Positions 1-64,000 of a stretch of DNA of 64,000 nt are shown piece after piece. Within the stretch, counting starts at the first letter, position 1, and each line of letters starts with the position of its first letter. Source of the stretch: an uncultured Spirochaetota bacterium (GTDB lineage: Bacteria; Spirochaetota; UBA4802; UBA5550); assembly GCA_937872225.1 (NCBI GenBank), contig CALMRZ010000021.1:1-64000 (forward strand), given 5' to 3'. Below the pieces are notes generated by a model. That model made no database searches and had not been told where the DNA came from. It worked only from the letters and a program-made list of their open reading frames with translations. Position numbers and translations under genes: made by a program.

Positions 1-1897
1 ATTTTGATTTGCCGACAGGATTCACCGCCTTGTAGCGCCACTGGGCCCACCGGCCTGAATTGGAAATGCTTCCTTCTTTCTCGACGGACGATGCCGCTGG
101 CAGGAGGAACACCTCGGTCTTGTTCTGTGCCGGGTTTACTCCCTCGCGTTTCCAGAAGATGGACGAGTCTGTTTCCCACAGGTCTACCGCTACGAGCCAG
201 TCGAGTTTGTCCATTGCCTGGGCGTTGCGGTTCGCGTTGGGTCCGCCCACTACCGGGTTCGTGCCCATGAAGAAGGCGCCCTTGATAATGCCCTTCAGCA
301 TGTCCTCGAAGAGCATGATGTACGGTGCAGGCTTGCTGAACTTCGGCAGCCAGTCGTAGCAGAAGTTGTTTTTCTTGGTCGCGGCGTCACCGTACCAGGC
401 CTTGAGCAAGCTTACCAGGTACTTGGGCCGGTTCGACCACCAGTTGATGCTCATCGGGTCCGCGGTCTGGGGCGTGGTCGCGTTGTACGCGTCCAGCGTC
501 GCGTGGTCTTTGGCATTCGGTGCCGGCATGTAGCCAGGGATGATATGGAATAGAAGCGCGTGGTCCGTCGATCCCTGTACGTTCGATTCGCCCCGGAGGG
601 CGTTGATACCGCCGCCGGCGACTCCCATGTTGCCCATGAGGAGCTGAAGTATGGCCAGTGCCCGCACGTTCTGGGTGCCCACCGTGTGCTGGGTGATGCC
701 CATGGCGTACATGACCGTTGCCGCCCTGTCGGGCTTATGGGTCGATGTGAACAGCTCGGCCACCTTGAGGAAGGTCTCCTTCGGGCAGCCGGTAATGGCA
801 GCGACTTTCTCCGGCGTATAGCGTTCATAATGCTTCTTCATGAGCTGGTACACGCACTGCGGGTCCTTGAGGGTCTTGTCGCGCTTCGGCACCTTCTTGG
901 CGTCTGTCTGATAGGTCCAGGTCTTGCGGTCGCCGTAATTGCGTTTGCCCGCGTCGTAGCCCGAGAAGAGGCCATCGTTGAATTTGAAGTCCGGGTTTAC
1001 CAGGTATGACGCGTTGGTGTATTCCAGCACGTATTCCTTCTGAATGAAGTTTTTCTCAAGGGCGTAGTTGATGATGCCGTTGAGGAAGGCCAGGTCCGTC
1101 CCGGAACGTATCGGCGCGTACAGGGACGCGAGGGAGGCCGATTTGGTGTAGCGGGGGTCTACAACGATGAGCTTGGTTCCCCGCTCTTCCATTCCCTTGA
1201 CAATCCAGCGGAATGAAATGGGATGGTTTTCGGCAGCGTTGCTGCCTATCATAAGTACGACGTCAGCGTTTTTGATATCGATCCAGTGATTCGTCATGGC
1301 ACCACGGCCGTATGTTGCCGCCAGACCGGCGACAGTTGCGGAGTGTCAAATTCGTGCCTGGTGTTCGAGGTACGTGACGCCTATGGTCCTCATGAATTTC
1401 GAGAGGACGTAGCATTCCTCGTTGTCGAGGGCCGCGCCGCCCAGGCTCGCGATCCCGGGGGTCCTGTTTACGGTCACCGCTCCGTCCTTTTCCTGGAAGG
1501 TGGCGTCGCGGGTTTCCTTGACGCGCCGGGCAATCTTCTTGATGGCGTCTTCCCATGATATCTCTTCCCACTGTGTGCCGTAGGGCTTGCGGTACTGAAC
1601 CTTGGCTAGACGACGCTGATTCACGGCGACCTGGTAAAGCGCGCTCCCCTTGGAGCAGAGAGACCCCTGGTTGATGGGATGGTCGGGATCGCCTTCAATG
1701 TTGACGATCTTGCCACCCTTGGTGGAGACGATCAGCCCGCAGCCAACGCCGCAATACGGGCATATGGTGGTTGATTCTTTCGTGCCGCTCAGTTTGTCGG
1801 CCGATTTGCAGCCGCTCAGGAATGCTGTGCCGCCGACAAAAGCACCGGCCGCTGTCATGCCCGAGAGTTTAAGAAAATCCCTTCGGGATAAAGGCAT
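1..1897 (-). CDS. fdnG: Formate dehydrogenase catalytic subunit, selenocysteine-containing (FdnG type), partial
   Basis: Molybdopterin enzyme that oxidises formate to CO2; it runs off the left edge, so only about 632 residues are visible. The N-terminus has a twin-arginine signal (SRRDFLK, residues 4-10), so it is exported folded; Cys30 in LSGC could also be lipidated. A 4Fe-4S site follows (Cys46, Cys49, Cys53, Cys81). The frame meets TGA at 1346-1348 within HQARI-U-HSATV, exactly where FdnG proteins carry selenocysteine (residue 184), and stays open to base 1. The continuation matches E. coli FdnG closely (GRGAMTNHW, then NALRGESNVQG). A SECIS-like hairpin follows the TGA. Software that stops at the TGA would report only 183 residues. 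The electron-transfer subunits are not in the window and probably lie to the left. Confidence 0.95.
1317..1333 (-). promoter_or_regulatory. Bacterial SECIS-like hairpin for selenocysteine insertion
   Basis: On the minus strand, 12 nt after the in-frame TGA, the sequence GTCGCCGGTCTGGCGGC folds into a 6-bp stem (one G-U pair) with apical loop GGUCU. The loop matches the SelB-binding loop of the E. coli fdhF and fdnG SECIS elements and the distance is typical. Seen directly; function inferred. Confidence 0.85.
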
Positions 1898-2289
1898 ACG
1901 CTACCTCCTTGGAATGTATACGCAACATGGATTGCATTTTTATGCTGTAATTATTTTACTATTATAGATATTAATTTTTTTCGAGAGTTATATTGCAACA
2001 TATTTTTCTTGGAATATGGCCTGAAAAGAAGGTATATTGAAAAAAGTTATACTCGTTAAATACCGATAGATAAAACTAACAAATATTAACAAAAAATGAC
2101 TCTATATGTTCATTGAAAATTTACTGAAAACAAATTATTAACGTGAAAAATCATCCGTCAGATGCTTGACGCCGCCTCTCAATGGTTAGATATTGATCAC
2201 AGAGTTTGGATGAAAAATCATATGACAGGCGCGGTTTCAAGCGGTATACGGTGAACCGTTGTCAGACAGTTTCATCGAGGTGACGCCCT
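1898..2289. other. AT-rich divergent intergenic region
   Basis: Spacer between the leftward formate dehydrogenase and the rightward peroxiredoxin, much richer in A/T than the flanking genes, so it probably holds both promoters. A TTGACG box at 2166-2171 lies 15-17 bp before an AT-rich hexamer near 2188, a weak sigma70-like candidate for the peroxiredoxin. I see no RNA gene or ORF. Confidence 0.4.
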
Positions 2290-2937
2290 ATGCGAACAGT
2301 AGTTCCCGTCGTGATCTGTGCGCTAACGCTGCTGTTTTCCTGCACCCAAGCGAAAGGACCGGCACGTCCCCACCCAGGACCGGACAGCGGCAGAGTAGTT
2401 CCCCCTATCAACCGTCGCGTGCCGTCTCTTGACCTCGATGCATATCAGAACGGCACCTTGAAAAAAATCAGCCTCGCGGGTTACCGCGGGAAATGGCTGA
2501 TCCTGTTTTTTTATCCCGCTGACTTCACCTTCGTGTGCCCCACGGAACTGAAGGAGCTGGCTGATCTATACCCTGAATTCAAGAAGCTTGGCGCCGAGAT
2601 TGTCAGCGTCAGCACGGATTCTGCCTATGTGCACCGGGCCTGGCACGGACAGAATGATCTGGTGAAGGCCGTGACCTATCCGATGTTATCCGACCGCAAC
2701 GGCCGGTTGAGCAGGGAACTCGGCGTCTACAATGAGGAAGCCGGCACCTCCCACCGCGCCAGCTTCGTCATCAATCCCGAAGGCGTCATCGTGGCCTGCG
2801 AGATCCATGACGACGCAATCGGCAGGAGCGCCGAGGAACTGCTCCGCAAGGTTTCAGCCGCGGTTATGGTCGGCAAAGGCGGCGGCTATTGCCCGGCGGG
2901 ATGGAAGCAGGGTGAAGAGCTGATAAAGCCCCAATAA
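2290..2937 (+). CDS. Lipoprotein peroxiredoxin, typical 2-Cys (AhpC/TSA family)
   Basis: Thiol peroxidase of 215 residues. The first 18 residues form a lipoprotein signal ending in LFSC, so it should be anchored on the periplasmic side through Cys18, which is unusual for AhpC-type enzymes. The peroxidatic cysteine is Cys83 in FTFVCPTE and the resolving cysteine is Cys201 in the C-terminal YCPAGW, the typical 2-Cys arrangement. The next gene, 21 bp downstream, encodes an exported CxxC protein that could be its reductant. A role in protecting the anaerobe's periplasm from peroxide is inferred. Confidence 0.9.
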   Translation: MRTVVPVVICALTLLFSCTQAKGPARPHPGPDSGRVVPPINRRVPSLDLDAYQNGTLKKISLAGYRGKWLILFFYPADFTFVCPTELKELADLYPEFKKLGAEIVSVSTDSAYVHRAWHGQNDLVKAVTYPMLSDRNGRLSRELGVYNEEAGTSHRASFVINPEGVIVACEIHDDAIGRSAEELLRKVSAAVMVGKGGGYCPAGWKQGEELIKPQ

Positions 2938-2958
2938 AACAGTAATGGTGAGAAGCAG

Positions 2959-3459
2959 ATGAAACGTTTCGTTGTCCTGGTTTGCACGCTGGCGCTTGCG
3001 GCTGGTCTTTCACCGGCGCGGTTCGCTGACGGCGCGGAGGGCCGCCTGTACCTCCATTTCTTCAAGAGCCAGGTCTGCCCTCATTGCCGGCTGGCGGAAA
3101 GGGAGCTCCCCGCTGTGATAAAACGCTATCCCCGCATCACCATGGTCACCTATGACGTGCGTAACGCCATGAACCAGGTCGATGCCGTCAACAGGCAGAA
3201 TCTGGGAACGTTGATCGCCATGCTGCAGCAGATACACGCCCGCAACGGCGGCAGGCCGTTCATATATGAAGGCAACACCCCCCATGCCTTTGTGCTGGTC
3301 AACGGCGTCCCCTATTATGTGAAAAAGCTATCTGACGTTACGACGATCAAGAAAGAGGTCCCGATTCCGGTTTTTATTCTTGGCGATAGGGTCTATGTGG
3401 GATACCAGGCTTCCACGCTCAATCAGGCCATCGCCTGGTTCAACACCGGGAAAAACTGA
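2959..3459 (+). CDS. Exported thioredoxin-fold protein with CPHC motif
   Basis: 166 residues with an N-terminal signal peptide (cleavage near residue 26) and a redox motif Cys40-Pro-His-Cys43 after a strand YLHFF, the arrangement of thioredoxin-fold and DsbA-like proteins. A later VPIPVFILGD segment fits the cis-proline loop plus strand. It lies 21 bp after the peroxiredoxin, almost certainly co-transcribed, and may reduce it. It matches no named Dsb class that I can identify. A hairpin at 3493-3513 follows, without a clear T-run. Confidence 0.75.
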   Translation: MKRFVVLVCTLALAAGLSPARFADGAEGRLYLHFFKSQVCPHCRLAERELPAVIKRYPRITMVTYDVRNAMNQVDAVNRQNLGTLIAMLQQIHARNGGRPFIYEGNTPHAFVLVNGVPYYVKKLSDVTTIKKEVPIPVFILGDRVYVGYQASTLNQAIAWFNTGKN

Positions 3460-3665
3460 AGGTTCAGACGCCTCTGAACGCCCCCCTGATATTCTGGCCG
3501 TAACGCGGCCAGATACTTCAAAAAAGCAATTATCATAACAGATTCTGTTACTCATCGCCACCGGTGTGGTGGGATTTTCTTCGTTAAAATAACTCATTGG
3601 GAGGATTGTTGATTCCATCGAATAACTGTACATTAAACATGTAATGATTCAGGAAGGAGGCGCCC

Positions 3666-4766
3666 ATGGCCGCGTATGATTATAACCGGGAAGCTTTAAC
3701 CAATCTGAAGATTGAAGACACGTCCCTCCTCGATCCCCTGGTCGATTTTACCTCCGCCCGTGAAGCGCATCTGAAAAAGGACCATTCGCGCCGCGACAAG
3801 AGGCTTTCCCTCAAGGAGGCAATCGGCGAATTCGTGAGGGACGGCGACGTGCTGACCGACACCGGTTTCAGCTATGTCCGGACCCCCATGCAGGCCTATT
3901 TCGAAATCCTGCGGCAGAAGAAAAAGGACATCCAGATGATCGGCTCGCCGAACTCGAACCAGAGCTACATGATCGCCTTCGGCGCCGCCCGCTATTCCCA
4001 TAATTCCTATTCCGGGGCGGAGATGCGGGGATACGACCGCGCCTATTCGAGGGCCGTCATAGAGGGTAAAACGAAAATACTGTCGGAGTGGAGCCACGGC
4101 ACCATGGCCCAGGGCTTCAAGGCGGCCCACCTCGGTGTTCCGGGCCTGTTCAGCAAGCAGCTCCTCGGCTCGGACATTTTACGGTACAACGCCTACGTGA
4201 AGGTGATGCAGAACCCGATGCGCGCGGACCCGGACCCGGTTGTCTTCGTGCCGGCCCTGTATCCCGACATTGCCATCATCCATGTCCAGGCCGCCGACCG
4301 CTTCGGCAACGCGCGCATGTACGGCCCGCCGATAAACGACATCGCCCTGGCGGCCGCAGCGCGGCGCGTCATCGTCACCGCCGAGGAGATCGTGCCCCCC
4401 TCCGACATTCGGAGCAACAACAAGGGCGTGGTCATACCCTTTACCTGCGTGGACGCCGTGGTGGAGCTGCCCTACGGCGCGGCGCCCGGGAGCATGCCCG
4501 GCTGCTACTACTGGTCGCGGCAGTGGTGGGAAAAGCTTATGCGCTGGGCGTGCCAGTCGCAGAAGAACATCGAGGAATACTTCGAGTACTGGGTCTTCTC
4601 CTGCAAAGACCAGTATGATTTCATAGAGAAGCTGGGCGGGGCGAAGTGGATCGCCAATTCCCGCCGGCTCACCAAGGCTGAAGAGTATGACAACGAGGAC
4701 CTGGGCTTTGATTTCTCCTACGGGGAGTTCAAGACCATCGAGACCGAAACAGGCATATACTACTGA
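3666..4766 (+). CDS. gctA: CoA-transferase family I, subunit A (glutaconate CoA-transferase type)
   Basis: 366 residues, somewhat longer than the roughly 320 of Acidaminococcus GctA. Family I CoA-transferases move CoA between carboxylates. Motifs include the opening VRDGDVLTDTGFSYVRTPMQ and the later PALYPDIAIIHVQAADRFGN. Start ATG 3666 has a strong AGGAAGGAGG site. Subunit B follows after 40 bp. The true substrate (glutaconate, 3-oxoacid or another acid) cannot be told from sequence, so the symbol is by homology. Confidence 0.8.
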   Translation: MAAYDYNREALTNLKIEDTSLLDPLVDFTSAREAHLKKDHSRRDKRLSLKEAIGEFVRDGDVLTDTGFSYVRTPMQAYFEILRQKKKDIQMIGSPNSNQSYMIAFGAARYSHNSYSGAEMRGYDRAYSRAVIEGKTKILSEWSHGTMAQGFKAAHLGVPGLFSKQLLGSDILRYNAYVKVMQNPMRADPDPVVFVPALYPDIAIIHVQAADRFGNARMYGPPINDIALAAAARRVIVTAEEIVPPSDIRSNNKGVVIPFTCVDAVVELPYGAAPGSMPGCYYWSRQWWEKLMRWACQSQKNIEEYFEYWVFSCKDQYDFIEKLGGAKWIANSRRLTKAEEYDNEDLGFDFSYGEFKTIETETGIYY

Positions 4767-4806
4767 GACGGGCAGCCGCCGTTATCCCAAAAGGAGGAAA
4801 TGATCC

Positions 4807-5598
4807 ATGACAGATATGAAACCGGCCAACCCCCTTGAAATGGTAGCCTACAATCTTTCCCTTCAGATCGAGGACCACCAGGTGGTCTACGTGGGGACCG
4901 GCCTTCCGATGGTGGCGGCCATCCTCGCCCGCAAGACCCACGCGCCGAGCATCACTCTGGTGTACGAGTCCGGGGCTCAGGACCCGCTGGAGGGCGGTAT
5001 GCCCTGGTCCGTGGGCGGGCCTTTCACCTGGCGCAAGTCGCCCATGATCCTGGAGATGTCGTACTCCTTCGGCCAGGCTTACAACGGCTACGTGGACATC
5101 GGGTTCCTGGGCTTCGCACAGATAGACATGTACGGCAATATCAACACCCACATGATCGGCACCGATCTCCTGAAGCCGAAGGTGCGCCTCACCGGTTCGG
5201 GAGGCAACAACGACCTGTCGTCTTTGAGCGAGAAGATGGTCCTCGTGGGGCTTCAGTCGCCGGACAAGTTCGTCAAGAAGGTCGATTTCATCACCTCGGT
5301 CGGGTTCCTTGAGGGAGGCGATTCGAGAAAGAAAGCCGGCCTCCTGGGACAGGGGCCGGTGGCGGTGGTGACCAACGCGGGCATCTACGATTTCGAGCCT
5401 GAGTCGAAGCGGATGCGGGTAAAGTCGCTCCACCAGGGCGTGGCCTTCGGCCTGGCGCAGATGGCCACCGGCTTCGAGCTCCTGAAGCCTGACGGCGACA
5501 TACCGGTAACGCCGATGCCGTCCCCGGAAGTGCTGGACATTTTGCGGAACGACGTGGACCCCCTCGGGGTGTTCACCTCCATGCCCGGATCGAAATAG
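4807..5598 (+). CDS. gctB: CoA-transferase family I, subunit B (glutaconate CoA-transferase type)
   Basis: 263 residues, near the usual length. The VYESG motif places Glu54 exactly where the catalytic glutamate that forms the CoA thioester sits in Acidaminococcus GctB, so the enzyme should be active. An AGGAGG site lies before ATG 4807. It works as a heteromer with the preceding subunit. No dehydratase or decarboxylase of the 2-hydroxyglutarate pathway is nearby, which leaves the substrate open; fermentation of an organic or amino acid is the likely context. Confidence 0.82.
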   Translation: MTDMKPANPLEMVAYNLSLQIEDHQVVYVGTGLPMVAAILARKTHAPSITLVYESGAQDPLEGGMPWSVGGPFTWRKSPMILEMSYSFGQAYNGYVDIGFLGFAQIDMYGNINTHMIGTDLLKPKVRLTGSGGNNDLSSLSEKMVLVGLQSPDKFVKKVDFITSVGFLEGGDSRKKAGLLGQGPVAVVTNAGIYDFEPESKRMRVKSLHQGVAFGLAQMATGFELLKPDGDIPVTPMPSPEVLDILRNDVDPLGVFTSMPGSK

Positions 5599-5739
5599 GC
5601 GCGGCCAGCGGCGCCGGTAGGACAGGCTGAAAATTTCTTGATAATTTCTTTAACTGGAGCAATGTAGAACATGGGGAAAGGGGACCGCCCGGTTCATGAA
5701 GGGTTCCCGAAAAACATATTTCAGCCAGGGAGGTGCAAC

Positions 5740-6018
5740 ATGCATAAAAAATATGAGTCAGGAACGTTCTGCCGGAGCATCAACTGCCCGCAGCATGCGC
5801 CCCTGGAAGGCCTGTCGGGAGACGCCTATCTGGAAAAAAAGGCGGCGCACTGCAAGGATTGCTACGCGTGGAAGTTCCTCAACTGGACCAAGGACAACGG
5901 CTGGCGCATCGTCATGACCATGCCGGAAATCTCCTCCAAGCAGCTGGCGGCCATGATCAAGGGCATTGACATCGTGAGGGTGGAAGACCTCACCGAGGAC
6001 GAGATCCTCTGCCTGTAG
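5740..6018 (+). CDS. Small cysteine-containing protein of unknown function
   Basis: 92 residues from ATG 5740, chosen because GGGAGGTG lies 6 nt upstream; an in-frame upstream start at 5671 has no such site. Cysteines come as C-x5-C (FCRSINC) and C-x2-C (CKDC), a pattern fit for binding zinc or an iron-sulfur cluster. The C-terminal half is a small alpha/beta segment without cysteine until the last residues (ILCL). It may belong to the CoA-transferase operon, 141 bp downstream. I do not recognise the family. Confidence 0.65.
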   Translation: MHKKYESGTFCRSINCPQHAPLEGLSGDAYLEKKAAHCKDCYAWKFLNWTKDNGWRIVMTMPEISSKQLAAMIKGIDIVRVEDLTEDEILCL

Positions 6019-6035
6019 GGGATGAAGCGGGACGG

Positions 6036-6515
6036 TCACCGGTCTGACAGCACCACGGAGGTTTCCACCTGCCGGTCCGGTATCTTCCAGTATTTTTTAA
6101 GGAGGCGGTCCTTCTCTTCCGGCGTGACCAGTCGAAAGCCATGTTTCTCGTAAAAGCGGATGGCCCACCCCGCGTCGGCCCAGGTCCCGACCAGGAGGGG
6201 TCTGCCGGTTTTTTTAACGAGTTCCGCAAGAAGCATGCCGCCGATTCCTTTTCTCCGCTCTGAAGTTTTCACATAAGCGTGGCGTATCAGGGCCACATCG
6301 GCCACGTCCTGTATCCCCATAACGCCGATAAGCTTTCCGTCGTCTTCATGACCCCAGAAGCGTATGCCGTCGTTGATTTCACGGCGCAGTTCTTCCCGCG
6401 GTATATAGGGATCGTGCCACCGGTCTTCCGGGATCACCCCACGGTAGGCCTGCGCCGCGTCATTTATAATTGTGTACAGTGCCTCAAAATCGGCGTCAAC
6501 ACATCGGCGGATCAT
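6036..6515 (-). CDS. GNAT-family N-acetyltransferase
   Basis: 159 residues from ATG 6515, which has an AAGCGAGG site 6 nt upstream; a longer frame to 6575 lacks support. The acetyl-CoA loop appears as RRKGIGGMLL and the family's C-terminal AIRFYEKHGF motif is present, so a functional acetyltransferase is likely. The substrate is unknown. Its 3' end faces the preceding rightward gene (convergent, 17 bp gap). Confidence 0.82.
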   Translation of the reverse strand: MIRRCVDADFEALYTIINDAAQAYRGVIPEDRWHDPYIPREELRREINDGIRFWGHEDDGKLIGVMGIQDVADVALIRHAYVKTSERRKGIGGMLLAELVKKTGRPLLVGTWADAGWAIRFYEKHGFRLVTPEEKDRLLKKYWKIPDRQVETSVVLSDR

Positions 6516-6626
6516 TGGATGCCTCGCTTTTGCCCGGCGCGGCAGAATCCGCGCCCTATGACGAAGGTAGGGCAATGAAGATCATAATGTCAATCCATAT
6601 CTTCGCCCGGCGCGCCGGACGGCGGG

Positions 6627-7456
6627 TTACTGCCTCGCTTTCTGGAAGATGAAATAGCGGTACTCCCACAGGCCGTCCTGGAGATACCGGTAGGCCTGCG
6701 ACCCGATGGTGCCGCTGAACTGCTTCACGAATTTCCGGTATAACAGGGGGACTTTTCTTCGATGGCCCGCATTTTAACATCATGGGTCAGCTCCATGGAC
6801 CTGAGGACGTTGTCCGTGATGTTTTCCTCGTGGAGCATCGTGAAGCCGATGCCGGCCATCTTCTTCCGGATAGATTCCGAGCCGCGGGTCGTCCTGAAAT
6901 CCGCGATAAGAAAATGCCCTCCCGGCCTGAGGACCCGCCGCACTTCGCCGATGAACCGGCTGAAAGAGGAATAGCAGTGCGACGATTCGACGTTGATGAC
7001 GGCGTCATAGGCGCATTCCTCCAGGGGCAGCGATTCGGCGTCGCCGTGGAAGAACCGGAGGTTGTCGTCGCGGTGATGGTTCAGGGTAAAGGCGATGGAA
7101 CGGGCGGAAAAGTCGACCCCGGTCATGGTCCGGGGCATGAACGTCCTGTTCACGTACGCCGCGCCGCCGCCTCTGCCGCATCCGATCTCCAGGACGTCCT
7201 TCCCGGCAAGGGGGATTCCCGAGGCGACCTTGTGGTAGAGCTGTATCGACTGGTGGAAGGGGTAGTCGCCATTTTCAAGGGAAATCCACGGGGCTTCCCG
7301 GTCGGGATACTGGTAGCCGTAGTTCATGAACAGAAAATCGGGATCGTACCGGGGGTGCGCGATCTTCCAGTACAGGTACCGCCAGACCTGCTTTTTAATG
7401 GCCGGTGTCAGGTTGACCAGGGATATGACGAGGCCGGAAAATAAATTCGAAAACAT
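6627..7456 (-). pseudogene. SAM-dependent methyltransferase (phthiotriol methyltransferase-like), frameshifted near the 3' end
   Basis: Class I methyltransferase: VLEIGCGRGGGAAYV is the SAM-binding motif I, followed by VINVESSHCYSSF and RRVLRPGGHFLIADFR. Start ATG 7456 follows GGAG and gives an N-terminus resembling mycobacterial phthiotriol dimycocerosate methyltransferases. The open frame ends at 6725 after EEKSPCYTGNS, but a second frame carries the expected family ending (PLLYRKFVKQFSG, then GLWEYRYFIFQKARQ, stop at 6627). One extra base in the CCCCC run near 6750 would join them. It is therefore a one-base deletion, either real or a sequencing error. Acceptor unknown. Confidence 0.8.
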
Positions 7457-7657
7457 CCGCGTCTCCGTAACAAAAAAATAGCCGTGCATGCCGCGTTTTT
7501 TCCATGGGATACGGTACAGGCGGGCGGCCGGCGTGTCAGTCAATTACATGGAAATGATGGTGAAGTGATCGGAGGCGGTAATCGGTAAGAACATCCGTTT
7601 TGTCAAGGGGAATGCGCGCTTTTTCATGCCGTCCCGGTTTTCAGCGGGATGCCTGAT

Positions 7658-9667
7658 TCATGGGGCCAGCAGCTTCTTCAGCATGGATGACAGCTCGACC
7701 GCCGTATAGGGCTTCTGGATGAATCCGACGGAACCGCCGGAGGTGATGCGCCGGATTTCCTCGTCTTCGGCAAGGCCCGATGCTATGAGGACCTTCACCG
7801 AGGGATTTATCTCCCGCAGCTGCCGGAGCACCTCGTTGCCGGAAATCCCCGGCATGGACAGGTCGAGGATGACGGCGCTGATGCCGTCTGCTTCTTCGTC
7901 GTAGGCCATGACCCCGTCTTTTCCATTTGTCGCGGTGATAACCTCGTAGCCGCACTGCTCCAGCATGCCCCGGGCGATGCGCAGGATCGCCGCCTCGTCG
8001 TCGATCACCAGTATGCGTCCGGTGCCGCGTTCTATGGCCTCGGGGGTTGTGCCCCTTCCGGCGCCTGCTGCAGCCTCGGCCAGCGCCGGAATATATACCG
8101 TGAAGGTGGACCCTGATCCCGGCTCCGAATACACATCGATAAAGCCCTGGTGCTGGGTGACGATATTGTAGACCATGGCGAGGCCGAGGCCGGTGCCGCT
8201 TCCCTGCGCCTTGGTGGTGAAGAACGGCTCGAAGATCCTCTTCCTGGTCTCCTCATCCATGCCGATGCCGGTGTCGCTTACCTTTATGCGGGCATAGTCG
8301 GCGTCTGCCCGGGCCTGGGGATGGACAGCGCACGTGTTCTCGTCGCATTTCACGCGCGCGGCCTGCACCGACAGTGTGCCGCCCTCATCTCCGCGCTCGT
8401 TTCGCATGATGGTCATGGCGTGGGAGGCGTTCACGCAGAGGTTCAGGATGACCTGCTCGATCTGGGTGAAGTCGGCGTTTACCATAAGGGGAGAATCCTG
8501 CGAGGGAAAGTCCAGGTTTACCGATTTCGGGAAGCTGTTCTTGCAGATCTTCAGCACGTTCCGGATTGACTGCATGATATCGACCGGGGCGAATTGCAGG
8601 TTCTGGCGCCGGGACAGGGTCAGGAGCTGCCGCGTGACCTCCGCCGCCCTCCGGGTAGACTCGCTGGCGGTATCCAGGTATTTCCTGAAGGCCTCTTTCT
8701 GCGCAAGGTTCTCCTTTTCCGCCAGGAGCTCCAGCAGGTTCAGGCTCCCCAAGATGCCGCCGAGCATGTTGTTGAAATCGTGGGCGATCCCCCCGGCAAG
8801 GGTGCCGATGGCTTCCATTTTCTGGGCCTGGATGAGCTGGGCCTGGATGCGCTCCTTTTCCTCGGCGGCGCGCTTGCGCTCGCTGATGTCCCTCACGATC
8901 GCCTGGATATGGGTTCCGCCGCGCAGCTCCATGGCGGTGAGGCTGACATCCGCGTAAAATGTCGACCCGTCGGGCCGCCGGTGCAGCCACTCGAAGTGCT
9001 GCGGCCAGCCCTCCATGGAGGCCCTGATATAGCCGAGTGCCTTTTCGACGGAATCGCTTCCATCGGGCTGCGTGGCCGGCGAGAAGTCCGCCGGCGAGTG
9101 CCCGATGATCTGTCCGCGATCGCACCCGAAGATCTCCAGGGTGCTCCTGTTGCATTCGATGAACGTGTCGCTCTTCATGATGAGTATGGCGTCGCCGGCG
9201 TTCTCAAAGAGCTTCTCGTAGCGTTCCTTGCTTTCGGCCATGGTGATATTAGCCGCTTCAAGCTCTTCCTGCTTTTTCTTCAGCTCCGTTTCAAGGTTGT
9301 ACCGGTGCAGGGCCGTGTCGATGGTTGAGTAGAGGTTCTGGCGGTTTATCGGCTTGACGATGTAGCCGTACGGCGCGGTTTCACGGGCACGGTTGACGGT
9401 CATGATGTCCGCGTTGCCGGTCATGTAGATGACGGGGATGTTGAAGCGTTCCTTTATCGCCATCGACGCGGCGATGCCGTCGATTTTTCCCGACAGCACG
9501 ATGTCCATGAGGATGATATCGGGCCGGCTGCTCTCGGCTTTTTCTATCGCGGCCTCGCCGTTTGAAACGATGCCGATGACTTCAAAGCCGAAGCTCTTGA
9601 GGTTGTTCTGCACGTCGAGGGCGGTTATAGCCTCGTCCTCGACAATGAGTATTGTTTGTTTTTCCAT
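7658..9667 (-). CDS. Hybrid sensor histidine kinase with N- and C-terminal receiver domains
   Basis: 669 residues, cytoplasmic, no membrane segment. Order: receiver domain (phospho-acceptor Asp55 in IILMD, residues 5-120), coiled coil, PAS domain (about 150-265), HisKA dimerisation domain with His296 in GGIAHDFNN, HATPase domain with DTGIGMDEE and [10 protein letters not shown], and a second receiver (Asp602). This receiver-PAS-kinase-receiver layout suits a phosphorelay that takes input from another kinase as well as a PAS ligand. No DNA-binding output gene is adjacent, so its target is unknown. Confidence 0.93.
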
Positions 9668-10022
9668 CAGTCAGAACGCGCCTCTGGTCTCCGCTCGTTG
9701 ACTGCAGATTCGTTTGTATTGGATATAGAGAAACCCCTGTGCCTTACGGGGATCACCCACTCCACACCTGACAAATCATGTCCCATTCATTAAATATACC
9801 TATAATTTCTTTAAACAGCTTTTGTTTTGATAAAAAAAGAAATTTTTGTTGTTATTTCCGTTTGTCTTACTGAAAGAGAAAAATTACCCACGATAAAGTA
9901 GTTGTTTTGCGGCTTTATTCGCGGAAGCGCCGGGTACCGTTCTGAGAACATGAAAACATTGAAAAGCTGTTTGCGGCCGAATGAATTGACGTCACCTCCA
10001 TCTTTCCGGAGGCACTATCCAT
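9668..10022. other. Intergenic region, AT-rich, no gene seen
   Basis: Between the histidine kinase start and the tRNA-Val terminator. It holds A/T-rich tracts around 9830-9870 and probably the kinase promoter. I found no ORF with a ribosome site and no recognisable RNA. Confidence 0.4.
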
Positions 10023-10054
10023 AAAAAAGCCATGTATTTCTTCATGGCTTTTTT
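10023..10054 (-). terminator. Rho-independent terminator after tRNA-Val
   Basis: A perfect 12-bp inverted repeat (AAAAAAGCCATG / CATGGCTTTTTT) with an 8-nt loop lies just downstream of the tRNA on the minus strand. The A and T runs at both sides would let it work in both directions. Confidence 0.85.
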
Positions 10055-10059
10055 GTCTG

Positions 10060-10133
10060 TGGGCAATGCTGGACTCGAACCAGTGACCTCCTGCATGTGA
10101 GGCAGGCGCTCTAACCGACTGAGCTAATTGCCC
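10060..10133 (-). tRNA. tRNA-Val (anticodon CAC)
   Basis: The minus strand reads as a full cloverleaf: acceptor GGGCAAT pairs with ATTGCCC, D-arm GCTC/GAGC, anticodon stem CCTGC/GCAGG around loop CTCACAT with anticodon CAC, and T-arm ACTGG/CCAGC around TTCGAGT. The discriminator base is A and CCA is not encoded. Confidence 0.95.
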
Positions 10134-10343
10134 GTTAGAAGGAACTTTTATTTTGATACCGCCGGCCTGTCAATAAGAAAAATGGAGGATGCTTTTATAA
10201 AAATCAGGTTTTTTATTTAACTTCAGCCGGGCCCCGCCAATCTTTTTAGATGAAGGGATCTTTATGGTTGACGGGGGGATAGAATAATATATTTTTTCAA
10301 GAAGATAGCTGTTCTTAATTGTCCGCGTGGAGGCGTAAAACCG

Positions 10344-10709
10344 ATGTTCCGGCTTACCGTTCATGATTATTTTTCCTCGGCCCATCAGCTCAAGGGTTAC
10401 CGGGGAAAATGCGAGGCCGTCCATGGCCACAACTGGAGGGTCGAAGTGAAGGTCCAGGGAGAGGTCCTTAACGAGATCGGGCTCCTCATGGATTTCACGG
10501 ATCTCAAGAAGCTCCTGAAGGGCGTCATCGATCCCTTGGACCACGTGATGCTGAACGATATCGGGGGCCTGCGGGGCGAGAACCCGAGTTCGGAGATAAT
10601 CGCGCGCTATATCTATAACCAGATGAAGGCCGCGCTCCCCGCCGGCATTACCATGCACTCCGTGACCGTGTGGGAATCGGAAAACGCCCGGGCCCTGTAC
10701 TGTGAATGA
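10344..10709 (+). CDS. queD: 6-carboxy-5,6,7,8-tetrahydropterin synthase (QueD/PTPS family)
   Basis: 121 residues, the normal length. It converts 7,8-dihydroneopterin triphosphate into carboxytetrahydropterin for queuosine and other 7-deazaguanines. Zinc ligands His14, His27 and His29 (SSAH, VHGHNW) and the catalytic Cys23 (GKCEAVHGH) are present, with DFTDLKKLL and the PLDHVMLND block. A GGAGG lies upstream. No other que gene is nearby. Because Cys23 precedes the HGH motif by the spacing of QueD rather than eukaryotic PTPS, I favour QueD. Confidence 0.9.
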   Translation: MFRLTVHDYFSSAHQLKGYRGKCEAVHGHNWRVEVKVQGEVLNEIGLLMDFTDLKKLLKGVIDPLDHVMLNDIGGLRGENPSSEIIARYIYNQMKAALPAGITMHSVTVWESENARALYCE

Positions 10710-10772
10710 TGTCGCCGCCGCGGGGCGGTGTCCGCTTTGCGGCCTGAAACCAATAATTCGAGGAACCGGCCC

Positions 10773-11441
10773 ATGAAAAGATCAATCGCCCTATGTCTGC
10801 CTGCAGTAATCGTTCTAACTGCGTCGCTTGCGGGACCACTCTACCCGGGACCTCGCGTCGAAGAAAAGGAGAAAAACAGGATATGGCATGTGATCGTTGA
10901 CCGCGTCCCTGCGACGGTGGAAGAGTTCAAAACCTTCAGGAACAGCCTCGCGGCGACTCCCCAGGGCGGCATCGTCGCTTACCTGGTGGCGCACCTTGTC
11001 ATGATCGACAACTATGAGCTGGGCATGAAGTGCCTTATCCTTTCCCTGGACAAGAGCCTGCTGGTTGACAGCACGATGACGGCGCGGCGGTGGATCAGCG
11101 TTGAGGGCTGGCAGTTGGGAACCTCGGAAACCATGATGCTCAACAGCAGCGGTTTCGTGAAGGACAAGGGTTACGCTGCATGGTCCTTCGTTGACGGCGC
11201 GAGCACTGCGAAGGGATACCGCCTGCCGCAGCTCCCCTACCGGTATAGTATCCGGGCCCACGCATACCAGGACTCTGACCCGTCGATCTGGAAGGGGCAT
11301 GCCAATACGTCCTGTCACGACCTGGGTTACGTTCCGATCCATGTGAAAAAGAACGATACGGGAATATGGAAGGTCGTGAACTCAAGCAGCTTTTACAGCG
11401 GGTGCAAGGACCCTGTCGCGGAAGAGAAGGATGACCTGTAG
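10773..11441 (+). CDS. Exported protein of unknown function
   Basis: 222 residues from ATG 10773 (preceded by GAGGA), with a signal peptide of about 25 residues. The mature part is soluble and mixed alpha/beta. It includes a VEEFKTFRNSLAATPQGGIVAYLVAHLVM segment and a C-terminal half with two cysteines (SCHDLGYVPIHVKKN and SGCKDP) that could form a disulfide. It may share a transcript with queD (63 bp gap). Family not recognised; an extracytoplasmic location is the only inference I would make. Confidence 0.7.
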   Translation: MKRSIALCLPAVIVLTASLAGPLYPGPRVEEKEKNRIWHVIVDRVPATVEEFKTFRNSLAATPQGGIVAYLVAHLVMIDNYELGMKCLILSLDKSLLVDSTMTARRWISVEGWQLGTSETMMLNSSGFVKDKGYAAWSFVDGASTAKGYRLPQLPYRYSIRAHAYQDSDPSIWKGHANTSCHDLGYVPIHVKKNDTGIWKVVNSSSFYSGCKDPVAEEKDDL

Positions 11442-11460
11442 GACCTGATTACCGGCGGCG

Positions 11461-12231
11461 TCATCCCGCCGCGGCTGATATAATCTGCCCGAGGATGCCG
11501 TCTATCGCCCGGTCCATCTCCTCCGGGGCTTCGCGCCCCTCGAGGTCGGCTTCTATCAATCTCTCGTCAAACGGGATAAATCCCAGTACCTTCATGCCGG
11601 GCAGGTTTTCGCGGATGAAGGACATGTCCGCGTCGCCCCGCACCTTGTTTCCCACCACGCCGAGGCGCCCGATGCCGAGGTCCTGGGCGAGCTTCCTGAT
11701 CTTTTCCGCGGTTTCGACGCTGCGCCTTCCCGGCTCGACCACCACGATGACCATGTCAACGGCGGTGGCCGTGCCGCGCCCCAGGTGCTCTATGCCGGCC
11801 TCCATGTCCATGACCACCACGTCGTCGCGGTACAAGACCACGTGGGATACCAGGTTCTTCAGGAGCGCGCTTTCCGGGCAGACGCACCCGCCGCCTCCCT
11901 TCTTGACCGTGCCCATGACCATGAGCCGTATCGGTCCCTTCTCGATCCAGAGCTTTTCCGGCAGGTCGTCCACCTTAGGGTTTATCGTGAAGAAGGATCC
12001 GGACCGGCCCGGCTTCGCGCCGGTGCGCTCCTCCACCAGGGTCTCCATGTCGGCGATGGGGACGATTTTTTCGGTTCCGCCAAAACCGAGGGCGGAAGCC
12101 AGGTTCGCGTCCGGGTCGGCGTCAATGGCGATGACCCGTTTCCCATCCTTCGCAAGGTGCCGGATTATCAGGGCGGCGGTCGTGGTTTTGCCCACGCCGC
12201 CTTTGCCGGTTACAGCCAGTTTCAAGGACAT
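11461..12231 (-). CDS. cooC: CooC-type nickel-insertion ATPase, first copy
   Basis: MinD/Mrp-family ATPase of about 256 residues. The deviant P-loop GKGGVGKTT is at residues 9-17, the DADPDANLA switch follows, and the CxC pair Cys116/Cys118 (GGGGCVCPESALLK) is the nickel/zinc-binding dimer site of CooC, which helps load Ni into CO dehydrogenase or ACS. The start is not certain: ATG 12231 gives the family N-terminus, and an in-frame ATG lies 15 bp upstream. It sits far from the CODH/ACS operon, which has its own copy at 31.5 kb, but next to DUF3786 and an EFR1 protein, both common in corrinoid/CODH organisms. Confidence 0.87.
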   Translation of the reverse strand: MSLKLAVTGKGGVGKTTTAALIIRHLAKDGKRVIAIDADPDANLASALGFGGTEKIVPIADMETLVEERTGAKPGRSGSFFTINPKVDDLPEKLWIEKGPIRLMVMGTVKKGGGGCVCPESALLKNLVSHVVLYRDDVVVMDMEAGIEHLGRGTATAVDMVIVVVEPGRRSVETAEKIRKLAQDLGIGRLGVVGNKVRGDADMSFIRENLPGMKVLGFIPFDERLIEADLEGREAPEEMDRAIDGILGQIISAAAG

Positions 12232-12368
12232 TCTCCAGCCGCGCATGATTTCGCCGGGCGACGCGCGTATTGAAGGGAAGGATAGGGAACGCCTCGCCGG
12301 ATGTCCAGAAGGAATTCCCGGGACCGGCAATTTTTGGTGGACATATACGTCAGTGGGGGGTTTGATAG

Positions 12369-12390
12369 ACCCCTCTGTCCCCCTGAGGGC
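12369..12390. repeat. C-rich intergenic repeat, single copy
   Basis: GACCCCTCTGTCCCCCTGAGGG, related to the dispersed C-rich element seen between other genes here; a G-run at 12355-12360 lies just before it and could pair with it. Confidence 0.4.
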
Positions 12391-12444
12391 GCACGAAGAA
12401 ACTGCTTGCTATTATTAACAATATTAACAAAAAAAGAGGAAATT

Positions 12445-13236
12445 ATGAAGACAGTAATATACTATTACACCGGCACGGGAAATTCTCTCTGGACGGCCCG
12501 CGCGGTTGCCGCTGAAATCGGCGGTGCGACGCTCGTGCCCATGGCGGGCGTGCAGGACGACCGGGACTCGGCCGGGGCCGACGCCGTGGGCCTGGTCTTC
12601 CCGGTGCACATGTGGGGCGTTCCGGCCCTTGCCCTGCGGTTCGCGGAGAAAATGACCGCGGACCCGAAAAAATACTACTTCGCCTTTGCCGTGAACGCCG
12701 GGCAGGTGTCCCGCACCCTAGTCCAGCTCAAGGAGATCATGGAGTCGCGCGGCATGACCCTCGCCGCGGGCTTTGATATCGCCCTGCCGAGCAACTACAT
12801 CCCCTGGGGAGGGCCCGGGCCCGCGGCAAAGCTTGAAAAGATGCATCGCGGAGCCGCGGAAAAAATAAAAACGGCCGCTGCGCTCATCATGCGGAAGGAG
12901 TCGGGCCATATAGAAAAGGGACCCCTGTGGCAGCGGATTATCTTCACCTTTCTTTATCACAGGACCTACAACATGGTCCCCAAGATGGACAGGGGTTTCT
13001 GGACCGATGAGAAATGCAACGGCTGCGCCCTGTGCGCGAAGGTGTGCCCGGTGGAGGACATTGCCATGAAGGACGACAGGCCCCAATGGCTCCATCACTG
13101 CGAGCAGTGCCTTGCCTGCATCCAGTGGTGCCCGCAGGAGGCGATTCAGTACGGGAAGAAAACGCCGGCCTATGAGCGTTATCATCATCCGGACATAAAA
13201 ATGAAGGATGTGATCGTCAGGCCGGGCAAAAAATAA
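12445..13236 (+). CDS. EFR1-family flavodoxin-ferredoxin protein
   Basis: 263 residues from ATG 12445 with AGAGGA upstream. The N-terminal flavodoxin-like domain starts VIYYYTGTGNSLWTAR, a phosphate-binding loop for FMN. The C-terminal domain has two 4Fe-4S motifs, CNGCALCAKVCP and CEQCLACIQWCP. Such fusions are predicted electron carriers in anaerobes. It diverges from the adjacent cooC copy and converges with a DUF3786 gene; an electron-transfer role in corrinoid or CODH chemistry is inference from these neighbours only. Confidence 0.88.
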   Translation: MKTVIYYYTGTGNSLWTARAVAAEIGGATLVPMAGVQDDRDSAGADAVGLVFPVHMWGVPALALRFAEKMTADPKKYYFAFAVNAGQVSRTLVQLKEIMESRGMTLAAGFDIALPSNYIPWGGPGPAAKLEKMHRGAAEKIKTAAALIMRKESGHIEKGPLWQRIIFTFLYHRTYNMVPKMDRGFWTDEKCNGCALCAKVCPVEDIAMKDDRPQWLHHCEQCLACIQWCPQEAIQYGKKTPAYERYHHPDIKMKDVIVRPGKK

Positions 13237-13247
13237 GCGGCGCTGTC

Positions 13248-13919
13248 CTAGCGGGGAAGGGGCGTTTTCAGTATCCTGACGGCGATCATGTTGCAGAGGA
13301 CGGCCACGTCTTCGGTGGAAAGATAATCGGATATGGACGAATCAAATACGACGCTCCCCGCGGGAGGGAACTCGTCGTCGCCTTTCCAGAGGATGAAGGT
13401 GACTTCGACACGGGGAAAGGCCCCGAAGGCAAGGGCGTGTTCGCCGATGGGGGATGGGACGCCGCCGGCTGCGGTCCCTGTTCTCATGTACCTCTCCATG
13501 TCATTGCCGAAAGCGTCCAGGAGCGGCGTTATGCAGCGCCGCTCAAAGGCCGGGTAATATCCCAGGCCTCCCTCCAGCTGTTTGAAGGTAATATCCTCTC
13601 CGAGCTGCGCCGTGCCCCCGGCGCGCACAAGATAATGAAGCGTCAGAATCTTAACCCAGAGAGGAACCTCGTCTTTTTTCCCGCTATAGCTGACCGATAT
13701 TTCCGGATGTGAAATCTGTATTTCTTCGCCGAGAAAGGGGAGAATCAGGGCCTTTCCGGGGCCGTTTTCAATGATCCCGGCGCCGCTTTTACGGGCGATC
13801 TCTACGATAGTTATCGGTGATAATTGTGCCGCTGCTTCCCGGTACGCGGTTTTATAATTGTTCTGTTTCCCCGGCAGGGCATCTGTTTTATACAGGCTAT
13901 GATAGTTCTCGGTGGTCAT
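13248..13919 (-). CDS. DUF3786 domain protein
   Basis: 223 residues matching the DUF3786 pattern: ITFKQLEGGLGYYPAFERR in the middle and FPRVEVTFILWKGDDEFPPAGSVVFDSS near the end. The family occurs mainly in anaerobes with CODH/ACS or corrinoid methyltransferases, and its biochemical role is unknown to me. Its gene ends 12 bp from the convergent EFR1 gene. Confidence 0.75.
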   Translation of the reverse strand: MTTENYHSLYKTDALPGKQNNYKTAYREAAAQLSPITIVEIARKSGAGIIENGPGKALILPFLGEEIQISHPEISVSYSGKKDEVPLWVKILTLHYLVRAGGTAQLGEDITFKQLEGGLGYYPAFERRCITPLLDAFGNDMERYMRTGTAAGGVPSPIGEHALAFGAFPRVEVTFILWKGDDEFPPAGSVVFDSSISDYLSTEDVAVLCNMIAVRILKTPLPR

Positions 13920-13967
13920 TGGATTATCCGTATGATGGATGATAACAATCAGTCCACGATAGGCCGC

Positions 13968-15158
13968 CTATTTGGGAGTTCTTCTCTTTTGCCTGATGGC
14001 CTGCCGGGCTTCCCTGAGGAGCTTTTTGTTTTTGTTTATCCGCTCCTGCTCGCGCGATCCCGTTTTTGAGGGACCGGTGACGGTATCCCTGCGGGCGGTC
14101 CTGTTCCCGTCGCTTGGGGCATCCGGTTGAATTCTCCCCATGGCATTGTCGCCGGTCCTTTCCCGAACTACAGGACGCGGGGTGCGTAATGGTTGCTTCA
14201 GATTGTTATCTTTTACCAGCGGTTCCGGTTTGAGGATCTGCCGCTCGAAGGCGCCGTCGCGGAGGTTGTCCATGCTGTCGAATATCTTCAGGTCTTCGGG
14301 GGAGGCTTTTGAAACGTCGGCCTTTTCTTTCACCATGCACCGGCTTCCCGCGGCCACGGTCACGCGTTCCGCCGAGGCGCCGTGCTTCACGGTGACGCTG
14401 CCGGTTTTCATTACAACCAGGGTGGCTCCGCCTGCCGACTGCAAAAGAAATTCCGTGCCGGTCGGCTCTATGCGGGCCCCGGGCGTGTTGTAGGCATAGG
14501 CCACCGTCCTCGTGCCGCCGCTGTCGGACACGAGGATGCCCTGCCGGAGGGAGCATTCAAGCTCGACGGGCTCCGAATCTCCCCGGGACATCAGGCGGTC
14601 AACGGTAAACAGCGCCGGTCCGATGAGGGTGATGGAAAAGCCCCGGCCATACTCGAGGCGCGCCGAAGTCTTTTCGGGCAGGGTGATGGCGCTCCCCTCG
14701 AAGACGCGTTCCCGGTCAATGAGCGGTCGGTCATTTATTACGACCCCGCCGTCGACGTTGGCCGCTGCGAGGTATGGCCTGACCTCTTCAACGGGCGGAC
14801 GGAACAGCAGCACGGCCGCCGCGACAACGGCCGCGGCCAGGGCCAGCGACCCGGCAAGGACGGCCCGGGGGTGCTGTGGCAGCAGGGATCGTAAGCCGGA
14901 CGGCGTGCGCGCGGTTTCATCTTCTGCCAGCCTGTCCCGGGAGCGGAGAACGCGGACTTTGGCCGCTTCGCTGGCCCGGAGCATGCTGTAGCGCGGGGCT
15001 ATGGCGGCGATCATTTTCCCATGGCGGGACCGGCACCGGCCGCATTCCGCCAGGTGTTCCGCTATACGCCCCCGGTGCCGCTCTTTCACGGTCCCGGCGA
15101 TGTATCGCGCCAGCGCCTTATGTGATATATGACTCTTCACGGTCACGGTTCCTTTCAC
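13968..15158 (-). CDS. FecR-domain protein with zinc-finger-type anti-sigma N-terminus
   Basis: 396 residues. The first 50 hold an anti-sigma zinc motif (His then CGRC in HLAECGRCR), residues about 100-120 form one membrane helix (VLAGSLALAAAVVAAAVLLF), and the outer part carries a FecR domain with GFSITLIGPALFTVD and TPGARIEPTGTEFLLQ. The C-terminus is basic, low-complexity and rich in Arg/Lys. Its start overlaps the stop of the upstream ECF sigma gene (ATGA), so the two are translated as a pair and this protein very likely restrains that sigma factor at the inner membrane. The signal sensed is unknown. Confidence 0.85.
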   Translation of the reverse strand: MKGTVTVKSHISHKALARYIAGTVKERHRGRIAEHLAECGRCRSRHGKMIAAIAPRYSMLRASEAAKVRVLRSRDRLAEDETARTPSGLRSLLPQHPRAVLAGSLALAAAVVAAAVLLFRPPVEEVRPYLAAANVDGGVVINDRPLIDRERVFEGSAITLPEKTSARLEYGRGFSITLIGPALFTVDRLMSRGDSEPVELECSLRQGILVSDSGGTRTVAYAYNTPGARIEPTGTEFLLQSAGGATLVVMKTGSVTVKHGASAERVTVAAGSRCMVKEKADVSKASPEDLKIFDSMDNLRDGAFERQILKPEPLVKDNNLKQPLRTPRPVVRERTGDNAMGRIQPDAPSDGNRTARRDTVTGPSKTGSREQERINKNKKLLREARQAIRQKRRTPK

Positions 15159-15715
15159 CTATATATAACGAACAAGATCGCCAGCAGTGACAGCAGTATG
15201 AGCATAAATAGTTTAAAACCGGCCTTTTCCAGGGAATCGGCCAGGTATTCCAGCATCGAGCTCATTTTCCTCTTGGCGGTGCGCTCGGAAATGTTCAGGG
15301 CCCCGGCGATCTCCTGGTAGGGCATGTCCAGTTCAGTCCTCATCAGGTACACGGAACGGGAGAGCTGGTCGCGGGCGTCCACCAGTGAATCGACCGTGCC
15401 GCGCAGTTCCCGCAGCTCCAGGTCGGTCTGGGGATCGCCGCCGCCGGATTTGAGGTTCTCCTCAAGCGGCGAGATGTTGAGCTTCTTATTGCGCCTTGCG
15501 TGGTCTATGCAGATGTTGCGTGCCGTCCGGTAGAGGAAGGCCCGGATATTGGTCGGGTCCAGGGGATATTTCTGGGAATAGCGGATGAGACGCACAAAGG
15601 CGTCATGGAGAAAGTCTTCCGCCACCTCCGGCATCCGCGTGAAGCCGCAGATGTACACGAACAGCTCATGGTGATGTCGGTCGTAGATGTCGCTTAAGGT
15701 CTTATTGTCGATCAT
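15155..15715 (-). CDS. ECF-type RNA polymerase sigma factor with a C-terminal hydrophobic tail
   Basis: 186 residues from ATG 15715. Region 2 reads FLHDAFVRLIRYSQKYPLDPTNIRAFLYRTARNICIDHAR; region 4 reads MPYQEIAGALNISERTAKRKMSSMLEYL. The last 20 or so residues (FKLFMLILLSLLAILFVIYR) form a clear membrane segment, which ECF factors normally lack. This could tether the sigma factor at the membrane beside its FecR-type partner, whose start overlaps this stop. I see no strong ribosome site; an in-frame start 42 bp upstream is possible. Confidence 0.87.
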   Translation of the reverse strand: MIDNKTLSDIYDRHHHELFVYICGFTRMPEVAEDFLHDAFVRLIRYSQKYPLDPTNIRAFLYRTARNICIDHARRNKKLNISPLEENLKSGGGDPQTDLELRELRGTVDSLVDARDQLSRSVYLMRTELDMPYQEIAGALNISERTAKRKMSSMLEYLADSLEKAGFKLFMLILLSLLAILFVIYR

Positions 15716-15843
15716 GGTTATTACAATCACGAAAAACGCCGAAACCGGCCGTTTCAACAGTAGCCGGTTTTCCCGCGCTCTTCATTCTGTTAGCATGCAT
15801 TCTGGGATAATGATTGTCAAATGGATTTTTTACAATAGTTCCT

Positions 15844-15868
15844 ACCCGCCGACGAAGTCGGCGGGTAG
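15844..15868 (-). terminator. GC-rich hairpin after the lipoprotein gene
   Basis: CCCGCCGAC and GTCGGCGGG pair around GAA, just downstream of the stop at 15885 on the minus strand. No T-run follows directly, so it may stabilise or end the transcript with help from Rho. Confidence 0.4.
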
Positions 15869-15884
15869 AATAGTTCTCAACCTG

Positions 15885-16964
15885 TTACTGACAACCGGAT
15901 ACGGCGAACGTTCCCTCTCCGGAGAAGGTCCTTCCCCGGGCATTCTCATATGAATAGGTATAATCCGCGGTGCCGTCGCCACTATAGGTAATGGTCCCGT
16001 TGCCGGTCCAGTATCCGGTTATGGCTATGGTTGCCGTGCCGGAGCTGGGGGAGCAATTGCCCATCGGTATCACGAGATTGGTGAAGGTGGTCGATACGAT
16101 GGCGCCGCTTATGACATGTTCGACTTGCACGGTCCCGGACACGGTCCTGGTCTGGGCAGTCGTATTGGCGGTCACATTGAGCGGCGAAGGGGTGGTGATA
16201 TGGTGTTCGTAGAGAAGCGTCCCCAGGCCATTGTAGCCTTTTCTTGTCAGATCGGTATCTATGGTAAAGCTTCTTGTGTCTCCGCTGACAGAGCTCCAGG
16301 CGACCGTATGCGCCACTGCTCCGGAAAGCGTGCCGTTGGTGATCGTCGCGCCGTTGCCTTCAACGGTGACGTATCCGCCGGTGGCGACCCTGGTGAAACG
16401 CTTATTGATAGGCGCCTGCCGGACCTGGGAACCGTTCTGGAGCTTGGCTACGCCGGTTGCGGCATTCATGCCGGACCAGTAGAGCAGGACATCGCCGCTC
16501 ACCTTGAAAAATCCGAAGGGGCCGGTGCAGTCGTTGAAGGTCCTGGTGACGTAGAACGCGGTGTCAGTCGAGTTCCATGTGTCAGCCGGATCTGTCACGA
16601 CAACACTCCCGCCCCCGGGGCAGCTGGTGGTAAGGGGGGCAGCCTTTGCTGAAAGGCGATCCATCATGGTGCCTTCAGCCATCAAAAGACGCTCCTGCAG
16701 GGTTGGGTTCGCCTGCCAGGTCCCCGGGAACGGGACATGGTATGAAAGGGTTGTCGTTTCACCGGACAGGTTGATGTCCGCAAGACTGTCGTTGACCGTG
16801 TCCAGTGATGCCTGTGACATGTCCGCAACCGTGCCGCTTCCCGATGCCATGATGGCCAACAGCCCCAGGCCGCTGCCGCCGGAGCTCTCTTCGGATGTGC
16901 CGCACCCGGCCATGGTTATAACGGCCGCCGATAGTATAGTGGCCGCTTTTGTTATCATTTTCAT
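15885..16964 (-). CDS. Lipoprotein of unknown function, beta-rich
   Basis: 359 residues from ATG 16964, which follows GGGAGG by 5 nt. The signal ends in the lipobox MAGC (Cys21), so the protein should be lipidated and face the periplasm or surface. The mature part is dominated by Thr, Ser, Gly and Val in short strands (SGDVLLYWSG, VTVEGNGATITNG, VSGTVQVEHV), as in beta-sandwich or beta-helix surface proteins. Two cysteine pairs (CPGGG/CTGPF and the late CSPSS/CQ) may form disulfides. Family not recognised. Confidence 0.72.
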   Translation of the reverse strand: MKMITKAATILSAAVITMAGCGTSEESSGGSGLGLLAIMASGSGTVADMSQASLDTVNDSLADINLSGETTTLSYHVPFPGTWQANPTLQERLLMAEGTMMDRLSAKAAPLTTSCPGGGSVVVTDPADTWNSTDTAFYVTRTFNDCTGPFGFFKVSGDVLLYWSGMNAATGVAKLQNGSQVRQAPINKRFTRVATGGYVTVEGNGATITNGTLSGAVAHTVAWSSVSGDTRSFTIDTDLTRKGYNGLGTLLYEHHITTPSPLNVTANTTAQTRTVSGTVQVEHVISGAIVSTTFTNLVIPMGNCSPSSGTATIAITGYWTGNGTITYSGDGTADYTYSYENARGRTFSGEGTFAVSGCQ

Positions 16965-17142
16965 ATCTTCCTCCCTTTGAGAAAATGAATGAAATTTCCA
17001 GGATTTACTTTCCTGTTGGTGCATGTAACGATTGTCCCCGGGGGAAGGGTCATGGTTTTCCGATTTTTTTTATTTTCAGGGATTGATAAAAGTGGGGTTT
17101 TTTTATACGATTTTTGATGTCATGTGATCGAGGGGCTCTCCG

Positions 17143-17172
17143 ATGACCCCCCTAAATCCCCCGGAGGGGGGC
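17143..17172. repeat. C-rich intergenic repeat, single copy
   Basis: Reads ACCCCCCTAAATCCCCCGG followed by AGGGGGGCT; the internal CCCCC-GG-AGGGGG part folds as a hairpin. It belongs to the dispersed family described in the findings. Confidence 0.6.
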
Positions 17173-17208
17173 TTGCGGGATTCGATTTATCAGGCTCCGC
17201 GAGGTGCT

Positions 17209-18372
17209 TCATATGTCCAGGGTCCAGAGCTTTTTCCCGGTTTTATAATCAAATCCCATGAGGCCCACCCCTTTGAGCTGGAGTACGACCAGGTCTCCCG
17301 TGCGCCGGACCCTGATGGTGTCCTTGGTGAAGAAGAGGCTTGAAAAGGAGTCGTCTTCCTCGTCTATTTTCATTTTTTTAAACATCTGGTCGGGCGGAAC
17401 GGTCCATTTCCTGCGGCCCGTGGCAAGGTCGTAGCAGGTCATGATGCGGTTTGCCTGTTTCCCGATCTGGTCGAGATACATGATGATGGCGCAATCCCTG
17501 TCCTGGTGGTAGATGATCCCCTCGAGGAATATTTTCTCAGTGAGAAGCTTTCCCGTTGCGCCGGTGAAAAAATTAAGACTGTGCTCATCGCCGGCGTAAC
17601 TGTCGAGGCTTGTGGCATGATCCATCAGCTTGCCCCGGGGGCCGGAAACCAGGACCAGTTTTTTCCGGGGGCCGCCGCTGCGGTCCCTGGCCATGACCGC
17701 CACCGAATCCCGGGTATCGTCCCTGATGAATGCCGACCTCCATTCGCCATGGTCCCTGAACAGGTCCCCTGTCTCGAGACAGAATTTTACTCCCTGCAGC
17801 CCGTCCTTGGTGTTGATGGAGACGGTATGTTCCCTGTCGCTATAATAGATGGCGGCCAGGCCGCCTTTCAGAAGGGGATGGTCGGCCGTAAAGGACTTGG
17901 TATCCATCACCAGGCGCGCGGTCTCGGGATCGTACGCCTCGATGCGCGGCTCGTTCTTGCCGTACCCCCCCATGATGATCCAGACTTTCCCGCCGGCGTA
18001 GGCCATGTCGATGACGGTGATGATGTCCTCAAGCGGCGTATCAAATCTTGTAACGGCCTTTTCCTTGACCGGGTCGTACACGTAGACCCTGAAGTTGCAG
18101 AAGAGGCATTCCCTCCCGATCGACATCCGTCCCGGGGTCTCTGTTTTCATGATGCAATTGAAGGAGTTGTCGGTCAGCACCCAGAGCTTCGGCGCCCCGT
18201 CCTTTGACGGCGCCAGGGCCGTGGCGAGAACGTTGCCGCGAATTGTGTCCGGCGTCAGGGCCGGGTAGGCGAAGAAGTAGAAGGCGAGAGCGCCGATGAT
18301 GAGGAGGGGGACCATGCATCCGATTTTAGTCGCGCCTTTCACCTTCGGGGTTTGTGGAATGCCCTGTGCCAT
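17209..18372 (-). CDS. Membrane-anchored protein, probable beta-propeller, unknown function
   Basis: 387 residues. One membrane segment at residues 20-36 (MVPLLIIGALAFYFFAY) with a short cytoplasmic start leaves a long extracytoplasmic part. Repeated motifs such as YVYDPVKEKAVTRF, IEAYDPETARLV, CYDLATGRRKWTVP and GFDYKTGKKLWTLDI resemble blades of PQQ-like or quinoprotein-type propellers, though the full tryptophan-docking set is not obvious. It ends at TLDI. It is followed on the same strand by nothing obvious; a Kir-type channel gene precedes it by 57 bp and could share its transcript. Confidence 0.68.
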   Translation of the reverse strand: MAQGIPQTPKVKGATKIGCMVPLLIIGALAFYFFAYPALTPDTIRGNVLATALAPSKDGAPKLWVLTDNSFNCIMKTETPGRMSIGRECLFCNFRVYVYDPVKEKAVTRFDTPLEDIITVIDMAYAGGKVWIIMGGYGKNEPRIEAYDPETARLVMDTKSFTADHPLLKGGLAAIYYSDREHTVSINTKDGLQGVKFCLETGDLFRDHGEWRSAFIRDDTRDSVAVMARDRSGGPRKKLVLVSGPRGKLMDHATSLDSYAGDEHSLNFFTGATGKLLTEKIFLEGIIYHQDRDCAIIMYLDQIGKQANRIMTCYDLATGRRKWTVPPDQMFKKMKIDEEDDSFSSLFFTKDTIRVRRTGDLVVLQLKGVGLMGFDYKTGKKLWTLDI

Positions 18373-18429
18373 GGTGCCTCCCGATGGGGAACCGTGTTTG
18401 CCGTGCCGCAGGTTACCGGCATCATTTCG

Positions 18430-19287
18430 TTATTTTTCCGGCGTCGATACCCGGTCTATGCCCCGCAGGTCCATCTCCACCACGGTGCGCAGCTCCGGCG
18501 TTTCCCTGTATGACTGCATGATGTTTTCAAATTCGCCCTCCACCACGCTGGAGGGCCTCCACCGGGTGTAACTGTAGGCGCTCCTGCCTATGGTTGAATC
18601 GTGGCCGTGGATGAAGGCCACCAGCCGGTCCGTGTCCGGCGCGGTGCCGTCCGCCCAGGCCTTGAGGGGCGACCGGTCGTCGACGCGGTGCGACAGGACC
18701 CACGTAAAGGCAAAGATGGGAAGGGTCGATTGCTCGAGTGAAACGGGCACCAGCTGCCGCACCAGGTTGCCGCCCCTGGTGCGAGTCATGGTCTGGAGAA
18801 AAAGCCTGGTCTCCACGTCTATCACGTCGTTGCCGACTATGTTGGTCACTCTGACCTGGACGCGGCGTTCGCCCTCGTGGGAATAGAGCACCACCGGCGT
18901 GCTCCACACGAAGGGCGAGGGGGTCCTGGCGAAGCGGGCGAAGATGAGGCCCGTGACGGTCCCGGTGAAGAGGATGCCGCAGAAAACCTCGACGACGGCG
19001 ATGAGGCGGCCCGCCCCGACCGGTATGATGTCCCCGTAGCCGACCGTGGCGAAGGTGACGATGCTGAAATAAACGTATTCAAGGAAACCGGCCCGCGCGG
19101 GAAGCGAGACGGTTCCCGTTGCACGGTACAGGACCGCGAAGAGCAGCGTCGCGGACACGAACACGATCCCGATGCAGAGAATGAACAGGAGGGGGCTCAT
19201 GGTGAGCATGGCGTGGTAATAGAAACGCCACTGGGAAAACCTGTTCCCGCGATATTTTACGACAGGCTGATATCTGCCCTTGGGCAT
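18430..19287 (-). CDS. Inward-rectifier potassium channel (KirBac type)
   Basis: 285 residues from ATG 19287, which follows GGAGGGGGG. Two membrane helices (about 30-54 and 88-112) flank a pore loop with selectivity filter TVGYGD at 81-86. The C-terminal half is the cytoplasmic immunoglobulin-like IRK domain (VQVRVTNIVGNDVIDVETRLFL, LPIFAFTWVLSHRVD with the drug/PIP2-region spacing of Kir proteins). The protein should form a tetramer in the inner membrane. Ligand control is unknown. Confidence 0.9.
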   Translation of the reverse strand: MPKGRYQPVVKYRGNRFSQWRFYYHAMLTMSPLLFILCIGIVFVSATLLFAVLYRATGTVSLPARAGFLEYVYFSIVTFATVGYGDIIPVGAGRLIAVVEVFCGILFTGTVTGLIFARFARTPSPFVWSTPVVLYSHEGERRVQVRVTNIVGNDVIDVETRLFLQTMTRTRGGNLVRQLVPVSLEQSTLPIFAFTWVLSHRVDDRSPLKAWADGTAPDTDRLVAFIHGHDSTIGRSAYSYTRWRPSSVVEGEFENIMQSYRETPELRTVVEMDLRGIDRVSTPEK

Positions 19288-19376
19288 GGACCCCCCCTCC
19301 ACCCGGTTTGGTTGTCTCATTCTCTGCTGGAAATGATAGCCGGGAACAGCGCCCTGTCAACAGAAATACAGGCGCG

Positions 19377-19399
19377 CTCCCCTGGCCCCCCGAGGGGGC
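19377..19399. repeat. C-rich intergenic repeat, single copy
   Basis: CTCCCCTGGCCCCCCGAGGGGG between the channel gene and the flavodoxin pair; a half element of the dispersed C-rich family. Confidence 0.5.
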
Positions 19400-19428
19400 A
19401 TAAAATCGAAAGGGTCAGTGGAATAATA

Positions 19429-20112
19429 TTACGGCTGGTACGGCCTGTCGAAGCGGCGTTCATAGGCCCCGTTTTGCTTCAGGATTTTATTCCAGCCACT
19501 GTCGAAGAGGCCGGCGGTCGCCAGGAGGCGGAAAAAAAATTTGCTGACCGCGGAGAACCTCTCCAGGCCGGCAAGCTTCTTCATCGTTATCGGGTGGAAT
19601 TCCTTGGTGACCCCGAAATGGCGCCCCAGGCTCCGGAATGCCATGAAGAGCCTCCTGTTGAAATAGGCCGGCCTGTCCTGTATCCCCTCAACGCCGCCCT
19701 TGATGACGGTGCCGATGTACCGGGCGTTAAGCCGCCGCGCCAGCTTTTCCAGGTACCGCTCCACGCAGCGCGAATGGACCGCTTCCGGAAAGCCCGACTG
19801 CACGATAAAGCCCATGGGCGGGAATTCCCTCTGTTTCTTCGCCCGGCCTTTGGGCGGCGGGGCTCCCAGGGTCTCGATGAACTCCTTGACGATGCCCGGC
19901 ATCGAATCGGCGTAGAGCGGGAAGGCGATGATGACGGCCTGGGCCCTGCGGGCCTTTTCGGCTATGGCGGCGTGCTCCTTCGTGCGCATGAGATACGCGG
20001 TCTCGAAGCTGTTTTCGCTGTAGGCGGAAAAGCCGTCGGTGAAATGCTTCAGCAGAAGCGCCGTGTTGCTCCCCTTGCCGCGGGGAGACCCGTTACAGAT
20101 CAGCAATCGCAT
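19429..20112 (-). CDS. Flavodoxin-like NAD(P)H-dependent oxidoreductase
   Basis: 227 residues from ATG 20112. The start LLICNGSPRGKGSNTALLLKHF is the FMN phosphate loop of the NADPH-dependent FMN reductase/flavodoxin-2 superfamily, followed by AVIIAFPLYADSMPGIVKEFIE, the second family block. Its start overlaps the end of the upstream flavodoxin gene by 20 bp, so translation is coupled. The 80 C-terminal residues are basic and unlike standard family members. Substrate unknown. Confidence 0.8.
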   Translation of the reverse strand: MRLLICNGSPRGKGSNTALLLKHFTDGFSAYSENSFETAYLMRTKEHAAIAEKARRAQAVIIAFPLYADSMPGIVKEFIETLGAPPPKGRAKKQREFPPMGFIVQSGFPEAVHSRCVERYLEKLARRLNARYIGTVIKGGVEGIQDRPAYFNRRLFMAFRSLGRHFGVTKEFHPITMKKLAGLERFSAVSKFFFRLLATAGLFDSGWNKILKQNGAYERRFDRPYQP

Positions 20113-20644
20113 GGGATACCTCGGAGATCGGCCTGTCGGTTGTGAAGGCGCAGCGCAGGGCGGTCCTGAAATTGATGGCCACGCGCCGGTATGTGTCGGT
20201 AATGATCGCAATGTCCTCGTCGTCGGTATCGGGGCCCCGGTGGAGCAGGATGCCGATGCCGGGATAGCGGTCATAGCGGCCGCGGTGATGGCATTCGCCC
20301 TCCACGAGGGCGATGTAGGGATGGATCAGGGGGATGAACCGCTCGTTGGCCCTTTTCAGGAGTGCGCTCATGAAGCCCATGATGACCGGCGATGAGAATA
20401 TGACCAGGTCCGCGGCCATGACCGCCTTGTATATCAGCGGCATGTCGTCGCGCTGCGCGCATAGGCCCGGCGTTTTGATCCAGCAGGACCAGCACCCGCT
20501 GCACTGGCGTATCTCCATGTCCCTGAGCTGAAAGGACTGAAAGGAGTGGCCCTTCGCGGAGAGATCGGCCCCCAGGGCGTTGATGTAACGGTCAGGGTCC
20601 TTCTGCTTCGGATCGGGATTGCCGTTAAGAATCACTATATTCAT
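20093..20644 (-). CDS. NADPH-dependent FMN reductase-family protein with Cys motif
   Basis: 183 residues. The N-terminal IVILNGNPDPKQKDPDRYI loop binds FMN phosphate. The cysteine cluster CSGCWSCWIKTPGLC (residues about 48-62) is typical of the iron-sulfur flavoprotein-like branch of flavodoxin reductases found in anaerobes. VIFSSPVIMGFMSALLKRANER is the conserved second block. It is co-translated with the next gene, giving a pair of flavoproteins that may work together; the partner redox system is not visible. Confidence 0.82.
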   Translation of the reverse strand: MNIVILNGNPDPKQKDPDRYINALGADLSAKGHSFQSFQLRDMEIRQCSGCWSCWIKTPGLCAQRDDMPLIYKAVMAADLVIFSSPVIMGFMSALLKRANERFIPLIHPYIALVEGECHHRGRYDRYPGIGILLHRGPDTDDEDIAIITDTYRRVAINFRTALRCAFTTDRPISEVSHAIADL

Positions 20645-20753
20645 ACTGTTTTCAGTGGCCGGTTAAATCAGCCAGTAAATAATTCAGGCGATGCCGAATA
20701 TCGTCAATGCATTTTTTTCGCCGACCTGTACGGCCTCCCCCCCCCCTCAGTCC

Positions 20754-20825
20754 CCCTCTCCCACAGGGAGAGGGGGAAGACTAAGGAAATATTTTATCCC
20801 GAAGCCCTCTCCCTGTGGGAGAGGG
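20754..20825. repeat. Long paired inverted repeat
   Basis: Two 21-bp arms, 20754-20774 and 20805-20825, are exact reverse complements of each other, and each arm is itself almost palindromic (CCCTCTCC...GGAGAGGG). The 30-bp spacer is AT-rich. It sits between the flavodoxin pair and a small SH3-like gene and may fold as one large hairpin or as two small ones. Confidence 0.8.
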
Positions 20826-20866
20826 CGCGCCGAAGGCGGGGTGAGGTCTACTGATGCGAGTTGGTT

Positions 20867-21232
20867 TCACCGCGACCGGCAGATGCTGATGGTGGAATCC
20901 TCCTGGTCGCCGTCGACATAGCTGATATGGATCGCCTCTCCCTGGATTTTTGTTATCGTGCCCCGGTAGTAGGCGCCTCCCCGTTTCCAGTTACACTCGA
21001 CCCTGGTGCCGACCTTCCAGTCGATCCTCCTGATCTTTGATGCCGGCAGGACCGCCGTGTCGCCGTCGTCAAAGGAAATATTGAAGTCCGCGCCGGTAAC
21101 CCCGACTATTCTCGCCGGATACCAGAGGCCGTCGCTCCACTGACCGAGGACACGGTCGCCGGTTTTCCAGGCAAAGGCAACGGCGGAAAGTAAAACAAGG
21201 ATACAAGCAATTCCAAATTTCAATGATCGCAT
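20867..21232 (-). CDS. Exported small protein with two Tudor/SH3-like repeats
   Basis: 121 residues from ATG 21232, with AAGGAGG 5 nt upstream. Signal peptide of about 21 residues (ends VAFA). The mature part contains two copies of a small barrel: WKTGDRVLGQWSDGLWYPARIVGV and WKVGTRVECNWKRGGAYYRGTITKI, each followed by an I-x-Y/F-x-D-G-D strand. This pattern is that of Tudor-like domains, here outside the cytoplasm. The binding partner is unknown. Confidence 0.75.
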   Translation of the reverse strand: MRSLKFGIACILVLLSAVAFAWKTGDRVLGQWSDGLWYPARIVGVTGADFNISFDDGDTAVLPASKIRRIDWKVGTRVECNWKRGGAYYRGTITKIQGEAIHISYVDGDQEDSTISICRSR

Positions 21233-21353
21233 GTCTGCCTCCTTTCCCGCTTGTTGTGAGGTAATGTGCATGTATATTAAAAAATAATGTAATTTCGGGA
21301 TCAGGCAAATGATTTTTCCGGAGACCGGGAATTAATAGTGATCTGGGGGATCG

Positions 21354-21917
21354 TCAAAACATGAAGCAGACATCGATAAAGGGGAGCGGCAGGGGGATCC
21401 GATGCCCTTTTTTCTTCATGCCGTATTCCGTGTTTATCTTGTAATCGTAGTTGATCCAGCAGTTCACGCCGATCCGGCAGAAGGGCGCCACGATGAAGCC
21501 GAGGCCCGCGCCGCCGCCGAAGGTGACGTCGTTGATGATGCCGTTCATCCTGAAATCGGGGGATTTCCACCGGTAATGGGAATAGGATACGCCGAAAAAG
21601 AAGACCGGGTCGAGGAAGTCGACCGGCGTGGGGATGTAGACCGCCGGCGTGAGCACCGCCGTGAAGAGGTTCTCACCCTTCGTCACAATGGGGCTTTTTT
21701 CCGAGTTGAGGCCGTACACGTAAACCCCTGTGAAACGGATGGCAAGGGGCCTTATGAGGCGGTATTCAGCCTCCACGGCGACGGCTATGCCGGCGGTGGC
21801 CGCTCCCACCATTCCCTTTTTCCGTTCCTGCCCTGACGCGTTCTCCGCATAGGCGTGCGGGGCGGCCGTGACGATTATGACAACGCAGATGATGAAGGAT
21901 TGACGGATTGGTTTCAT
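21354..21917 (-). CDS. Predicted outer-membrane beta-barrel protein, small
   Basis: 187 residues with a signal peptide cut near AYA-EN (residue 24). The mature sequence alternates hydrophobic and polar residues in strands (AVEAEYRLIRPLAIRFTGVYVYG, PVFFFGVSYSHYRWK) and ends in phenylalanine (CFMF), as barrel proteins do. It starts 8 bp after the stop of the DUF1207-like gene, so the two are an operon. Function unknown. Confidence 0.65.
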   Translation of the reverse strand: MKPIRQSFIICVVIIVTAAPHAYAENASGQERKKGMVGAATAGIAVAVEAEYRLIRPLAIRFTGVYVYGLNSEKSPIVTKGENLFTAVLTPAVYIPTPVDFLDPVFFFGVSYSHYRWKSPDFRMNGIINDVTFGGGAGLGFIVAPFCRIGVNCWINYDYKINTEYGMKKKGHRIPLPLPFIDVCFMF

Positions 21918-21924
21918 GGCCTTC

Positions 21925-22995
21925 TCATATCATCTGGAAGGTGAGGGTCAGGCTGTAGTAGGTGGTTGAAAAATTATAGAACTGCCCCTCCTGCGACGGG
22001 CCGTGGCTGAAGGTGAAGTAGAGCTGCATCTTCGGACTGAAGCTGCCCCGGTACGCTGCGAATTCCATCCCGATGGAATAGTTGCCGTTAAGGGCGAAGT
22101 GGTTGTTCTGCCAGTTCTTCAGGTGTGCCGCGATGAAGGGCTGAAACCTGACGTTCTTCGCGATGCCGATGGCGTTGAAGGGCCTGATCTCCGCCCCGTA
22201 TTCCAGGTAGAAGGGGTCGAACCTCGAGTCCTTGAAGGAGTGGTAGATGCAGCCGATGCCGAGGTAGAGACGCACCTGGCTGACGATGGCGTATGATGCA
22301 AAGATATCGATCCCCTCGATGCTGACGTTCTTCCGCCATATCTCCGGGTAGAGCACCAGGAACTCGTCCCCCAGGTGGGACGACATGTGCCAGAACCGGA
22401 GCTGAATGGCCAGGCCCCCGTAGGCGTAGGACGTGATGAAGCCCAGGTAGTAATCGGCATTGAGCAGGGTCGAGGCGTCGCCGAGCCAGCCGCTCGGCTT
22501 CTTGAAGGCGAAGAGGGCCCACACGCACCCTTCGACATCCGCCTGGAGATAGCCCTTGACCACGTCCCAGCGGTAGAGGGGGAGGCGCGATCCCAGGGAC
22601 ACGGCCCCGAACATATTGTCCGAGCCGAGGACGTGGCTGTCCGTTCCGTAACGGGTGCGGAAGCGGTTGAAGGCGTCGTCATGGTAGCGCAGGCCGCCGG
22701 AGAAGGCCACCCGGCGGGGGTCCGCTATGGCGGCCGGGTAGAGGCGCGAGCCGGGGAAGAGCCCGGTGCCGCGCTCCCTTGATTCTTCGTCCTGTGTTTC
22801 TGATAGTGTGTGCTGAAAGGATTTTTTTCCGGGGGTTGTTTTGTCCGCGTCAGAGCGGATCTGCCGGTCCAGGGCTTTTTTCTCTCCTGATTGCTTCCCG
22901 GCATCTTCATCCGCGGATACCGGGACGGTCAGTGCAGCCAGGAAGAACATGAAGCAGAATATCAGACCTTTTTTATAAATGCCATCCCGCGCCAT
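21925..22995 (-). CDS. DUF1207-like outer-membrane protein
   Basis: 356 residues with an N-terminal signal peptide (residues 1-28), then a charged linker of about 50 residues, then a beta-rich barrel-like part. It has the family features FPGSRLYPAAIADPRRVAFSGG, RLPLYRWDVVKGYLQADVEGCVWALF and LRFWHMSSHLGDEFL. Members of DUF1207 are predicted outer-membrane proteins of unknown role. It begins 20 bp after the stop of acsC, so it may lie at the far end of the CODH/ACS transcript, or have its own promoter. Confidence 0.72.
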   Translation of the reverse strand: MARDGIYKKGLIFCFMFFLAALTVPVSADEDAGKQSGEKKALDRQIRSDADKTTPGKKSFQHTLSETQDEESRERGTGLFPGSRLYPAAIADPRRVAFSGGLRYHDDAFNRFRTRYGTDSHVLGSDNMFGAVSLGSRLPLYRWDVVKGYLQADVEGCVWALFAFKKPSGWLGDASTLLNADYYLGFITSYAYGGLAIQLRFWHMSSHLGDEFLVLYPEIWRKNVSIEGIDIFASYAIVSQVRLYLGIGCIYHSFKDSRFDPFYLEYGAEIRPFNAIGIAKNVRFQPFIAAHLKNWQNNHFALNGNYSIGMEFAAYRGSFSPKMQLYFTFSHGPSQEGQFYNFSTTYYSLTLTFQMI

Positions 22996-23014
22996 GATTC
23001 TTCCTTTACCGGGC

Positions 23015-24349
23015 TTATGCCTGGTGCTGCTTCAGGAATGCCGGGATATGGGCCGCCTCGCGGGGACCGATGGTGATCTTCCAGTCGGCGAGCTGTTCTT
23101 CCAGTTCGCCGCTGATGGCCGCCGAATAGCCGGGAATGACCAGGGAACGGTGCTTCACTTTGTCCGCGATGCCGCATTTCTTGACAAAGGGGCCGATGGC
23201 GTCGGCCACGAATTTTCCCGCGGCCCAGGCGGTGAGGACGCTGAGGCCCTCGCAGTCCATGACGAGGAGCCACGCCGGGACCCGGCTTCCCTCGATCTCG
23301 CCGGAGACGATGAAATAGGTGAGCGAAAAGTTCGTGGTGATCATGACCGGCGAATTCTCGTCCGGGTTGTTGATCGGGTACACGCCCTGTTCCGTGGCCA
23401 TGGGCCGCTGGGGATCGGTGAAGATGTTCATCCGCTCCACCAGGAGGGGGAAGAGCCCCTCGCCGCGCAGTTCCGACAGGACCACGATCCCGGCGTACTT
23501 GGCTATGAACGTGGAGGCGATCAGGGTCTCCTCCATGAAGTCCTTTGCCATCTCGCAGGGAAAGGCGATGGTGGGATATCCCAGGGGGCGGAAGGCGCCC
23601 TTGATCGCCGACCGGCGTATCACCACCTGGTCTTCGAAGGCTTTCTTGAGGGTGCGCGCCCCCGAATCTATGACGATTTCTTTCAGGCCCATGGCTGACA
23701 GCTTCTGGGTGAGCTCGATGACCTCATCGATGTTCGCGCCCCTGACCGCGACGGCGCACTTGTTGTCCAGGGCAAGCCTGCCCACCGCGTCCGCGTTCGC
23801 CTTTGTTGCCGCGTAGAGAAGGGGCTTTCTGGCGGCCGTGTGCTTCAGGCCCGCGGCGAGCACGTCGGCGCTTTCGCTCATGAGGATGATGCCCGCGTCA
23901 ACGGCACCGGCGACTTTCTGGACCAGCTTTTCGAAGGCGGCGGCGTCGCCCTTTTCGGATTTGACCGCCACCAGGTCCGCCGCGAGCTGGACCCCGACCC
24001 GCTCGTAGCGCAGCTCTGCGTAGGACCTGAGGCGCCTGTCCACGTCGGCGTCGGCCATGGCGTCGGTAACGAGGACCGCGATCCCCGTGGGGCTCACGAA
24101 GGTCTTCTCGTGGCGGAAGAGCACGGTCTCGCCGCCGGTCTTGAAGGGGCCGATGGAGGCGGGCATCACCGGGGGCGCCGACGCGGAGTCGAGCTTTGCC
24201 TTTGACGCCTCGGACACGTGGGGGCACTTGGCGAGCTCTGCCTGGCCCGCCGCGAGCTTCATGGCAAAGGCGAGGCATGTCGGCACGCCGCAGTCTCCGC
24301 AGTTGGTCTGGGGCAGCAGTTTATAGATTTCAATTCCGGTCATTCCCAT
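23015..24349 (-). CDS. acsC: Corrinoid iron-sulfur protein large (gamma) subunit of CODH/ACS
   Basis: 444 residues from ATG 24349, preceded by GAGGAG. With AcsD it carries the methyl group on cobalt between methyltetrahydrofolate and acetyl-CoA synthase. The 4Fe-4S site is near the start (Cys17, Cys20, Cys25, Cys42 in NCGDCGVPTC and AKCP). The large C-terminal part has the TIM-barrel and Rossmann segments that bind the corrinoid (VMITTNFSLTYFIVSGEIE, LLVMDCEGLSVLTAW). It is separated from acsB by a gap filled with a 44-bp palindrome. Confidence 0.95.
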   Translation of the reverse strand: MGMTGIEIYKLLPQTNCGDCGVPTCLAFAMKLAAGQAELAKCPHVSEASKAKLDSASAPPVMPASIGPFKTGGETVLFRHEKTFVSPTGIAVLVTDAMADADVDRRLRSYAELRYERVGVQLAADLVAVKSEKGDAAAFEKLVQKVAGAVDAGIILMSESADVLAAGLKHTAARKPLLYAATKANADAVGRLALDNKCAVAVRGANIDEVIELTQKLSAMGLKEIVIDSGARTLKKAFEDQVVIRRSAIKGAFRPLGYPTIAFPCEMAKDFMEETLIASTFIAKYAGIVVLSELRGEGLFPLLVERMNIFTDPQRPMATEQGVYPINNPDENSPVMITTNFSLTYFIVSGEIEGSRVPAWLLVMDCEGLSVLTAWAAGKFVADAIGPFVKKCGIADKVKHRSLVIPGYSAAISGELEEQLADWKITIGPREAAHIPAFLKQHQA

Positions 24350-24384
24350 GGTGTAGTCTCCTCGTGAATATAAATGTATGATGT

Positions 24385-24428
24385 GCCCGGTTGAAGGCGG
24401 GGTCACGTGACCCCGCCTTCAACCGGGC
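24385..24428 (-). repeat. 44-bp perfect palindrome between acsB and acsC
   Basis: Two 22-bp arms with no spacer are exact reverse complements, centred on CACGTG at 24404-24409; the outer ends are GCCCGG and CCGGGC. In RNA it would form a very stable hairpin 9 nt after the acsB stop. It could act as a partial terminator, a processing site, or an element boundary. Confidence 0.9.
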
Positions 24429-24437
24429 GTGGTTGCG

Positions 24438-26642
24438 TCAAAATAACGGCTCCATCGTCAGGGCCGGGTGCTGCTTCTCGGTGAGGAAGTTGATGATTTC
24501 CTCTTCCGAGGTCCCCACGGTCTCGTCCGCTATCCGGTCCAGCAGGTCCGGCATGCCGATTTCGGCGGCGCGTTCGTTGAAGCGGTCCCTGATCTCTTCC
24601 TTTAAAGATTTCGGCATCCACACCAGGCGCTTGATGCCGCCCTCGGCGTGGAGGAACTTTCTGCTCGTTATGTAATATTTGCTGTGGCCCACGAAGCCCG
24701 GCGTGATGTTGCCGCCGCCGACCATGCCGGCCAGGGTGGTGAACTTCATGCCCGAGGGCGTCATCGACGCGGTGTCCCGGTCAACGGTCATGACGCCGTT
24801 GCAGATGGGAAGGATGGCAGCGATGCACTCGAAGCAGCCGCAGGAGGTCATCGGGTTCCGCATGATGCTGTAGGCGTCCACTGTCGAGACCGTTCCCCGC
24901 GAGGCCTTGGCCACGAAGTCGTCCACGCCCTTCCACCGGCCGTAGCGGGCGTCGAGCACCGCTCCCTTCGGCACCGGCTGGTTCGGCCCGGTCGGATTTA
25001 TCTCATAGGAGGCCTTGCAGTCGAGCCAGTTGTAGGCGCCGCAGAGTCCGGTCCGCTCCGGCGTCACCACGCACACGTGGTTCGGCGCGAAGGACTGGCA
25101 GAGCAGGCACGAGTAGAAGGGGTCCGTGTCCTCGTCGGTCATGCCGGCGATCCGCTCGTCCCGCTGGCGGTACAGGGCCCGTGCCTTTTCCAGTATTTCG
25201 CGCGCTTTTGCCTCGTCAGTGTATATGGTCACCTGGACCTTGTCGAAGATCTTGCCGAAGTCCTGGTGGAGCTTCGCGTGGAGAATGCTCCCGAGGTGCG
25301 CCATGCGGAAGCCCTTGTCCACTGCCTGCTTGCTCACCCGGAGCCAGGCGATGTCGCGCTGGCCGATGTGCATCACCCCCTGGGCATAGTTGATCAGGTG
25401 GTGGATCTGCCGTTCCAGGATCGGCTCGAAATCGGGCTGCATCTGCCGGCCCGCCACCTCGACGAAAATGGCCATCGGGAGCTGGCTGCCGGCCGGGACA
25501 TCGGTGATCTCCGGTCCCACGACCTCGATCCTGTTGTCCGTGACCGCGTTCATGTCGGCGGAAACGACCAGTTCCACCGCTATCGTGCGGCCGCCGCCGG
25601 CCTCGAGGTAGATGTCGTCGCCGCGGACGCGCTCGCCCTCAAAGGCCGGTCCGTAAGCGACCGGCACCGGTACCTTGCTCACGGAGACTTTCAGGCCCCG
25701 CACCTCTATCGCCTTCGAGACAATAGTGTCGTGGGGAATATTGGAGACCACGTGTTCGTAGGTGCACACGCCCGTGGGGAGTATCTGCGGCGTCGGGGTA
25801 TCGGTAATGATGGGGAAGCCGTAATTCAGACAGCCCGCTCCGTTGGCGTACCACTCGTCGTTCACGAACCCGAAGGTTATGCCGAAGGCGAAGACCCGGT
25901 CCTTGTTGTAGATCAGTATCTTCCGGTAGTCGCCGGGGTCGATGCCGCCGAAGGACATGGCCGCCCTGGTGGCGAAGCCGATGGAAAAGACCGTGGCGCT
26001 CGTGTCTGATCCGAAGGGGACGAGCCTGGTGGGCCAGCCGATCTGCACGCCCTGGTCGAGGAGCTGCTGCGACATGGTGTTTCCGCCGGTGTTGGCGCTC
26101 ATGAACACGTACAGGTTCTTCTGCTGGAGTTCCAGCGCTATCTGCGCCGCGGCCGCGGGGTTTTCCGGCGCGCCCAGCATGGCCGCGAAGCCGGGAGCTG
26201 TGCCGTCCACGAACTCGACGCCGCGCTTCCTCATGATGACGTCGTCCGCGGCGCCGAGCCAGATGTTGTCTTCCCGGGGGTCCTCGCCGGGCACGTACAC
26301 CGACGGGTTGTCGATATACTTGATCGCCTCGATGAGCTCCTCCGCGAAGAACGTGGCCATGCCCGCGTCAAGGGCCGGTCCCAGGTAGGGGAGGTGATGG
26401 TTCTCCTTGACCGGGGGCGGCAGCAGGTTTTTGCTGGCCTTTATCACGTGCTCCATGTCGGCCAGCTTCTGGACCTTGTAGCCCATGATGCCGTATATGA
26501 TGGGCAGATAGTATCCTGTATTGGGAAAAGCGACCTCTTTGGCGGGACCGTAGGCGTCGATGGCGCGCTTTACTTCTTTCTCTGCGCGCTCCACGATGCT
26601 GTAGGCTCCCCGTATGGCCGCTGATGCTATTATCTTTGACAC
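24438..26642 (-). CDS. acsB: Acetyl-CoA synthase (CODH/ACS beta subunit)
   Basis: 734 residues, full length for the bacterial three-domain enzyme that joins CO, a methyl group and CoA. The A-cluster cysteines are all present: Cys512, Cys515, Cys524, Cys534, Cys601 and Cys603, each offset by six from the Moorella residues (506, 509, 518, 528, 595, 597). Start is GTG 26642 behind CGGAGG. It has the N-terminal CODH-contacting domain, so it should form the alpha2beta2 complex with the AcsA encoded upstream. Confidence 0.97.
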   Translation of the reverse strand: MSKIIASAAIRGAYSIVERAEKEVKRAIDAYGPAKEVAFPNTGYYLPIIYGIMGYKVQKLADMEHVIKASKNLLPPPVKENHHLPYLGPALDAGMATFFAEELIEAIKYIDNPSVYVPGEDPREDNIWLGAADDVIMRKRGVEFVDGTAPGFAAMLGAPENPAAAAQIALELQQKNLYVFMSANTGGNTMSQQLLDQGVQIGWPTRLVPFGSDTSATVFSIGFATRAAMSFGGIDPGDYRKILIYNKDRVFAFGITFGFVNDEWYANGAGCLNYGFPIITDTPTPQILPTGVCTYEHVVSNIPHDTIVSKAIEVRGLKVSVSKVPVPVAYGPAFEGERVRGDDIYLEAGGGRTIAVELVVSADMNAVTDNRIEVVGPEITDVPAGSQLPMAIFVEVAGRQMQPDFEPILERQIHHLINYAQGVMHIGQRDIAWLRVSKQAVDKGFRMAHLGSILHAKLHQDFGKIFDKVQVTIYTDEAKAREILEKARALYRQRDERIAGMTDEDTDPFYSCLLCQSFAPNHVCVVTPERTGLCGAYNWLDCKASYEINPTGPNQPVPKGAVLDARYGRWKGVDDFVAKASRGTVSTVDAYSIMRNPMTSCGCFECIAAILPICNGVMTVDRDTASMTPSGMKFTTLAGMVGGGNITPGFVGHSKYYITSRKFLHAEGGIKRLVWMPKSLKEEIRDRFNERAAEIGMPDLLDRIADETVGTSEEEIINFLTEKQHPALTMEPLF

Positions 26643-26690
26643 TGATTTCCTCCGTACGACATTATCATTCTCAACGGTCCTTTCCCGTGA

Positions 26691-26765
26691 AGCCCCCTAA
26701 ATCCCCCGGAGGGGGATTTGAATTTACCTCTCGCATCCGCCCCCCTCCGGGGGGCCGGGGGGCCT
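26691..26765. repeat. C-rich paired inverted repeat between acsA and acsB
   Basis: A left part (CCCCCTAAATCCCCCGG then AGGGGG) and a right part (CCCCCCTCCGGGGGGCC then GGGGGG) are roughly reverse complementary around an AT-rich core. A member of the dispersed C-rich family, lying inside the CODH/ACS operon. Confidence 0.7.
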
Positions 26766-26788
26766 AACAATGATGGACAGGAGCGGGG

Positions 26789-28735
26789 TTACGCCAGCTC
26801 CCTTCTATCCGCCATGTCGAACAGCACGCGCTCCCGCGCCTTGTCGATGCCGAGGTCTTTCCTCTTCCTGTCGATATGCTCGATGATCTTCCGCGCCATT
26901 TCCTTCGGGTCCGCGGCGAAATCCCACCTGCCGCCGTAGATCTTGTCCATGTCCTCGAAGAGGTGCTTCGTCAGCTCCTTGCTCCCGGAGGTCGGCCAGG
27001 TGACGCCGAAGACCGTGTACACGCCGGAGGCCACGAAGTACTGGCCGATTGAGATGGCCTTTTCGCTCATCCATTCCGGCGCTGCGCCCGCCGCCGGCAG
27101 GTCGCTGATATCATTGCCGAGGCCGCCGTCACTGACCACCGCCGTGGCGGCGATGAGGATGCGGCTGTTGTCCACGCAGGATCCCATGTGGAGGACCGGC
27201 GGGATCCCCACGGTCTCGCACACCTCGGCGAGGCCCGGACCGGCGAATTCCCGCGCCGCCTCGGGCGTGAGGAGCCCCTCCTTGCCGAGGCCGATGGCGG
27301 TGCAGCCGGTGGTGAGGACCAGGACGTCGTTCTTGATGAGCTCCTTGACCAGGACCAGGGTGTTGCCGTCAAGCTCGGTGCGGGCGTTGTTGCAGCCCAC
27401 CACGCCGGCGAGGCCCCGTATCCTGCCATTAATAATGTTGTCGTTCAGCGGGCGGTATGAGGCGCGGAAGGTCCCGCCCAGCATGTAGTTCACGGTCTCG
27501 TGGCTGAAGCCGGCGATCATGGGCGCCTTGGCCTTCGGGATCAGGACCTCGCTCTTCCGGTTGCGGAAGTTCTCCACGGCCGCCGCCACGATGGCCTTCG
27601 CCGAGTTCAGGGCGTCGTGCTCGTTGAATTCCATGCGCACCGATCCGGTGATGTCCGCCTTCGGGTTGGTGGTGATGAGCTTCGTGTGGTAGCAGGACGC
27701 AACGCTCTGGAGCGACTGCATCACGCACTGCACGTCCACCACCATGGCCTCCACCGCGCCGGTGGTGATGGCCAGCTCCTGCTGGAGGAAATTTCCCGCT
27801 ATGGGGATGCCGTGGCGCATCAGGATTTCATTGGCCGTGCAGCAGATGCCGGCGATGTTGATGCCGTTGGCGCCGTGGGTCCGGGCCAGGTCGATCATTT
27901 GCGGGTCCCGGGAGGCGATAACTATCATTTCAGATAAAAGCGGCTCGTGGCCGTGGACGATGATGTTGACCTCGTCTTTCTTCAGTACCCCGAGGTTCAC
28001 CTCGGCGTAGACCGGCACCGGCGTGCCGAACATCACGTCCTGGAGGTCGGTGGCCAGCATCGACCCGCCCCACCCGTCTGCCAGGGCCGCCCGTGTCCCC
28101 TGCTTGAGGAGGCTCCGGTAGTCCTGGTCAACGCCCATGTGGGTGCGGTGCATAACCTCGACCACTTCGCGGTCGATGCCCCGGGGCGCGACGCCTTCCT
28201 TGCGCCATATCTCCTGGCGGCGCCGGGGCGCCTTCTTCAGATAGGCAAGCTCGCCCTCCTGTTGACCGAACATGGCCAGGGCCTTCTGGCCGACTTCGAT
28301 GGCGATGGCCTTGGTTTCTTTACCCTCGACGGTGATGCCGAGGTCCATGGCAACGGCCAGGAGTTTCTGCTCGTCCTTGATGCCGTAGCCGGGTATCTCG
28401 CCCTTCGCGGCCGCGAGAAAGATCGCCGCCACGCCGCGGCCGTGGTCCGAGTGCGCCGCTGACCCTGCCGCTATCATGCGGAGGAAGTTCCGCGCGGAGA
28501 TGGTCTCCGCCGTCGCGCCGCAGAGGCCGACCTTGCGAACGGCCCCGGCACTCTTCGGCTCGGGCACCCGGCAGGGTCCCATGCCGCAGTGCTTGCAGCA
28601 GTCCCCGGCGGACCCGATGGGGCAGGGCTTGAGTTCCGCCGCCTTGTCGAACACGGTGCTGACCGAGTCCTTCAACGCTTTTTCGTATATCTCCTGTGAT
28701 GCCTTGTCGGCAAACAGTTTCTTTTCTTCTGACAT
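26789..28735 (-). CDS. acsA: Carbon-monoxide dehydrogenase catalytic subunit (anaerobic, nickel)
   Basis: 648 residues. It interconverts CO and CO2 at a Ni-4Fe-5S C-cluster. N-terminal cysteines fit the D-cluster (Cys38, Cys46) and B-cluster (Cys47, Cys50, Cys55, Cys72) in CPIGSAGDCCKHCGMGPC. Later blocks hold C-cluster ligands (NIAGICCTANEIL, GVVGCNNARTE, LTTGCTAIG, HMGSCVDNSRI). Start ATG 28735 follows AAGGAG. Placement between acsD and acsB marks it as the ACS-associated enzyme rather than a stand-alone CooS. Confidence 0.97.
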   Translation of the reverse strand: MSEEKKLFADKASQEIYEKALKDSVSTVFDKAAELKPCPIGSAGDCCKHCGMGPCRVPEPKSAGAVRKVGLCGATAETISARNFLRMIAAGSAAHSDHGRGVAAIFLAAAKGEIPGYGIKDEQKLLAVAMDLGITVEGKETKAIAIEVGQKALAMFGQQEGELAYLKKAPRRRQEIWRKEGVAPRGIDREVVEVMHRTHMGVDQDYRSLLKQGTRAALADGWGGSMLATDLQDVMFGTPVPVYAEVNLGVLKKDEVNIIVHGHEPLLSEMIVIASRDPQMIDLARTHGANGINIAGICCTANEILMRHGIPIAGNFLQQELAITTGAVEAMVVDVQCVMQSLQSVASCYHTKLITTNPKADITGSVRMEFNEHDALNSAKAIVAAAVENFRNRKSEVLIPKAKAPMIAGFSHETVNYMLGGTFRASYRPLNDNIINGRIRGLAGVVGCNNARTELDGNTLVLVKELIKNDVLVLTTGCTAIGLGKEGLLTPEAAREFAGPGLAEVCETVGIPPVLHMGSCVDNSRILIAATAVVSDGGLGNDISDLPAAGAAPEWMSEKAISIGQYFVASGVYTVFGVTWPTSGSKELTKHLFEDMDKIYGGRWDFAADPKEMARKIIEHIDRKRKDLGIDKARERVLFDMADRRELA

Positions 28736-28750
28736 GTGGCGCTCCTTGTT

Positions 28751-29695
28751 TTATCCCATCAAATTCTGAATCATCTTCTTCATCTGCTTCACCGACTCCG
28801 GGTGGCGCAGGATAAGGATATCGGCGCCGGCCAGGAGAAGGCTCGTTGCGGTGACGCACTCCATCAGGATGCCCCGCTCCTTCGCGCTTCCCAGCTTCGG
28901 ATCATCGGCCTCGGTCATCTTGGCCTCTTTCGTTTTCCATACCTCTATGCCCACGTTGCAGATGATGGGGTACTGCAGCTTCTCGTCTTCCTGCGTCAGG
29001 GCAGCCATGCGGTCCCGCTCCATGACTGAGTAGGTGTATTCCAGGCCGTAGCCGAGGGCGCCGGTGGTGGGATCGACAAGGATCTTGTCCGCCGGCACGC
29101 CCAGGTTGCCCAGCAGGATGTTCAGCTGCTTGGCCAGGTTCACGTCGATGGGGGACGATGCCACCGCGACGTGCTTGTAGGCCAGGGCCCCGGCGCCGAT
29201 CTGCTTGTAGTCGCCTTCCTCGACGGGCCCCAGGGCGAGGTTCTTCCCGTCGCACTCTTCCGCAAGGATGCGGAGGACTTCGGTGTCCTTATCGTGGTTC
29301 CCCACTCCCCAGAGGATGACCGGCACGTCCACCGCGGCAATGACCTTCTTGGCGATGTCCGCCGCTTCCCGGGCCGAACGGTTCATGCCGTTGGGGTCGA
29401 TGCTCGTCATCTGGAGGGCGATCATGTCGGCGCCGTATTCGGCCACGTTCTTTTTGGCCCAGGCCGCGGGATCGTCAAGGACATCGGCAAAGGGTTCAAT
29501 CGCGGCAACCGGCCACTCGTCGGGCTTGCTGTCGAAGACCTCCATCGCGATCCTCGGCGGATGGGGCATGGACCCTTCAAAGAGATGGAAGGGATATGAT
29601 GTCGCCCCGCCCACGGTGACCGACGTAACGCCGGTACCCAGGGTTATTTCCCTGATCTTGCCGGAATAATTTACTTTGGGTATATCGAATGCCAT
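28751..29695 (-). CDS. acsD: Corrinoid iron-sulfur protein small (delta) subunit of CODH/ACS
   Basis: 314 residues, the usual length, a TIM-barrel protein that pairs with AcsC to hold the corrinoid. Family blocks include VGGATSYPFHLFEGSMPHPPRIAMEVFD near residue 28 and VDVPVILWGVGNHDKDTEVL in the middle, plus LVDPTTGALGYGLEYTYSVMER. Start ATG 29695 lies behind GGAGGA. It is 15 bp upstream of acsA, consistent with one transcript. Confidence 0.95.
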   Translation of the reverse strand: MAFDIPKVNYSGKIREITLGTGVTSVTVGGATSYPFHLFEGSMPHPPRIAMEVFDSKPDEWPVAAIEPFADVLDDPAAWAKKNVAEYGADMIALQMTSIDPNGMNRSAREAADIAKKVIAAVDVPVILWGVGNHDKDTEVLRILAEECDGKNLALGPVEEGDYKQIGAGALAYKHVAVASSPIDVNLAKQLNILLGNLGVPADKILVDPTTGALGYGLEYTYSVMERDRMAALTQEDEKLQYPIICNVGIEVWKTKEAKMTEADDPKLGSAKERGILMECVTATSLLLAGADILILRHPESVKQMKKMIQNLMG

Positions 29696-29712
29696 GGTGT
29701 TCCTCCTTTATT

Positions 29713-29732
29713 CCCCCGGTTAAAACCGGGGG
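29713..29732 (-). repeat. Intercistronic hairpin before acsD
   Basis: CCCCCGGTTAAAACCGGGGG: a 9-bp stem with a 2-nt loop between the small ORF stop (29745) and the acsD start. Without a T-run it is more likely an RNA-stability or processing element than a full terminator. Confidence 0.7.
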
Positions 29733-29744
29733 CTGTCAACTTTT

Positions 29745-29963
29745 CTATCTCTTCTTCTCGCTTCCGTGCCAGTCGCTGGAGTACCAGTAACGCTCGCCGT
29801 TTTTCAGGTACCGCAGCATCTCGTTCCTGTCAGTTAGATGTTTTCGCCATCCCCGGTCCTCGCCCACGCCCCTGCTCTCGGGAACGCCCGGCGCGTAGGT
29901 TTCGCCCAGGACCTTGACCCTGGTGCCGGAGTAATCTTCCTTTTCTATTGTCTTGTAATCCAT
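29745..29963 (-). CDS. Small unknown protein within the CODH/ACS operon
   Basis: 72 residues, hydrophilic and charged, without cysteine or membrane segment. It opens MDYKTIEKEDYSGTRVKVLG and ends WYSSDWHGSEKKR. A clear ribosome site (AGAGGC, 7 nt before ATG 29963) and its position between folD and acsD argue that it is translated. I do not recognise it; a specific accessory role for this pathway is speculation from position alone. Confidence 0.6.
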   Translation of the reverse strand: MDYKTIEKEDYSGTRVKVLGETYAPGVPESRGVGEDRGWRKHLTDRNEMLRYLKNGERYWYSSDWHGSEKKR

Positions 29964-29984
29964 AATTTGCCTCTAATCCTTTTA

Positions 29985-30060
29985 CTCCCCCCCCTGTCCC
30001 TCAGAGGGGGGCATCAGGGATGAACCTGAATAGTGTGCCCCCTTTGGGGGCTAGGGGGGG
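29985..30060. repeat. C-rich paired inverted repeat between folD and the small ORF
   Basis: A left part (CCCCCCCCTGTCCCTCAG then AGGGGGG) and a right part (GCCCCCTTTGGGGGCTAGGGG) are roughly reverse complementary. Same dispersed family as elsewhere in the window. Confidence 0.65.
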
Positions 30061-30062
30061 CG

Positions 30063-30956
30063 TTATTCCAGCGGCAGCCCCGCCGCCAGTTTCGCGGCCC
30101 GGACCGTGTTCAGCATAAGCATGGTAATGGTCATGGGGCCCACGCCGCCCGGGACCGGCGTGATCGCGCCGGCAATTTCCTTGACCGCGTCGAAATCGAC
30201 GTCGCCCCGGAGTATGGCCTTGCCTTCCGCCGTGGTGCCGATGCGGTTCACGCCGACGTCGATGACCACCGCGCCCGGCTTCACCATGTCCGCGGTCACG
30301 GCGTTCTGCACGCCGGCTGCGACGATGAGGATGTCCGCCCGCAGGGTGTGCTCTTTCAGGTTTTTCGTCCTGGTATGGCAGATGGTCACGGTGGCGTTGG
30401 CGTGCTTCTGCTTCTGCACCAGCATCATGGCGATCGGCTTGCCCACGATGTTGCTCCGTCCCACCACGACCACGTCCGCGCCCTCGATGGGGATGCCTGA
30501 GCGGACCAGCATCTGCTGTACGCCGTAGGGAGTGCAGGGGAAGAACCGGGCCTCGCCGATCATGATCCGTCCCACGTTGACCGGGTGAAAGCCGTCCACG
30601 TCCTTGTCCGGATCGATGGCGTACAGGACCCGGTTTTCGTTGATATGCTTCGGCAGGGGGAGCTGGACCAGGATGCCGTGGATATCCTTGTCCTTATTAT
30701 ACTTGTCCACGAGCTTCAGCATATCTTCTTCTGTTATATCAGCCGGCTGGGTGTCCTGGATGGAATGGAACCCCAGCTCGTGGGCCGTCTTCTGTTTGCC
30801 GGTCACGTAGCTCACCGAGGCCGGGTTGTCGCCCACGAGGATGGTTACCAGCCCGGGGGTTATGTTTTGCTTTGATTTGAGGAGAGCCACCTCGTTTTTG
30901 AGCTCTTCCCGTATCTGGGCGGCAATATCCTTGCCGCTGATGATTCTGGCCGTCAT
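30063..30956 (-). CDS. folD: Bifunctional methylene-THF dehydrogenase / methenyl-THF cyclohydrolase
   Basis: 297 residues, normal length. It carries methenyl-THF to methylene-THF in the methyl branch of the Wood-Ljungdahl pathway. The catalytic YVTGKQKTAHELG block has the family's essential Tyr and Lys; QLPLPKHIN, DGFHPVNVGR, PCTPYGVQQML and VVGRSNIVGKPIAMML (NAD(P) site) follow, and PVPGGVGPMTITML is near the end. ATG 30956 is preceded by GGGAGGAG. It belongs to the CODH/ACS operon, separated from the upstream FosX-like gene by 168 bp that may contain an extra promoter. Confidence 0.96.
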   Translation of the reverse strand: MTARIISGKDIAAQIREELKNEVALLKSKQNITPGLVTILVGDNPASVSYVTGKQKTAHELGFHSIQDTQPADITEEDMLKLVDKYNKDKDIHGILVQLPLPKHINENRVLYAIDPDKDVDGFHPVNVGRIMIGEARFFPCTPYGVQQMLVRSGIPIEGADVVVVGRSNIVGKPIAMMLVQKQKHANATVTICHTRTKNLKEHTLRADILIVAAGVQNAVTADMVKPGAVVIDVGVNRIGTTAEGKAILRGDVDFDAVKEIAGAITPVPGGVGPMTITMLMLNTVRAAKLAAGLPLE

Positions 30957-31124
30957 ACGCTCCTCCCGATATATGGGCAGGTATAGTATTATTGATTATG
31001 TATCAAATAAAATTTAATAATTAATTAAAAAAATATATCTCGTCTATCCCGTCTTTTGTTGACCCCCTCTCTCGCTGATGGGACATGAAAGAATTCATGT
31101 GATCAGGGCCAAGGGGGTATTTCT

Positions 31125-31526
31125 CTATTTCCTGTAATTCTTTAATCTTTCGTCCAGGGATCCTGTATGCAGTTCAAACAGGTGATTGTCATAGTCGTAG
31201 AAGTATATGGATCTGCCTTCTCCCGCTATTCTTTTCCTGTCCTTAATTGTCTCAAGGCCCAATTCATCAATTTTTTCAGAGTACCGGTCGAATTCATCAT
31301 CAGCGATCCTGAAAGCGATATGGTTATACGTTTTTTCCTTTAATGAGTCTCCTTCCATCAATGCAAACCAGATGGTGCCGATCAAAAAAAATTTTTCCCT
31401 TGATCGCGAGTGGGTGTCCTCCCCGCTGGAATAAATTTCTTTGGAACCGAATATCCTGTATAGAAGATCCGCTGACCTTCCAAGGTCCTTCACTATAAGA
31501 GTGATATGGCTGATGCCGTGTATCAC
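31125..31526 (-). CDS. FosX-like metalloenzyme of the glyoxalase/VOC superfamily
   Basis: 133 residues. It matches the fosfomycin hydrolase (FosX) type: MIHGISHITLIVKDL at the start with a metal-binding His7, YNHIAFRIADDEF with a second His, and the near-invariant ending YFYDYDNHLFELHTGSLDERL that supplies the metal-ligand Glu. Its GTG start overlaps the stop of the cooC gene (GTGA), so it is translated with the nickel ATPase. That position suggests a metabolic rather than resistance job, but this is inference. Confidence 0.85.
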   Translation of the reverse strand: MIHGISHITLIVKDLGRSADLLYRIFGSKEIYSSGEDTHSRSREKFFLIGTIWFALMEGDSLKEKTYNHIAFRIADDEFDRYSEKIDELGLETIKDRKRIAGEGRSIYFYDYDNHLFELHTGSLDERLKNYRK

Positions 31527-32275
31527 AATATCCTCCCCAGCATCTCCTCGAAACGCTGCACGGTCTTCGTACTGTCGGGCAGGTCGATGAGCGGCACTCC
31601 CATGATCTCGGATTCCTCGATCTCGGTGTCCATGACGGTATGGCCCAGGAAGGGAATGCCGGTTTCCTCAATGCCATTGAGGAATTCCTGTTCCAGCGTT
31701 TCCGGGGTGCGGTTCACCAGGAGGTAGCGGTCGCCCACGTCTATCTTGAGGTCCTTCACCAGGCCGGCGATGGTCTTCACGGTCTTTAATCCCTTCAGCG
31801 AATAATTGGAGCAGAAGATCAGCGTATCGATGCGGGCCGCTGTCTTGCGGCTGAAATGCTCCATCCCCGCCTCGTTGTCCACCACCACGTACCGGTAGTT
31901 CTTGGATAGGTGCTCGAAATAATCTTTTAGGATGGAGTTGGCCGCGCAGTAGCACCCGGGTCCGTCGGGGCAGCCCATGACCAGCATGTCCATGTCCTTT
32001 CCTTCTTTTAATATCTGGTGGAACTTCAGGTCCAGGTATGATTGCTTCGTCATCCCTGTTGGGACCCGGGCGCGGTCGCGCATGAAATCGGAAAGGACCG
32101 TGCCGATGGTGTCGTTCACCCGCACGCCCAGGGAGTCGGCCAGGTTCGCGTTGGGGTCCGCGTCCATGGCGAGGAGCGGGACCTTCCGCGCTTTAAGAAG
32201 ATGGCGGATGATCAGCGCCGCCGTCGTTGTTTTCCCGGTGCCGCCCTTGCCGGCCACCGCCACTATCCTGCTCAC
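31523..32275 (-). CDS. cooC: CooC-type nickel-insertion ATPase, operon copy
   Basis: 250 residues. P-loop GKGGTGKTT at 9-17, DADPNANLAD switch, and the CxC pair Cys108/Cys110 (GPGCYCAAN) that binds metal between two subunits. It should drive Ni insertion into AcsA or AcsB. GTG 32275 overlaps the stop of the upstream activator gene, and its own stop overlaps the FosX-like start. The first copy at 11.5 kb differs in sequence, so the two may serve different nickel sites. Confidence 0.92.
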   Translation of the reverse strand: MSRIVAVAGKGGTGKTTTAALIIRHLLKARKVPLLAMDADPNANLADSLGVRVNDTIGTVLSDFMRDRARVPTGMTKQSYLDLKFHQILKEGKDMDMLVMGCPDGPGCYCAANSILKDYFEHLSKNYRYVVVDNEAGMEHFSRKTAARIDTLIFCSNYSLKGLKTVKTIAGLVKDLKIDVGDRYLLVNRTPETLEQEFLNGIEETGIPFLGHTVMDTEIEESEIMGVPLIDLPDSTKTVQRFEEMLGRIL

Positions 32276-34251
32276 CGCGCCCCTCCCCGCGCCGGGCCGT
32301 ACGTGCCGCCGATATTCCTGAATTTCTCCATGACCGTGGGAAAGTTCCTGATCTCCGTGTGGGGGAAGAAGAGGGACGCCACGTAGTGGTCCATGAAGGA
32401 TTTGTTCTCGCTCAGTTCGAAATTGGTCATCCGCGCCGCGATCTCCTCCGCCTCGGCGAGAAGCTCCCGGGACATGGTCGCCAGGCGGGCGCCCTGGAGG
32501 GAGCTGTTCCCGATGAAGGAGAAGCGCTCCACCGGCAGGTCGGGGAAGAGGCCTGTGACAATGGACTTTTCGATATCGACGTAGCTCCCGAAGGCGCCGG
32601 CGATGATGACCTCGTCGAGGTCGTTGTGCGAGAGGCCGACGCTTTCCAGGAGCGTCTGGTACCCGGCGTACATGGCGCCCTTGGCCCGCATGAAGTTATC
32701 GATGTCGACCTCGGTTATGACGATATCGCCGTCTATGCCGCTCCGGTCCGCGGTGACCAGCACGTATTCCATGCCATCGGAGCCGCGGCGGAGGCGCGCG
32801 GCCTTGCCGTCGGTCCTGAATTTGCCGTTCGGCTCGAGGAGCCCTGTTTCCAGGAATTCCGCCACGATGTTGATGATGCCGGAGCCGCACACGCCCTTCG
32901 GCTTTTCCTCGCCGATGGTGAAGACCACGGGCTCGCAGGTTTCGGGGTCAATGCGGACCTCCTCTATGGCGCCGAAGGTCGCCCGCATGCCGTGGCGTAT
33001 GCCGCCGCCCTCAAAGGCGGGACCGGCGGAACAGGACGCGGTCACGAGCCATTCCCTGTTTCCCACCACGATCTCGCCGTTGGTCCCGATGTCGATGAAG
33101 AGCGTGTTCCTGTCGCGTCGGTGGAGTCCGGAGGCGAGGACCCCCGCCACGATGTCGCCGCCGACATAGCTCGAGATCATGGGCATGGCATAGAGATAGG
33201 CGTGGCCCGGGAGGTCGAGGCCGAGCTCCGATGTCCGTACCGGAGGCATCTGGTTCACGACAGGCGTGTAGGGCGCGGAGCGGATATGGCGCGTGTCAAG
33301 GCCGAGGAGCAGGTGGGTCATGGCGGTGTTGGCCGCTATGGTTAGGTGGGGCACGTCATTGCGGATGACATTTCCCTTCCGGAGAAGTTCGGCAATGACG
33401 CCATTCATCGTATCAACAACGGTTTTCTGGAGAATGGAAAGGCCATCACCCTTGCCGGCGAAAACCATCCTGCTGATCACGTCTTCGCCGTATTTAATCT
33501 GCCCGTTATAATCAGAAGCTTCTGCGATGGTTTCGCCGCGGGCCAGGTCGATGAGCTCGCCGCACACCGTGGTGGTTCCCACGTCAATGGCAATGCTGTG
33601 GTGGCGGGCGGAGGTGTCGCCCGCTTCGATGCTGATGATCCGGGGATGGCTGCTCCCCGGTTTCGAGCCGAAACGGGTGTACAGGATGGCGGCCGTGGCC
33701 TTCCAGCCGCCGTCCCTGATCGCGGCGGAGAGACCGCGGATAGCCTGGTAATCGACCGAAACGTCCTCAAGGTTGTGCTGTTTTTTCAACGCCCGCAGGG
33801 TCCGCGACAGGTCGCTGGCGTTGTCTTCAAGATCGGGCGCATCTATGATGATGACTTTTTTTTCGATAACCGGATGATGGATGCCCGCCATGGCTTCCGT
33901 CTCCCGCGGCATGGCCAGCCTGCCGGTGGGTCGCTTCACCTTTGAGGCGTCAAGGACCCCCCGGTGCAGGCGGGACTCCGGCGGTATCTCCACTTCAAGT
34001 GACGTTTCGGCATGGCTCAGACAGGCGAGGCGGTATCCCTTTGCATAATCTGCGTCGGAAACCTTTTCAGTTTTGCCGCCGATCACGCTCCCTTTTTTGA
34101 CAAGGACACGGCACTTGCCGCAGGTGCCCTGCCCCCCGCAGGAAGAGTTTATGTGGACGCCCGCAGCATGGGCGGCGCGGAGCAGATTCTCGCCCTTGGG
34201 CACCGCCACGGTCATGTTGTCGGGGAGCAATGTAAGGTTGACTTCCTGCAT
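32272..34251 (-). CDS. Reductive activator of corrinoid protein (RACo-type, ASKHA fold)
   Basis: 659 residues. An N-terminal plant-type 2Fe-2S ferredoxin domain (Cys38, Cys44, Cys47, Cys77 in SSCGGQGTCGKC and LACLSH) is followed by a linker domain and a large ASKHA ATPase domain (AIDVGTTTVCGELIDL, LFIDIGTNGEIVVGN, GGDIVAGVLASG). Such proteins use ATP to return inactive Co(II) of the corrinoid iron-sulfur protein to Co(I). As first gene of the operon it lies next to a 13-bp inverted repeat that may control transcription. Confidence 0.93.
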   Translation of the reverse strand: MQEVNLTLLPDNMTVAVPKGENLLRAAHAAGVHINSSCGGQGTCGKCRVLVKKGSVIGGKTEKVSDADYAKGYRLACLSHAETSLEVEIPPESRLHRGVLDASKVKRPTGRLAMPRETEAMAGIHHPVIEKKVIIIDAPDLEDNASDLSRTLRALKKQHNLEDVSVDYQAIRGLSAAIRDGGWKATAAILYTRFGSKPGSSHPRIISIEAGDTSARHHSIAIDVGTTTVCGELIDLARGETIAEASDYNGQIKYGEDVISRMVFAGKGDGLSILQKTVVDTMNGVIAELLRKGNVIRNDVPHLTIAANTAMTHLLLGLDTRHIRSAPYTPVVNQMPPVRTSELGLDLPGHAYLYAMPMISSYVGGDIVAGVLASGLHRRDRNTLFIDIGTNGEIVVGNREWLVTASCSAGPAFEGGGIRHGMRATFGAIEEVRIDPETCEPVVFTIGEEKPKGVCGSGIINIVAEFLETGLLEPNGKFRTDGKAARLRRGSDGMEYVLVTADRSGIDGDIVITEVDIDNFMRAKGAMYAGYQTLLESVGLSHNDLDEVIIAGAFGSYVDIEKSIVTGLFPDLPVERFSFIGNSSLQGARLATMSRELLAEAEEIAARMTNFELSENKSFMDHYVASLFFPHTEIRNFPTVMEKFRNIGGTYGPARGGAR

Positions 34252-34256
34252 ATTTT

Positions 34257-34294
34257 TATATTACTATATCAAAATATCTTTATATAGTAATATA
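34257..34294. promoter_or_regulatory. Inverted repeat upstream of the CODH/ACS operon
   Basis: TATATTACTATAT and ATATAGTAATATA are perfect 13-bp inverted arms with a 12-bp spacer, ending 6 bp from the first start codon of the operon. It could be an operator for a dimeric regulator or a leader hairpin masking the ribosome site. Confidence 0.55.
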
Positions 34295-34687
34295 AGAATA
34301 TATTCCTGTCAAGATTAATTTTCCAAATAATATACCGGAGTTTTCCTAGCTCACAAGCGTAATTTAATTAGCGGTAACATATTTGGACATAATTTGTGTT
34401 AAATAATTAGTGCCTTATTTATGCTATTCACGTTTCATTTGGTATGGATTATTTTTTATATATTAACGTAAAAGTTAAACCAAGTGGTTAAATAATATGA
34501 TCTGAATTTTTATAAAAGAGTCAAGAGCTATTTTAACCGGGGCCACACGGCTTTGTATTAATAGTTAAGAATTTATTGCTATCGCCGGTGATCATGGCGA
34601 AGTAATATTAAATGAAATGGTACTGGGGCATGGCTCAAGAAATTATAATTGTTGTGCTCACAAGGATTATGCGACATGGATGGTTAT
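34295..34687. other. AT-rich intergenic region between the CODH/ACS operon and fhs
   Basis: Together with the inverted repeat it separates the activator start from the fhs stop. Very AT-rich compared with its flanks; it must hold the operon promoter. I see no ORF with a ribosome site and no RNA family that I recognise. Confidence 0.4.
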
Positions 34688-34701
34688 CCGATTGTTATCG
34701 G
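34688..34701. repeat. Short palindrome, CCGAT-type, copy 1
   Basis: CCGATTGTTATCGG: 5-bp arms (CCGAT/ATCGG) around TGTT, directly beside the fhs stop codon. Member of a palindrome family with copies at 37.1, 43.1 and 46.4-46.5 kb. Confidence 0.6.
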
Positions 34702-36468
34702 TCAGAATACCCCGGTTACTTTTCTTCTTTCTATATCGACATCGATGCGCCGGAACGCCGGGTCTGAAGCGGTTCCCGGCATAAGGCTTATGGCGCCCGC
34801 CACGGGAACCACGAAACCGGCACCCTGGTAGGTGAGAATGTCGCGCACCGGCAGCACCCATCCGGTGGGCACGCCTTTCAGGTTTGGATCATGGGAAAGA
34901 GAGAGGTGCGTCTTCACCATGCAGGTGCCGAGCTTTGAAATCTCCGGATCGGCGTCCATCTTTTTCAGCTTATCCTCTGCGTCCGGGAGGTACTTGACGC
35001 CATCGGCTCCGTATACTTCCCTGGCTATGGTCTCTATGCGCTTTGACAGCGGCATGGAAAGGTCGTAGAGAAAGTTGAAGTTATTCTTGTCCTCGCAGGC
35101 GTCTATCACCGCGTCAGTGAGATCCAGGGCTCCGTTGCCGCCCTTCAACCAGTGGCTGGACACGGCCACGCGGGCCCCTGCGGCCTCAGCCTGACGCTTG
35201 ATTTCGGCGATTTCAGCATCAGTGTCCGTGGAAAAAGGGTTGATGCAGACGACGGGGCTTATGCCGGCCCTCTTCACGGTCTGGATGTGACGGATCAGGT
35301 TCGCGCATCCCTTTTCCACCATGGCGACGTTTTCTTCAGTGTAAACTGGGTCGAGGGGATGACCCGGCGGGACCGGCGGGCCGCCGCCGTGGCTCTTGAG
35401 GGCGCGTACGGTGGCTACGATAACCGCGCAGTGCGGCCTGAGTCCGCTGATGCGGCATTTGAGGTTCCAGAACTTTTCAAAGCCGATGTCAGCGCCAAAC
35501 CCGCTTTCAGTTACATGATAGTCCGAAAGCTTGAGGGCGAGCTTGTCCGCCGCAATGGAAGACTGGCCGATGGCTATGTTCGCGAAGGGGCCGGCGTGAA
35601 CGAATAGCGGCTGTCCTTCCAGGGTCTGGAGCAGGTTCGGCTTCAGGGTGTTGAACATCCAGGCCGTCATTGCCCCGTCCACCTCGAGGTCCGCGGTGGT
35701 TATGGGCTCGCCATGCTGATTGCGGGCCATGACGATTTTACCGATCCGCTCGCGCATGTCCGCCATGCTCGATGACACGGCCAGGATGGCCATGAGCTCG
35801 GAGCTTGCCGCGATCTGGAACTTGGATTCCATGAGAAATCCGTCGGTGGTGCCGCCGAGACCGATAACAATCTTCCTGAGAGACTGGGCGCAGAAATCGA
35901 TGACCCAACCCATCTCGACGCTTCTCGGGTCGATGTTAAGGCGGCGGAGGTGCTTGGATGCGAGCATGGCATCGTCGTAATTGAATTCATGCTGCATCCG
36001 GGCCGTGAGAGCCACCATGGCGAGATTATGGGCGTTGATGATGTCGTTAATGTCTCCGGTTAGGCCGAAGGAAAACGGGATCAGGGGAATGCACTGGGAC
36101 AGACCGCCGCCGGCAGCGCTTCCCTTGATGTTCATGGTCGGTCCGCCAGAAGGCTGACGGATTGCGCCGGTCGCTTTTTTTCCGCGTCTGCCCAGACCCT
36201 GGAGTAAGCCGATGGTGGAGGTGCTCTTGCCCTCGCCGAGAGGTGTAGGGGTGATAGCAGTTACGTCAATATATTTACCGTCAGGTTTATCCTTTAGCCG
36301 TTCAAGAACGAGTTCAAAGTCAACCTTTCCGTAATAATGACTATTGGGGAGTAGTTCATCATTGCGGATTCCCAGCTCTTCAGCGAGCCGGTAAACGGTT
36401 TTCATGTGCTTTTCGTATTCATCAGCTATCTGCCAGTCGGCCAGTTTTGTAGGATCCGGTTTAGACAA
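34702..36468 (-). CDS. fhs: Formate-tetrahydrofolate ligase
   Basis: 588 residues, slightly over the usual 555-560. It joins formate to tetrahydrofolate with ATP, the entry of the methyl branch. The ATP loop [12 protein letters not shown] is at 74-85; [20 protein letters not shown] and the [15 protein letters not shown] block follow. The start is TTG 36468 with GGGAGG 7 nt before it. It has its own promoter region, away from the CODH/ACS operon but on the same strand. A CCGAT-type palindrome touches its stop codon. Confidence 0.96.
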
Positions 36469-36627
36469 TGCTTACCTCCCTGGGTCTTGCCATGCGGCAT
36501 ATATATGCGAACTTCCGAGAACATGGCATATTAATCAAGAAATTTTGTGTACTGGGTCATGAAATTACGAAACAATGATGTTAATATTCATGGAAGAGAA
36601 TTTCAAGGTTTCTTGGCATCCCCCAGA

Positions 36628-37022
36628 TTAACTTCCAGCATTGGATCCCATCAATTTCATTATTAAGTAATAGGTAGTTTGTATAATGTTATCGGTAATC
36701 TTTGATTTTATTAGTTTGTCCAGATATCTGTTAATAGCATAAGCCAGAATATGCGAAACCGACATCTTAAGAAGTTTTCTCAGATCCAGCATGCATTCAT
36801 AATCGTTAGGTCTGATCTGTATATGAAGCGTACGCCAGACCCCATGATTATGTCTGCTTTGAAATTTTATCCTTTGTCCGTTCCGGACATGTTTTGGAGC
36901 GTCCTTCATGACAATTTTAAGAAGATAATCAGTTCGGTCCAGGAAATCCCCTTTGTCGCTGAAGTATGTGTGATTTTTGCCAGAAGAATATCCTGGATAT
37001 TGAGAGTTGTTTCAATAATCAT
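36628..37022 (-). pseudogene. Ribbon-helix-helix-like regulator, apparently frameshifted
   Basis: Two overlapping frames. The first (37022-36906, 38 residues, AAGGGG ribosome site) reads like an RHH fold: TTLNIQDILLAKITHTSATKGISWTELI. Its TGA overlaps the ATG of the second frame (36909-36628, 93 residues), which includes RTLHIQIRPNDYECMLDLRKLLKMSVSHILAYAINRYLDKL, a second strand-helix-helix unit. One extra A in the AAAA run near 36915-36918 would give one 130-residue protein (IIFLKIVMKDAPKH). So either the gene lost a base or two short proteins are coupled. It is likely DNA-binding and lies amid the CCGAT-type palindromes. Confidence 0.6.
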
Positions 37023-37087
37023 GCGTATCCCCTTGCTCAGTTAGTAGTTGTGTTGTTAACGAACAGGAAAGGGGAATTTTAAAAATT

Positions 37088-37279
37088 CTAACCGATTGTT
37101 ATCGGTTTTCTATGTTTTTGAATTTCATTAATAATACAGGCGGACCTGAATTTACAATAACCCTTCGGGTCTTTGCAGGAAATACATTCATCACAGCAAT
37201 ATGAGGCGTATTTCGAACAGAAATACATTCCCGGTTTATCCTTGTGACGGCTGCATGTGGGCTCATCGTTATGATTCAT
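37088..37279 (-). CDS. Cysteine-rich mini-protein, probable zinc or iron binder
   Basis: 63 residues with nine cysteines and two early histidines in CSRHKDKPGMYFCSKYASYCCDECISCKDPKGYCKFR. The spacing resembles B-box-like zinc fingers, and I know similar small proteins from sulfate reducers and acetogens, without a known role. Its last codons (PITIG and stop) lie within a CCGAT-type palindrome, and a short ribosome site is not obvious. A link with the nearby C1 genes is only positional. Confidence 0.6.
   Translation of the reverse strand: MNHNDEPTCSRHKDKPGMYFCSKYASYCCDECISCKDPKGYCKFRSACIINEIQKHRKPITIG
37090..37107. repeat. Short palindrome, CCGAT-type, copy 2
   Basis: AACCGATTGTTATCGGTT: 7-bp arms around TGTT, overlapping the 3' end of the Cys-rich gene. 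A degraded copy (CAGATTGTTATCGGTG) lies at 37413-37428. Confidence 0.65.
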
Positions 37280-37593
37280 AAGAAATTATGATTTTAAATA
37301 AATTCTAAATTACTGATTAATCATGAAAATGTCAAGGGTTGTATTAAATAATTCATTTATTGGTGAAATGTGTAATTAGTTTCATTAATATTTTAATCTT
37401 AAATTACTGTGACAGATTGTTATCGGTGAGAAGTAAACATTGTTTAATTAAGTTATTCAAAATTAAACTCAGTAACCAATGAATTTAATTTGTTTTGCAG
37501 GAGAAACTTGTATATCTTATTAAAAAATATCATACCATTTATTTCCCCGGTTTACGTTACGATAAAAAAGATTAAGGAAAGGGAGGGACTGAG
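37280..37593. other. AT-rich intergenic region
   Basis: Spacer between the leftward Cys-rich gene and the rightward DUF2934 gene, strongly AT-rich. Apart from the degraded palindrome at 37413-37428 I see nothing that I can name; both promoters should be here. Confidence 0.4.
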
Positions 37594-37823
37594 ATGCTTT
37601 CAAAAAAAACCGCAACTGAAACATCTTCGGTAAAAGTCAGCGTGCTGAAAGGCAAAAAAAGAAACAGGACGCAACATTTGATTTTTCCGGTTTTCAGGAT
37701 GAGATAAGGGTCCGGGCATTTTACAACTATCAGGAGAGGGTGAAAAATAATTTGCCCGGAAACGAGATGACCGATTGGCTTGAAGCTGAAAAGAGCCTCG
37801 CGTCAAAGGGAGTCACTCACTAG
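37594..37823 (+). pseudogene. DUF2934 protein, apparently frameshifted
   Basis: ATG 37594 follows GGGAGG. The first frame (lysine/threonine/serine-rich) stops at 37701-37703, while another frame carries a typical DUF2934 unit (DEIRVRAFYNYQERV, then GNEMTDWLEAEKSL) ending at TAG 37821. One more A in the run at 37654-37660 would join the two as GKKKKQDATFDFSGFQDEIRV. The intact protein would be about 76 residues. DUF2934 proteins are small and of unknown function. Confidence 0.65.
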
Positions 37824-37850
37824 TTGACCGGATCAGTCGGCCGGGTTGGA

Positions 37851-39158
37851 TTATATTTTCAGGACCCAGCCCCTGCCCTGCAGGGCAACGCCTTTCTTCA
37901 TGACTTCAAGAAAGCGGGATCGTAGCTTGTCGCTCATCAGGTTTTGCTTGACCACCGGGAGGCGGAGAAACCCGCCGACGAAACCGCGCATGAATTTCTG
38001 TGTTACGCTTTCCGGGTTGTCGAAGATCTGATTTTGAAGGGTCCCCCTCTCCAGGTTTCCCAGGATAACCTTCTCAAATACGTTTTCCGGATGGAGGACG
38101 CGGCTTTTGCGGTGGGTGAGTTTTATCGCGCCTTTCGGGCATTTTACGGCGCACACTCCGCATCCGATGCAAAAGGAGGAGTCGATGACCGGATCCATTC
38201 GTCTTTTTGAGGACGGTTTTTGCGTTGGCCTCATCTCGATCGCATCAATGGGACAGGCCGTGGCGCATTTGCCGCAGCCGGTGCATTTGTCCTCGTGCGC
38301 GCCGGCTATGTAATTGGAGGTGACAACGGCGTTGGCATAGCCGTACTTGCTGATTCCCGACAGGGCGACGCAGCAGCACTTGCAGCAGTGGCAGATGAAC
38401 GTGACGTTGTCCTTGACGTTCTCGCCGCAGAAGGCCAGGCCGAGCTCCCGCGACCGGGCGATGTTTTCCAGCATCTCCGTGCGGGAGACCTTTTTCGCCA
38501 GCTTGTTCCGTATCCAGTAGTCCGCGGCGTACCCGAAGGTCGAGCAGGTGTTAAGGGGCATGTCGCATTCCCTGCTGCCGGCGTGCTTTTTTTTGTGGCG
38601 GCAGGAACAGATGCCGATGGAAAAGGTCTCATGGTCGCGTATGATGGATGCCGCCTTTTCGTAATCCAGTATTGCGGTGTATTCGCTCTCTTCGATGGAG
38701 CCCTCATGGGGAATGGACCGCATCAGGGAAATGACCTGGCCGTCCCCGAAATTCTTGTCGAAAAATTCGCCGGTCAGGTATTCGTTGAACATGCCGGCCC
38801 ATTTCCTGTAATTGAGCTGCCCGCGGGTGCGCATCATGGTGAATTCAAAGATGCCGATGACCATGGGGGAGGGCATGTACTGGTACTCGTCATTTGCCCA
38901 TATGTCGATGACCAGGCCTTTTTGCGCCAGCGCCTCCAGTATCTTCTGGAGCCGCACAGGCTCGAGGCCGGTTATGTCGGATATCCTGCCGAGGCTGGCA
39001 AGGCCGTAGGGCATGCTTGAGACAACCGCGGCTTCTTCGGGAGTGTAGAGTTCTTTCAGGATATTGTTGAGCGTTTCATTCCTGGGCACCCTGGTGCCGA
39101 GGGCGTCTATCGTGTCGCCCAGTTTCTGATACAGTTCCTTTGGCCCGAGATGTCCCAT
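37851..39158 (-). CDS. Ferredoxin-type iron-sulfur protein with winged-helix-like N-terminus
   Basis: 435 residues from ATG 39158 (AAGGGGGGG upstream). The N-terminal 130 residues include a helix-turn-helix-like stretch (LASLGRISDITGLEPVRLQKILEALAQKGLVIDI). The middle is rich in cysteines (GICSCRHKKKHAG, HCCKCCCVALSGI) and the C-terminal part has two 4Fe-4S motifs, CTGCGKCATACP and CIGCGVCAVKCP. Similar proteins occur as redox partners in syntrophs and sulfate reducers. Whether the HTH-like part binds DNA is unclear. Confidence 0.78.
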   Translation of the reverse strand: MGHLGPKELYQKLGDTIDALGTRVPRNETLNNILKELYTPEEAAVVSSMPYGLASLGRISDITGLEPVRLQKILEALAQKGLVIDIWANDEYQYMPSPMVIGIFEFTMMRTRGQLNYRKWAGMFNEYLTGEFFDKNFGDGQVISLMRSIPHEGSIEESEYTAILDYEKAASIIRDHETFSIGICSCRHKKKHAGSRECDMPLNTCSTFGYAADYWIRNKLAKKVSRTEMLENIARSRELGLAFCGENVKDNVTFICHCCKCCCVALSGISKYGYANAVVTSNYIAGAHEDKCTGCGKCATACPIDAIEMRPTQKPSSKRRMDPVIDSSFCIGCGVCAVKCPKGAIKLTHRKSRVLHPENVFEKVILGNLERGTLQNQIFDNPESVTQKFMRGFVGGFLRLPVVKQNLMSDKLRSRFLEVMKKGVALQGRGWVLKI

Positions 39159-39317
39159 CCGTCCCCCCCCTTGCGGTTTTCTGTATGATAGCGGCCAGGC
39201 GGGCACTGTCAAGCCAATATTCTGGCCGCATCATGCCGAATATCTGGTTGACTTTTTTGTTTTCTGCATCATAATCAGTGTGCTGCCGAAGCAAGGTCAA
39301 AGACCGGGAGGATCATC

Positions 39318-40334
39318 ATGGGGCTGTTTTCACCGAACGTTGAACGAATGAAAAAGAAAAATGATATGGCCGGATTGGTACGGTGCCTTCAGCATAAGAG
39401 CCCTTCCGTGCGCTACCGGGCCTTCCTCCTTCTGGCGGGAGAGAAATCAATTGGCGACGACATCATCAAACACCTGAAAAAAATGCTCAATGACCCTGAT
39501 GAACGGGTGAGGACGGCCGCGACGCTTAAGTTCGCGGCCCTCGGCGCTCCCCTTCTGTCAAAGAACCTGGTAGAACTGATATCGGAGGGCGGCAGGAAGG
39601 AAAAGATCAGTCTCCTGAAAATAATCGCGGGCCGCGGCCGCGACGTGGACGGTCCCATCATGGAAGCGGTCGTCCTGGCCCTGGAAGACCGGAACGGGAT
39701 CGTCAAGCTCAATGCCATGGAGGCCGCCGGGTCAACGGGAAGCCCTCACCTGGTGCCCCGGATAGCCGAATACCTGAACGACCGGCATCCCGACATGAGG
39801 ATCAAGGTGGCCCAGGCCCTGTGCTGCATCGGCAACGATGCCGCCGTAGACCACCTGATCGGCCTCCTGGCGGATTCAGACGCCGGCGTGCGGGGCGCGG
39901 CGCGGGCGTGCCTGGAGAATGTCGATTCACCCCGCGTCCGGATGGCCCTCCATGACGCGCGGTACGCGCGCCTCATCCGCGGTATGGGCGGCCTGGTGCC
40001 GGACCGGATCGAAACGGCGAAACAGATCGGCGTCGAGGGGATCGCGGAAGGCCTGCCGCTCCTCCACCGGGCATGCCGGGACCGCTACAAAGGGGTGCGC
40101 ATCGAGGCCGCGCGGTCCATCGCCGTCTTCGGCGACCCGTCGTCTGTGGAGGTCCTGTCGAAAATTCTTAATGACAAGTATTACGATGTGCGCCTTGAGG
40201 CGGTCAGGGCCCTGGGCAGGATTGCCGGCCAGGCGTCAATCGACGCGCTCCAGCCGGCACTGGAGGATAAAAACAAGCGGGTGCGCGGCGAGGCACGCCG
40301 CGCCGTCAGTTGCCTCAAAACCATGGGTGAGTAA
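39318..40334 (+). CDS. HEAT-repeat (PBS lyase-type) protein
   Basis: 338 residues made almost wholly of about nine 30-residue alpha-helical repeats with the pattern D-x-x-x-x-V-R-x-x-A-A-x-x-L, for example DERVRTAATLKFAALG, DAGVRGAARACLENV and YDVRLEAVRALGRIAG. No catalytic motif or signal peptide. Such solenoids act as protein-binding scaffolds. ATG 39318 lies behind GGGAGG. Confidence 0.85.
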   Translation: MGLFSPNVERMKKKNDMAGLVRCLQHKSPSVRYRAFLLLAGEKSIGDDIIKHLKKMLNDPDERVRTAATLKFAALGAPLLSKNLVELISEGGRKEKISLLKIIAGRGRDVDGPIMEAVVLALEDRNGIVKLNAMEAAGSTGSPHLVPRIAEYLNDRHPDMRIKVAQALCCIGNDAAVDHLIGLLADSDAGVRGAARACLENVDSPRVRMALHDARYARLIRGMGGLVPDRIETAKQIGVEGIAEGLPLLHRACRDRYKGVRIEAARSIAVFGDPSSVEVLSKILNDKYYDVRLEAVRALGRIAGQASIDALQPALEDKNKRVRGEARRAVSCLKTMGE

Positions 40335-40382
40335 CGGCTTACATCATTTTCGCGGGATCGTGGAAATGACAGCGGCGGCCGC

Positions 40383-41777
40383 TTATTCGGTTTTCGTTTT
40401 ATCCGGAACATACTCATGGAAACTCTCTGCCACGTCGTGAATGCTGCCGTCCCAGAGAAATTTCCTCGTTTCGGCGATGATGACGCCGTTCAGCAGGATC
40501 AGGGCGATAAGGTTCGGGATCGCCATGAGCATGTTCATCATGTCCGCCAGGTCCCACACCAGCGGGAGCGACACCACGGAGCCCACCATGACTGCGCCGA
40601 CCCAGAGGACGCGGTAGGGCACGATCGACCGCTTGCCGAAGAGATATTCCACCGAGCGCTCGCCGTAGTATGACCAGCCCAGGATCGTCGAATACACGAA
40701 GGTGAGGAGCCCCACCGTGAGGATTATCGGTCCCGCCACCGGGATTTCGGCGAAAGCCCGCTTGGTCATGACCGCGCCGTTGATCGAGCCGAAGTCGCCG
40801 GGAAAACGTATGATGGTGCTCACCAGGACCATACCGGTTATGGCGCAGACCACCACCGTGTCCCAGAAGGTGCCGGTGGCGGACACCAGGGCCTGCTTGA
40901 CCGGGTTGTTCGTTTTTGCCGCGGCGGCCACGATGGGCGCGGACCCCAGGCCGGCCTCGTTGGAAAAGAGGCCCCGGGCGATGCCGTAGCGCGCCGCCAT
41001 CATGACCGATGCGCCGATGAAGCCTCCGCCGGCTGCCTGGGGCGAGAAAGCGGATTGCCCGATAAGGACCAGGGTGTCGACCATCACCGCGCGGTTTATG
41101 AAAAGGATGATAAGGCATCCTAGTATGTAAAAGAAGGCCATGAAAGGGACCAGGAGCGTGCATACCCTGGCAATGGATTGGACTCCGCCGAGGATAACTA
41201 TAGCTGTAATTGCGGTTACGAAGATGCCGGTGACCCAGAGGGGCGCCCCCAGGGTCTCCTGCGCCAGGGTGGATATGGAATTGGCCTGCACCATGTTGCC
41301 GATGCCGAAGGCGGCGATTGACGTGAACACGCAGAAGAGCACCGCCAGCCACTTTTTCCCCAGGCCCCGCTCGAGGGCGTACATCGGCCCGCCCAGCATG
41401 GTGCCGTCGGAAGTCTTGACCCGGTATTTGACCGATAGCACCGCTTCGCCGTACTTGGTGGCGTAGCCGAACACGCCGGTGAGCCAGCACCAGAGGACAG
41501 CGCCGGGCCCGCCCAGGGCCACGGCGGTCGCCACGCCGACAATGTTCCCGGTGCCGATGGTGGCGGCCAGGGCAGTGGTGAGGGCGCCGAAGTGGTGAAC
41601 GTCGCCGTGTCCGTCGGCGTCACGGGAGAATGAGAGCTTAATGGCAAGGCCGACATAGCGTTGGATGAATCTCAGTCTGAGCGTAAGGAACAGGTGGGTG
41701 CCGAAGAGAATAACCAGCATCGGGGGCCCCCACAGGTAGCCGTTGATCCATTTAATGATATCATGAAGTATTTCCAT
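40383..41777 (-). CDS. Sodium:alanine/glycine symporter (AGCS family)
   Basis: 464 residues with about ten to eleven membrane helices. Family signatures are GTHLFLTLRLRFIQRY at the start, GTGNIVGVATAVALGGPGAVLWCWLTG and GLFSNEAGLGSAPIVAAAAKT, which contains the substrate- and sodium-site residues. It imports alanine or glycine with sodium. The TS-like gene ends 7 bp upstream on the same strand, so they may be co-transcribed although unrelated in function. Confidence 0.92.
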   Translation of the reverse strand: MEILHDIIKWINGYLWGPPMLVILFGTHLFLTLRLRFIQRYVGLAIKLSFSRDADGHGDVHHFGALTTALAATIGTGNIVGVATAVALGGPGAVLWCWLTGVFGYATKYGEAVLSVKYRVKTSDGTMLGGPMYALERGLGKKWLAVLFCVFTSIAAFGIGNMVQANSISTLAQETLGAPLWVTGIFVTAITAIVILGGVQSIARVCTLLVPFMAFFYILGCLIILFINRAVMVDTLVLIGQSAFSPQAAGGGFIGASVMMAARYGIARGLFSNEAGLGSAPIVAAAAKTNNPVKQALVSATGTFWDTVVVCAITGMVLVSTIIRFPGDFGSINGAVMTKRAFAEIPVAGPIILTVGLLTFVYSTILGWSYYGERSVEYLFGKRSIVPYRVLWVGAVMVGSVVSLPLVWDLADMMNMLMAIPNLIALILLNGVIIAETRKFLWDGSIHDVAESFHEYVPDKTKTE

Positions 41778-41784
41778 TCATTAC

Positions 41785-42612
41785 TCACGTGCCGGTGCGA
41801 AATTCCTCGATCGTCTTTCCCCGGATGCACTCGGCCAGCTCCCACACATAGTCGTATATATGCAGGCCCTTGGAACAGGCGATGATCTCGCCGTCCTCAA
41901 CGCCGATTTCCGATGCCATGTATTCCTTCATCATCTGCATGGCCGCCAGGTTGGCGGGGAAGCCGCCCCAGAGGTCCCAGGAACGGAAGTATATGATGAA
42001 ATTGAGCCGGCCGTCCTGTATGCGCGTGTCTATGAGGCGCAGGCAGGGAGGATCGAGGAGAATCATGTCCGCCGGGTGCGCCACCTGGAGCACCATCTGG
42101 TTGTTGCGGTGGCCCTTGTTCCTGTAGGTCCATATGCAGAGCTCCATCTGGTTGATGTAGAACCTGCCGTCTTCCTCGATAATTATCTTACGATCTTCCC
42201 AGACATCACGGTCCTGGATAAGGATATGCTCATAGCCATGGGTGTTGTATTTTTCCGCATAGCCGGTCGGTATCGGATACTTGCAGATGCGCTGGCCGTA
42301 GGTATAGGATTCGCCCGGTTTTGCCTCTCCGGTCATCAGGTACGGAAGATAGTCGGTAAGATAATCGTCGGCCACCGGGTTGGGCAGATTATACTGGCCC
42401 GGTATCTGGGGCAGGAGTGGCTGTTCGCCCGGTCTTTTGATGTGCACGGTGATGAAATCGAACTCGAGGCGCTTCTCGCCCGCGTATGATCCCCGGTCGA
42501 TGATGAAATCCCGCCCAACTTCGAGGCATTTGTAAACGGCCTGGAACCACGCGTCGGGGAGGGTCGTTGCTTCGATCAGTATGGGGCGCAGCCCTTTTAC
42601 CGTGCTGTTCAT
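41785..42612 (-). CDS. Thymidylate synthase-family protein, archaeal type
   Basis: 275 residues. The C-terminal half has the thymidylate synthase core: catalytic Cys190 in LDPPCLRLID, the phosphate-binding RSWDLWGGFPANLA (Arg210, Asp213, Asn221), and HIYDYVWELA. The N-terminal half is unlike the bacterial ThyA insert pattern and resembles the short enzymes annotated in methanogens. It may make dTMP or act as a deoxycytidylate hydroxymethylase relative. No ThyA or ThyX is visible elsewhere in the window. Confidence 0.8.
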   Translation of the reverse strand: MNSTVKGLRPILIEATTLPDAWFQAVYKCLEVGRDFIIDRGSYAGEKRLEFDFITVHIKRPGEQPLLPQIPGQYNLPNPVADDYLTDYLPYLMTGEAKPGESYTYGQRICKYPIPTGYAEKYNTHGYEHILIQDRDVWEDRKIIIEEDGRFYINQMELCIWTYRNKGHRNNQMVLQVAHPADMILLDPPCLRLIDTRIQDGRLNFIIYFRSWDLWGGFPANLAAMQMMKEYMASEIGVEDGEIIACSKGLHIYDYVWELAECIRGKTIEEFRTGT

Positions 42613-42791
42613 ATCTGTATCCTGTCGGGGATTAGGTGCTTCAGGCGATTATAGTATGTCCGACGAGTTTGTATTCTGTCAAGAACTAACAAGGGCCGGC
42701 ATCTGCCATGATGTAAAAAAATAATAAATCCTTGACTCGGCTTCTCAAGGTGATAACGTTTCATCCGGCATCATCCACATTGGATAACGGC

Positions 42792-43004
42792 ATGGACGAA
42801 AAGGGCTCTTCTCAAGAACAGAAAACAATCACCCTCCCATCTGAAAAAATCGTGAACAGGCCAGAAATACTCATGGGAACATCCGGCTGGCATTATGATG
42901 ACTGGAAGGGCCTCTTTTATCCGGAGAAACTGGGACGGAATAATGATCCCTGCGGATACGCTGTTAAAAATGCCGATACCCTCAATAAAATACTTGCCGG
43001 TTGA
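42792..43004 (+). pseudogene. Truncated DUF72-family gene
   Basis: The frame encodes the start of DUF72 (ILMGTSGWHYDDWKGLFYPEKL), but after about 20 residues of that domain the match is lost (RNNDPCGYAVKNADTLNKIL) and a stop follows. Intact members have about 240 residues. The break is followed at once by direct repeats and palindromes, so the 3' part was probably lost by a rearrangement. No protein function is expected. Confidence 0.65.
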
Positions 43005-43055
43005 TGGTGTCAGAGCAAAGTCGTGGGTGTCAGAGTAAATGCCCGGGCTATTGTG

Positions 43056-43069
43056 CCGATAGTTATCGG
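43056..43069. repeat. Short palindrome, CCGAT-type, copy 3
   Basis: CCGATAGTTATCGG: 6-bp arms with a 2-bp centre. Confidence 0.65.
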
Positions 43070-43113
43070 TGAACATGAGTTAAGATTTTGATAGACAATA
43101 GAATTGATGCATT

Positions 43114-43133
43114 ATACCGATAGTTATCGGTAT
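43114..43133. repeat. Short palindrome, CCGAT-type, copy 4
   Basis: ATACCGATAGTTATCGGTAT: the longest copy, with 9-bp perfect arms and a GT centre, 75 bp upstream of the M20 peptidase start. Confidence 0.7.
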
Positions 43134-43207
43134 TATTCCAGAAATAATGGTGTCAGAGTAAAATCTGGCAACATAAGAGGGGGTGCTCTCCCGGAGAGAA
43201 CTCATAT

Positions 43208-44449
43208 ATGAGCTATTTTGCAAAAGAAACCGCCGATTCGATGCGCTCCTATCTTGAAAAAGGAATGCCCCGCTATATGGACATCCTTCGCGAGATGATA
43301 GGGATAAACTCCTTTACCCTGAACCCGGCCGGCGTGAATCGTCTTGGCGACTACACGGCCGGCGTGTTCCGGGACCTCGGCTTTGCCGATGAACGGGTGC
43401 AGTCGGTCAATCCCTCCTATGGAAAACACCTGATCCTTTCCAGGCCGGGAAGATCGCCGATTGTGATCGGCTGCGTGTCCCACCTCGACACCGTCTTCAG
43501 TCCGGAAGAGGAGGAGCGGAACAACTTCCGCTGGCGCGTTGACGGCGACCGCATCTACGGTCCCGGCACGGAGGACATCAAGGGCGGCACCGTGGTGATT
43601 CTCATGACCCTGGAGGCGCTGAAGCACGCCGCGCCGGAGGTTTTTGACGGCGTCACATGGTCCATCCTCATGGACGCCTCCGAGGAAACGGAGTCCGTGG
43701 ATTTCGGCGACCTCTGCAGGCGCCTCGTGGGCTCGAATTCCTTCGGCTGTCTGATATTCGAGGCCGGAAGGATGCGGGACAACATCTTCAGCGTTGTCAC
43801 GTCCCGCAAGGGGAGGGCCGAGATAAAAATCACCGCGGAGGGGAAGGGGGCCCATTCCGGGGTATCGCACAAAAATGGAGCCAGCGCAATAGCGCAGCTG
43901 GCGGATGTCATCGGGAGGATCGAGGCCGTTACCGACTACAAACATGAGCTTACGGTGAACGTGGGCCGGGTCGCCGGCGGCTCCCAGATCAACCGGGTGC
44001 CCCATTTCGCCGAGGCCCATGCGGAGATGCGGGCCTTCTCGCCGGCCGTGTTCGACAAGGCCCTCGCGGACATCATGGCCCTGGACGGCTATTCCAGCGT
44101 AAAAAGCGCAGATGGAGGCTTTGCCTGCCGCACGGCAGTCGAACTGGTGCGCAAGGTCCCGGCCTGGCCGGACAATCCCGCGTCCGAAAAGCTCCACTCC
44201 TTCTGGGAATCCGCCGGCAGGCTCCTCGGATTAACCGTCAATCTCGAGAAGCGGGGCGGCCTTTCCGACGGCAACTACTTCTGGGACTATATGCCGACGA
44301 TAGACGGCCTGGGGCCCGCCGGCGGCAATCCCCACTGTTCCCAGCATTCCGATGACGGCACCAAGGAACAGGAGTACGCTGTCAAATCCTCCTTTGTCCC
44401 CAAGGCGGTCCTCAACGCAATGGCGATAATCAGAATGATTGGATCATAG
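43208..44449 (+). CDS. M20-family metallopeptidase
   Basis: 413 residues, no signal peptide. Two-zinc site residues: His92 and Asp94 in SHLDTVF, Asp123 in GPGTEDIKGG, and the catalytic/metal glutamates 159-160 in DASEETES. The lid domain follows (RKGRAEIKITAEGKGAHSG). It resembles glutamate carboxypeptidase and related deacylases; the exact substrate is not clear. ATG 43208 follows GGAGAG. The upstream region holds palindromes that could regulate it. Confidence 0.88.
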   Translation: MSYFAKETADSMRSYLEKGMPRYMDILREMIGINSFTLNPAGVNRLGDYTAGVFRDLGFADERVQSVNPSYGKHLILSRPGRSPIVIGCVSHLDTVFSPEEEERNNFRWRVDGDRIYGPGTEDIKGGTVVILMTLEALKHAAPEVFDGVTWSILMDASEETESVDFGDLCRRLVGSNSFGCLIFEAGRMRDNIFSVVTSRKGRAEIKITAEGKGAHSGVSHKNGASAIAQLADVIGRIEAVTDYKHELTVNVGRVAGGSQINRVPHFAEAHAEMRAFSPAVFDKALADIMALDGYSSVKSADGGFACRTAVELVRKVPAWPDNPASEKLHSFWESAGRLLGLTVNLEKRGGLSDGNYFWDYMPTIDGLGPAGGNPHCSQHSDDGTKEQEYAVKSSFVPKAVLNAMAIIRMIGS

Positions 44450-44567
44450 CATTGTCGTGTAAAGTTCAAATTTGAATATCATCATTTTTTGGCCTTTTTT
44501 AATTGACGTGAACAATATTTTTCACAACAGTGTACCCATCATTTAATCCTCTTTCGGAGGCCTGCCA

Positions 44568-46304
44568 ATGAATCTGCTTCTTGTCCTGGGAATTTCCATC
44601 GTCGCGCTGGCTATCGGTTATTTCTTCTACGGCCGTTTTATTGAAAAGAATTTCGATGTGGACGGCACCCACAAGACCCCTGCCGTCGAATTCGAAGACG
44701 GCGTGGACTACGTCCCCACCCACAAGATCGTCATCTTCGGACACCACTTCGCTTCCATCGCCGGCGGCGGTCCGATAATCGGGCCCTGCGTGGGGCTTAT
44801 ATTCGGGTTTCTGCCGGTATGGTTATGGATCATAATCGGCACAATCTTTATAGGAGCGGTCCATGACTATTCGGTGCTCCTGGCTTCGATGCGGGAGAAG
44901 GGACGGTCCGTCGCTGAGATCGCGGAAAAGACCCTGGGCCGCACAGGCTTTCTCCTGTTTATCGGCTTCACCATCATCATGCTTCTCATGGTCACCTCGG
45001 TGTTCCTGACCCTTACGACCACGGCCCTTTCATCGAAATACCCGGTGGAGTTTTTCGGCGCCGGGGACCTGGGCATCCGCACCGTGGTGGAGAACGGCGT
45101 CACCTACGCCGTCATCGGCGGCATCGCCTCGACCTCGGTCATCGTCATAACCTGTTGCGCTCCCTTTCTTGGGTATTTCCTCTATAAACGCAAAGCAAAC
45201 GCCTGGATCATGGCCATCGTGGCGATTGCCGTTTGCGCGATCTCCATTGAGATCGGACTGATGTTCCCGATTAAAATTGATTCCTTCGTATGGATGGTTA
45301 TCCTGTCAATATACACGATATTCGCCGCCGGCGTTCCGGTGTGGATCGTGCTCCAGCCGCGGGACTTCACCAACTCCTTCCTGCTCTATGGCGGCGTTCT
45401 CGCCATGCTCATCGGCGGGTTTGTCCTCGGGTTCCAGGGCGCCACGGTTGATGCCCCGATGCTCAACCTCGAAGTGGGGGCCCAGCATCTCGGGTACGTG
45501 TGGCCGATACTTTTCATCACCGTGGCCTGCGGCGCCATCAGCGGCTTCCATGCCCTGGTCGCCGGCGGCACCACGGCCAAGCAGGTGAACTTTGAGAAAC
45601 CCGATTCCCGCATCGTCGCCTACGGCGGCATGTCCCTCGAGGCCCTCCTGGCCGTCATGGTCATCATCACCATAGGTTGCGGCATCAGCTATGACAAGCT
45701 CTGCAACATCGTCTTCCCCGTGGACCCGGCGGTCAAGGCAAACCCGGTCCTGGCCTTCGCCCTGGGCGTGGGCGGCCTGATGAACAAATCGGTCGGCCTT
45801 CCGGTGGTGTACGGCGCGGTCTTCGGCATCCTCATGGTGGAGGGCTTTGTCGTGACCACCCTTGACACCGCGGTCCGCCTCAACCGGTACCTCTTTGAGG
45901 AGCTCTGGCGCATGATGTTCAAGAACGTGCCGAAGATACTCAATACATATATCTTCAATTCCCTGCTCTGCGTGGCACTGATGTTTATACTGGCTTACTT
46001 CAACGCCTTCAAACAGCTCTGGAACCTTTTCGGCTCCGCGAACCAGCTTCTGGCGGCCCTGTCCCTGATCACGGTTAGCATCTGGCTCCTGAAAAAAGGG
46101 AAAAAGTATCTTTTTGTTCTGATTCCCGGTGTTTTCATGCTGGTAACCACCATCGTGGCCCTCTTGGTAATTCTGATGAACGAGTATATCCCGAAGGGAA
46201 ACTGGATGCTGTCCGCCGGCGATATAATCCTTCTCTGCCTTTCTGTCGGTGTTATCGTGTTGGGCTTCAAGCAGTTCATGCTAAGCCGTAAAACGGCGGC
46301 GTAA
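44568..46304 (+). CDS. cstA: Carbon starvation protein CstA-family transporter
   Basis: 578 residues with about sixteen membrane helices. The family blocks are HHFASIAGGGPIIGP near residue 60, WIIIGTIFIGAVHDYSVLLASMREKGRS, and GFHALVAGGTTAKQV. CstA proteins import peptides or pyruvate. ATG 44568 has a weak AGGC site. It is shorter than E. coli CstA (701) and matches the compact forms of anaerobes. A terminator follows. Confidence 0.93.
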   Translation: MNLLLVLGISIVALAIGYFFYGRFIEKNFDVDGTHKTPAVEFEDGVDYVPTHKIVIFGHHFASIAGGGPIIGPCVGLIFGFLPVWLWIIIGTIFIGAVHDYSVLLASMREKGRSVAEIAEKTLGRTGFLLFIGFTIIMLLMVTSVFLTLTTTALSSKYPVEFFGAGDLGIRTVVENGVTYAVIGGIASTSVIVITCCAPFLGYFLYKRKANAWIMAIVAIAVCAISIEIGLMFPIKIDSFVWMVILSIYTIFAAGVPVWIVLQPRDFTNSFLLYGGVLAMLIGGFVLGFQGATVDAPMLNLEVGAQHLGYVWPILFITVACGAISGFHALVAGGTTAKQVNFEKPDSRIVAYGGMSLEALLAVMVIITIGCGISYDKLCNIVFPVDPAVKANPVLAFALGVGGLMNKSVGLPVVYGAVFGILMVEGFVVTTLDTAVRLNRYLFEELWRMMFKNVPKILNTYIFNSLLCVALMFILAYFNAFKQLWNLFGSANQLLAALSLITVSIWLLKKGKKYLFVLIPGVFMLVTTIVALLVILMNEYIPKGNWMLSAGDIILLCLSVGVIVLGFKQFMLSRKTAA

Positions 46305-46326
46305 GTGGCTGATAAACGACATTATA

Positions 46327-46359
46327 CCCCGGTTGGGCATCATCCCGGCCGGGGTTTTT
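46327..46359 (+). terminator. Rho-independent terminator after cstA
   Basis: CCCCGG and CCGGGG pair with a further GGG/CCC inside, then five T. It lies 22 bp after the cstA stop. Confidence 0.85.
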
Positions 46360-46410
46360 ATGGTTTTTTCACTTGGAGTGATCTTTAATATTCTTGCGGA
46401 ATTTGTATAT

Positions 46411-46426
46411 ACCGATAACAATCGGT
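46411..46426. repeat. Short palindrome, CCGAT-type, copy 5
   Basis: ACCGATAACAATCGGT: 6-bp arms around AACA. Confidence 0.65.
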
Positions 46427-46463
46427 TTTATAGTAAAAAAGAAGGATCACTGTGAGTGGGGTG

Positions 46464-46477
46464 CCGATAACTATCGG
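46464..46477. repeat. Short palindrome, CCGAT-type, copy 6
   Basis: CCGATAACTATCGG, the exact reverse complement of copy 3; a damaged copy with one inserted base (ACCGATAACTATTCCGGT) follows at 46527-46544. Confidence 0.65.
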
Positions 46478-46677
46478 ACAATTCCGGTGTACAAGAGGCG
46501 GCCAAAGCAAATATGGTCCTCAAGATACCGATAACTATTCCGGTAAGATCGGTATCCATGCCTCCGTATTTCTCAATCCGGCTGCTCTGACACCATTCAA
46601 ACAAAAACCATTTGACGGTATGCGTCAATTATCTGTTGTAAAATAATTGCATCCAGTTGAACAGGAAGGAAGAAATC

Positions 46678-47583
46678 ATGAAGCAGATAGCCAGCGGAAA
46701 GATACATGAGCGCATACACGTGGCGGGAAACCTGGCGTATCCCGGGTACGTGATTACCGGCGATTCGAAGTGCGCCATGATCGAAGGGGGCATCAACCTC
46801 ATGGGCCCGCTCTATCTGAAATCGATAAGAGGAATTTTGGGTGACGCGAAACGCCTTGACTATCTTTTTATCACCCATTCTCATTATGATCACCTGGGGT
46901 CGGCCTTTTATCTGAAGCAGAACATTCCGGGCCTTGCCGTCGGCGCCCATGAACGGGTGGCCCCGCTTCTTCAGAAGGATTCGGTCATTGCCATGATGAA
47001 CCGTCTCTCCGAGATTCAGCGGGCTATTTTTAAGGACATCGCCGGTGACGAGGACCTTCGCATCAGGCCCATGGAATTCGACCTGTCGCTGAAAGAGGGC
47101 GATGAATTCGACCTGGGCGGTCTCACGTGCCGGGTCTACGAAGTGCCGGGCCACACCAGGGATTCCCTCGCTTTTTATATCCCCCAGTTGAAGGCCCTGT
47201 TCCCGGGAGAGGCGGCCGGTGTGCCGCAGGGCAAGGAGGGGATAGAGCCCCAGGTCGAGTTCCTGTCATCGTTTGACGACTACCTGGCCTCCCTGGATAA
47301 GATGATCGCCCTGGCCCCGGCGATGATCTGCATCGGCCACGGCTGGGTCCTTTCGGATGACGACGCGTCAGAGTTCCTCGTCAGGTCGCGCGCGGCCACC
47401 TTCGAGTACCGGAAGCTCATCGAGCAGTACATAAGCGATGCCCATGGAGACATTGAAAAAGCCATCGAAACGATGGCCCGGAAGGAATACGACGAGAAGG
47501 GGACCATTTACCAGGAGCGCAACGCCTATCTCACCAACCTGACGGCCCAGGTGAAGCATATTGCGGGTTTGATGCGAAATTAA
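46678..47583 (+). CDS. Metallo-beta-lactamase-fold hydrolase
   Basis: 301 residues from ATG 46678 with GGAAGGAAG before it. The metal motif HSHYDH is at 67-72; GHTRDSLAFYIP and the late IGHGWVLSDDD supply further ligands. It resembles the glyoxalase II-like and RNase Z-like branches, but the substrate is unknown. No iron-binding flavodoxin domain is fused to it. Confidence 0.88.
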   Translation: MKQIASGKIHERIHVAGNLAYPGYVITGDSKCAMIEGGINLMGPLYLKSIRGILGDAKRLDYLFITHSHYDHLGSAFYLKQNIPGLAVGAHERVAPLLQKDSVIAMMNRLSEIQRAIFKDIAGDEDLRIRPMEFDLSLKEGDEFDLGGLTCRVYEVPGHTRDSLAFYIPQLKALFPGEAAGVPQGKEGIEPQVEFLSSFDDYLASLDKMIALAPAMICIGHGWVLSDDDASEFLVRSRAATFEYRKLIEQYISDAHGDIEKAIETMARKEYDEKGTIYQERNAYLTNLTAQVKHIAGLMRN

Positions 47584-47588
47584 AGAAG

Positions 47589-47928
47589 ATCCTTGCCGCC
47601 TTCGATTGCGCCGAACAGGCGCGGCTGGCCTGCTTGGCCGATGCCGCCGAACTGGAACAGCTCGGGTTTGATCCGATGCCGCGGGGATACCTTGATTTCG
47701 GAAGGATGTTCGACCGCCCGAAGGATATCGTCATAAACTCAACGGGCTGTTGATGCTTGAGAAAACCAATGATCTCAAGGGGATGCTCCGTTCGGTCTTC
47801 GGCGAGTAGTATTGCTGCGGCAAAAAGCCGTCGCTCGTCAGGTCTCGTCTCAAGCGCATGAAGAGCGAGATCGACCGGGGGCTTGGGCCGTTCGGAAGAA
47901 ATCTGCGGTACCTGTTCTGGCTCAATTA
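47589..47928 (+). pseudogene. Decayed gene remnant of unknown family
   Basis: Two frames together give a protein-like sequence. The first (EQARLACLADAAELEQLGFDP, then YLDFGRMFDRPKDIV) stops at about 47752. The second continues (LNGLLMLEKTNDLKGMLRSVFGE, a stop, then KKPSLVRSRLKRMKSEIDRGLGPFGRNLRYLFWLN). A frameshift and an in-frame TAG have broken it, and I found no start. I do not recognise the parent family. Confidence 0.5.
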
Positions 47929-48311
47929 ATGAGGGGAGTTTTTTTCCTGTCCCGGTTGTACTGGCAAACGAGCTTTTTGTCCGGCGTTGCCAGGGCGATG
48001 ACCAGGGTGTTCTTGTTGTTGGTCAGTGTATAGGTGTAACCATACAGGTTGTCGCCCTTTCTGTTGCGGAAATCAAGGGTGTCGCCGTCGATCTTCCCCG
48101 TCAGCTCGTAAACCGACTTTTCACCGGTGATCAGCTCGAGGGATATGCGGAACTTGTTGTGACGGATTTTCTCTATCTCGATTGACCTGCCGCACCAGGG
48201 GTCGATGTAGGTGGGCACTTTCGTGTAGCTGCCGTTGAAATCCGACATGAGGGCAAGGGCCGCCGTCGAGCAGAGCGCGGAGATGAGTGCGGTTGTAATA
48301 AATAGCTTCAT
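47922..48311 (-). CDS. Small exported protein of unknown function
   Basis: 129 residues from ATG 48311 with GAGGA upstream. Signal peptide of about 21 residues (LISALCSTAALA). The mature part is beta-rich (DFNGSYTKVPTYIDPWCGRSIEIEKI; LDFRNRKGDNLYGYTYTLTNNKNTLVIALA), as in small lipocalin-like or YbbJ-like extracellular folds. Two cysteines could pair. It lies 53 bp downstream of the M50 gene on the same strand. Confidence 0.65.
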   Translation of the reverse strand: MKLFITTALISALCSTAALALMSDFNGSYTKVPTYIDPWCGRSIEIEKIRHNKFRISLELITGEKSVYELTGKIDGDTLDFRNRKGDNLYGYTYTLTNNKNTLVIALATPDKKLVCQYNRDRKKTPLIN

Positions 48312-48364
48312 AATGTCCTCATATGAAGCGACCGGACGTCGCGGTCGGCCCGTGGCGCTCCGCG

Positions 48365-49087
48365 TCAGGAGTAGCTGATAAGCCTCCCCACGTCCATCAC
48401 TGTCGCGTATATCATAAGTCCTATGATGAGCAGCCACCCGACCACCATGATCGGCACGAAGAGCGGCCTCAGGCGGATGCTGATTTTTTCGAGAATACAG
48501 AAGAGTATCTTCCCCCCGTCGAGCACCGGCAGGGGCAGCAGGTTGAAGATGGCGAGATTGGCGCTGATGATGATGGCCAGCCTGACGGCGTTGGCCCCGT
48601 CGCCGCCGATGAACCGGCCGCCGTCATGGAGTATGCCGACGATGCCCGATATGCTGCCCGGTTTTGCAAACAGGTTTATGAAGGCGATGAAGATCCGTTG
48701 TATCAGGTCCGCGGACTGGATAAACGGCTGAAATAAAACACCGGCGGGAGAGAACCCGGTCTGGACGATGTTGAGTGCCCCGAACAGGAGAATGATCAGG
48801 GCCAGGTTGGCCATTGGACCGCCCATGGAGAAGATGATCCGCCTGCTGATGGGAATCAGGAAGTATTCATGCTCGTCCTTCACCGCGGGCAGGACGTATC
48901 CTCCCAGGGGGACCAGGGAGAGGCGGTATTCGGTGCCGCGGACCCTTTTTTTCCAGAGCGCGGGGCCGAATCCGATGGAGAAGACTTCAACGGACACGCC
49001 CACGGCGCGTGCCGCGATAAAATGGCCCAGTTCGTGGACAAGGATCAGTAAGCCTATTATTATTGAAACTGCAAGGTAATTCATCAT
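48365..49087 (-). CDS. Site-2 metalloprotease, M50 family
   Basis: 240 residues with about five membrane helices. The zinc motif HELGHF (His18, Glu19, His22) is in the first helix and the third ligand is Asp in LPLPVLDGGKI near residue 190. It lacks the full PDZ domain pair of RseP, although a residual one could lie between residues 60 and 100. It may cleave a membrane-bound regulator; the FecR-type anti-sigma in this window is one candidate partner, but nothing links them directly. Confidence 0.85.
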   Translation of the reverse strand: MMNYLAVSIIIGLLILVHELGHFIAARAVGVSVEVFSIGFGPALWKKRVRGTEYRLSLVPLGGYVLPAVKDEHEYFLIPISRRIIFSMGGPMANLALIILLFGALNIVQTGFSPAGVLFQPFIQSADLIQRIFIAFINLFAKPGSISGIVGILHDGGRFIGGDGANAVRLAIIISANLAIFNLLPLPVLDGGKILFCILEKISIRLRPLFVPIMVVGWLLIIGLMIYATVMDVGRLISYS

Positions 49088-49164
49088 TCCTCAGTAAGTG
49101 CACATTTTTTTTTAGAAAAAATTGATTCGGATTTTGTTACAAGAAATTAGCAGTGCCCCATTCG

Positions 49165-49237
49165 CCCCCCAACCCCCCGGAGGGGGGCTTGTAAATCAAC
49201 AATTATTATAAAAGTCCCCCTCCGGGGGGTTGGGGGG
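49165..49237. repeat. C-rich paired inverted repeat
   Basis: Two 26-bp arms (49165-49190 and 49212-49237) are reverse complements with one mismatch; the left arm begins CCCCCCAACCCCCCGG. The AT-rich spacer is about 21 bp. The best-preserved member of the family, placed between the aldolase stop and the M50 start. Confidence 0.85.
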
Positions 49238-49261
49238 GGGTGGAAAAAACGGTATTCAATG

Positions 49262-50539
49262 TTAGTCGCTGTGGTCCTTGCCGTCCTGGACCTTGACGAA
49301 GGCCCTGGCCTTTTCAGCGATCTTTTCTTTCGTCCATTCCTTCGGATCTTCCATCCGGGAAGCCTTGGGCCCCAGGTCGTAGGAGTTGGCCTTGAGGATG
49401 GCATCGATGCCGAGGGGGGCCGTGTCCTTGGAATTGAGCACGTTCACGACCATGTTATACACGAAGTCCTCAACGCCCTTTGCCATCCGGGCGCGCACCT
49501 CAGCGGGGAGGCCGCATAGCTTGTTCTCGAAGGGCAGGTTCAGCTTCTTGTAATCGCCCGCCTTCAGGGATTTCTCCGTGGCGTATTTCACCATCTCCTC
49601 CCACATCTCCTCGGTGACGCCGGCGCCCTTCACCTTCTTGAAGTTCTTGTTCGCGTCCATCTGGGCGTTGCCGTAATCGTTCACCTCGAGGCCCCACGAG
49701 ATCATCTGCAAAGCGGTGGCCACGTTGGCCTTGGTGGTCCTGGTCTTCTGCGCGATCTGGCGCAGGCGCTCCGAGCTGTTGCCGGAGGTGCCGTGCTGCG
49801 CGCCGGACACCTTGTATTTCTCGATGGCCTGGTGGATCTTCGCGGTCAGGTCGACCTGTATCCCGGCGTCGCTTTCCTCGATGCCGTGGGTGGTGCCGTT
49901 GTTCAGGGCGATCCAGTCGGGGAAGATGTCATGGGCGTTCAGGCCCTGGATCAGGAAGAGGGCCTCTTCCGGCGTCGACAGCCCTTCCTTGCCTTTGATT
50001 TCCCCCACCTCGGTCTCGAGGCCGGCCCATTTCGGGACCAGCGGGTTGAGCTCGATGCTTGCCAGCAGGTTCCTGTCGTCGGTCAGGTGGGACGCGTCGA
50101 TGGCGATCGACGTGATCCCGGCCTCGAACATGGTCGGTATCTCGGTCTTGGCCGTCGCCAGGTCCTTGTCGTTCTGTATCCCGTAGTGGTCGGCGTGGAT
50201 CGCCACCGGCACGGTGATGCCCAGTTCGTTGCAGACCTGGTCGATGAGGGCGGCCATGTTCCAGTAGTTGACGGCGCAGTACGCCTTGGCGCCCCCCTCG
50301 GACTTGGCGATCTCGAGGATGACGGCGGCGTTGGCCCGCTGGGCGGCCATCAGTGTCCCGCGGATCACGAAGCTGTTGCGGACGTTGGCCGCAATGGCGA
50401 TGGCGTTCCCCTTCGCGATCATGGCCCGGTCTATCACCTTGCCGCTCACGATGAGCGCCTTGGAATTGGGGAAAAGCTTCACTATGTTTGGCGGCCGTCC
50501 GACTTCGAGGGCCTTCAAGAAATCCTTGCTATAAGACAT
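49262..50539 (-). CDS. fba: Class II fructose-bisphosphate aldolase
   Basis: 425 residues from ATG 50539 with AAGGAGG before it. It cleaves or makes fructose 1,6-bisphosphate with zinc: the HADH motif (115-118) holds a zinc ligand and the catalytic Asp, DASH comes next, and SGAQHGTSGNSSERL supplies phosphate-binding residues. It is longer than E. coli FbaA (359), mostly in the C-terminal third. Gluconeogenic use from acetyl-CoA is plausible in this organism. Confidence 0.9.
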   Translation of the reverse strand: MSYSKDFLKALEVGRPPNIVKLFPNSKALIVSGKVIDRAMIAKGNAIAIAANVRNSFVIRGTLMAAQRANAAVILEIAKSEGGAKAYCAVNYWNMAALIDQVCNELGITVPVAIHADHYGIQNDKDLATAKTEIPTMFEAGITSIAIDASHLTDDRNLLASIELNPLVPKWAGLETEVGEIKGKEGLSTPEEALFLIQGLNAHDIFPDWIALNNGTTHGIEESDAGIQVDLTAKIHQAIEKYKVSGAQHGTSGNSSERLRQIAQKTRTTKANVATALQMISWGLEVNDYGNAQMDANKNFKKVKGAGVTEEMWEEMVKYATEKSLKAGDYKKLNLPFENKLCGLPAEVRARMAKGVEDFVYNMVVNVLNSKDTAPLGIDAILKANSYDLGPKASRMEDPKEWTKEKIAEKARAFVKVQDGKDHSD

Positions 50540-50782
50540 GATGTTCCTCCTTCCTCTTTTTATAGTGCTCCACGTATAATTGCATGACATGCATCAGGTG
50601 CGCGTGAGATAGATGCGGCAGCTTTTTCTACAATAAGGAAGAAATTTTGATTTTTTATCAAGTCAAAATTGGACCGGCAAATGCAATTAATCCCGACGCC
50701 ATGACAAATTTTGATTTTTGTTCGATTTATTGGAATTTTGAGTTTTCGCGAGTGATGGATTATGTAATTAGATGAAGGCAAT
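50540..50782. other. AT-rich intergenic region upstream of the aldolase
   Basis: Region holding the aldolase promoter and ending at a terminator of the LCCL gene. No ORF or RNA gene that I can recognise. Confidence 0.4.
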
Positions 50783-50813
50783 AAAAAACCCGGGAAATCT
50801 TGCTGTTCCCGGG
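50783..50813 (-). terminator. Rho-independent terminator of the LCCL lipoprotein gene
   Basis: CCCGGGAA and TTCCCGGG form an 8-bp stem with a 9-nt loop; on the minus strand it is followed by six T. It lies 32 bp after the gene's stop. Confidence 0.85.
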
Positions 50814-50845
50814 TCTTTCTTTTCACATCGTATCTCGGGTGCATC

Positions 50846-51193
50846 TTACTTCGCCACCTGGAAGGCCGTGTCTCCCCAGGAGACCTTCCAGCCGTCGGAC
50901 TTGACGCCGTTGCGTTCGCTCCCGGCGTACTTGTCCAGCCCCTTGACAACCAGGACCTTGACATTGCCGCCCGTGTCCTTTGCTATGACACCGGCATGGA
51001 TGGCGGCCATACATACCGACGAGTCGGTGGTGTAGGTGTCGGTGCCCCGTACGACCCCGCCCGCGCAGTTGGCGGGACAGCTCACGGTGAACGTTGCGCC
51101 GGCGTTCTTGTCCTTGGCCGCCACGTCCCTCATTTTAGTGGCGCAGTCCACCGATATGGCCTTATTGCAGCCCAGGGCCGCCACCGCCATCAA
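50846..51193 (-). CDS. LCCL-domain lipoprotein with an unclear start
   Basis: About 115 residues. The body matches an LCCL domain: SCPANCAGGVVRGTDTYTTDSSVCMAAIHAGVI followed by GGNVKVLVVKG, with the two conserved disulfide cysteine pairs. The N-terminus reads as a lipoprotein signal ending ALGC, and its hydrophobic part continues upstream of the first ATG (IILIAFSLM), so the original start lies further up. It is now missing: a palindromic element begins right there (51217). Translation may start at TTG 51193, ATG 51190 or ATT. LCCL domains in bacteria are rare exported binding modules. Confidence 0.75.
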   Translation of the reverse strand: MMAVAALGCNKAISVDCATKMRDVAAKDKNAGATFTVSCPANCAGGVVRGTDTYTTDSSVCMAAIHAGVIAKDTGGNVKVLVVKGLDKYAGSERNGVKSDGWKVSWGDTAFQVAK

Positions 51194-51216
51194 AGAAAAA
51201 GCGATAAGAATGATTC

Positions 51217-51295
51217 AGCTTTCGCTCACCCGCCGAAATAGTACGTCCTGTACGATGGCGGGCGGGGGCAGCCTGCCCCCTGTTCGCGAAAGCTG
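51217..51295. mobile_element. 79-bp palindromic element at the LCCL gene start
   Basis: Ends are perfect inverted repeats, CAGCTTTCGC and GCGAAAGCTG. Inside are further pairs: CACCCGCC with GGCGGGCG, GTAC with GTAC, and a GGGGCAGCCTGCCCC hairpin. No coding capacity. It looks like a MITE-like or REP-type insertion, although no target duplication is clear. Confidence 0.55.
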
Positions 51296-51546
51296 CCCCC
51301 CGGCCCCATATAATTTGTGCGCGTTCGCTCAGTGTCATCAATGGCCGCCTGGCTCGTGTTCGCGATTATTTTAATTATACTCTTGTAACAATCAATGCCG
51401 CTTGCATACCTATTATTCTATTTCAATAATGCGTCCGGAAATTGGTTTCAGGGGGACAGGGGCGCATTTTCTGGTGGACAAAAAATATGGTTTTTTACAT
51501 TTCGTAATAAAGATATACTTTGTTAATAAGCTTGGGGAGTGATCCT
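51296..51546. other. Intergenic region upstream of the Bat locus
   Basis: Probable promoter region of the moxR-bat operon; TATACT at about 51516 could be a -10 box, but its -35 is not clear. No ORF or RNA gene seen. Confidence 0.4.
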
Positions 51547-52530
51547 ATGGATTATGCCGAAATTGAAAAGCTCACCGAAAAGGTGAAGGCTGAAAATGAT
51601 TTTGTGGTTAAAATAAAAGAGGAGATCGCGAAGGTCATCGTGGGCCAGGAAGCCCTGGTCGACCGGATCCTCATATCATATATCTCCGGGGGCCATGTCC
51701 TCATCGAGGGCCTGCCGGGCCTGGCCAAGACCCTGGCCATCCGGGCCTTTTCCCGGGCCATCGACACGTCCTTCCAGCGCGTGCAGTTCACGCCGGACCT
51801 GCTTCCCGCGGACCTCATCGGCACCCGCATCTATAACCCGAAGGAGATGGACTTCTTCACCAAGAAGGGCCCCATCTTCACGAACCTGCTCCTGGCGGAC
51901 GAGATCAACCGGGCCCCGGCCAAGGTGCAGTCGGCGCTCCTCCAGGCCATGGAGGAGAAGCAGGTCACCATCGGCGAGGAGACCTACACCCTGGAGAAGC
52001 CCTTCATGGTCCTGGCCACCGAGAACCCCATCGAGCAGGAGGGGACCTATCCGCTCCCCGAGGCGCAGCTCGACCGCTTCTTCATGAAGGTGCTGGTGGA
52101 CTACCCCACCCACCGGGAGGAAAAGGATATCCTGAACCGCTTCAGCGACATCAAGGTGGACAACGTGAAAAAAGTCCTGGCGCCGGACAGGATCGCGAAG
52201 AAGGCCGAAATCATCGAAAAGATATATATCGACGACAAGCTCATAGACTACATCGTCACCATCGTGGGCGAGACCCGAAAGCCGTCGCGGAAGGAGCTCA
52301 AGAAGTACATCGAGTTCGGCGCGAGCCCCCGGGCCTCCATCGCCCTGATGAAGGCGTCGCGGTGCATCGCCTTCATCCGCGGCCGCGGCTTCGTCACGCC
52401 CGACGACGTGAAGGAGATCGGCGCGGACGTCCTGCGCCACCGCATCATCCTCTCCTATGAGGCGGAGGCGGACGGGAAGAACGCCGACGACGTGGTGAAG
52501 ATGCTCTTCGATTCCGTGGAGGTCCCGTAA
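51547..52530 (+). CDS. MoxR-family AAA+ ATPase
   Basis: 327 residues from ATG 51547 behind GGGGAG. Walker A GLPGLAKT is at 55-62 and Walker B LLLADEIN at 114-121; TENPIEQEGTYPLPEAQLDRFFM is the family's sensor region. MoxR proteins act as chaperones that help proteins with von Willebrand A domains, here DUF58, BatA and BatB, whose genes follow in the same operon. Confidence 0.94.
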   Translation: MDYAEIEKLTEKVKAENDFVVKIKEEIAKVIVGQEALVDRILISYISGGHVLIEGLPGLAKTLAIRAFSRAIDTSFQRVQFTPDLLPADLIGTRIYNPKEMDFFTKKGPIFTNLLLADEINRAPAKVQSALLQAMEEKQVTIGEETYTLEKPFMVLATENPIEQEGTYPLPEAQLDRFFMKVLVDYPTHREEKDILNRFSDIKVDNVKKVLAPDRIAKKAEIIEKIYIDDKLIDYIVTIVGETRKPSRKELKKYIEFGASPRASIALMKASRCIAFIRGRGFVTPDDVKEIGADVLRHRIILSYEAEADGKNADDVVKMLFDSVEVP

Positions 52531-53370
52531 GTGGAAGCGCAGGAGCTCACGCTCTTAAAGAAGATACGGCTGCAGCCCGGGAAGAAGATCAACACCCTGT
52601 TCATGGGCGAGTACCACTCCGCCTTCAAGGGGCACGGGCTGTCCTTCGATTCCGTCCGGGAATACCAGTACGGCGACGACATCCGGAGCATCGACTGGAA
52701 CGTGTCCGCGCGCATGCGCAACCTCTACGTGAAGCAGTACATCGAGGAGCGGGAGCTCTCGGTGGTGCTCATGATCGACATGTCGGGGTCCACCGAGTTC
52801 GGCGGCGGTCCGCGGAAGCGCGACCTGATCCTGGAGGTGGCGTCCCTCTTCCTGAACCTGGCCCAGATCAACAACGACCGCGTGAGCGCCTGCCTTTTCA
52901 CGGACCGCATCGAGCGCTACATCAGGCCCAAGAAGGGGCGCAAGTTCATCCTCAAGGTCCTCGACGAGATACTGAAGTGCCGCCCCGCGGGCCGCGGGAC
53001 CGACATCGGCGGCGCCGTCGATTTCATCCAGCGCGTCCTCAAGAAGAGGAGCATTATTTTCATCATTTCCGATTTCCTCGACCGGGACGACAGCTTTATC
53101 CTCAAGATGAAGCTCCTGGGTCGCAAGCACGACATCATCCCCGTGCAGGTTTCCGATCCCATGGAGAAGGAGATACGCTTCTTCGGCCTCACAGAGTTCG
53201 TGGACCTGGAAACCGGCAAGGTCTTCCTCTCCGACGCTATCCCCGAAAAGGGGAGGTTCCCGGTCCTCACGGAGTTCAACGCCATCTCCCTGAGCACGGC
53301 GGAGCCGATCGAGATCCCCATCCTGAAGTTCTTCGAGAAGCGCAACCGCACCAGACTGACGAGGGCGTAG
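52531..53370 (+). CDS. DUF58 protein (vWA-like), Bat locus
   Basis: 279 residues with a GTG start directly after the moxR stop. FMGEYHSAFKGHGLSFDSVREYQYGDDIRSIDWNVSARM is the DUF58 signature, and MIDMSGSTEFGG supplies a MIDAS-like DxSxS metal site. DUF58 proteins accompany MoxR ATPases and are thought to assist in metal-dependent binding of other proteins. No membrane segment. Confidence 0.92.
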   Translation: MEAQELTLLKKIRLQPGKKINTLFMGEYHSAFKGHGLSFDSVREYQYGDDIRSIDWNVSARMRNLYVKQYIEERELSVVLMIDMSGSTEFGGGPRKRDLILEVASLFLNLAQINNDRVSACLFTDRIERYIRPKKGRKFILKVLDEILKCRPAGRGTDIGGAVDFIQRVLKKRSIIFIISDFLDRDDSFILKMKLLGRKHDIIPVQVSDPMEKEIRFFGLTEFVDLETGKVFLSDAIPEKGRFPVLTEFNAISLSTAEPIEIPILKFFEKRNRTRLTRA

Positions 53371-53374
53371 CATC

Positions 53375-54379
53375 ATGAAGGAGAGGATCATAACATTAAT
53401 GGCCGTCCTGCTCACCGCGTCGGCCATGGCAGGCGAAGTGAACGCCCCCAGGATCAAGGCCACGGTCACGCCGGAAAAGGCCACGGTGGGCGCCGTCCTC
53501 GATTACCGGGTGAACGTGGCGGGCAAGGGCCTCGGCGCCGTCACCATCGTTCCCCCCGAAAAGCGCGAGGTCTTTCCCGATAAAAAGAAGACCCCGGCCC
53601 CGCCACGCAAGGAGGGCGATGAAGAAGCCGATGAGGACCCGGCCCAGTACGTGCCCCTCTATGTCATCCATACCGTGAAGAAGGACGACCGGTCAGATGC
53701 AGCCATGACCGACATCACCGTGACGGTGCAGATCTCCTTTTATCGCCCCGGCACCTGGCAACTCCCGGACATCGAGATCAGGGGAGCCGACGGCATTGCC
53801 ATTGGGTACAAGTCCCCGTCGGTGACGGTCGCCGCGGTCAACGAAAAGGGCGAGTACCAGGAGATCGAGCCGCCCCTCTCCCTCGGCGGCAACTGGTGGC
53901 GCCTGGTTATCCTTGTGCTGGTCCTGGCGGTCCTCGCCGTCGCCGGCTTCTTCGCCTGGCGTTACATACGTAAGATGATTGAAGAACGGCGGTCTGCCCC
54001 GGTCGTCGTGCCCCCCATCGATATTTTCATGAAAGAGATAGAACAGTTCAACGGCGACCGGCTGATTGACGAGGGGAAGATCGAGGAGTTCGTCTTCGGC
54101 ATATCCATGATCTTCCGCAAGTTCCTGTCCCTCCAGTTCCGCTTCGACGCGGCTGAGATGACCACCTATGAAATAGAAAAGAAGATCAAAAAGGTCTTCC
54201 CGAAAAACATCCATGACGCATACGCGGGCCAGATCATGGCCGGCTTCAACCTGTGGGACCTTTCCAAGTTCGCGGAGTTCACGCCGTCGCCGGAATTGCT
54301 CCGCGCGAGCCTGGCGAAAACGGTCGACCTGGCGAAACAGATTTCAGGAGAGATGAGCGGTGTCCTACCTCGAGTTTAA
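53375..54379 (+). CDS. Membrane protein of the Bat locus, unknown function
   Basis: 334 residues: a signal peptide (first 20), a periplasmic beta-sandwich-like part (VTPEKATVGAVLDYRVNVAGKG; TVQISFYRPGTWQLPDIEIRG) that recalls BatD-type repeats, one membrane helix at about 172-192, and a cytoplasmic helical tail (FMKEIEQFNGDRLIDEGKIEEFVFGIS). In leptospiral and Bacteroidetes loci a protein of this kind sits between the DUF58 gene and batA. Its 3' end overlaps the batA start by 20 bp. Confidence 0.75.
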   Translation: MKERIITLMAVLLTASAMAGEVNAPRIKATVTPEKATVGAVLDYRVNVAGKGLGAVTIVPPEKREVFPDKKKTPAPPRKEGDEEADEDPAQYVPLYVIHTVKKDDRSDAAMTDITVTVQISFYRPGTWQLPDIEIRGADGIAIGYKSPSVTVAAVNEKGEYQEIEPPLSLGGNWWRLVILVLVLAVLAVAGFFAWRYIRKMIEERRSAPVVVPPIDIFMKEIEQFNGDRLIDEGKIEEFVFGISMIFRKFLSLQFRFDAAEMTTYEIEKKIKKVFPKNIHDAYAGQIMAGFNLWDLSKFAEFTPSPELLRASLAKTVDLAKQISGEMSGVLPRV

Positions 54380-55355
54380 AAATCCGATGTTCCTGCTTCT
54401 CCTGATACCGTGGGGGCTCATGCTCTTCTGGTTTCTGTTCCGGAGGATCTACGACCGCGAGGCCGCCGTGGCCATCTCGTCGGAGACCGTGGTGCGGACG
54501 AGAAAATCGATACGGGCGCAGACCTACCGGTTTCTTCCGGCCCTGCGCTTCGCCGCCATCCTTCTCCTCATCATCGCCCTGTCCCGGCCGGGCAAGGGTA
54601 TCCACTATTCGAGCATCAAGAACCTGGGCGTCGATATCATGATTTCAATGGACGTGTCCCTTTCCATGCTGGCGGAGGACTTCCAGCCGAAGAACCGCCT
54701 GGCCGTGTCCAAGCAGGTGATCAGGGACTTCGTGGGGCGGCGGAAGACCGACCGCATCGGCATGGTGGTCTTTGCCGGCGAAGCGTACCTCCAGTGCCCC
54801 CTCACCCTGGACCACGATATCATCCAGGACATCGCCGGCGAGGTCGATTTCGAGTCGGTGCACGTGGACGGCACGGCCATCGGCGACGCCATCGCCCTGG
54901 CGACGGCCCGCATGATGGACAGCAGGGCGAAGAGCAGGGTCATCCTCCTCGTCACCGACGGCATGAACAACCGGGGCAGCATCGATCCGGAAACGGCGGC
55001 CAAGGCCGCGGCCGAGATGGGGATCAAGATCTACACCGTGGGCATCGGCAAGAAAGGGGAGGCGGTCCCGTATCCGACCGGGTTCATGGGGATGAAGCAG
55101 CAGGTCGTCCTCGACATGGACGAGGACTCCCTAAAAAACATTGCGGAACTGACCGGCGGGAAGTATTTCAACGCCACGTCCAGCGGCGTGCTCTGGCAGA
55201 ACTTCAAGGACATCGATCGCCTCGAGAAGAGCCAGGTCGAGCTGAAGCAGTACCATGAGTTCTACGACCGGTTCCAGTGGTTCCTGGTGGCGGCCGCGGC
55301 CCTGTTCTTCGTCGAGATACTCCTTAGGTCGGTCGTGTACAGGAAGGTGCCGTGA
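54360..55355 (+). CDS. batA: BatA, von Willebrand A-domain membrane protein
   Basis: 331 residues with a GTG start inside the previous gene. Two membrane helices at the start and one at the end (FLVAAAALFFVEILL) frame a vWA domain whose MIDAS motif starts at Asp98 (DVSLSM), with a TDGMNNRG metal loop later. BatA and BatB form an aerotolerance-linked complex first described in Bacteroides and Leptospira. Confidence 0.92.
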   Translation: MSYLEFKNPMFLLLLIPWGLMLFWFLFRRIYDREAAVAISSETVVRTRKSIRAQTYRFLPALRFAAILLLIIALSRPGKGIHYSSIKNLGVDIMISMDVSLSMLAEDFQPKNRLAVSKQVIRDFVGRRKTDRIGMVVFAGEAYLQCPLTLDHDIIQDIAGEVDFESVHVDGTAIGDAIALATARMMDSRAKSRVILLVTDGMNNRGSIDPETAAKAAAEMGIKIYTVGIGKKGEAVPYPTGFMGMKQQVVLDMDEDSLKNIAELTGGKYFNATSSGVLWQNFKDIDRLEKSQVELKQYHEFYDRFQWFLVAAAALFFVEILLRSVVYRKVP

Positions 55356-56356
55356 TGTTCCAGTTCGGCAATTATCCATACCTGGTTTACGTCGTCTCGG
55401 TCTCCGCCGTAGTGCTGGGCCTTTTCGCCTTCTACATCGCGTGGAAGCGGCGGGCCATCGAGATCATGAGCCGCGGGATCGCGAGGAAGTACCTGATCCG
55501 CGGCTCCGGGAAGATTGCGATCGTCAAGCAGGTCCTCATCATCCTCGCCATCATCCTTTTTGCCCTTGCCGTGCTCCGGCCCCAGTGGGGCGAACTGGCC
55601 CGCGAGGTGAACAACGAGGGCTCCGACGTCCTCATAGCCCTTGACGTGAGCCCCAGCATGCTCGCCCAGGACGTGAAGCCGAGCAGACTGCAGCGCTCAA
55701 AGGACGCGATCCGGCTCATCGTGGAATCCCTCAGGGGCGACCGCGTCGGCCTGATCCTTTTTTCCGGCGACGCTTTTCTCCAGTGTCCCCTGACCAACGA
55801 TTACGGCGCCTTCATGATGTTCCTTGACGCCGCGTCGCCCGATTCGATCAACCTCAAGGGGACGGACATCGGCATGGCCCTCAAGCAGGCGTACCGCGTT
55901 TTCCAGAAGAAGCGCCTCACCTCGCGGCTCCTCGTGCTCATAACCGACGGCGAGGACCACGAGGGCGCCGCGGAGGAGGCCGCGAAGCTGTTCCGCGACA
56001 TGGACGTGTCGATCTACACCGTCGGCATCGGCGGCACCGGCGGCGAGGTGATCCCGACGCAGGGGAATGATTCGTCCCCGGACAGCTATTACCGTGACGA
56101 CCGGGGCCGGCTGGTGAAGACGAAAAAAGACGTTTCATTCCTGAAGCGCATCGCCGGAGCCACCCGCGGCGCCTACATCGACATCTCGGACAGCTTTTCC
56201 GGCCTCAAGTTCATCAATGAGATCGTCGGCGACCAGCGCTGTAACAAGTACGGTTCGCGCATCATCAAGGAGCCGCGCGAGCAGTACCAGGTCTTCGTCT
56301 TCATCCTCCTCCTGCTTATCTCCTTTGAACTGATGCTGCCGGAGCGGAGAAGGTAA
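55355..56356 (+). CDS. batB: BatB, von Willebrand A-domain membrane protein
   Basis: 333 residues. ATG 55355 shares its first base with the stop of batA (TGATG), giving tight coupling. Membrane helices at 8-29 and 57-73, vWA MIDAS at Asp97 (DVSPSM), TDGEDHEGAAEE metal loop, and a C-terminal membrane helix (FVFILLLLISFELML). Paralogue of the upstream BatA. Confidence 0.92.
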   Translation: MFQFGNYPYLVYVVSVSAVVLGLFAFYIAWKRRAIEIMSRGIARKYLIRGSGKIAIVKQVLIILAIILFALAVLRPQWGELAREVNNEGSDVLIALDVSPSMLAQDVKPSRLQRSKDAIRLIVESLRGDRVGLILFSGDAFLQCPLTNDYGAFMMFLDAASPDSINLKGTDIGMALKQAYRVFQKKRLTSRLLVLITDGEDHEGAAEEAAKLFRDMDVSIYTVGIGGTGGEVIPTQGNDSSPDSYYRDDRGRLVKTKKDVSFLKRIAGATRGAYIDISDSFSGLKFINEIVGDQRCNKYGSRIIKEPREQYQVFVFILLLLISFELMLPERRR

Positions 56357-56617
56357 TCTGCCCCGGCCCGGAAGCGCTGGTCATTTCCGGCATCTGGATA
56401 TGCCCGGTTTTTGCAAGGAAAATCATTGACAATCCGAAGGTGCAATTTATCCCTGTACTATTCTTTTTAACGCCGGGAAAAATCCTATCCCTTTTAAAGG
56501 GCAGAACGCGCGGGCCTGACCGGTTCGCCGCGGGACCTGCGGTCATATGCCGCGAAGTGCCGTTCTGAACAAGGGCCGCCGCCGGGGTTTTTCCCGCTTT
56601 TCGGGGGAGGGAGCCGC

Positions 56618-57541
56618 ATGCACAGGGCGGAAACGATTTTTAACGTGCTGGTAGTCACTGACAACAGGACCCTGGCCGCCAGCGTGCAGGAATATCTGGC
56701 CGGAAGCCGGTACAGCGCCGCGGTCTGCTCGGGCAGGACCGGCATTGTCCGCGCCGTTGCCGAGGCCACACGGAAAGACTCCGTCGACATCGTCGTCATT
56801 GACATGGCGATGCTGGTGTCGGCCGGCCGGGAGCTCGTCAGGACCGTCAGAAAGGCCGAAGGCCGCCCCGACATTGTCATGATAGGCGGCGGGGACCTAG
56901 CCTCCCTCAACGCGGATGAAATGAAGAAAGCCGCCCATGATTTCGTGCCCCCGGAACTTGACCGCGGCCACCTCCTCTCCCTCCTGGACCAGGCGGCGGA
57001 CCGCCGCCAGAGGATCAAGGCCTCCCAGGAGCCGGACCCCTACCGGCAGACGTCCCTGGTCGACAGGCTGACGGGACTTTACAACCGGAGCTATTTCCGG
57101 GAGCGCGTCGAGCAGGAGATCAGCGCGGCCAGGAGAAAGAAAGGCGATTTTTCGGTGCTTCTCATCGAGATCAGGGACCTGAAGATGATCAATGAAGACC
57201 TCGGCAGGCACGCCGGGGACGATGTCCTGAAACGGGTTTCGGCAAGCCTGCAGGAGCATTGCCGCGGCTGCGACACCATTGCCCGCTGCGGCGGCGACGA
57301 GTTCGGCATCATCCTGTCCGAGGCATCGGTGGAAGGAGCGAAAAAGATCGCCGAGCGGATACTCTCCTCCTTTGCGGCCGACCGTGAAAACGGCGACGGC
57401 AGGCCAATCACCGCCTCAATCGGCATATCCTCATACCCCCGGCACGCGGAGGATTCTGAGGAACTGCTCCGAAAGGCGGACCACGCCCTCAAGGCCAGCA
57501 GGAGCGCCGGCGGCAACCGGTACGCCCTGGGCGAAAACTGA
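56618..57541 (+). CDS. Receiver-GGDEF protein, probable diguanylate cyclase
   Basis: 307 residues. An N-terminal receiver-like domain with Asp62 as phospho-acceptor candidate (VVIDMA), then a GGDEF domain from LVDRLTGLYNR (148-156) to GGDEF (225-229), intact at the signature motif. The first metal-binding Asp of the domain is replaced by Glu184 and its neighbour by Arg186 (LLIEIRDLK), so activity may be altered. It interrupts the Bat locus and lies 261 bp after batB with its own AGGGAG. Confidence 0.88.
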   Translation: MHRAETIFNVLVVTDNRTLAASVQEYLAGSRYSAAVCSGRTGIVRAVAEATRKDSVDIVVIDMAMLVSAGRELVRTVRKAEGRPDIVMIGGGDLASLNADEMKKAAHDFVPPELDRGHLLSLLDQAADRRQRIKASQEPDPYRQTSLVDRLTGLYNRSYFRERVEQEISAARRKKGDFSVLLIEIRDLKMINEDLGRHAGDDVLKRVSASLQEHCRGCDTIARCGGDEFGIILSEASVEGAKKIAERILSSFAADRENGDGRPITASIGISSYPRHAEDSEELLRKADHALKASRSAGGNRYALGEN

Positions 57542-57614
57542 ATCGGGGGAAACCCGCGTAACCTGCTGTAACATTTTTACCAGTGATCATTCTTATGAAA
57601 TATTGATTGAAATG

Positions 57615-57640
57615 ACCCCCCTGTCCCCCCGAGGGGGAAT
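57615..57640. repeat. C-rich repeat, left partner of a pair
   Basis: ACCCCCCTGTCCCCCCGAGGGG; its inverted partner lies at 57793-57818. The two enclose about 150 bp of AT-rich DNA between the GGDEF gene and batC. Confidence 0.6.
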
Positions 57641-57792
57641 AAAGGATATACTTCATTTTGATAAAAATTCTTTGACATGCCGCTACTACAATTGAAAATA
57701 TTTACAGATTGTATTTACTATATATAAGCCGGATTTTTCTGACACATATGAATTCAAAAGAAAATATTGCGCAACGCATCCTGATCGATTCA

Positions 57793-57818
57793 TGCCCCCT
57801 CAGGGAGGCAGGGGGGTC
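57793..57818. repeat. C-rich repeat, right partner; overlaps the batC ribosome site
   Basis: GCCCCCTCAGGGAGGCAGGG then GGGTC. The GGGAGG and GGGGGG in this copy lie 6-20 nt before the batC ATG and are the only ribosome site visible. Confidence 0.6.
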
Positions 57819-57824
57819 GGATAT

Positions 57825-58526
57825 ATGATACGTTCGAAATCATTACAGGTCCTCCTTGCCCTTGCCTTCGTTTCCATCGCCTGGCTTGATCCCTATCGTG
57901 ACGCTGTATCCAGCGGGAACGATGAATATCAGCAGAAAAAATACAACAATGCCAAGCGTTACTATGAGAAGGCTGAACAGTACGCACCGGGCGAAGATGA
58001 TAAAAAGAAGTTATCCTTCAACATGGGCGACGCCGATTACATGCTGGAGGACTACGATAACGCCCTTGCGGGGTACCAGCGGTCGATACAGTCCGATGAC
58101 CGCGATGTCCAGAAAAAGGCCTTCTTCAACGCCGGCAACGCCTACGTGAAGCAGAAGAATTACCGCGAGGCGATACAGTCCTACATGAACGCCCTGAAGA
58201 TAGACCCCAATTACGACCGGGCGAAGAAGAACATCGAGTATCTGCTGAAACAGATGGAGAATAAAAACAATCAGGACAAGAACAAAGGCAATAAGGACAA
58301 GAAGGATAACAACGATAACAAGCGGCAGAACAAAGACAAATCCGGACAGGACAAGAAAAACCAGCAGGAAGAACGGAACCGGCGGCAGCAGAAACGCGAC
58401 CGCCAGGGCGGCGGGCAGATGAACCGGGAACAGGTACAGAATATCCTCCGCTCGCTGGAAAAGAGCCCTGTCCGCCGGCATAAAGGTGGCGGTGATGAAA
58501 AAAGGAAGCTTGAAAAATACTGGTAG
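57825..58526 (+). CDS. batC: BatC-like TPR protein
   Basis: 233 residues from ATG 57825. A signal anchor (residues 1-21), then about three tetratricopeptide repeats (NDEYQQKKYNNAKRYYEKAEQYAP, EDYDNALAGYQRSIQSD, KNYREAIQSYMNALKIDPNYDRA), then a long Lys/Asn/Gln/Asp-rich tail from residue 145. This architecture is that of BatC in Leptospira. Its end overlaps the batD start by 32 bp. Confidence 0.85.
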   Translation: MIRSKSLQVLLALAFVSIAWLDPYRDAVSSGNDEYQQKKYNNAKRYYEKAEQYAPGEDDKKKLSFNMGDADYMLEDYDNALAGYQRSIQSDDRDVQKKAFFNAGNAYVKQKNYREAIQSYMNALKIDPNYDRAKKNIEYLLKQMENKNNQDKNKGNKDKKDNNDNKRQNKDKSGQDKKNQQEERNRRQQKRDRQGGGQMNREQVQNILRSLEKSPVRRHKGGGDEKRKLEKYW

Positions 58527-60162
58527 GATGCTGATTTGCGCGGCGCTGGCGCTGTCCCTGGCGCCCGCCCTCCGCGCGGCCCAGCTTGAAACCGAAATCG
58601 ACGATGCGGTGATCGAGGTCGGCGACACCACGTCGCTCAAGGTGAAGATGACCGGCGATCCCGGCGATGTCAAGCCGCTGAAATACCCCTCCGTTCCGGG
58701 GCTCAGGATAGAATACTCCGGCATGGAGCGGAGCTTTGAATACATAAACGGCAAGTCATGGTCAGGCGTGAAACTCCTCTTCACGGTGACCGCCCTCCGG
58801 AAGGGCAGCTACCGTATCCCTTCCTTCGTGTTCCAGCGCGGCGGACGGCAAATGATGTCCCGCGAGGTGGCCCTCACCGTGACCGGGTCGGGGGCGGGCA
58901 CCGGGGGAGGCGGGGATGAAGGCCCCGGGGCCGGAGACATCAAGTCATCGGTCGAACTCTCTTCGGGCGCCGCCTATGTCGGCCAGCCCATTATCATGCG
59001 TTACTATATGCTCTCCTCCGGTCTCAGGGCGACGGTTCACCGCTTCAACGATCATCCCGAAACCAGGGGCTTCGCCATCAAGATGATCGAAGACCCGGCC
59101 CATGCCCGGGAGGGCGGCAGCGCGGGCGCCTATGAAAAGACCCACATCGTGACCTTTGCCCTGATCCCGGCCGGTGCCGGGGCCTACCGCGTCGGCGGCG
59201 GGTCCGCCGCGGTATCGGTCGAGGCGCCGGTGCGGCGCCGCAGCCGGGACGATTTCTTCGGATTCAATTTCCCCGGGATGTCGCGGCCCCAGGAGCTCTC
59301 CTTTGAAACGAAGCCCGTCACCATTATGCCGCTGCCGGCGCAGGGGAAGCCGGAAAAATTCCAGGGTGACATCGGCAGCTTCGCGATGAAGGCTGAATAC
59401 GGGCCGGAAAAGGTAAAGGTCTACGAGGAGAAAAAGGTCACCGTCACCGTGGAAGGGAGCGGCAACCTGATAACCATGACGAAGCCCTACGTGGAAAAGG
59501 ATGTGCCGGGGCTCAAGGTGATATCTGAGGAGGGGGAAAGCTCCCTGACGCTCGATGGCGGAAGGCTCACGGGGAGCAAGAAGTTCGTCTATACCCTGGT
59601 GCCGGAGAAGGCCGGCGAAATCAACGCGGGCCGGATCATGTTCTCCTTCTTCAATCCCGACAGTGGCCGGTACGAAACGGCTGAGACTAAGGAAATTTCC
59701 TTTGTCGCCACCGGGGACGGCGGCAGGGGGGGGGCCCGCTTTGACAACGAGGGGGACGAAAAGAAACTCGATATCAATCCTCTCTATTTTGTCCTTATTG
59801 TCCTCGCCGTGGCCGGAACCGTGGTCTTTGTCGTGCTCTGGGAGCGCAGGCGCTACAGCCTGGTAGCCGCCGCCGGCCGGGAACGGGATGACGCCGCGGA
59901 AAAGGAGACTGCTGACGAACGGGACTACTCCGCTGACGCGGCGAGCGCCGCCGATCGGGGCGACAGCGAGGGGTTCCTCAAGGCTGCTGAAAAGGCCCTT
60001 GAACAGGCACGCAGGAAGTTCGGCGGCTCCGTTCCGGAGCATGCGGAGAAGGACATGGCGCGCATCAGGGAAGAAATATACGGGTACAAATTCGGCCGCG
60101 GCTCCGTGGCCGCTGAAGACATGAAGCGGATCATCGAAGAGATCCGGAACTTGAAACAATAA
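58495..60162 (+). CDS. batD: BatD, oxygen tolerance-type protein
   Basis: 555 residues from ATG 58495; start GTG 58486 is possible. Signal peptide (residues 1-29), an extracytoplasmic part of two beta-sandwich repeats (LKVKMTGDPGDVKPLKYPSVPG; PEKVKVYEEKKVTVTVEGSGNL), one membrane helix at about residue 430 (YFVLIVLAVAGTVVFVVLW), and a charged cytoplasmic tail. BatD is the last partner of the BatABCD system; its role in oxygen tolerance is inferred from genetic work in other genera. Confidence 0.9.
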   Translation: MKKGSLKNTGRMLICAALALSLAPALRAAQLETEIDDAVIEVGDTTSLKVKMTGDPGDVKPLKYPSVPGLRIEYSGMERSFEYINGKSWSGVKLLFTVTALRKGSYRIPSFVFQRGGRQMMSREVALTVTGSGAGTGGGGDEGPGAGDIKSSVELSSGAAYVGQPIIMRYYMLSSGLRATVHRFNDHPETRGFAIKMIEDPAHAREGGSAGAYEKTHIVTFALIPAGAGAYRVGGGSAAVSVEAPVRRRSRDDFFGFNFPGMSRPQELSFETKPVTIMPLPAQGKPEKFQGDIGSFAMKAEYGPEKVKVYEEKKVTVTVEGSGNLITMTKPYVEKDVPGLKVISEEGESSLTLDGGRLTGSKKFVYTLVPEKAGEINAGRIMFSFFNPDSGRYETAETKEISFVATGDGGRGGARFDNEGDEKKLDINPLYFVLIVLAVAGTVVFVVLWERRRYSLVAAAGRERDDAAEKETADERDYSADAASAADRGDSEGFLKAAEKALEQARRKFGGSVPEHAEKDMARIREEIYGYKFGRGSVAAEDMKRIIEEIRNLKQ

Positions 60163-60172
60163 AATATTTTTA

Positions 60173-60198
60173 AAGACGCGGTCTCAAGACCGCGTCTT
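60173..60198. terminator. Hairpin between convergent batD and mazG
   Basis: AAGACGCGGTCT and AGACCGCGTCTT form a perfect 12-bp stem with a CA loop. On the minus strand it is followed by T-rich sequence, fitting a terminator for mazG. Confidence 0.8.
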
Positions 60199-60203
60199 GA
60201 CGT

Positions 60204-60986
60204 TCACACCCTGTCCTTCGACTCCTGCCAGAGGCTCTCCATCTCGTCGATGGTCATCTCCTCGAGATTTTTCTCCATTTCCGCCGCGCGCTGCTCGATA
60301 TACTGAAACCGCCTCGTGAATTTGCCTATGGTCATCTCCAGCGCCTCTTCCGGATTGATGTGCATGAAGCGCAGCAGGTTGGCGATGCTGAACAGGATGT
60401 CCCCTGCCTCGTCGGTTATTTTTTCCCTGTCGGAAGAGGCCATGGCCGCCTTGAGTTCCCCCGTCTCCTCGTCCAGCTTGGCCGCCACGTCCTCGATGCG
60501 CTCCCAGTCGAATCCCACGCGGGAGACCTTCTGCTGGATCCGGTACGCCTTGAGGAGGGCCGGGAGGTGCTTCGGAACGCCGTCCAGGAGCGACTTGCGG
60601 TGCGGCTTTTCGGCCTTCTTGATCTGCTCCCACCGGTCCGCCACGTGGTCGGCGTCCCTCACCGTGGCGTCCCCGAACACGTGGGGATGGCGCAGTATGA
60701 TCTTGTCGATGATGGATCGGGCGACGTCGTCTATGGTGAACTGGTTCCGTTCCCGGGCGATCTCCGCGTGGAGGTATATCTGGAGAAGGATGTCCCCCAG
60801 TTCCTCGCGGATGTGGACCGGGTCGCCGCTCTCGATGGCGTCAAGGGCTTCGTAGGCCTCCTCGATGAGGTAGGGACGGAGGGACTCATGGGTCTGCTTC
60901 CTGTCCCAGGGACAACCGTTTTCCCCCCGCAGGGCGGCGATGATTTCTGCGAATTGATATAACGGGCGTTTTTCCTTGAATTCCAT
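60204..60986 (-). CDS. mazG: Nucleoside triphosphate pyrophosphohydrolase MazG
   Basis: 260 residues with two MazG domains, as in E. coli MazG (263). The first has GENGCPWDRKQTHESLRPYL, EEAYE (42-46) and EELGDILLQ (61-69); the second has EEETGELKAAM and DEAGDILFSIANLLR. It hydrolyses NTPs to NMPs and pyrophosphate and cleans damaged nucleotides. Its end faces batD. Confidence 0.93.
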   Translation of the reverse strand: MEFKEKRPLYQFAEIIAALRGENGCPWDRKQTHESLRPYLIEEAYEALDAIESGDPVHIREELGDILLQIYLHAEIARERNQFTIDDVARSIIDKIILRHPHVFGDATVRDADHVADRWEQIKKAEKPHRKSLLDGVPKHLPALLKAYRIQQKVSRVGFDWERIEDVAAKLDEETGELKAAMASSDREKITDEAGDILFSIANLLRFMHINPEEALEMTIGKFTRRFQYIEQRAAEMEKNLEEMTIDEMESLWQESKDRV

Positions 60987-61070
60987 GGCTCAAGGGAAGG
61001 GATGGCCCTGCAAAACGTCAATGTTTTTTTGGAACTGACATATATCTGATACGCTTAAAACAGTAAAATC

Positions 61071-61099
61071 TTGACAGCAAGGCAGGGATTAAGTATCGT
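61071..61099 (+). promoter_or_regulatory. Sigma70-like promoter candidate
   Basis: TTGACA (61071-61076) and TATCGT (61094-61099) with a 17-bp spacer, 109 bp upstream of the small gene at 61208. The -10 box is weak. Confidence 0.4.
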
Positions 61100-61207
61100 A
61101 ACACCGGCACCGTCAATGATTCGGTGAATGACCTGAAGAAGACGGTGGACCAGATCAACGAGACGGTGAAGAAAGACGGCGCCGCCGGCAAATAACCGGA
61201 GAGCATC

Positions 61208-61489
61208 ATGCAGAGGGAAATCGTTTACGACACGCTGGAGTCGTTCCTGGAGGGTCTGAAGGGGCAGTCCATAACCAAAATATCCTTCAGCGAAACCAGC
61301 GAAAAGCGCGCCGAGCAGGTCGAGCCGGGCAAGCTCCAGGTCGTTCACGTCGACCGGGTCGAGCTGATAAGCTACAAAGACTCCGTCATATACAAGTGCG
61401 CCCTGAAGGACGTCGACCGCGAGGAGCTGTTCAACCGCCTTACCGCGGACGGGTTCGACGTGACCCGGCGCAGCAGGAACATAACCTGA
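61208..61489 (+). CDS. Small unknown protein
   Basis: 93 residues, soluble, from ATG 61208 after GGAGAG. Alternating strands and helices: VYDTLESFLEGLKGQSITKISFSE, then VDRVELISYKDSVIYKCALKDVDREEL. No motif that I recognise. It ends 8 bp before the ABC ATPase gene and is probably co-transcribed with it. Confidence 0.65.
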   Translation: MQREIVYDTLESFLEGLKGQSITKISFSETSEKRAEQVEPGKLQVVHVDRVELISYKDSVIYKCALKDVDREELFNRLTADGFDVTRRSRNIT

Positions 61490-61497
61490 GGACGTCC

Positions 61498-62463
61498 ATG
61501 GCAGCCCTGCTTGACGTAAAGAACCTGAATGTGCGGTTCCCCCTTTCCGGGGGCGATATCCTCGCGGTGAGGGACGTTTCCTTCTCCCTGGAGAAGGGCC
61601 GCACCCTGGGCTTTGTCGGGGAGTCGGGATGCGGCAAGTCCGTCACCGCGTATTCGATCCTCGGCCTCGTTCCGCCGCCGGGAGTGGTCGATTCCGGGAG
61701 CATACGGTATCGGGGAGAAGATATCGTCCGCATGGACGATGAACGTATCCGGAAGATCCGCGGCAGGGAAATAGCCATGATATTCCAGGAACCGATGACC
61801 TCCCTCAATCCCGTATTCACCATAGGCTACCAGATTGTTGAGAGCGTAACACTCCACCTGGGCATGGACGACCGCGAGGCCCGGGAGTACGCGGCGGAGC
61901 TGCTGGACAGCGTGGGAATACCGGATCCCTCCCGCCGCCTTGACTCGTATCCCCATGAGCTGTCCGGCGGCATGCGCCAGCGCGCGATGATCGCCATGGC
62001 GCTCTCCGCGTCGCCGTCGATACTGATCGCCGACGAACCGACCACCGCCCTTGATGTCACCATCCAGGCGCAGATACTGGATCTCCTCATCAGGCTCCAG
62101 GACGAGCGGAAGATGTCTCTCGTACTCATAACCCATGACCTGGGGATCGTGGCCAACATCGCCGACGAGATCGCCATCATGTACGCCGGTGAGATCGTGG
62201 AATTCGGCAGGACCGGTGACATTTTCAGGAAACCGGGACATCCCTACACGAGGGGACTTTTCAGGGCGATACCGCGCATCGGCGAAAACCGTAAGCGCCT
62301 CATGACCATCCCCGGCATGGTGCCCGCCATGACATCGGCCCCGACCGGATGCGTGTTTTATCCCCGCTGCGGCATGAGCATCGGCGCATGCGACCGCGCC
62401 CCCGTTGCTATGATCGGCACGCGGGGCCGCGCCGTACGATGCATTCGGTACAGGGCCGGGTAG
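61498..62463 (+). CDS. ABC transporter ATP-binding protein, oligopeptide/dipeptide type (OppD-like)
   Basis: 321 residues from ATG 61498. Walker A GESGCGKS is at 41-48; the ABC signature LSGGMRQR and Walker B SILIADEPTTALD come later. The C-terminal oligopeptide-permease tail (GNRTRLF... form GCVFYPRCG) is present. It energises uptake of peptides or nickel. The permease and binding-protein genes are not in the window, so it stands alone here, which is unusual for this family. Confidence 0.92.
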   Translation: MAALLDVKNLNVRFPLSGGDILAVRDVSFSLEKGRTLGFVGESGCGKSVTAYSILGLVPPPGVVDSGSIRYRGEDIVRMDDERIRKIRGREIAMIFQEPMTSLNPVFTIGYQIVESVTLHLGMDDREAREYAAELLDSVGIPDPSRRLDSYPHELSGGMRQRAMIAMALSASPSILIADEPTTALDVTIQAQILDLLIRLQDERKMSLVLITHDLGIVANIADEIAIMYAGEIVEFGRTGDIFRKPGHPYTRGLFRAIPRIGENRKRLMTIPGMVPAMTSAPTGCVFYPRCGMSIGACDRAPVAMIGTRGRAVRCIRYRAG

Positions 62464-62513
62464 GTGTATGATCCGGAGCGCCGCGTCGTGTTCCGGAAAT
62501 GACAGGCGCGCGG

Positions 62514-62759
62514 TTATTGCAGTTCGGCCAGGCGTGCGGCAAACGTCTCCTCGGTTATGGTCCTGTTTTCCTTCATTTTGAGGTAAATCTCTTCTGCAAT
62601 GACAGACGCTATCATTTCCTTCGCGTCCGCCTCGTCGTGTCCGCCGGATACAAGGCGATCAAAGGTTGACTTGATTGCAGGCGGGTCGTTGTCCCGTATC
62701 TGGGTCTCGATCGACTGCATGATGATTTTATGTAAATCTAAACCGTCCTCTATGGTCAT
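62514..62759 (-). CDS. Small conserved-looking protein of unknown function
   Basis: 81 residues, helical and acidic, with no cysteine. It reads TIEDGLDLHKIIMQSIETQIRDNDPPAIKSTFDRLVSGGHDEADAKEMIASVIAEEIYLKMK. The GGHDEADAKEMIA segment resembles small proteins that I have seen without assigned function. ATG 62759 has a GGGGG-rich but not ideal ribosome site. Confidence 0.6.
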   Translation of the reverse strand: MTIEDGLDLHKIIMQSIETQIRDNDPPAIKSTFDRLVSGGHDEADAKEMIASVIAEEIYLKMKENRTITEETFAARLAELQ

Positions 62760-62908
62760 ATCACTCCCCCCATTGCCGGAAGACAGGACCGGCGCGTCTT
62801 GCCGCCTGTCAGGCTGTGTATGGTATCATTATACAGCGGCTGTAAAATATTACAAGAAAAATTCCGCCGGGCGGGTTGATGAAAAAACGGCCGCAATGAT
62901 GAATTGGC

Positions 62909-62938
62909 TTGACGGATAGCCGAAAAAATGGCTATTAT
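62909..62938 (+). promoter_or_regulatory. Sigma70-like promoter of the EAL gene
   Basis: TTGACG (62909-62914) and TATTAT (62933-62938) with an 18-bp spacer. It would start transcription near 62945 and thereby favours the ATG at 62967 over the in-frame ATGs at 62928 and 62943. Confidence 0.55.
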
Positions 62939-62966
62939 TTATATGGTGGGTGAGAGCGATCTCCAT

Positions 62967-64000
62967 ATGAACAGCAACATGAATAATGTCCTTATCCTTG
63001 ACCCGGGGTCGCATAAAAAAAACATCCTCCAGGAAACACTGTCAAAGGCCGGCTTTACAATCCACCTGTCCACCGCTATGGATGATGCCATGGCCGCCCT
63101 GGAAACATTCAGGCCCGGCATCATCCTCTGCAGGGCAAACAGCAGGCTGTTGAAGGACAACATCCAGCTCTGCGGGTTCCATGATGCCGCGGAGAAAAAT
63201 AATATCCCCTTTGTCGTCGTGTCGACCGGAACGGACGTTGAGTCGTTCCTCAAGGTCCTTAAGCATGGGGTGACCCATTCGATCATGCCTCCCTTCAGCA
63301 TGGAGTTCCTTGTCAAGCGCATCAACGAAATAGTGAGCTGGGAGGAGCCCGCGGACGACGACGAACCCGTGGACATTAACTTCAGGTACCGGGGGGCCCT
63401 TCATTCGCTGCGCCTCAGGCCTTCGCAGCTGGCACAGTTCATCATTTCCATGCTGAGCAATTCCGTAAACCACTCGCTGGCCCTCAACGCCGTAATGCAG
63501 AAAAAAAACCTTCTGCAGCAGAGAATCTGCCGGCCGGAGCTGTTTGAGGGGATAAAGACAAAGACCGAAGCGGAGCTTCACATGGAGATGGAGCTGAACA
63601 GGGGGCTTGAGCGGGGAGAGTTTGAGCTGTACTATCAGCCGATACTTTCCATTGCCGAAGAGAAAATTACCGGATTCGAAGCCCTTATCCGCTGGAACCA
63701 TCCGGAGAACGGTTTTATCTCCCCCGATGATTTCATCCCCTTTGCCGAGCGGCTTCCTTTTATCATGTCCCTCGGCTACTGGATCGTTGAGACGGCGGTG
63801 AGGCAGATCAGCAAATGGCAGGACAGTTTCGTCATCAGCCATCCCGTGCATGTCGGCGTCAACCTGTCGGCAAACCAGTTCGTCAACCCGGGGTTGAGCG
63901 AGGGCATCGCCGGGATCATCAGGAACAACAACGCCGACCCGTCCCTGGTCGCCTTCGAGATCACCGAAAGCGCCTTCATGAGCGACATGGAAACCGCCAA
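62967..64000 (+). CDS. EAL-domain protein with degenerate receiver domain, partial
   Basis: At least 344 residues, cut by the right edge. The first 115 form a receiver-like fold (NVLILDPGSHKKNILQETLS ... GIILCRANSRLL) in which the usual phospho-acceptor Asp is absent. A middle helical part follows, then an EAL domain starting FELYYQPILSIAEEKITGFEALIRWNHPENG, which keeps EALIRW and the NLSANQF and EITES motifs. It should hydrolyse c-di-GMP if the missing C-terminus is intact. Confidence 0.88.
   Translation, partial: MNSNMNNVLILDPGSHKKNILQETLSKAGFTIHLSTAMDDAMAALETFRPGIILCRANSRLLKDNIQLCGFHDAAEKNNIPFVVVSTGTDVESFLKVLKHGVTHSIMPPFSMEFLVKRINEIVSWEEPADDDEPVDINFRYRGALHSLRLRPSQLAQFIISMLSNSVNHSLALNAVMQKKNLLQQRICRPELFEGIKTKTEAELHMEMELNRGLERGEFELYYQPILSIAEEKITGFEALIRWNHPENGFISPDDFIPFAERLPFIMSLGYWIVETAVRQISKWQDSFVISHPVHVGVNLSANQFVNPGLSEGIAGIIRNNNADPSLVAFEITESAFMSDMETA

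Follow-up and report, generated by a model that had tools for sequence, protein, structure and literature searches.

The perfect 44-bp palindrome between acsB and acsC is a copy of a multicopy, intergenic repeat that lies mostly right after stop codons, and the outer arms of each copy pair with each other, not with the arms of other copies. The window, i.e., the whole stretch of DNA that was analyzed, comprises 64,000 nucleotides of an uncultured Spirochaetota genome. The explanation that we favor is that a REP-like element grew its arms through fold-back (template-switch) synthesis. Our joint reading, which we regard as reasonably probable, is that a genus-specific REP-like repeat behind acsB would have spread as a single-stranded DNA hairpin, acquired its outer arms by fold-back synthesis, and come to form an intercistronic hairpin in the mRNA. 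The features of the locus are as follows.

24385 to 24428, no strand assigned: 44-bp perfect palindrome, copy of a dispersed repeat (repeat search)
24393 to 24420, no strand assigned: family-conserved core, GAAGGCGGGGTCAC joined to GTGACCCCGCCTTC (arm positions 1 to 14 conserved in 79 copies)
24421 to 24428, minus strand: acsB-side outer arm, sense GCCCGGTT, copy-specific, resembling native flank (alignment with the G005 gap)
24385 to 24392, minus strand: acsC-side outer arm, sense AACCGGGC, specific to this copy, perfectly complementary to the acsB-side arm and putatively its inverted copy
24438 to 26642, minus strand: acsB, acetyl-CoA decarbonylase/synthase alpha/beta subunit (NF040764, 1082 bits; cut-off 800)
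24440 to 24438, minus strand: acsB stop codon
23015 to 24349, minus strand, ATG at 24349: acsC, acetyl-CoA decarbonylase/synthase gamma subunit (NF003195, 600 bits; cut-off 306)
24358 to 24363, minus strand: probable Shine-Dalgarno sequence GAGGAG of acsC, outside the hairpin (read from the sequence)
26789 to 28735, minus strand: CO dehydrogenase catalytic subunit, upstream on the same strand (TIGR01702, 629 bits)
28751 to 29695, minus strand: acsD, delta subunit, same strand (NF003377, 569 bits)

A repeat search recovered the palindrome as an earlier note had described it, with two 22-nt arms (24385 to 24406 and 24407 to 24428) that are 100% complementary and have 0 nt between them. The setting between acsB and acsC given there was also borne out, both genes matching their NCBIfam profiles above cut-off, and the four top-ranking acsB matches were spirochaete MAGs. 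Among hairpins with loops of 0 to 8 nt, this is the only mismatch-free one of its size in the 64-kb window, where naive arithmetic with equal bases gives a chance expectation of about 4e-9 for a zero-spacer palindrome with 22-nt arms. On the sense (minus) strand of the 88-nt acsB-acsC gap, it begins 9 nt past the acsB stop, and 35 nt separate its end from the acsC ATG. The strong RNA hairpin that had been expected just past the acsB stop is likewise predicted by folding: a 106-nt stretch reaches -51.7 kcal/mol (z -9.1), and none of 200 shuffles was equally stable. The sole Rfam match in the window was a tRNA at 10060 to 10133, leaving the palindrome without an Rfam match.

A search for the same palindrome elsewhere in the genome, as the earlier note had proposed, found the repeat, with its core (GAAGGCGGGGTCAC joined to GTGACCCCGCCTTC) in 23 to 31 places of the 4.69-Mb genome and in 1 to 30 places in each of five congeners, compared to 0 to 2 for the reversed-pattern control. 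With up to 3 mismatches allowed, the 22-nt core GGCGGGGTCACGTGACCCCGCC occurred in 23 places of the own genome (G000) and in 20, 15, 5, 4, and 1 places of the congeners G004, G005, G003, G001, and G002, respectively. The same pattern was present in 7 of the 26 genomes listed as belonging to the same order, in none of the 14 other genomes of the family, and in none of 52 same-phylum genomes, while its reversed control gave 0 matches in all 98 genomes. A looser pattern matched 31 places in the own genome versus 2 for its control, and a third one matched 30, 16, 5, 4, and 1 places in the congeners. BLAST with the whole element led to about sixteen further places, all matched via its center. In contrast, a search with a single 22-nt arm found no match beyond the acsB-acsC site, because the outer arm is copy-specific. 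Given this recurrence of the core across genomes against 0 to 2 control matches, the element is a dispersed, intergenic, REP-like palindromic repeat. The notion that the palindrome is rare and special to a metabolic operon was therefore not borne out, since it is one of about 25 to 30 genomic copies, and the multicopy core seen in both the pattern searches and BLAST rules out a single-copy regulator of the acs operon. A phage origin was also considered, and viral_contigs contained no exact core match.

The earlier note had allowed that the palindrome might be an artefact of assembly. In favor of an assembly or chimera artefact of short-read metagenomics, the genome is a draft of 95 contigs, and one related copy, in G027, is found at the end of a contig. 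However, the core recurs with differing flanks in six genomes of the genus that were each assembled on their own, and orthologous copies exist in G000 and G004, so that an artefact is extremely improbable.

To describe the family, we retrieved 79 copies. The own genome supplied 30 of its 31 places (the window copy among them, C65:35438 left out), G004 supplied 23 of 30, G005 supplied 17 (all 16 plus one extra met on retrieval), and G003 and G001 supplied all of their 5 and 4 copies, respectively. The G002 copy was inspected outside this count. According to a simple codon-usage gene caller, the flanking genes are codirectional for 41 copies, convergent for 26, and divergent for 10; of the remaining two, one has no right-hand gene in its stretch and the other falls inside a doubtful 17-codon open reading frame call. 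Measured from its center, a copy lies a median of 30 nt past the nearest upstream stop codon, and the distance is at most 40 nt in 47 of 67 cases. Convergent gaps are overrepresented, since they hold 26 of the 79 copies and account for 4.4 of the 37.2 kb that the gaps of these loci add up to; the loci were themselves picked for carrying a copy.

This strong bias toward 3' ends, including the convergent share, is what one would expect if the repeat were a lineage-specific transcription terminator or attenuator working without a U-tract. In convergent copies the outer arms are also A-rich upstream and T-rich downstream (0.40 versus 0.27), and a canonical terminator-like hairpin is present in the convergent gap of G004 that is orthologous to the gap of a G001 copy. 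However, codirectional copies, the acs one included, show no T enrichment (0.27 versus 0.27), the acs palindrome is absent from the output of a terminator scan, and its place is within an operon, upstream of the acsC ribosome site. We thus consider this explanation distinctly unlikely. An intrinsic U-tract terminator was rejected outright for the acs copy, where a GC stem followed by a T-run is not found.

Aligning the 79 copies showed that the element has a conserved 28-nt center and a total length of 44 nt at the acs site and, for most copies with full arms, of up to about 46 nt. Arm positions 1 to 14 are conserved in sequence (GAAGGCGGGGTCAC), with position 7 alternating between G, C, and A, mostly matched on both sides. 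Positions 15 to 23, by comparison, share at most 0.18 bits of information and yet pair in 34 to 70% of copies, while pairing past position 23 is at the background level of about 25%. Over positions 15 to 23, 356 of 711 positions are paired, compared to 194 ± 12 when right arms are shuffled among copies; over positions 24 to 32 the numbers are 177 of 711 and 189 ± 12. The excess is seen separately in G000 (z 5.4), G004 (z 5.5), and G005 (z 7.9) and is weak in the small sets from G003 (z 3.0) and G001 (z 2.1). Thirteen copies have perfect arms of 20 nt or more when counting starts at position 3; between these copies, the 9-nt outer arms match at a mean of 2.6 and a maximum of 5 of 9 positions. 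The arms also tend to end at a defined place: 7 of the 8 that reach position 23 stop there, versus 40 stops in 258 steps at positions 14 to 22 (Fisher 2.5e-5, a value limited by the fact that this edge was picked after inspection of the data).

Orthologous copies behave accordingly in two cases. The outer arms of L142 (G000) and L217 (G004) differ between the species and pair within each, with a small offset in G000, and those of C81:74206 have changed relative to its G005 counterpart and are still paired. In a third orthologous pair, L145 and L208, the outer arms are unpaired in both species, showing that arm pairing is not universal.

The center itself could be read as a protein-binding palindrome, e.g., a chromosome-organizing site. 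In most copies it is perfectly palindromic, positions 1 and 2 pairing in 82% and 73% of copies, and the TCACGTGA in the middle of the core at 24393 to 24420 equals the middle of the bacterial parS site. On the other hand, the center bases vary among copies (TCGC, TCAT, TCTC, and TCAA), the copies are scattered over many contigs, and a dimer site would leave the copy-specific paired arms out to 23 nt unexplained, making this reading very unlikely.

Stem covariation of this kind is usually taken as a sign of RNA selection, and the origin and upkeep of perfect REP-like stems are unsettled. Stems that are selected in mRNA should tolerate G.U mispairs on the sense strand more than A.C mispairs. In codirectional copies we counted 3 G.U versus 15 A.C mispairs on the sense strand (p 0.008); convergent copies, whose strand is arbitrary, had 12 and 5 (p 0.14), and divergent ones 4 and 5. 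This excess of A.C over G.U in the codirectional copies does not suggest that the stems are kept paired at the mRNA level, although the numbers of mispairs are small.

These counts bear on the possibility that the acs hairpin is a selected intercistronic RNA structure setting acsB/acsC stoichiometry, for which the repeat served as raw material only. The very stable fold at the acs site is in keeping with this, as are hairpins of unrelated sequence that beat shuffles in the acsB-acsC gaps of G003, G004, G005, G008, and G011 (z -3.3 to -5.5), with a weaker one in G033 (z -2.8). Of 85 acsB loci, 61 gaps could be folded, and 17 of these reached a z of -3 or lower, one of them trivially (L018, 25 nt, -2.0 kcal/mol, no real hairpin). 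However, the gap of the congener G002 has no hairpin (z 0.3), 21 of the 85 gaps are under 20 nt and offer no room for one, a further 3 have no recognized acsC start, and the sense-strand mispairs favor A.C over G.U. Hairpins in this gap are thus common but not required, and their sequence is not conserved at this position among relatives. Taken together, we see selection for an RNA hairpin as possible, if on the doubtful side. Even so, the very strong predicted hairpin, together with the unrelated ones that fill the relatives' gaps, makes it plausible that the element acts as a 3' exonuclease barrier or reduces the output of acsC. In our joint reading, and more tentatively than for the DNA-level steps, the transcribed copy may slow 3'-to-5' decay of acsB mRNA as a strong intercistronic hairpin and may modestly lower acsC without intrinsic terminator action. 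This resembles the intercistronic REP of malE-malF in E. coli, a strong hairpin past the upstream gene that is said to protect the upstream mRNA; the acs palindrome is likewise predicted to form a strong hairpin right behind the upstream gene of its operon.

In G005, where the core is absent, the sequence right after the acsB stop aligns into the acsB-side arm of the window (CGCAACCAC..CCGGTTG) with a score of 22.5, which none of 2,000 shuffles reached, with the caveat that GGTTG also pairs with a CAACC just upstream. The same alignment with G002, G003, and G004 gave no match. As the acsB-side arm matches native flank in G005, the acsC-side arm seems to be its inverted copy. Copy L143 points the same way, its perfect 23-nt arm extending into the coding sequence at the end of the adjoining gene. 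The apparent native origin of the acsB-side arm is thus read mainly from a single alignment, plus L143. Among the ortholog sites compared, none showed a clean target duplication or insertion footprint, most being too diverged to read; at the site orthologous to C81:65128, G004 shows a clean absence, with the stop codon abutting the next ATG and no footprint.

These features resemble those of template-switch (quasipalindrome) mutation, which predicts copy-specific, perfectly paired outer arms like the ones seen here. A single such event can create or mend a hairpin stem through an inverted copy of one arm (PMC8794818; see also PMC7202029). For the acs element, a repeat with a conserved 28-nt center would have lodged right behind the acsB stop codon, and fold-back DNA synthesis would then have created or mended its outer arms, writing an inverted copy of the acsB-side flank onto the acsC side. 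To our knowledge, template switching is familiar as a local mutation process and not as the way in which a dispersed family of bacterial repeats obtained its arms. More tentatively, one might envisage a class of mobile hairpins whose ends are not inherited but made anew at each site after the conserved center enters as single-stranded DNA, fold-back synthesis writing an inverted copy of about 9 nt of host sequence on the far side and stopping near position 23. We hold this generalization to be speculative and rather improbable; if it were true, the self-complementary ends of every copy would be an address of its own, taken from the target.

As to how the center spread, the element would have traveled as a single-stranded hairpin, with an IS200-type (HUH/Y1) transposase as its probable mover, because a sibling family of palindromes flanks such genes in these genomes. 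IS200-type Y1 genes of 113 to 123 amino acids, with the own-genome one scoring 81 bits against NF033573 (cut-off 55), are adjoined or bracketed by perfect or near-perfect palindromes of 38 to 48 nt at G000 C47, G004 C24 and C1, and G005 C43 and C53, some palindromes being shorter (26 to 34 nt); a sixth short Y1 gene, L246 in G001, has no flanking palindrome. The siblings are centered on TTTAAA, ATTAAT, or CTTAAG instead of TCACGTGA and share with the acs repeat merely a loose TGA.AGG.CGGGGT resemblance, judged by eye. A TTTAAA-centered palindrome was readable in 7 of 8 loci examined, all seven with the inner arm CTG[AT]TAGGGNGGGGTTT in common and with outer arms that differ and still pair out to 22 to 33 nt (33-nt arms in one copy). 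Private paired ends are thus a trait that extends to other palindromes of the genus, and an arm limit near 23 nt does not hold in general. The acs core itself was linked to no transposase: allowing up to 2 mismatches, half of the core occurred in none of the 20 Y1 loci scanned, out of 26 Pfam hits. Nor did it flank a RAYT, the RAYT-like genes in L262, L265, and L269 carrying a different, TCAGAGTAA-type repeat as judged by eye. Separately, we observed two cases in which a gap occupied by an acs-type palindrome in one species contains a RAYT-like gene in a different species (L204 versus L265/L262 and L223 versus L269), which could be a coincidence of permissive gaps.

By the criteria given in the available text of PMC12306157 (extragenic, palindromic stem-loop, short, i.e., 14 to 40 nt in E. 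coli, with a common consensus and in multiple copies), the acs repeat is REP-like. It lies between two called genes in 77 of 79 copies, folds into a palindromic stem-loop, is short (44 nt, compared to the 20 to 50 nt stated in part of PMC8266576), and occurs 23 to 31 times in its own genome, its consensus covering positions 1 to 14 but not 15 to 23. REPs and REPINs with TnpA-REP (RAYT) are described, in the parts of the sources available, as short intergenic palindromes in many copies, with stems that change in a compensatory way, and Y1 enzymes are considered to mobilize them as single-stranded hairpins (PMC8266576, PMC3116915, PMC3733652). The acs repeat is likewise short, intergenic, palindromic, and multicopy, with compensated stem changes. 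Unlike REPs with a GTAG (or GTGG/GYRG) tag at the 5' foot, however, its left arms carry GNAG, with A at the second place in 51 and T in 12 of 79 copies, so that GAAG is the prevailing form of the tetranucleotide, which takes part in the pairing, and no cognate RAYT flanked by the repeat was found in the 20 Y1 loci. Given the differing tag and the lack of a cognate RAYT there, we did not file it as a RAYT-moved REP. Whereas REPINs, in the available text of PMC3116915, have conserved ends and a variable, compensating paired spacer, the acs repeat is their mirror image, with a conserved center and variable but paired ends. The ends of the IS200 family are described in the accessible part of PMC6006769 as small subterminal hairpins. 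The siblings beside Y1 genes recall the IS200/IS605 arrangement, but they are perfect and zero-spacer, and the acs core flanks no Y1 gene; the palindromes at such genes having TTTAAA, ATTAAT, or CTTAAG centers, the acs repeat does not qualify as a nonautonomous IS200-type element.

Among the papers listed for the palindrome sequence, only the 10-mer GTCACGTGAC occurred, and none contained the 16- or 22-nt core. Likewise, among the matches listed on REP/RAYT and on template switching or compensatory change in dispersed palindromes, a coverage that is no proof of absence, we found no bacterial repeat with a conserved center and copy-specific paired ends. The family described here combines copy-specific pairing without shared sequence, mispairs that do not favor RNA, and one arm matching native sequence, and it makes template switching as a source of stem covariation directly testable in bacteria. 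It also cautions that a perfect palindrome within an operon can be a mobile repeat and not an operon-specific regulator.

Several further repeats were observed along the way. In G004, L264 (G004:C6) contains a Y1-transposase fragment with palindromes of 57 nt (1962 to 2018) and 49 nt (2163 to 2211) that have a GGACAGAACA/TGTTCTGTCC core in common and differing but paired outer arms, i.e., the private-ends pattern in a third family. The stretch G004:C15:110062-114912 has matches of about 33 nt every 65 to 67 nt over nearly 5 kb and looks like a large CRISPR array; it is matched by L276:8741-8773, with a related repeat in the own genome. Within the window, further long intergenic hairpins, of the CCCTCTCCC and CCCCCTCC types, lie at 20754 to 20825 and 49165 to 49237, and C-rich hairpins like these occupy gaps of the acs operon in G004 and G005. 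Finally, an AT-rich near-palindrome with 26-nt arms at 34250 to 34301 adjoins the start of the minus-strand open reading frame at 32272 to 34251 and could be an operator.
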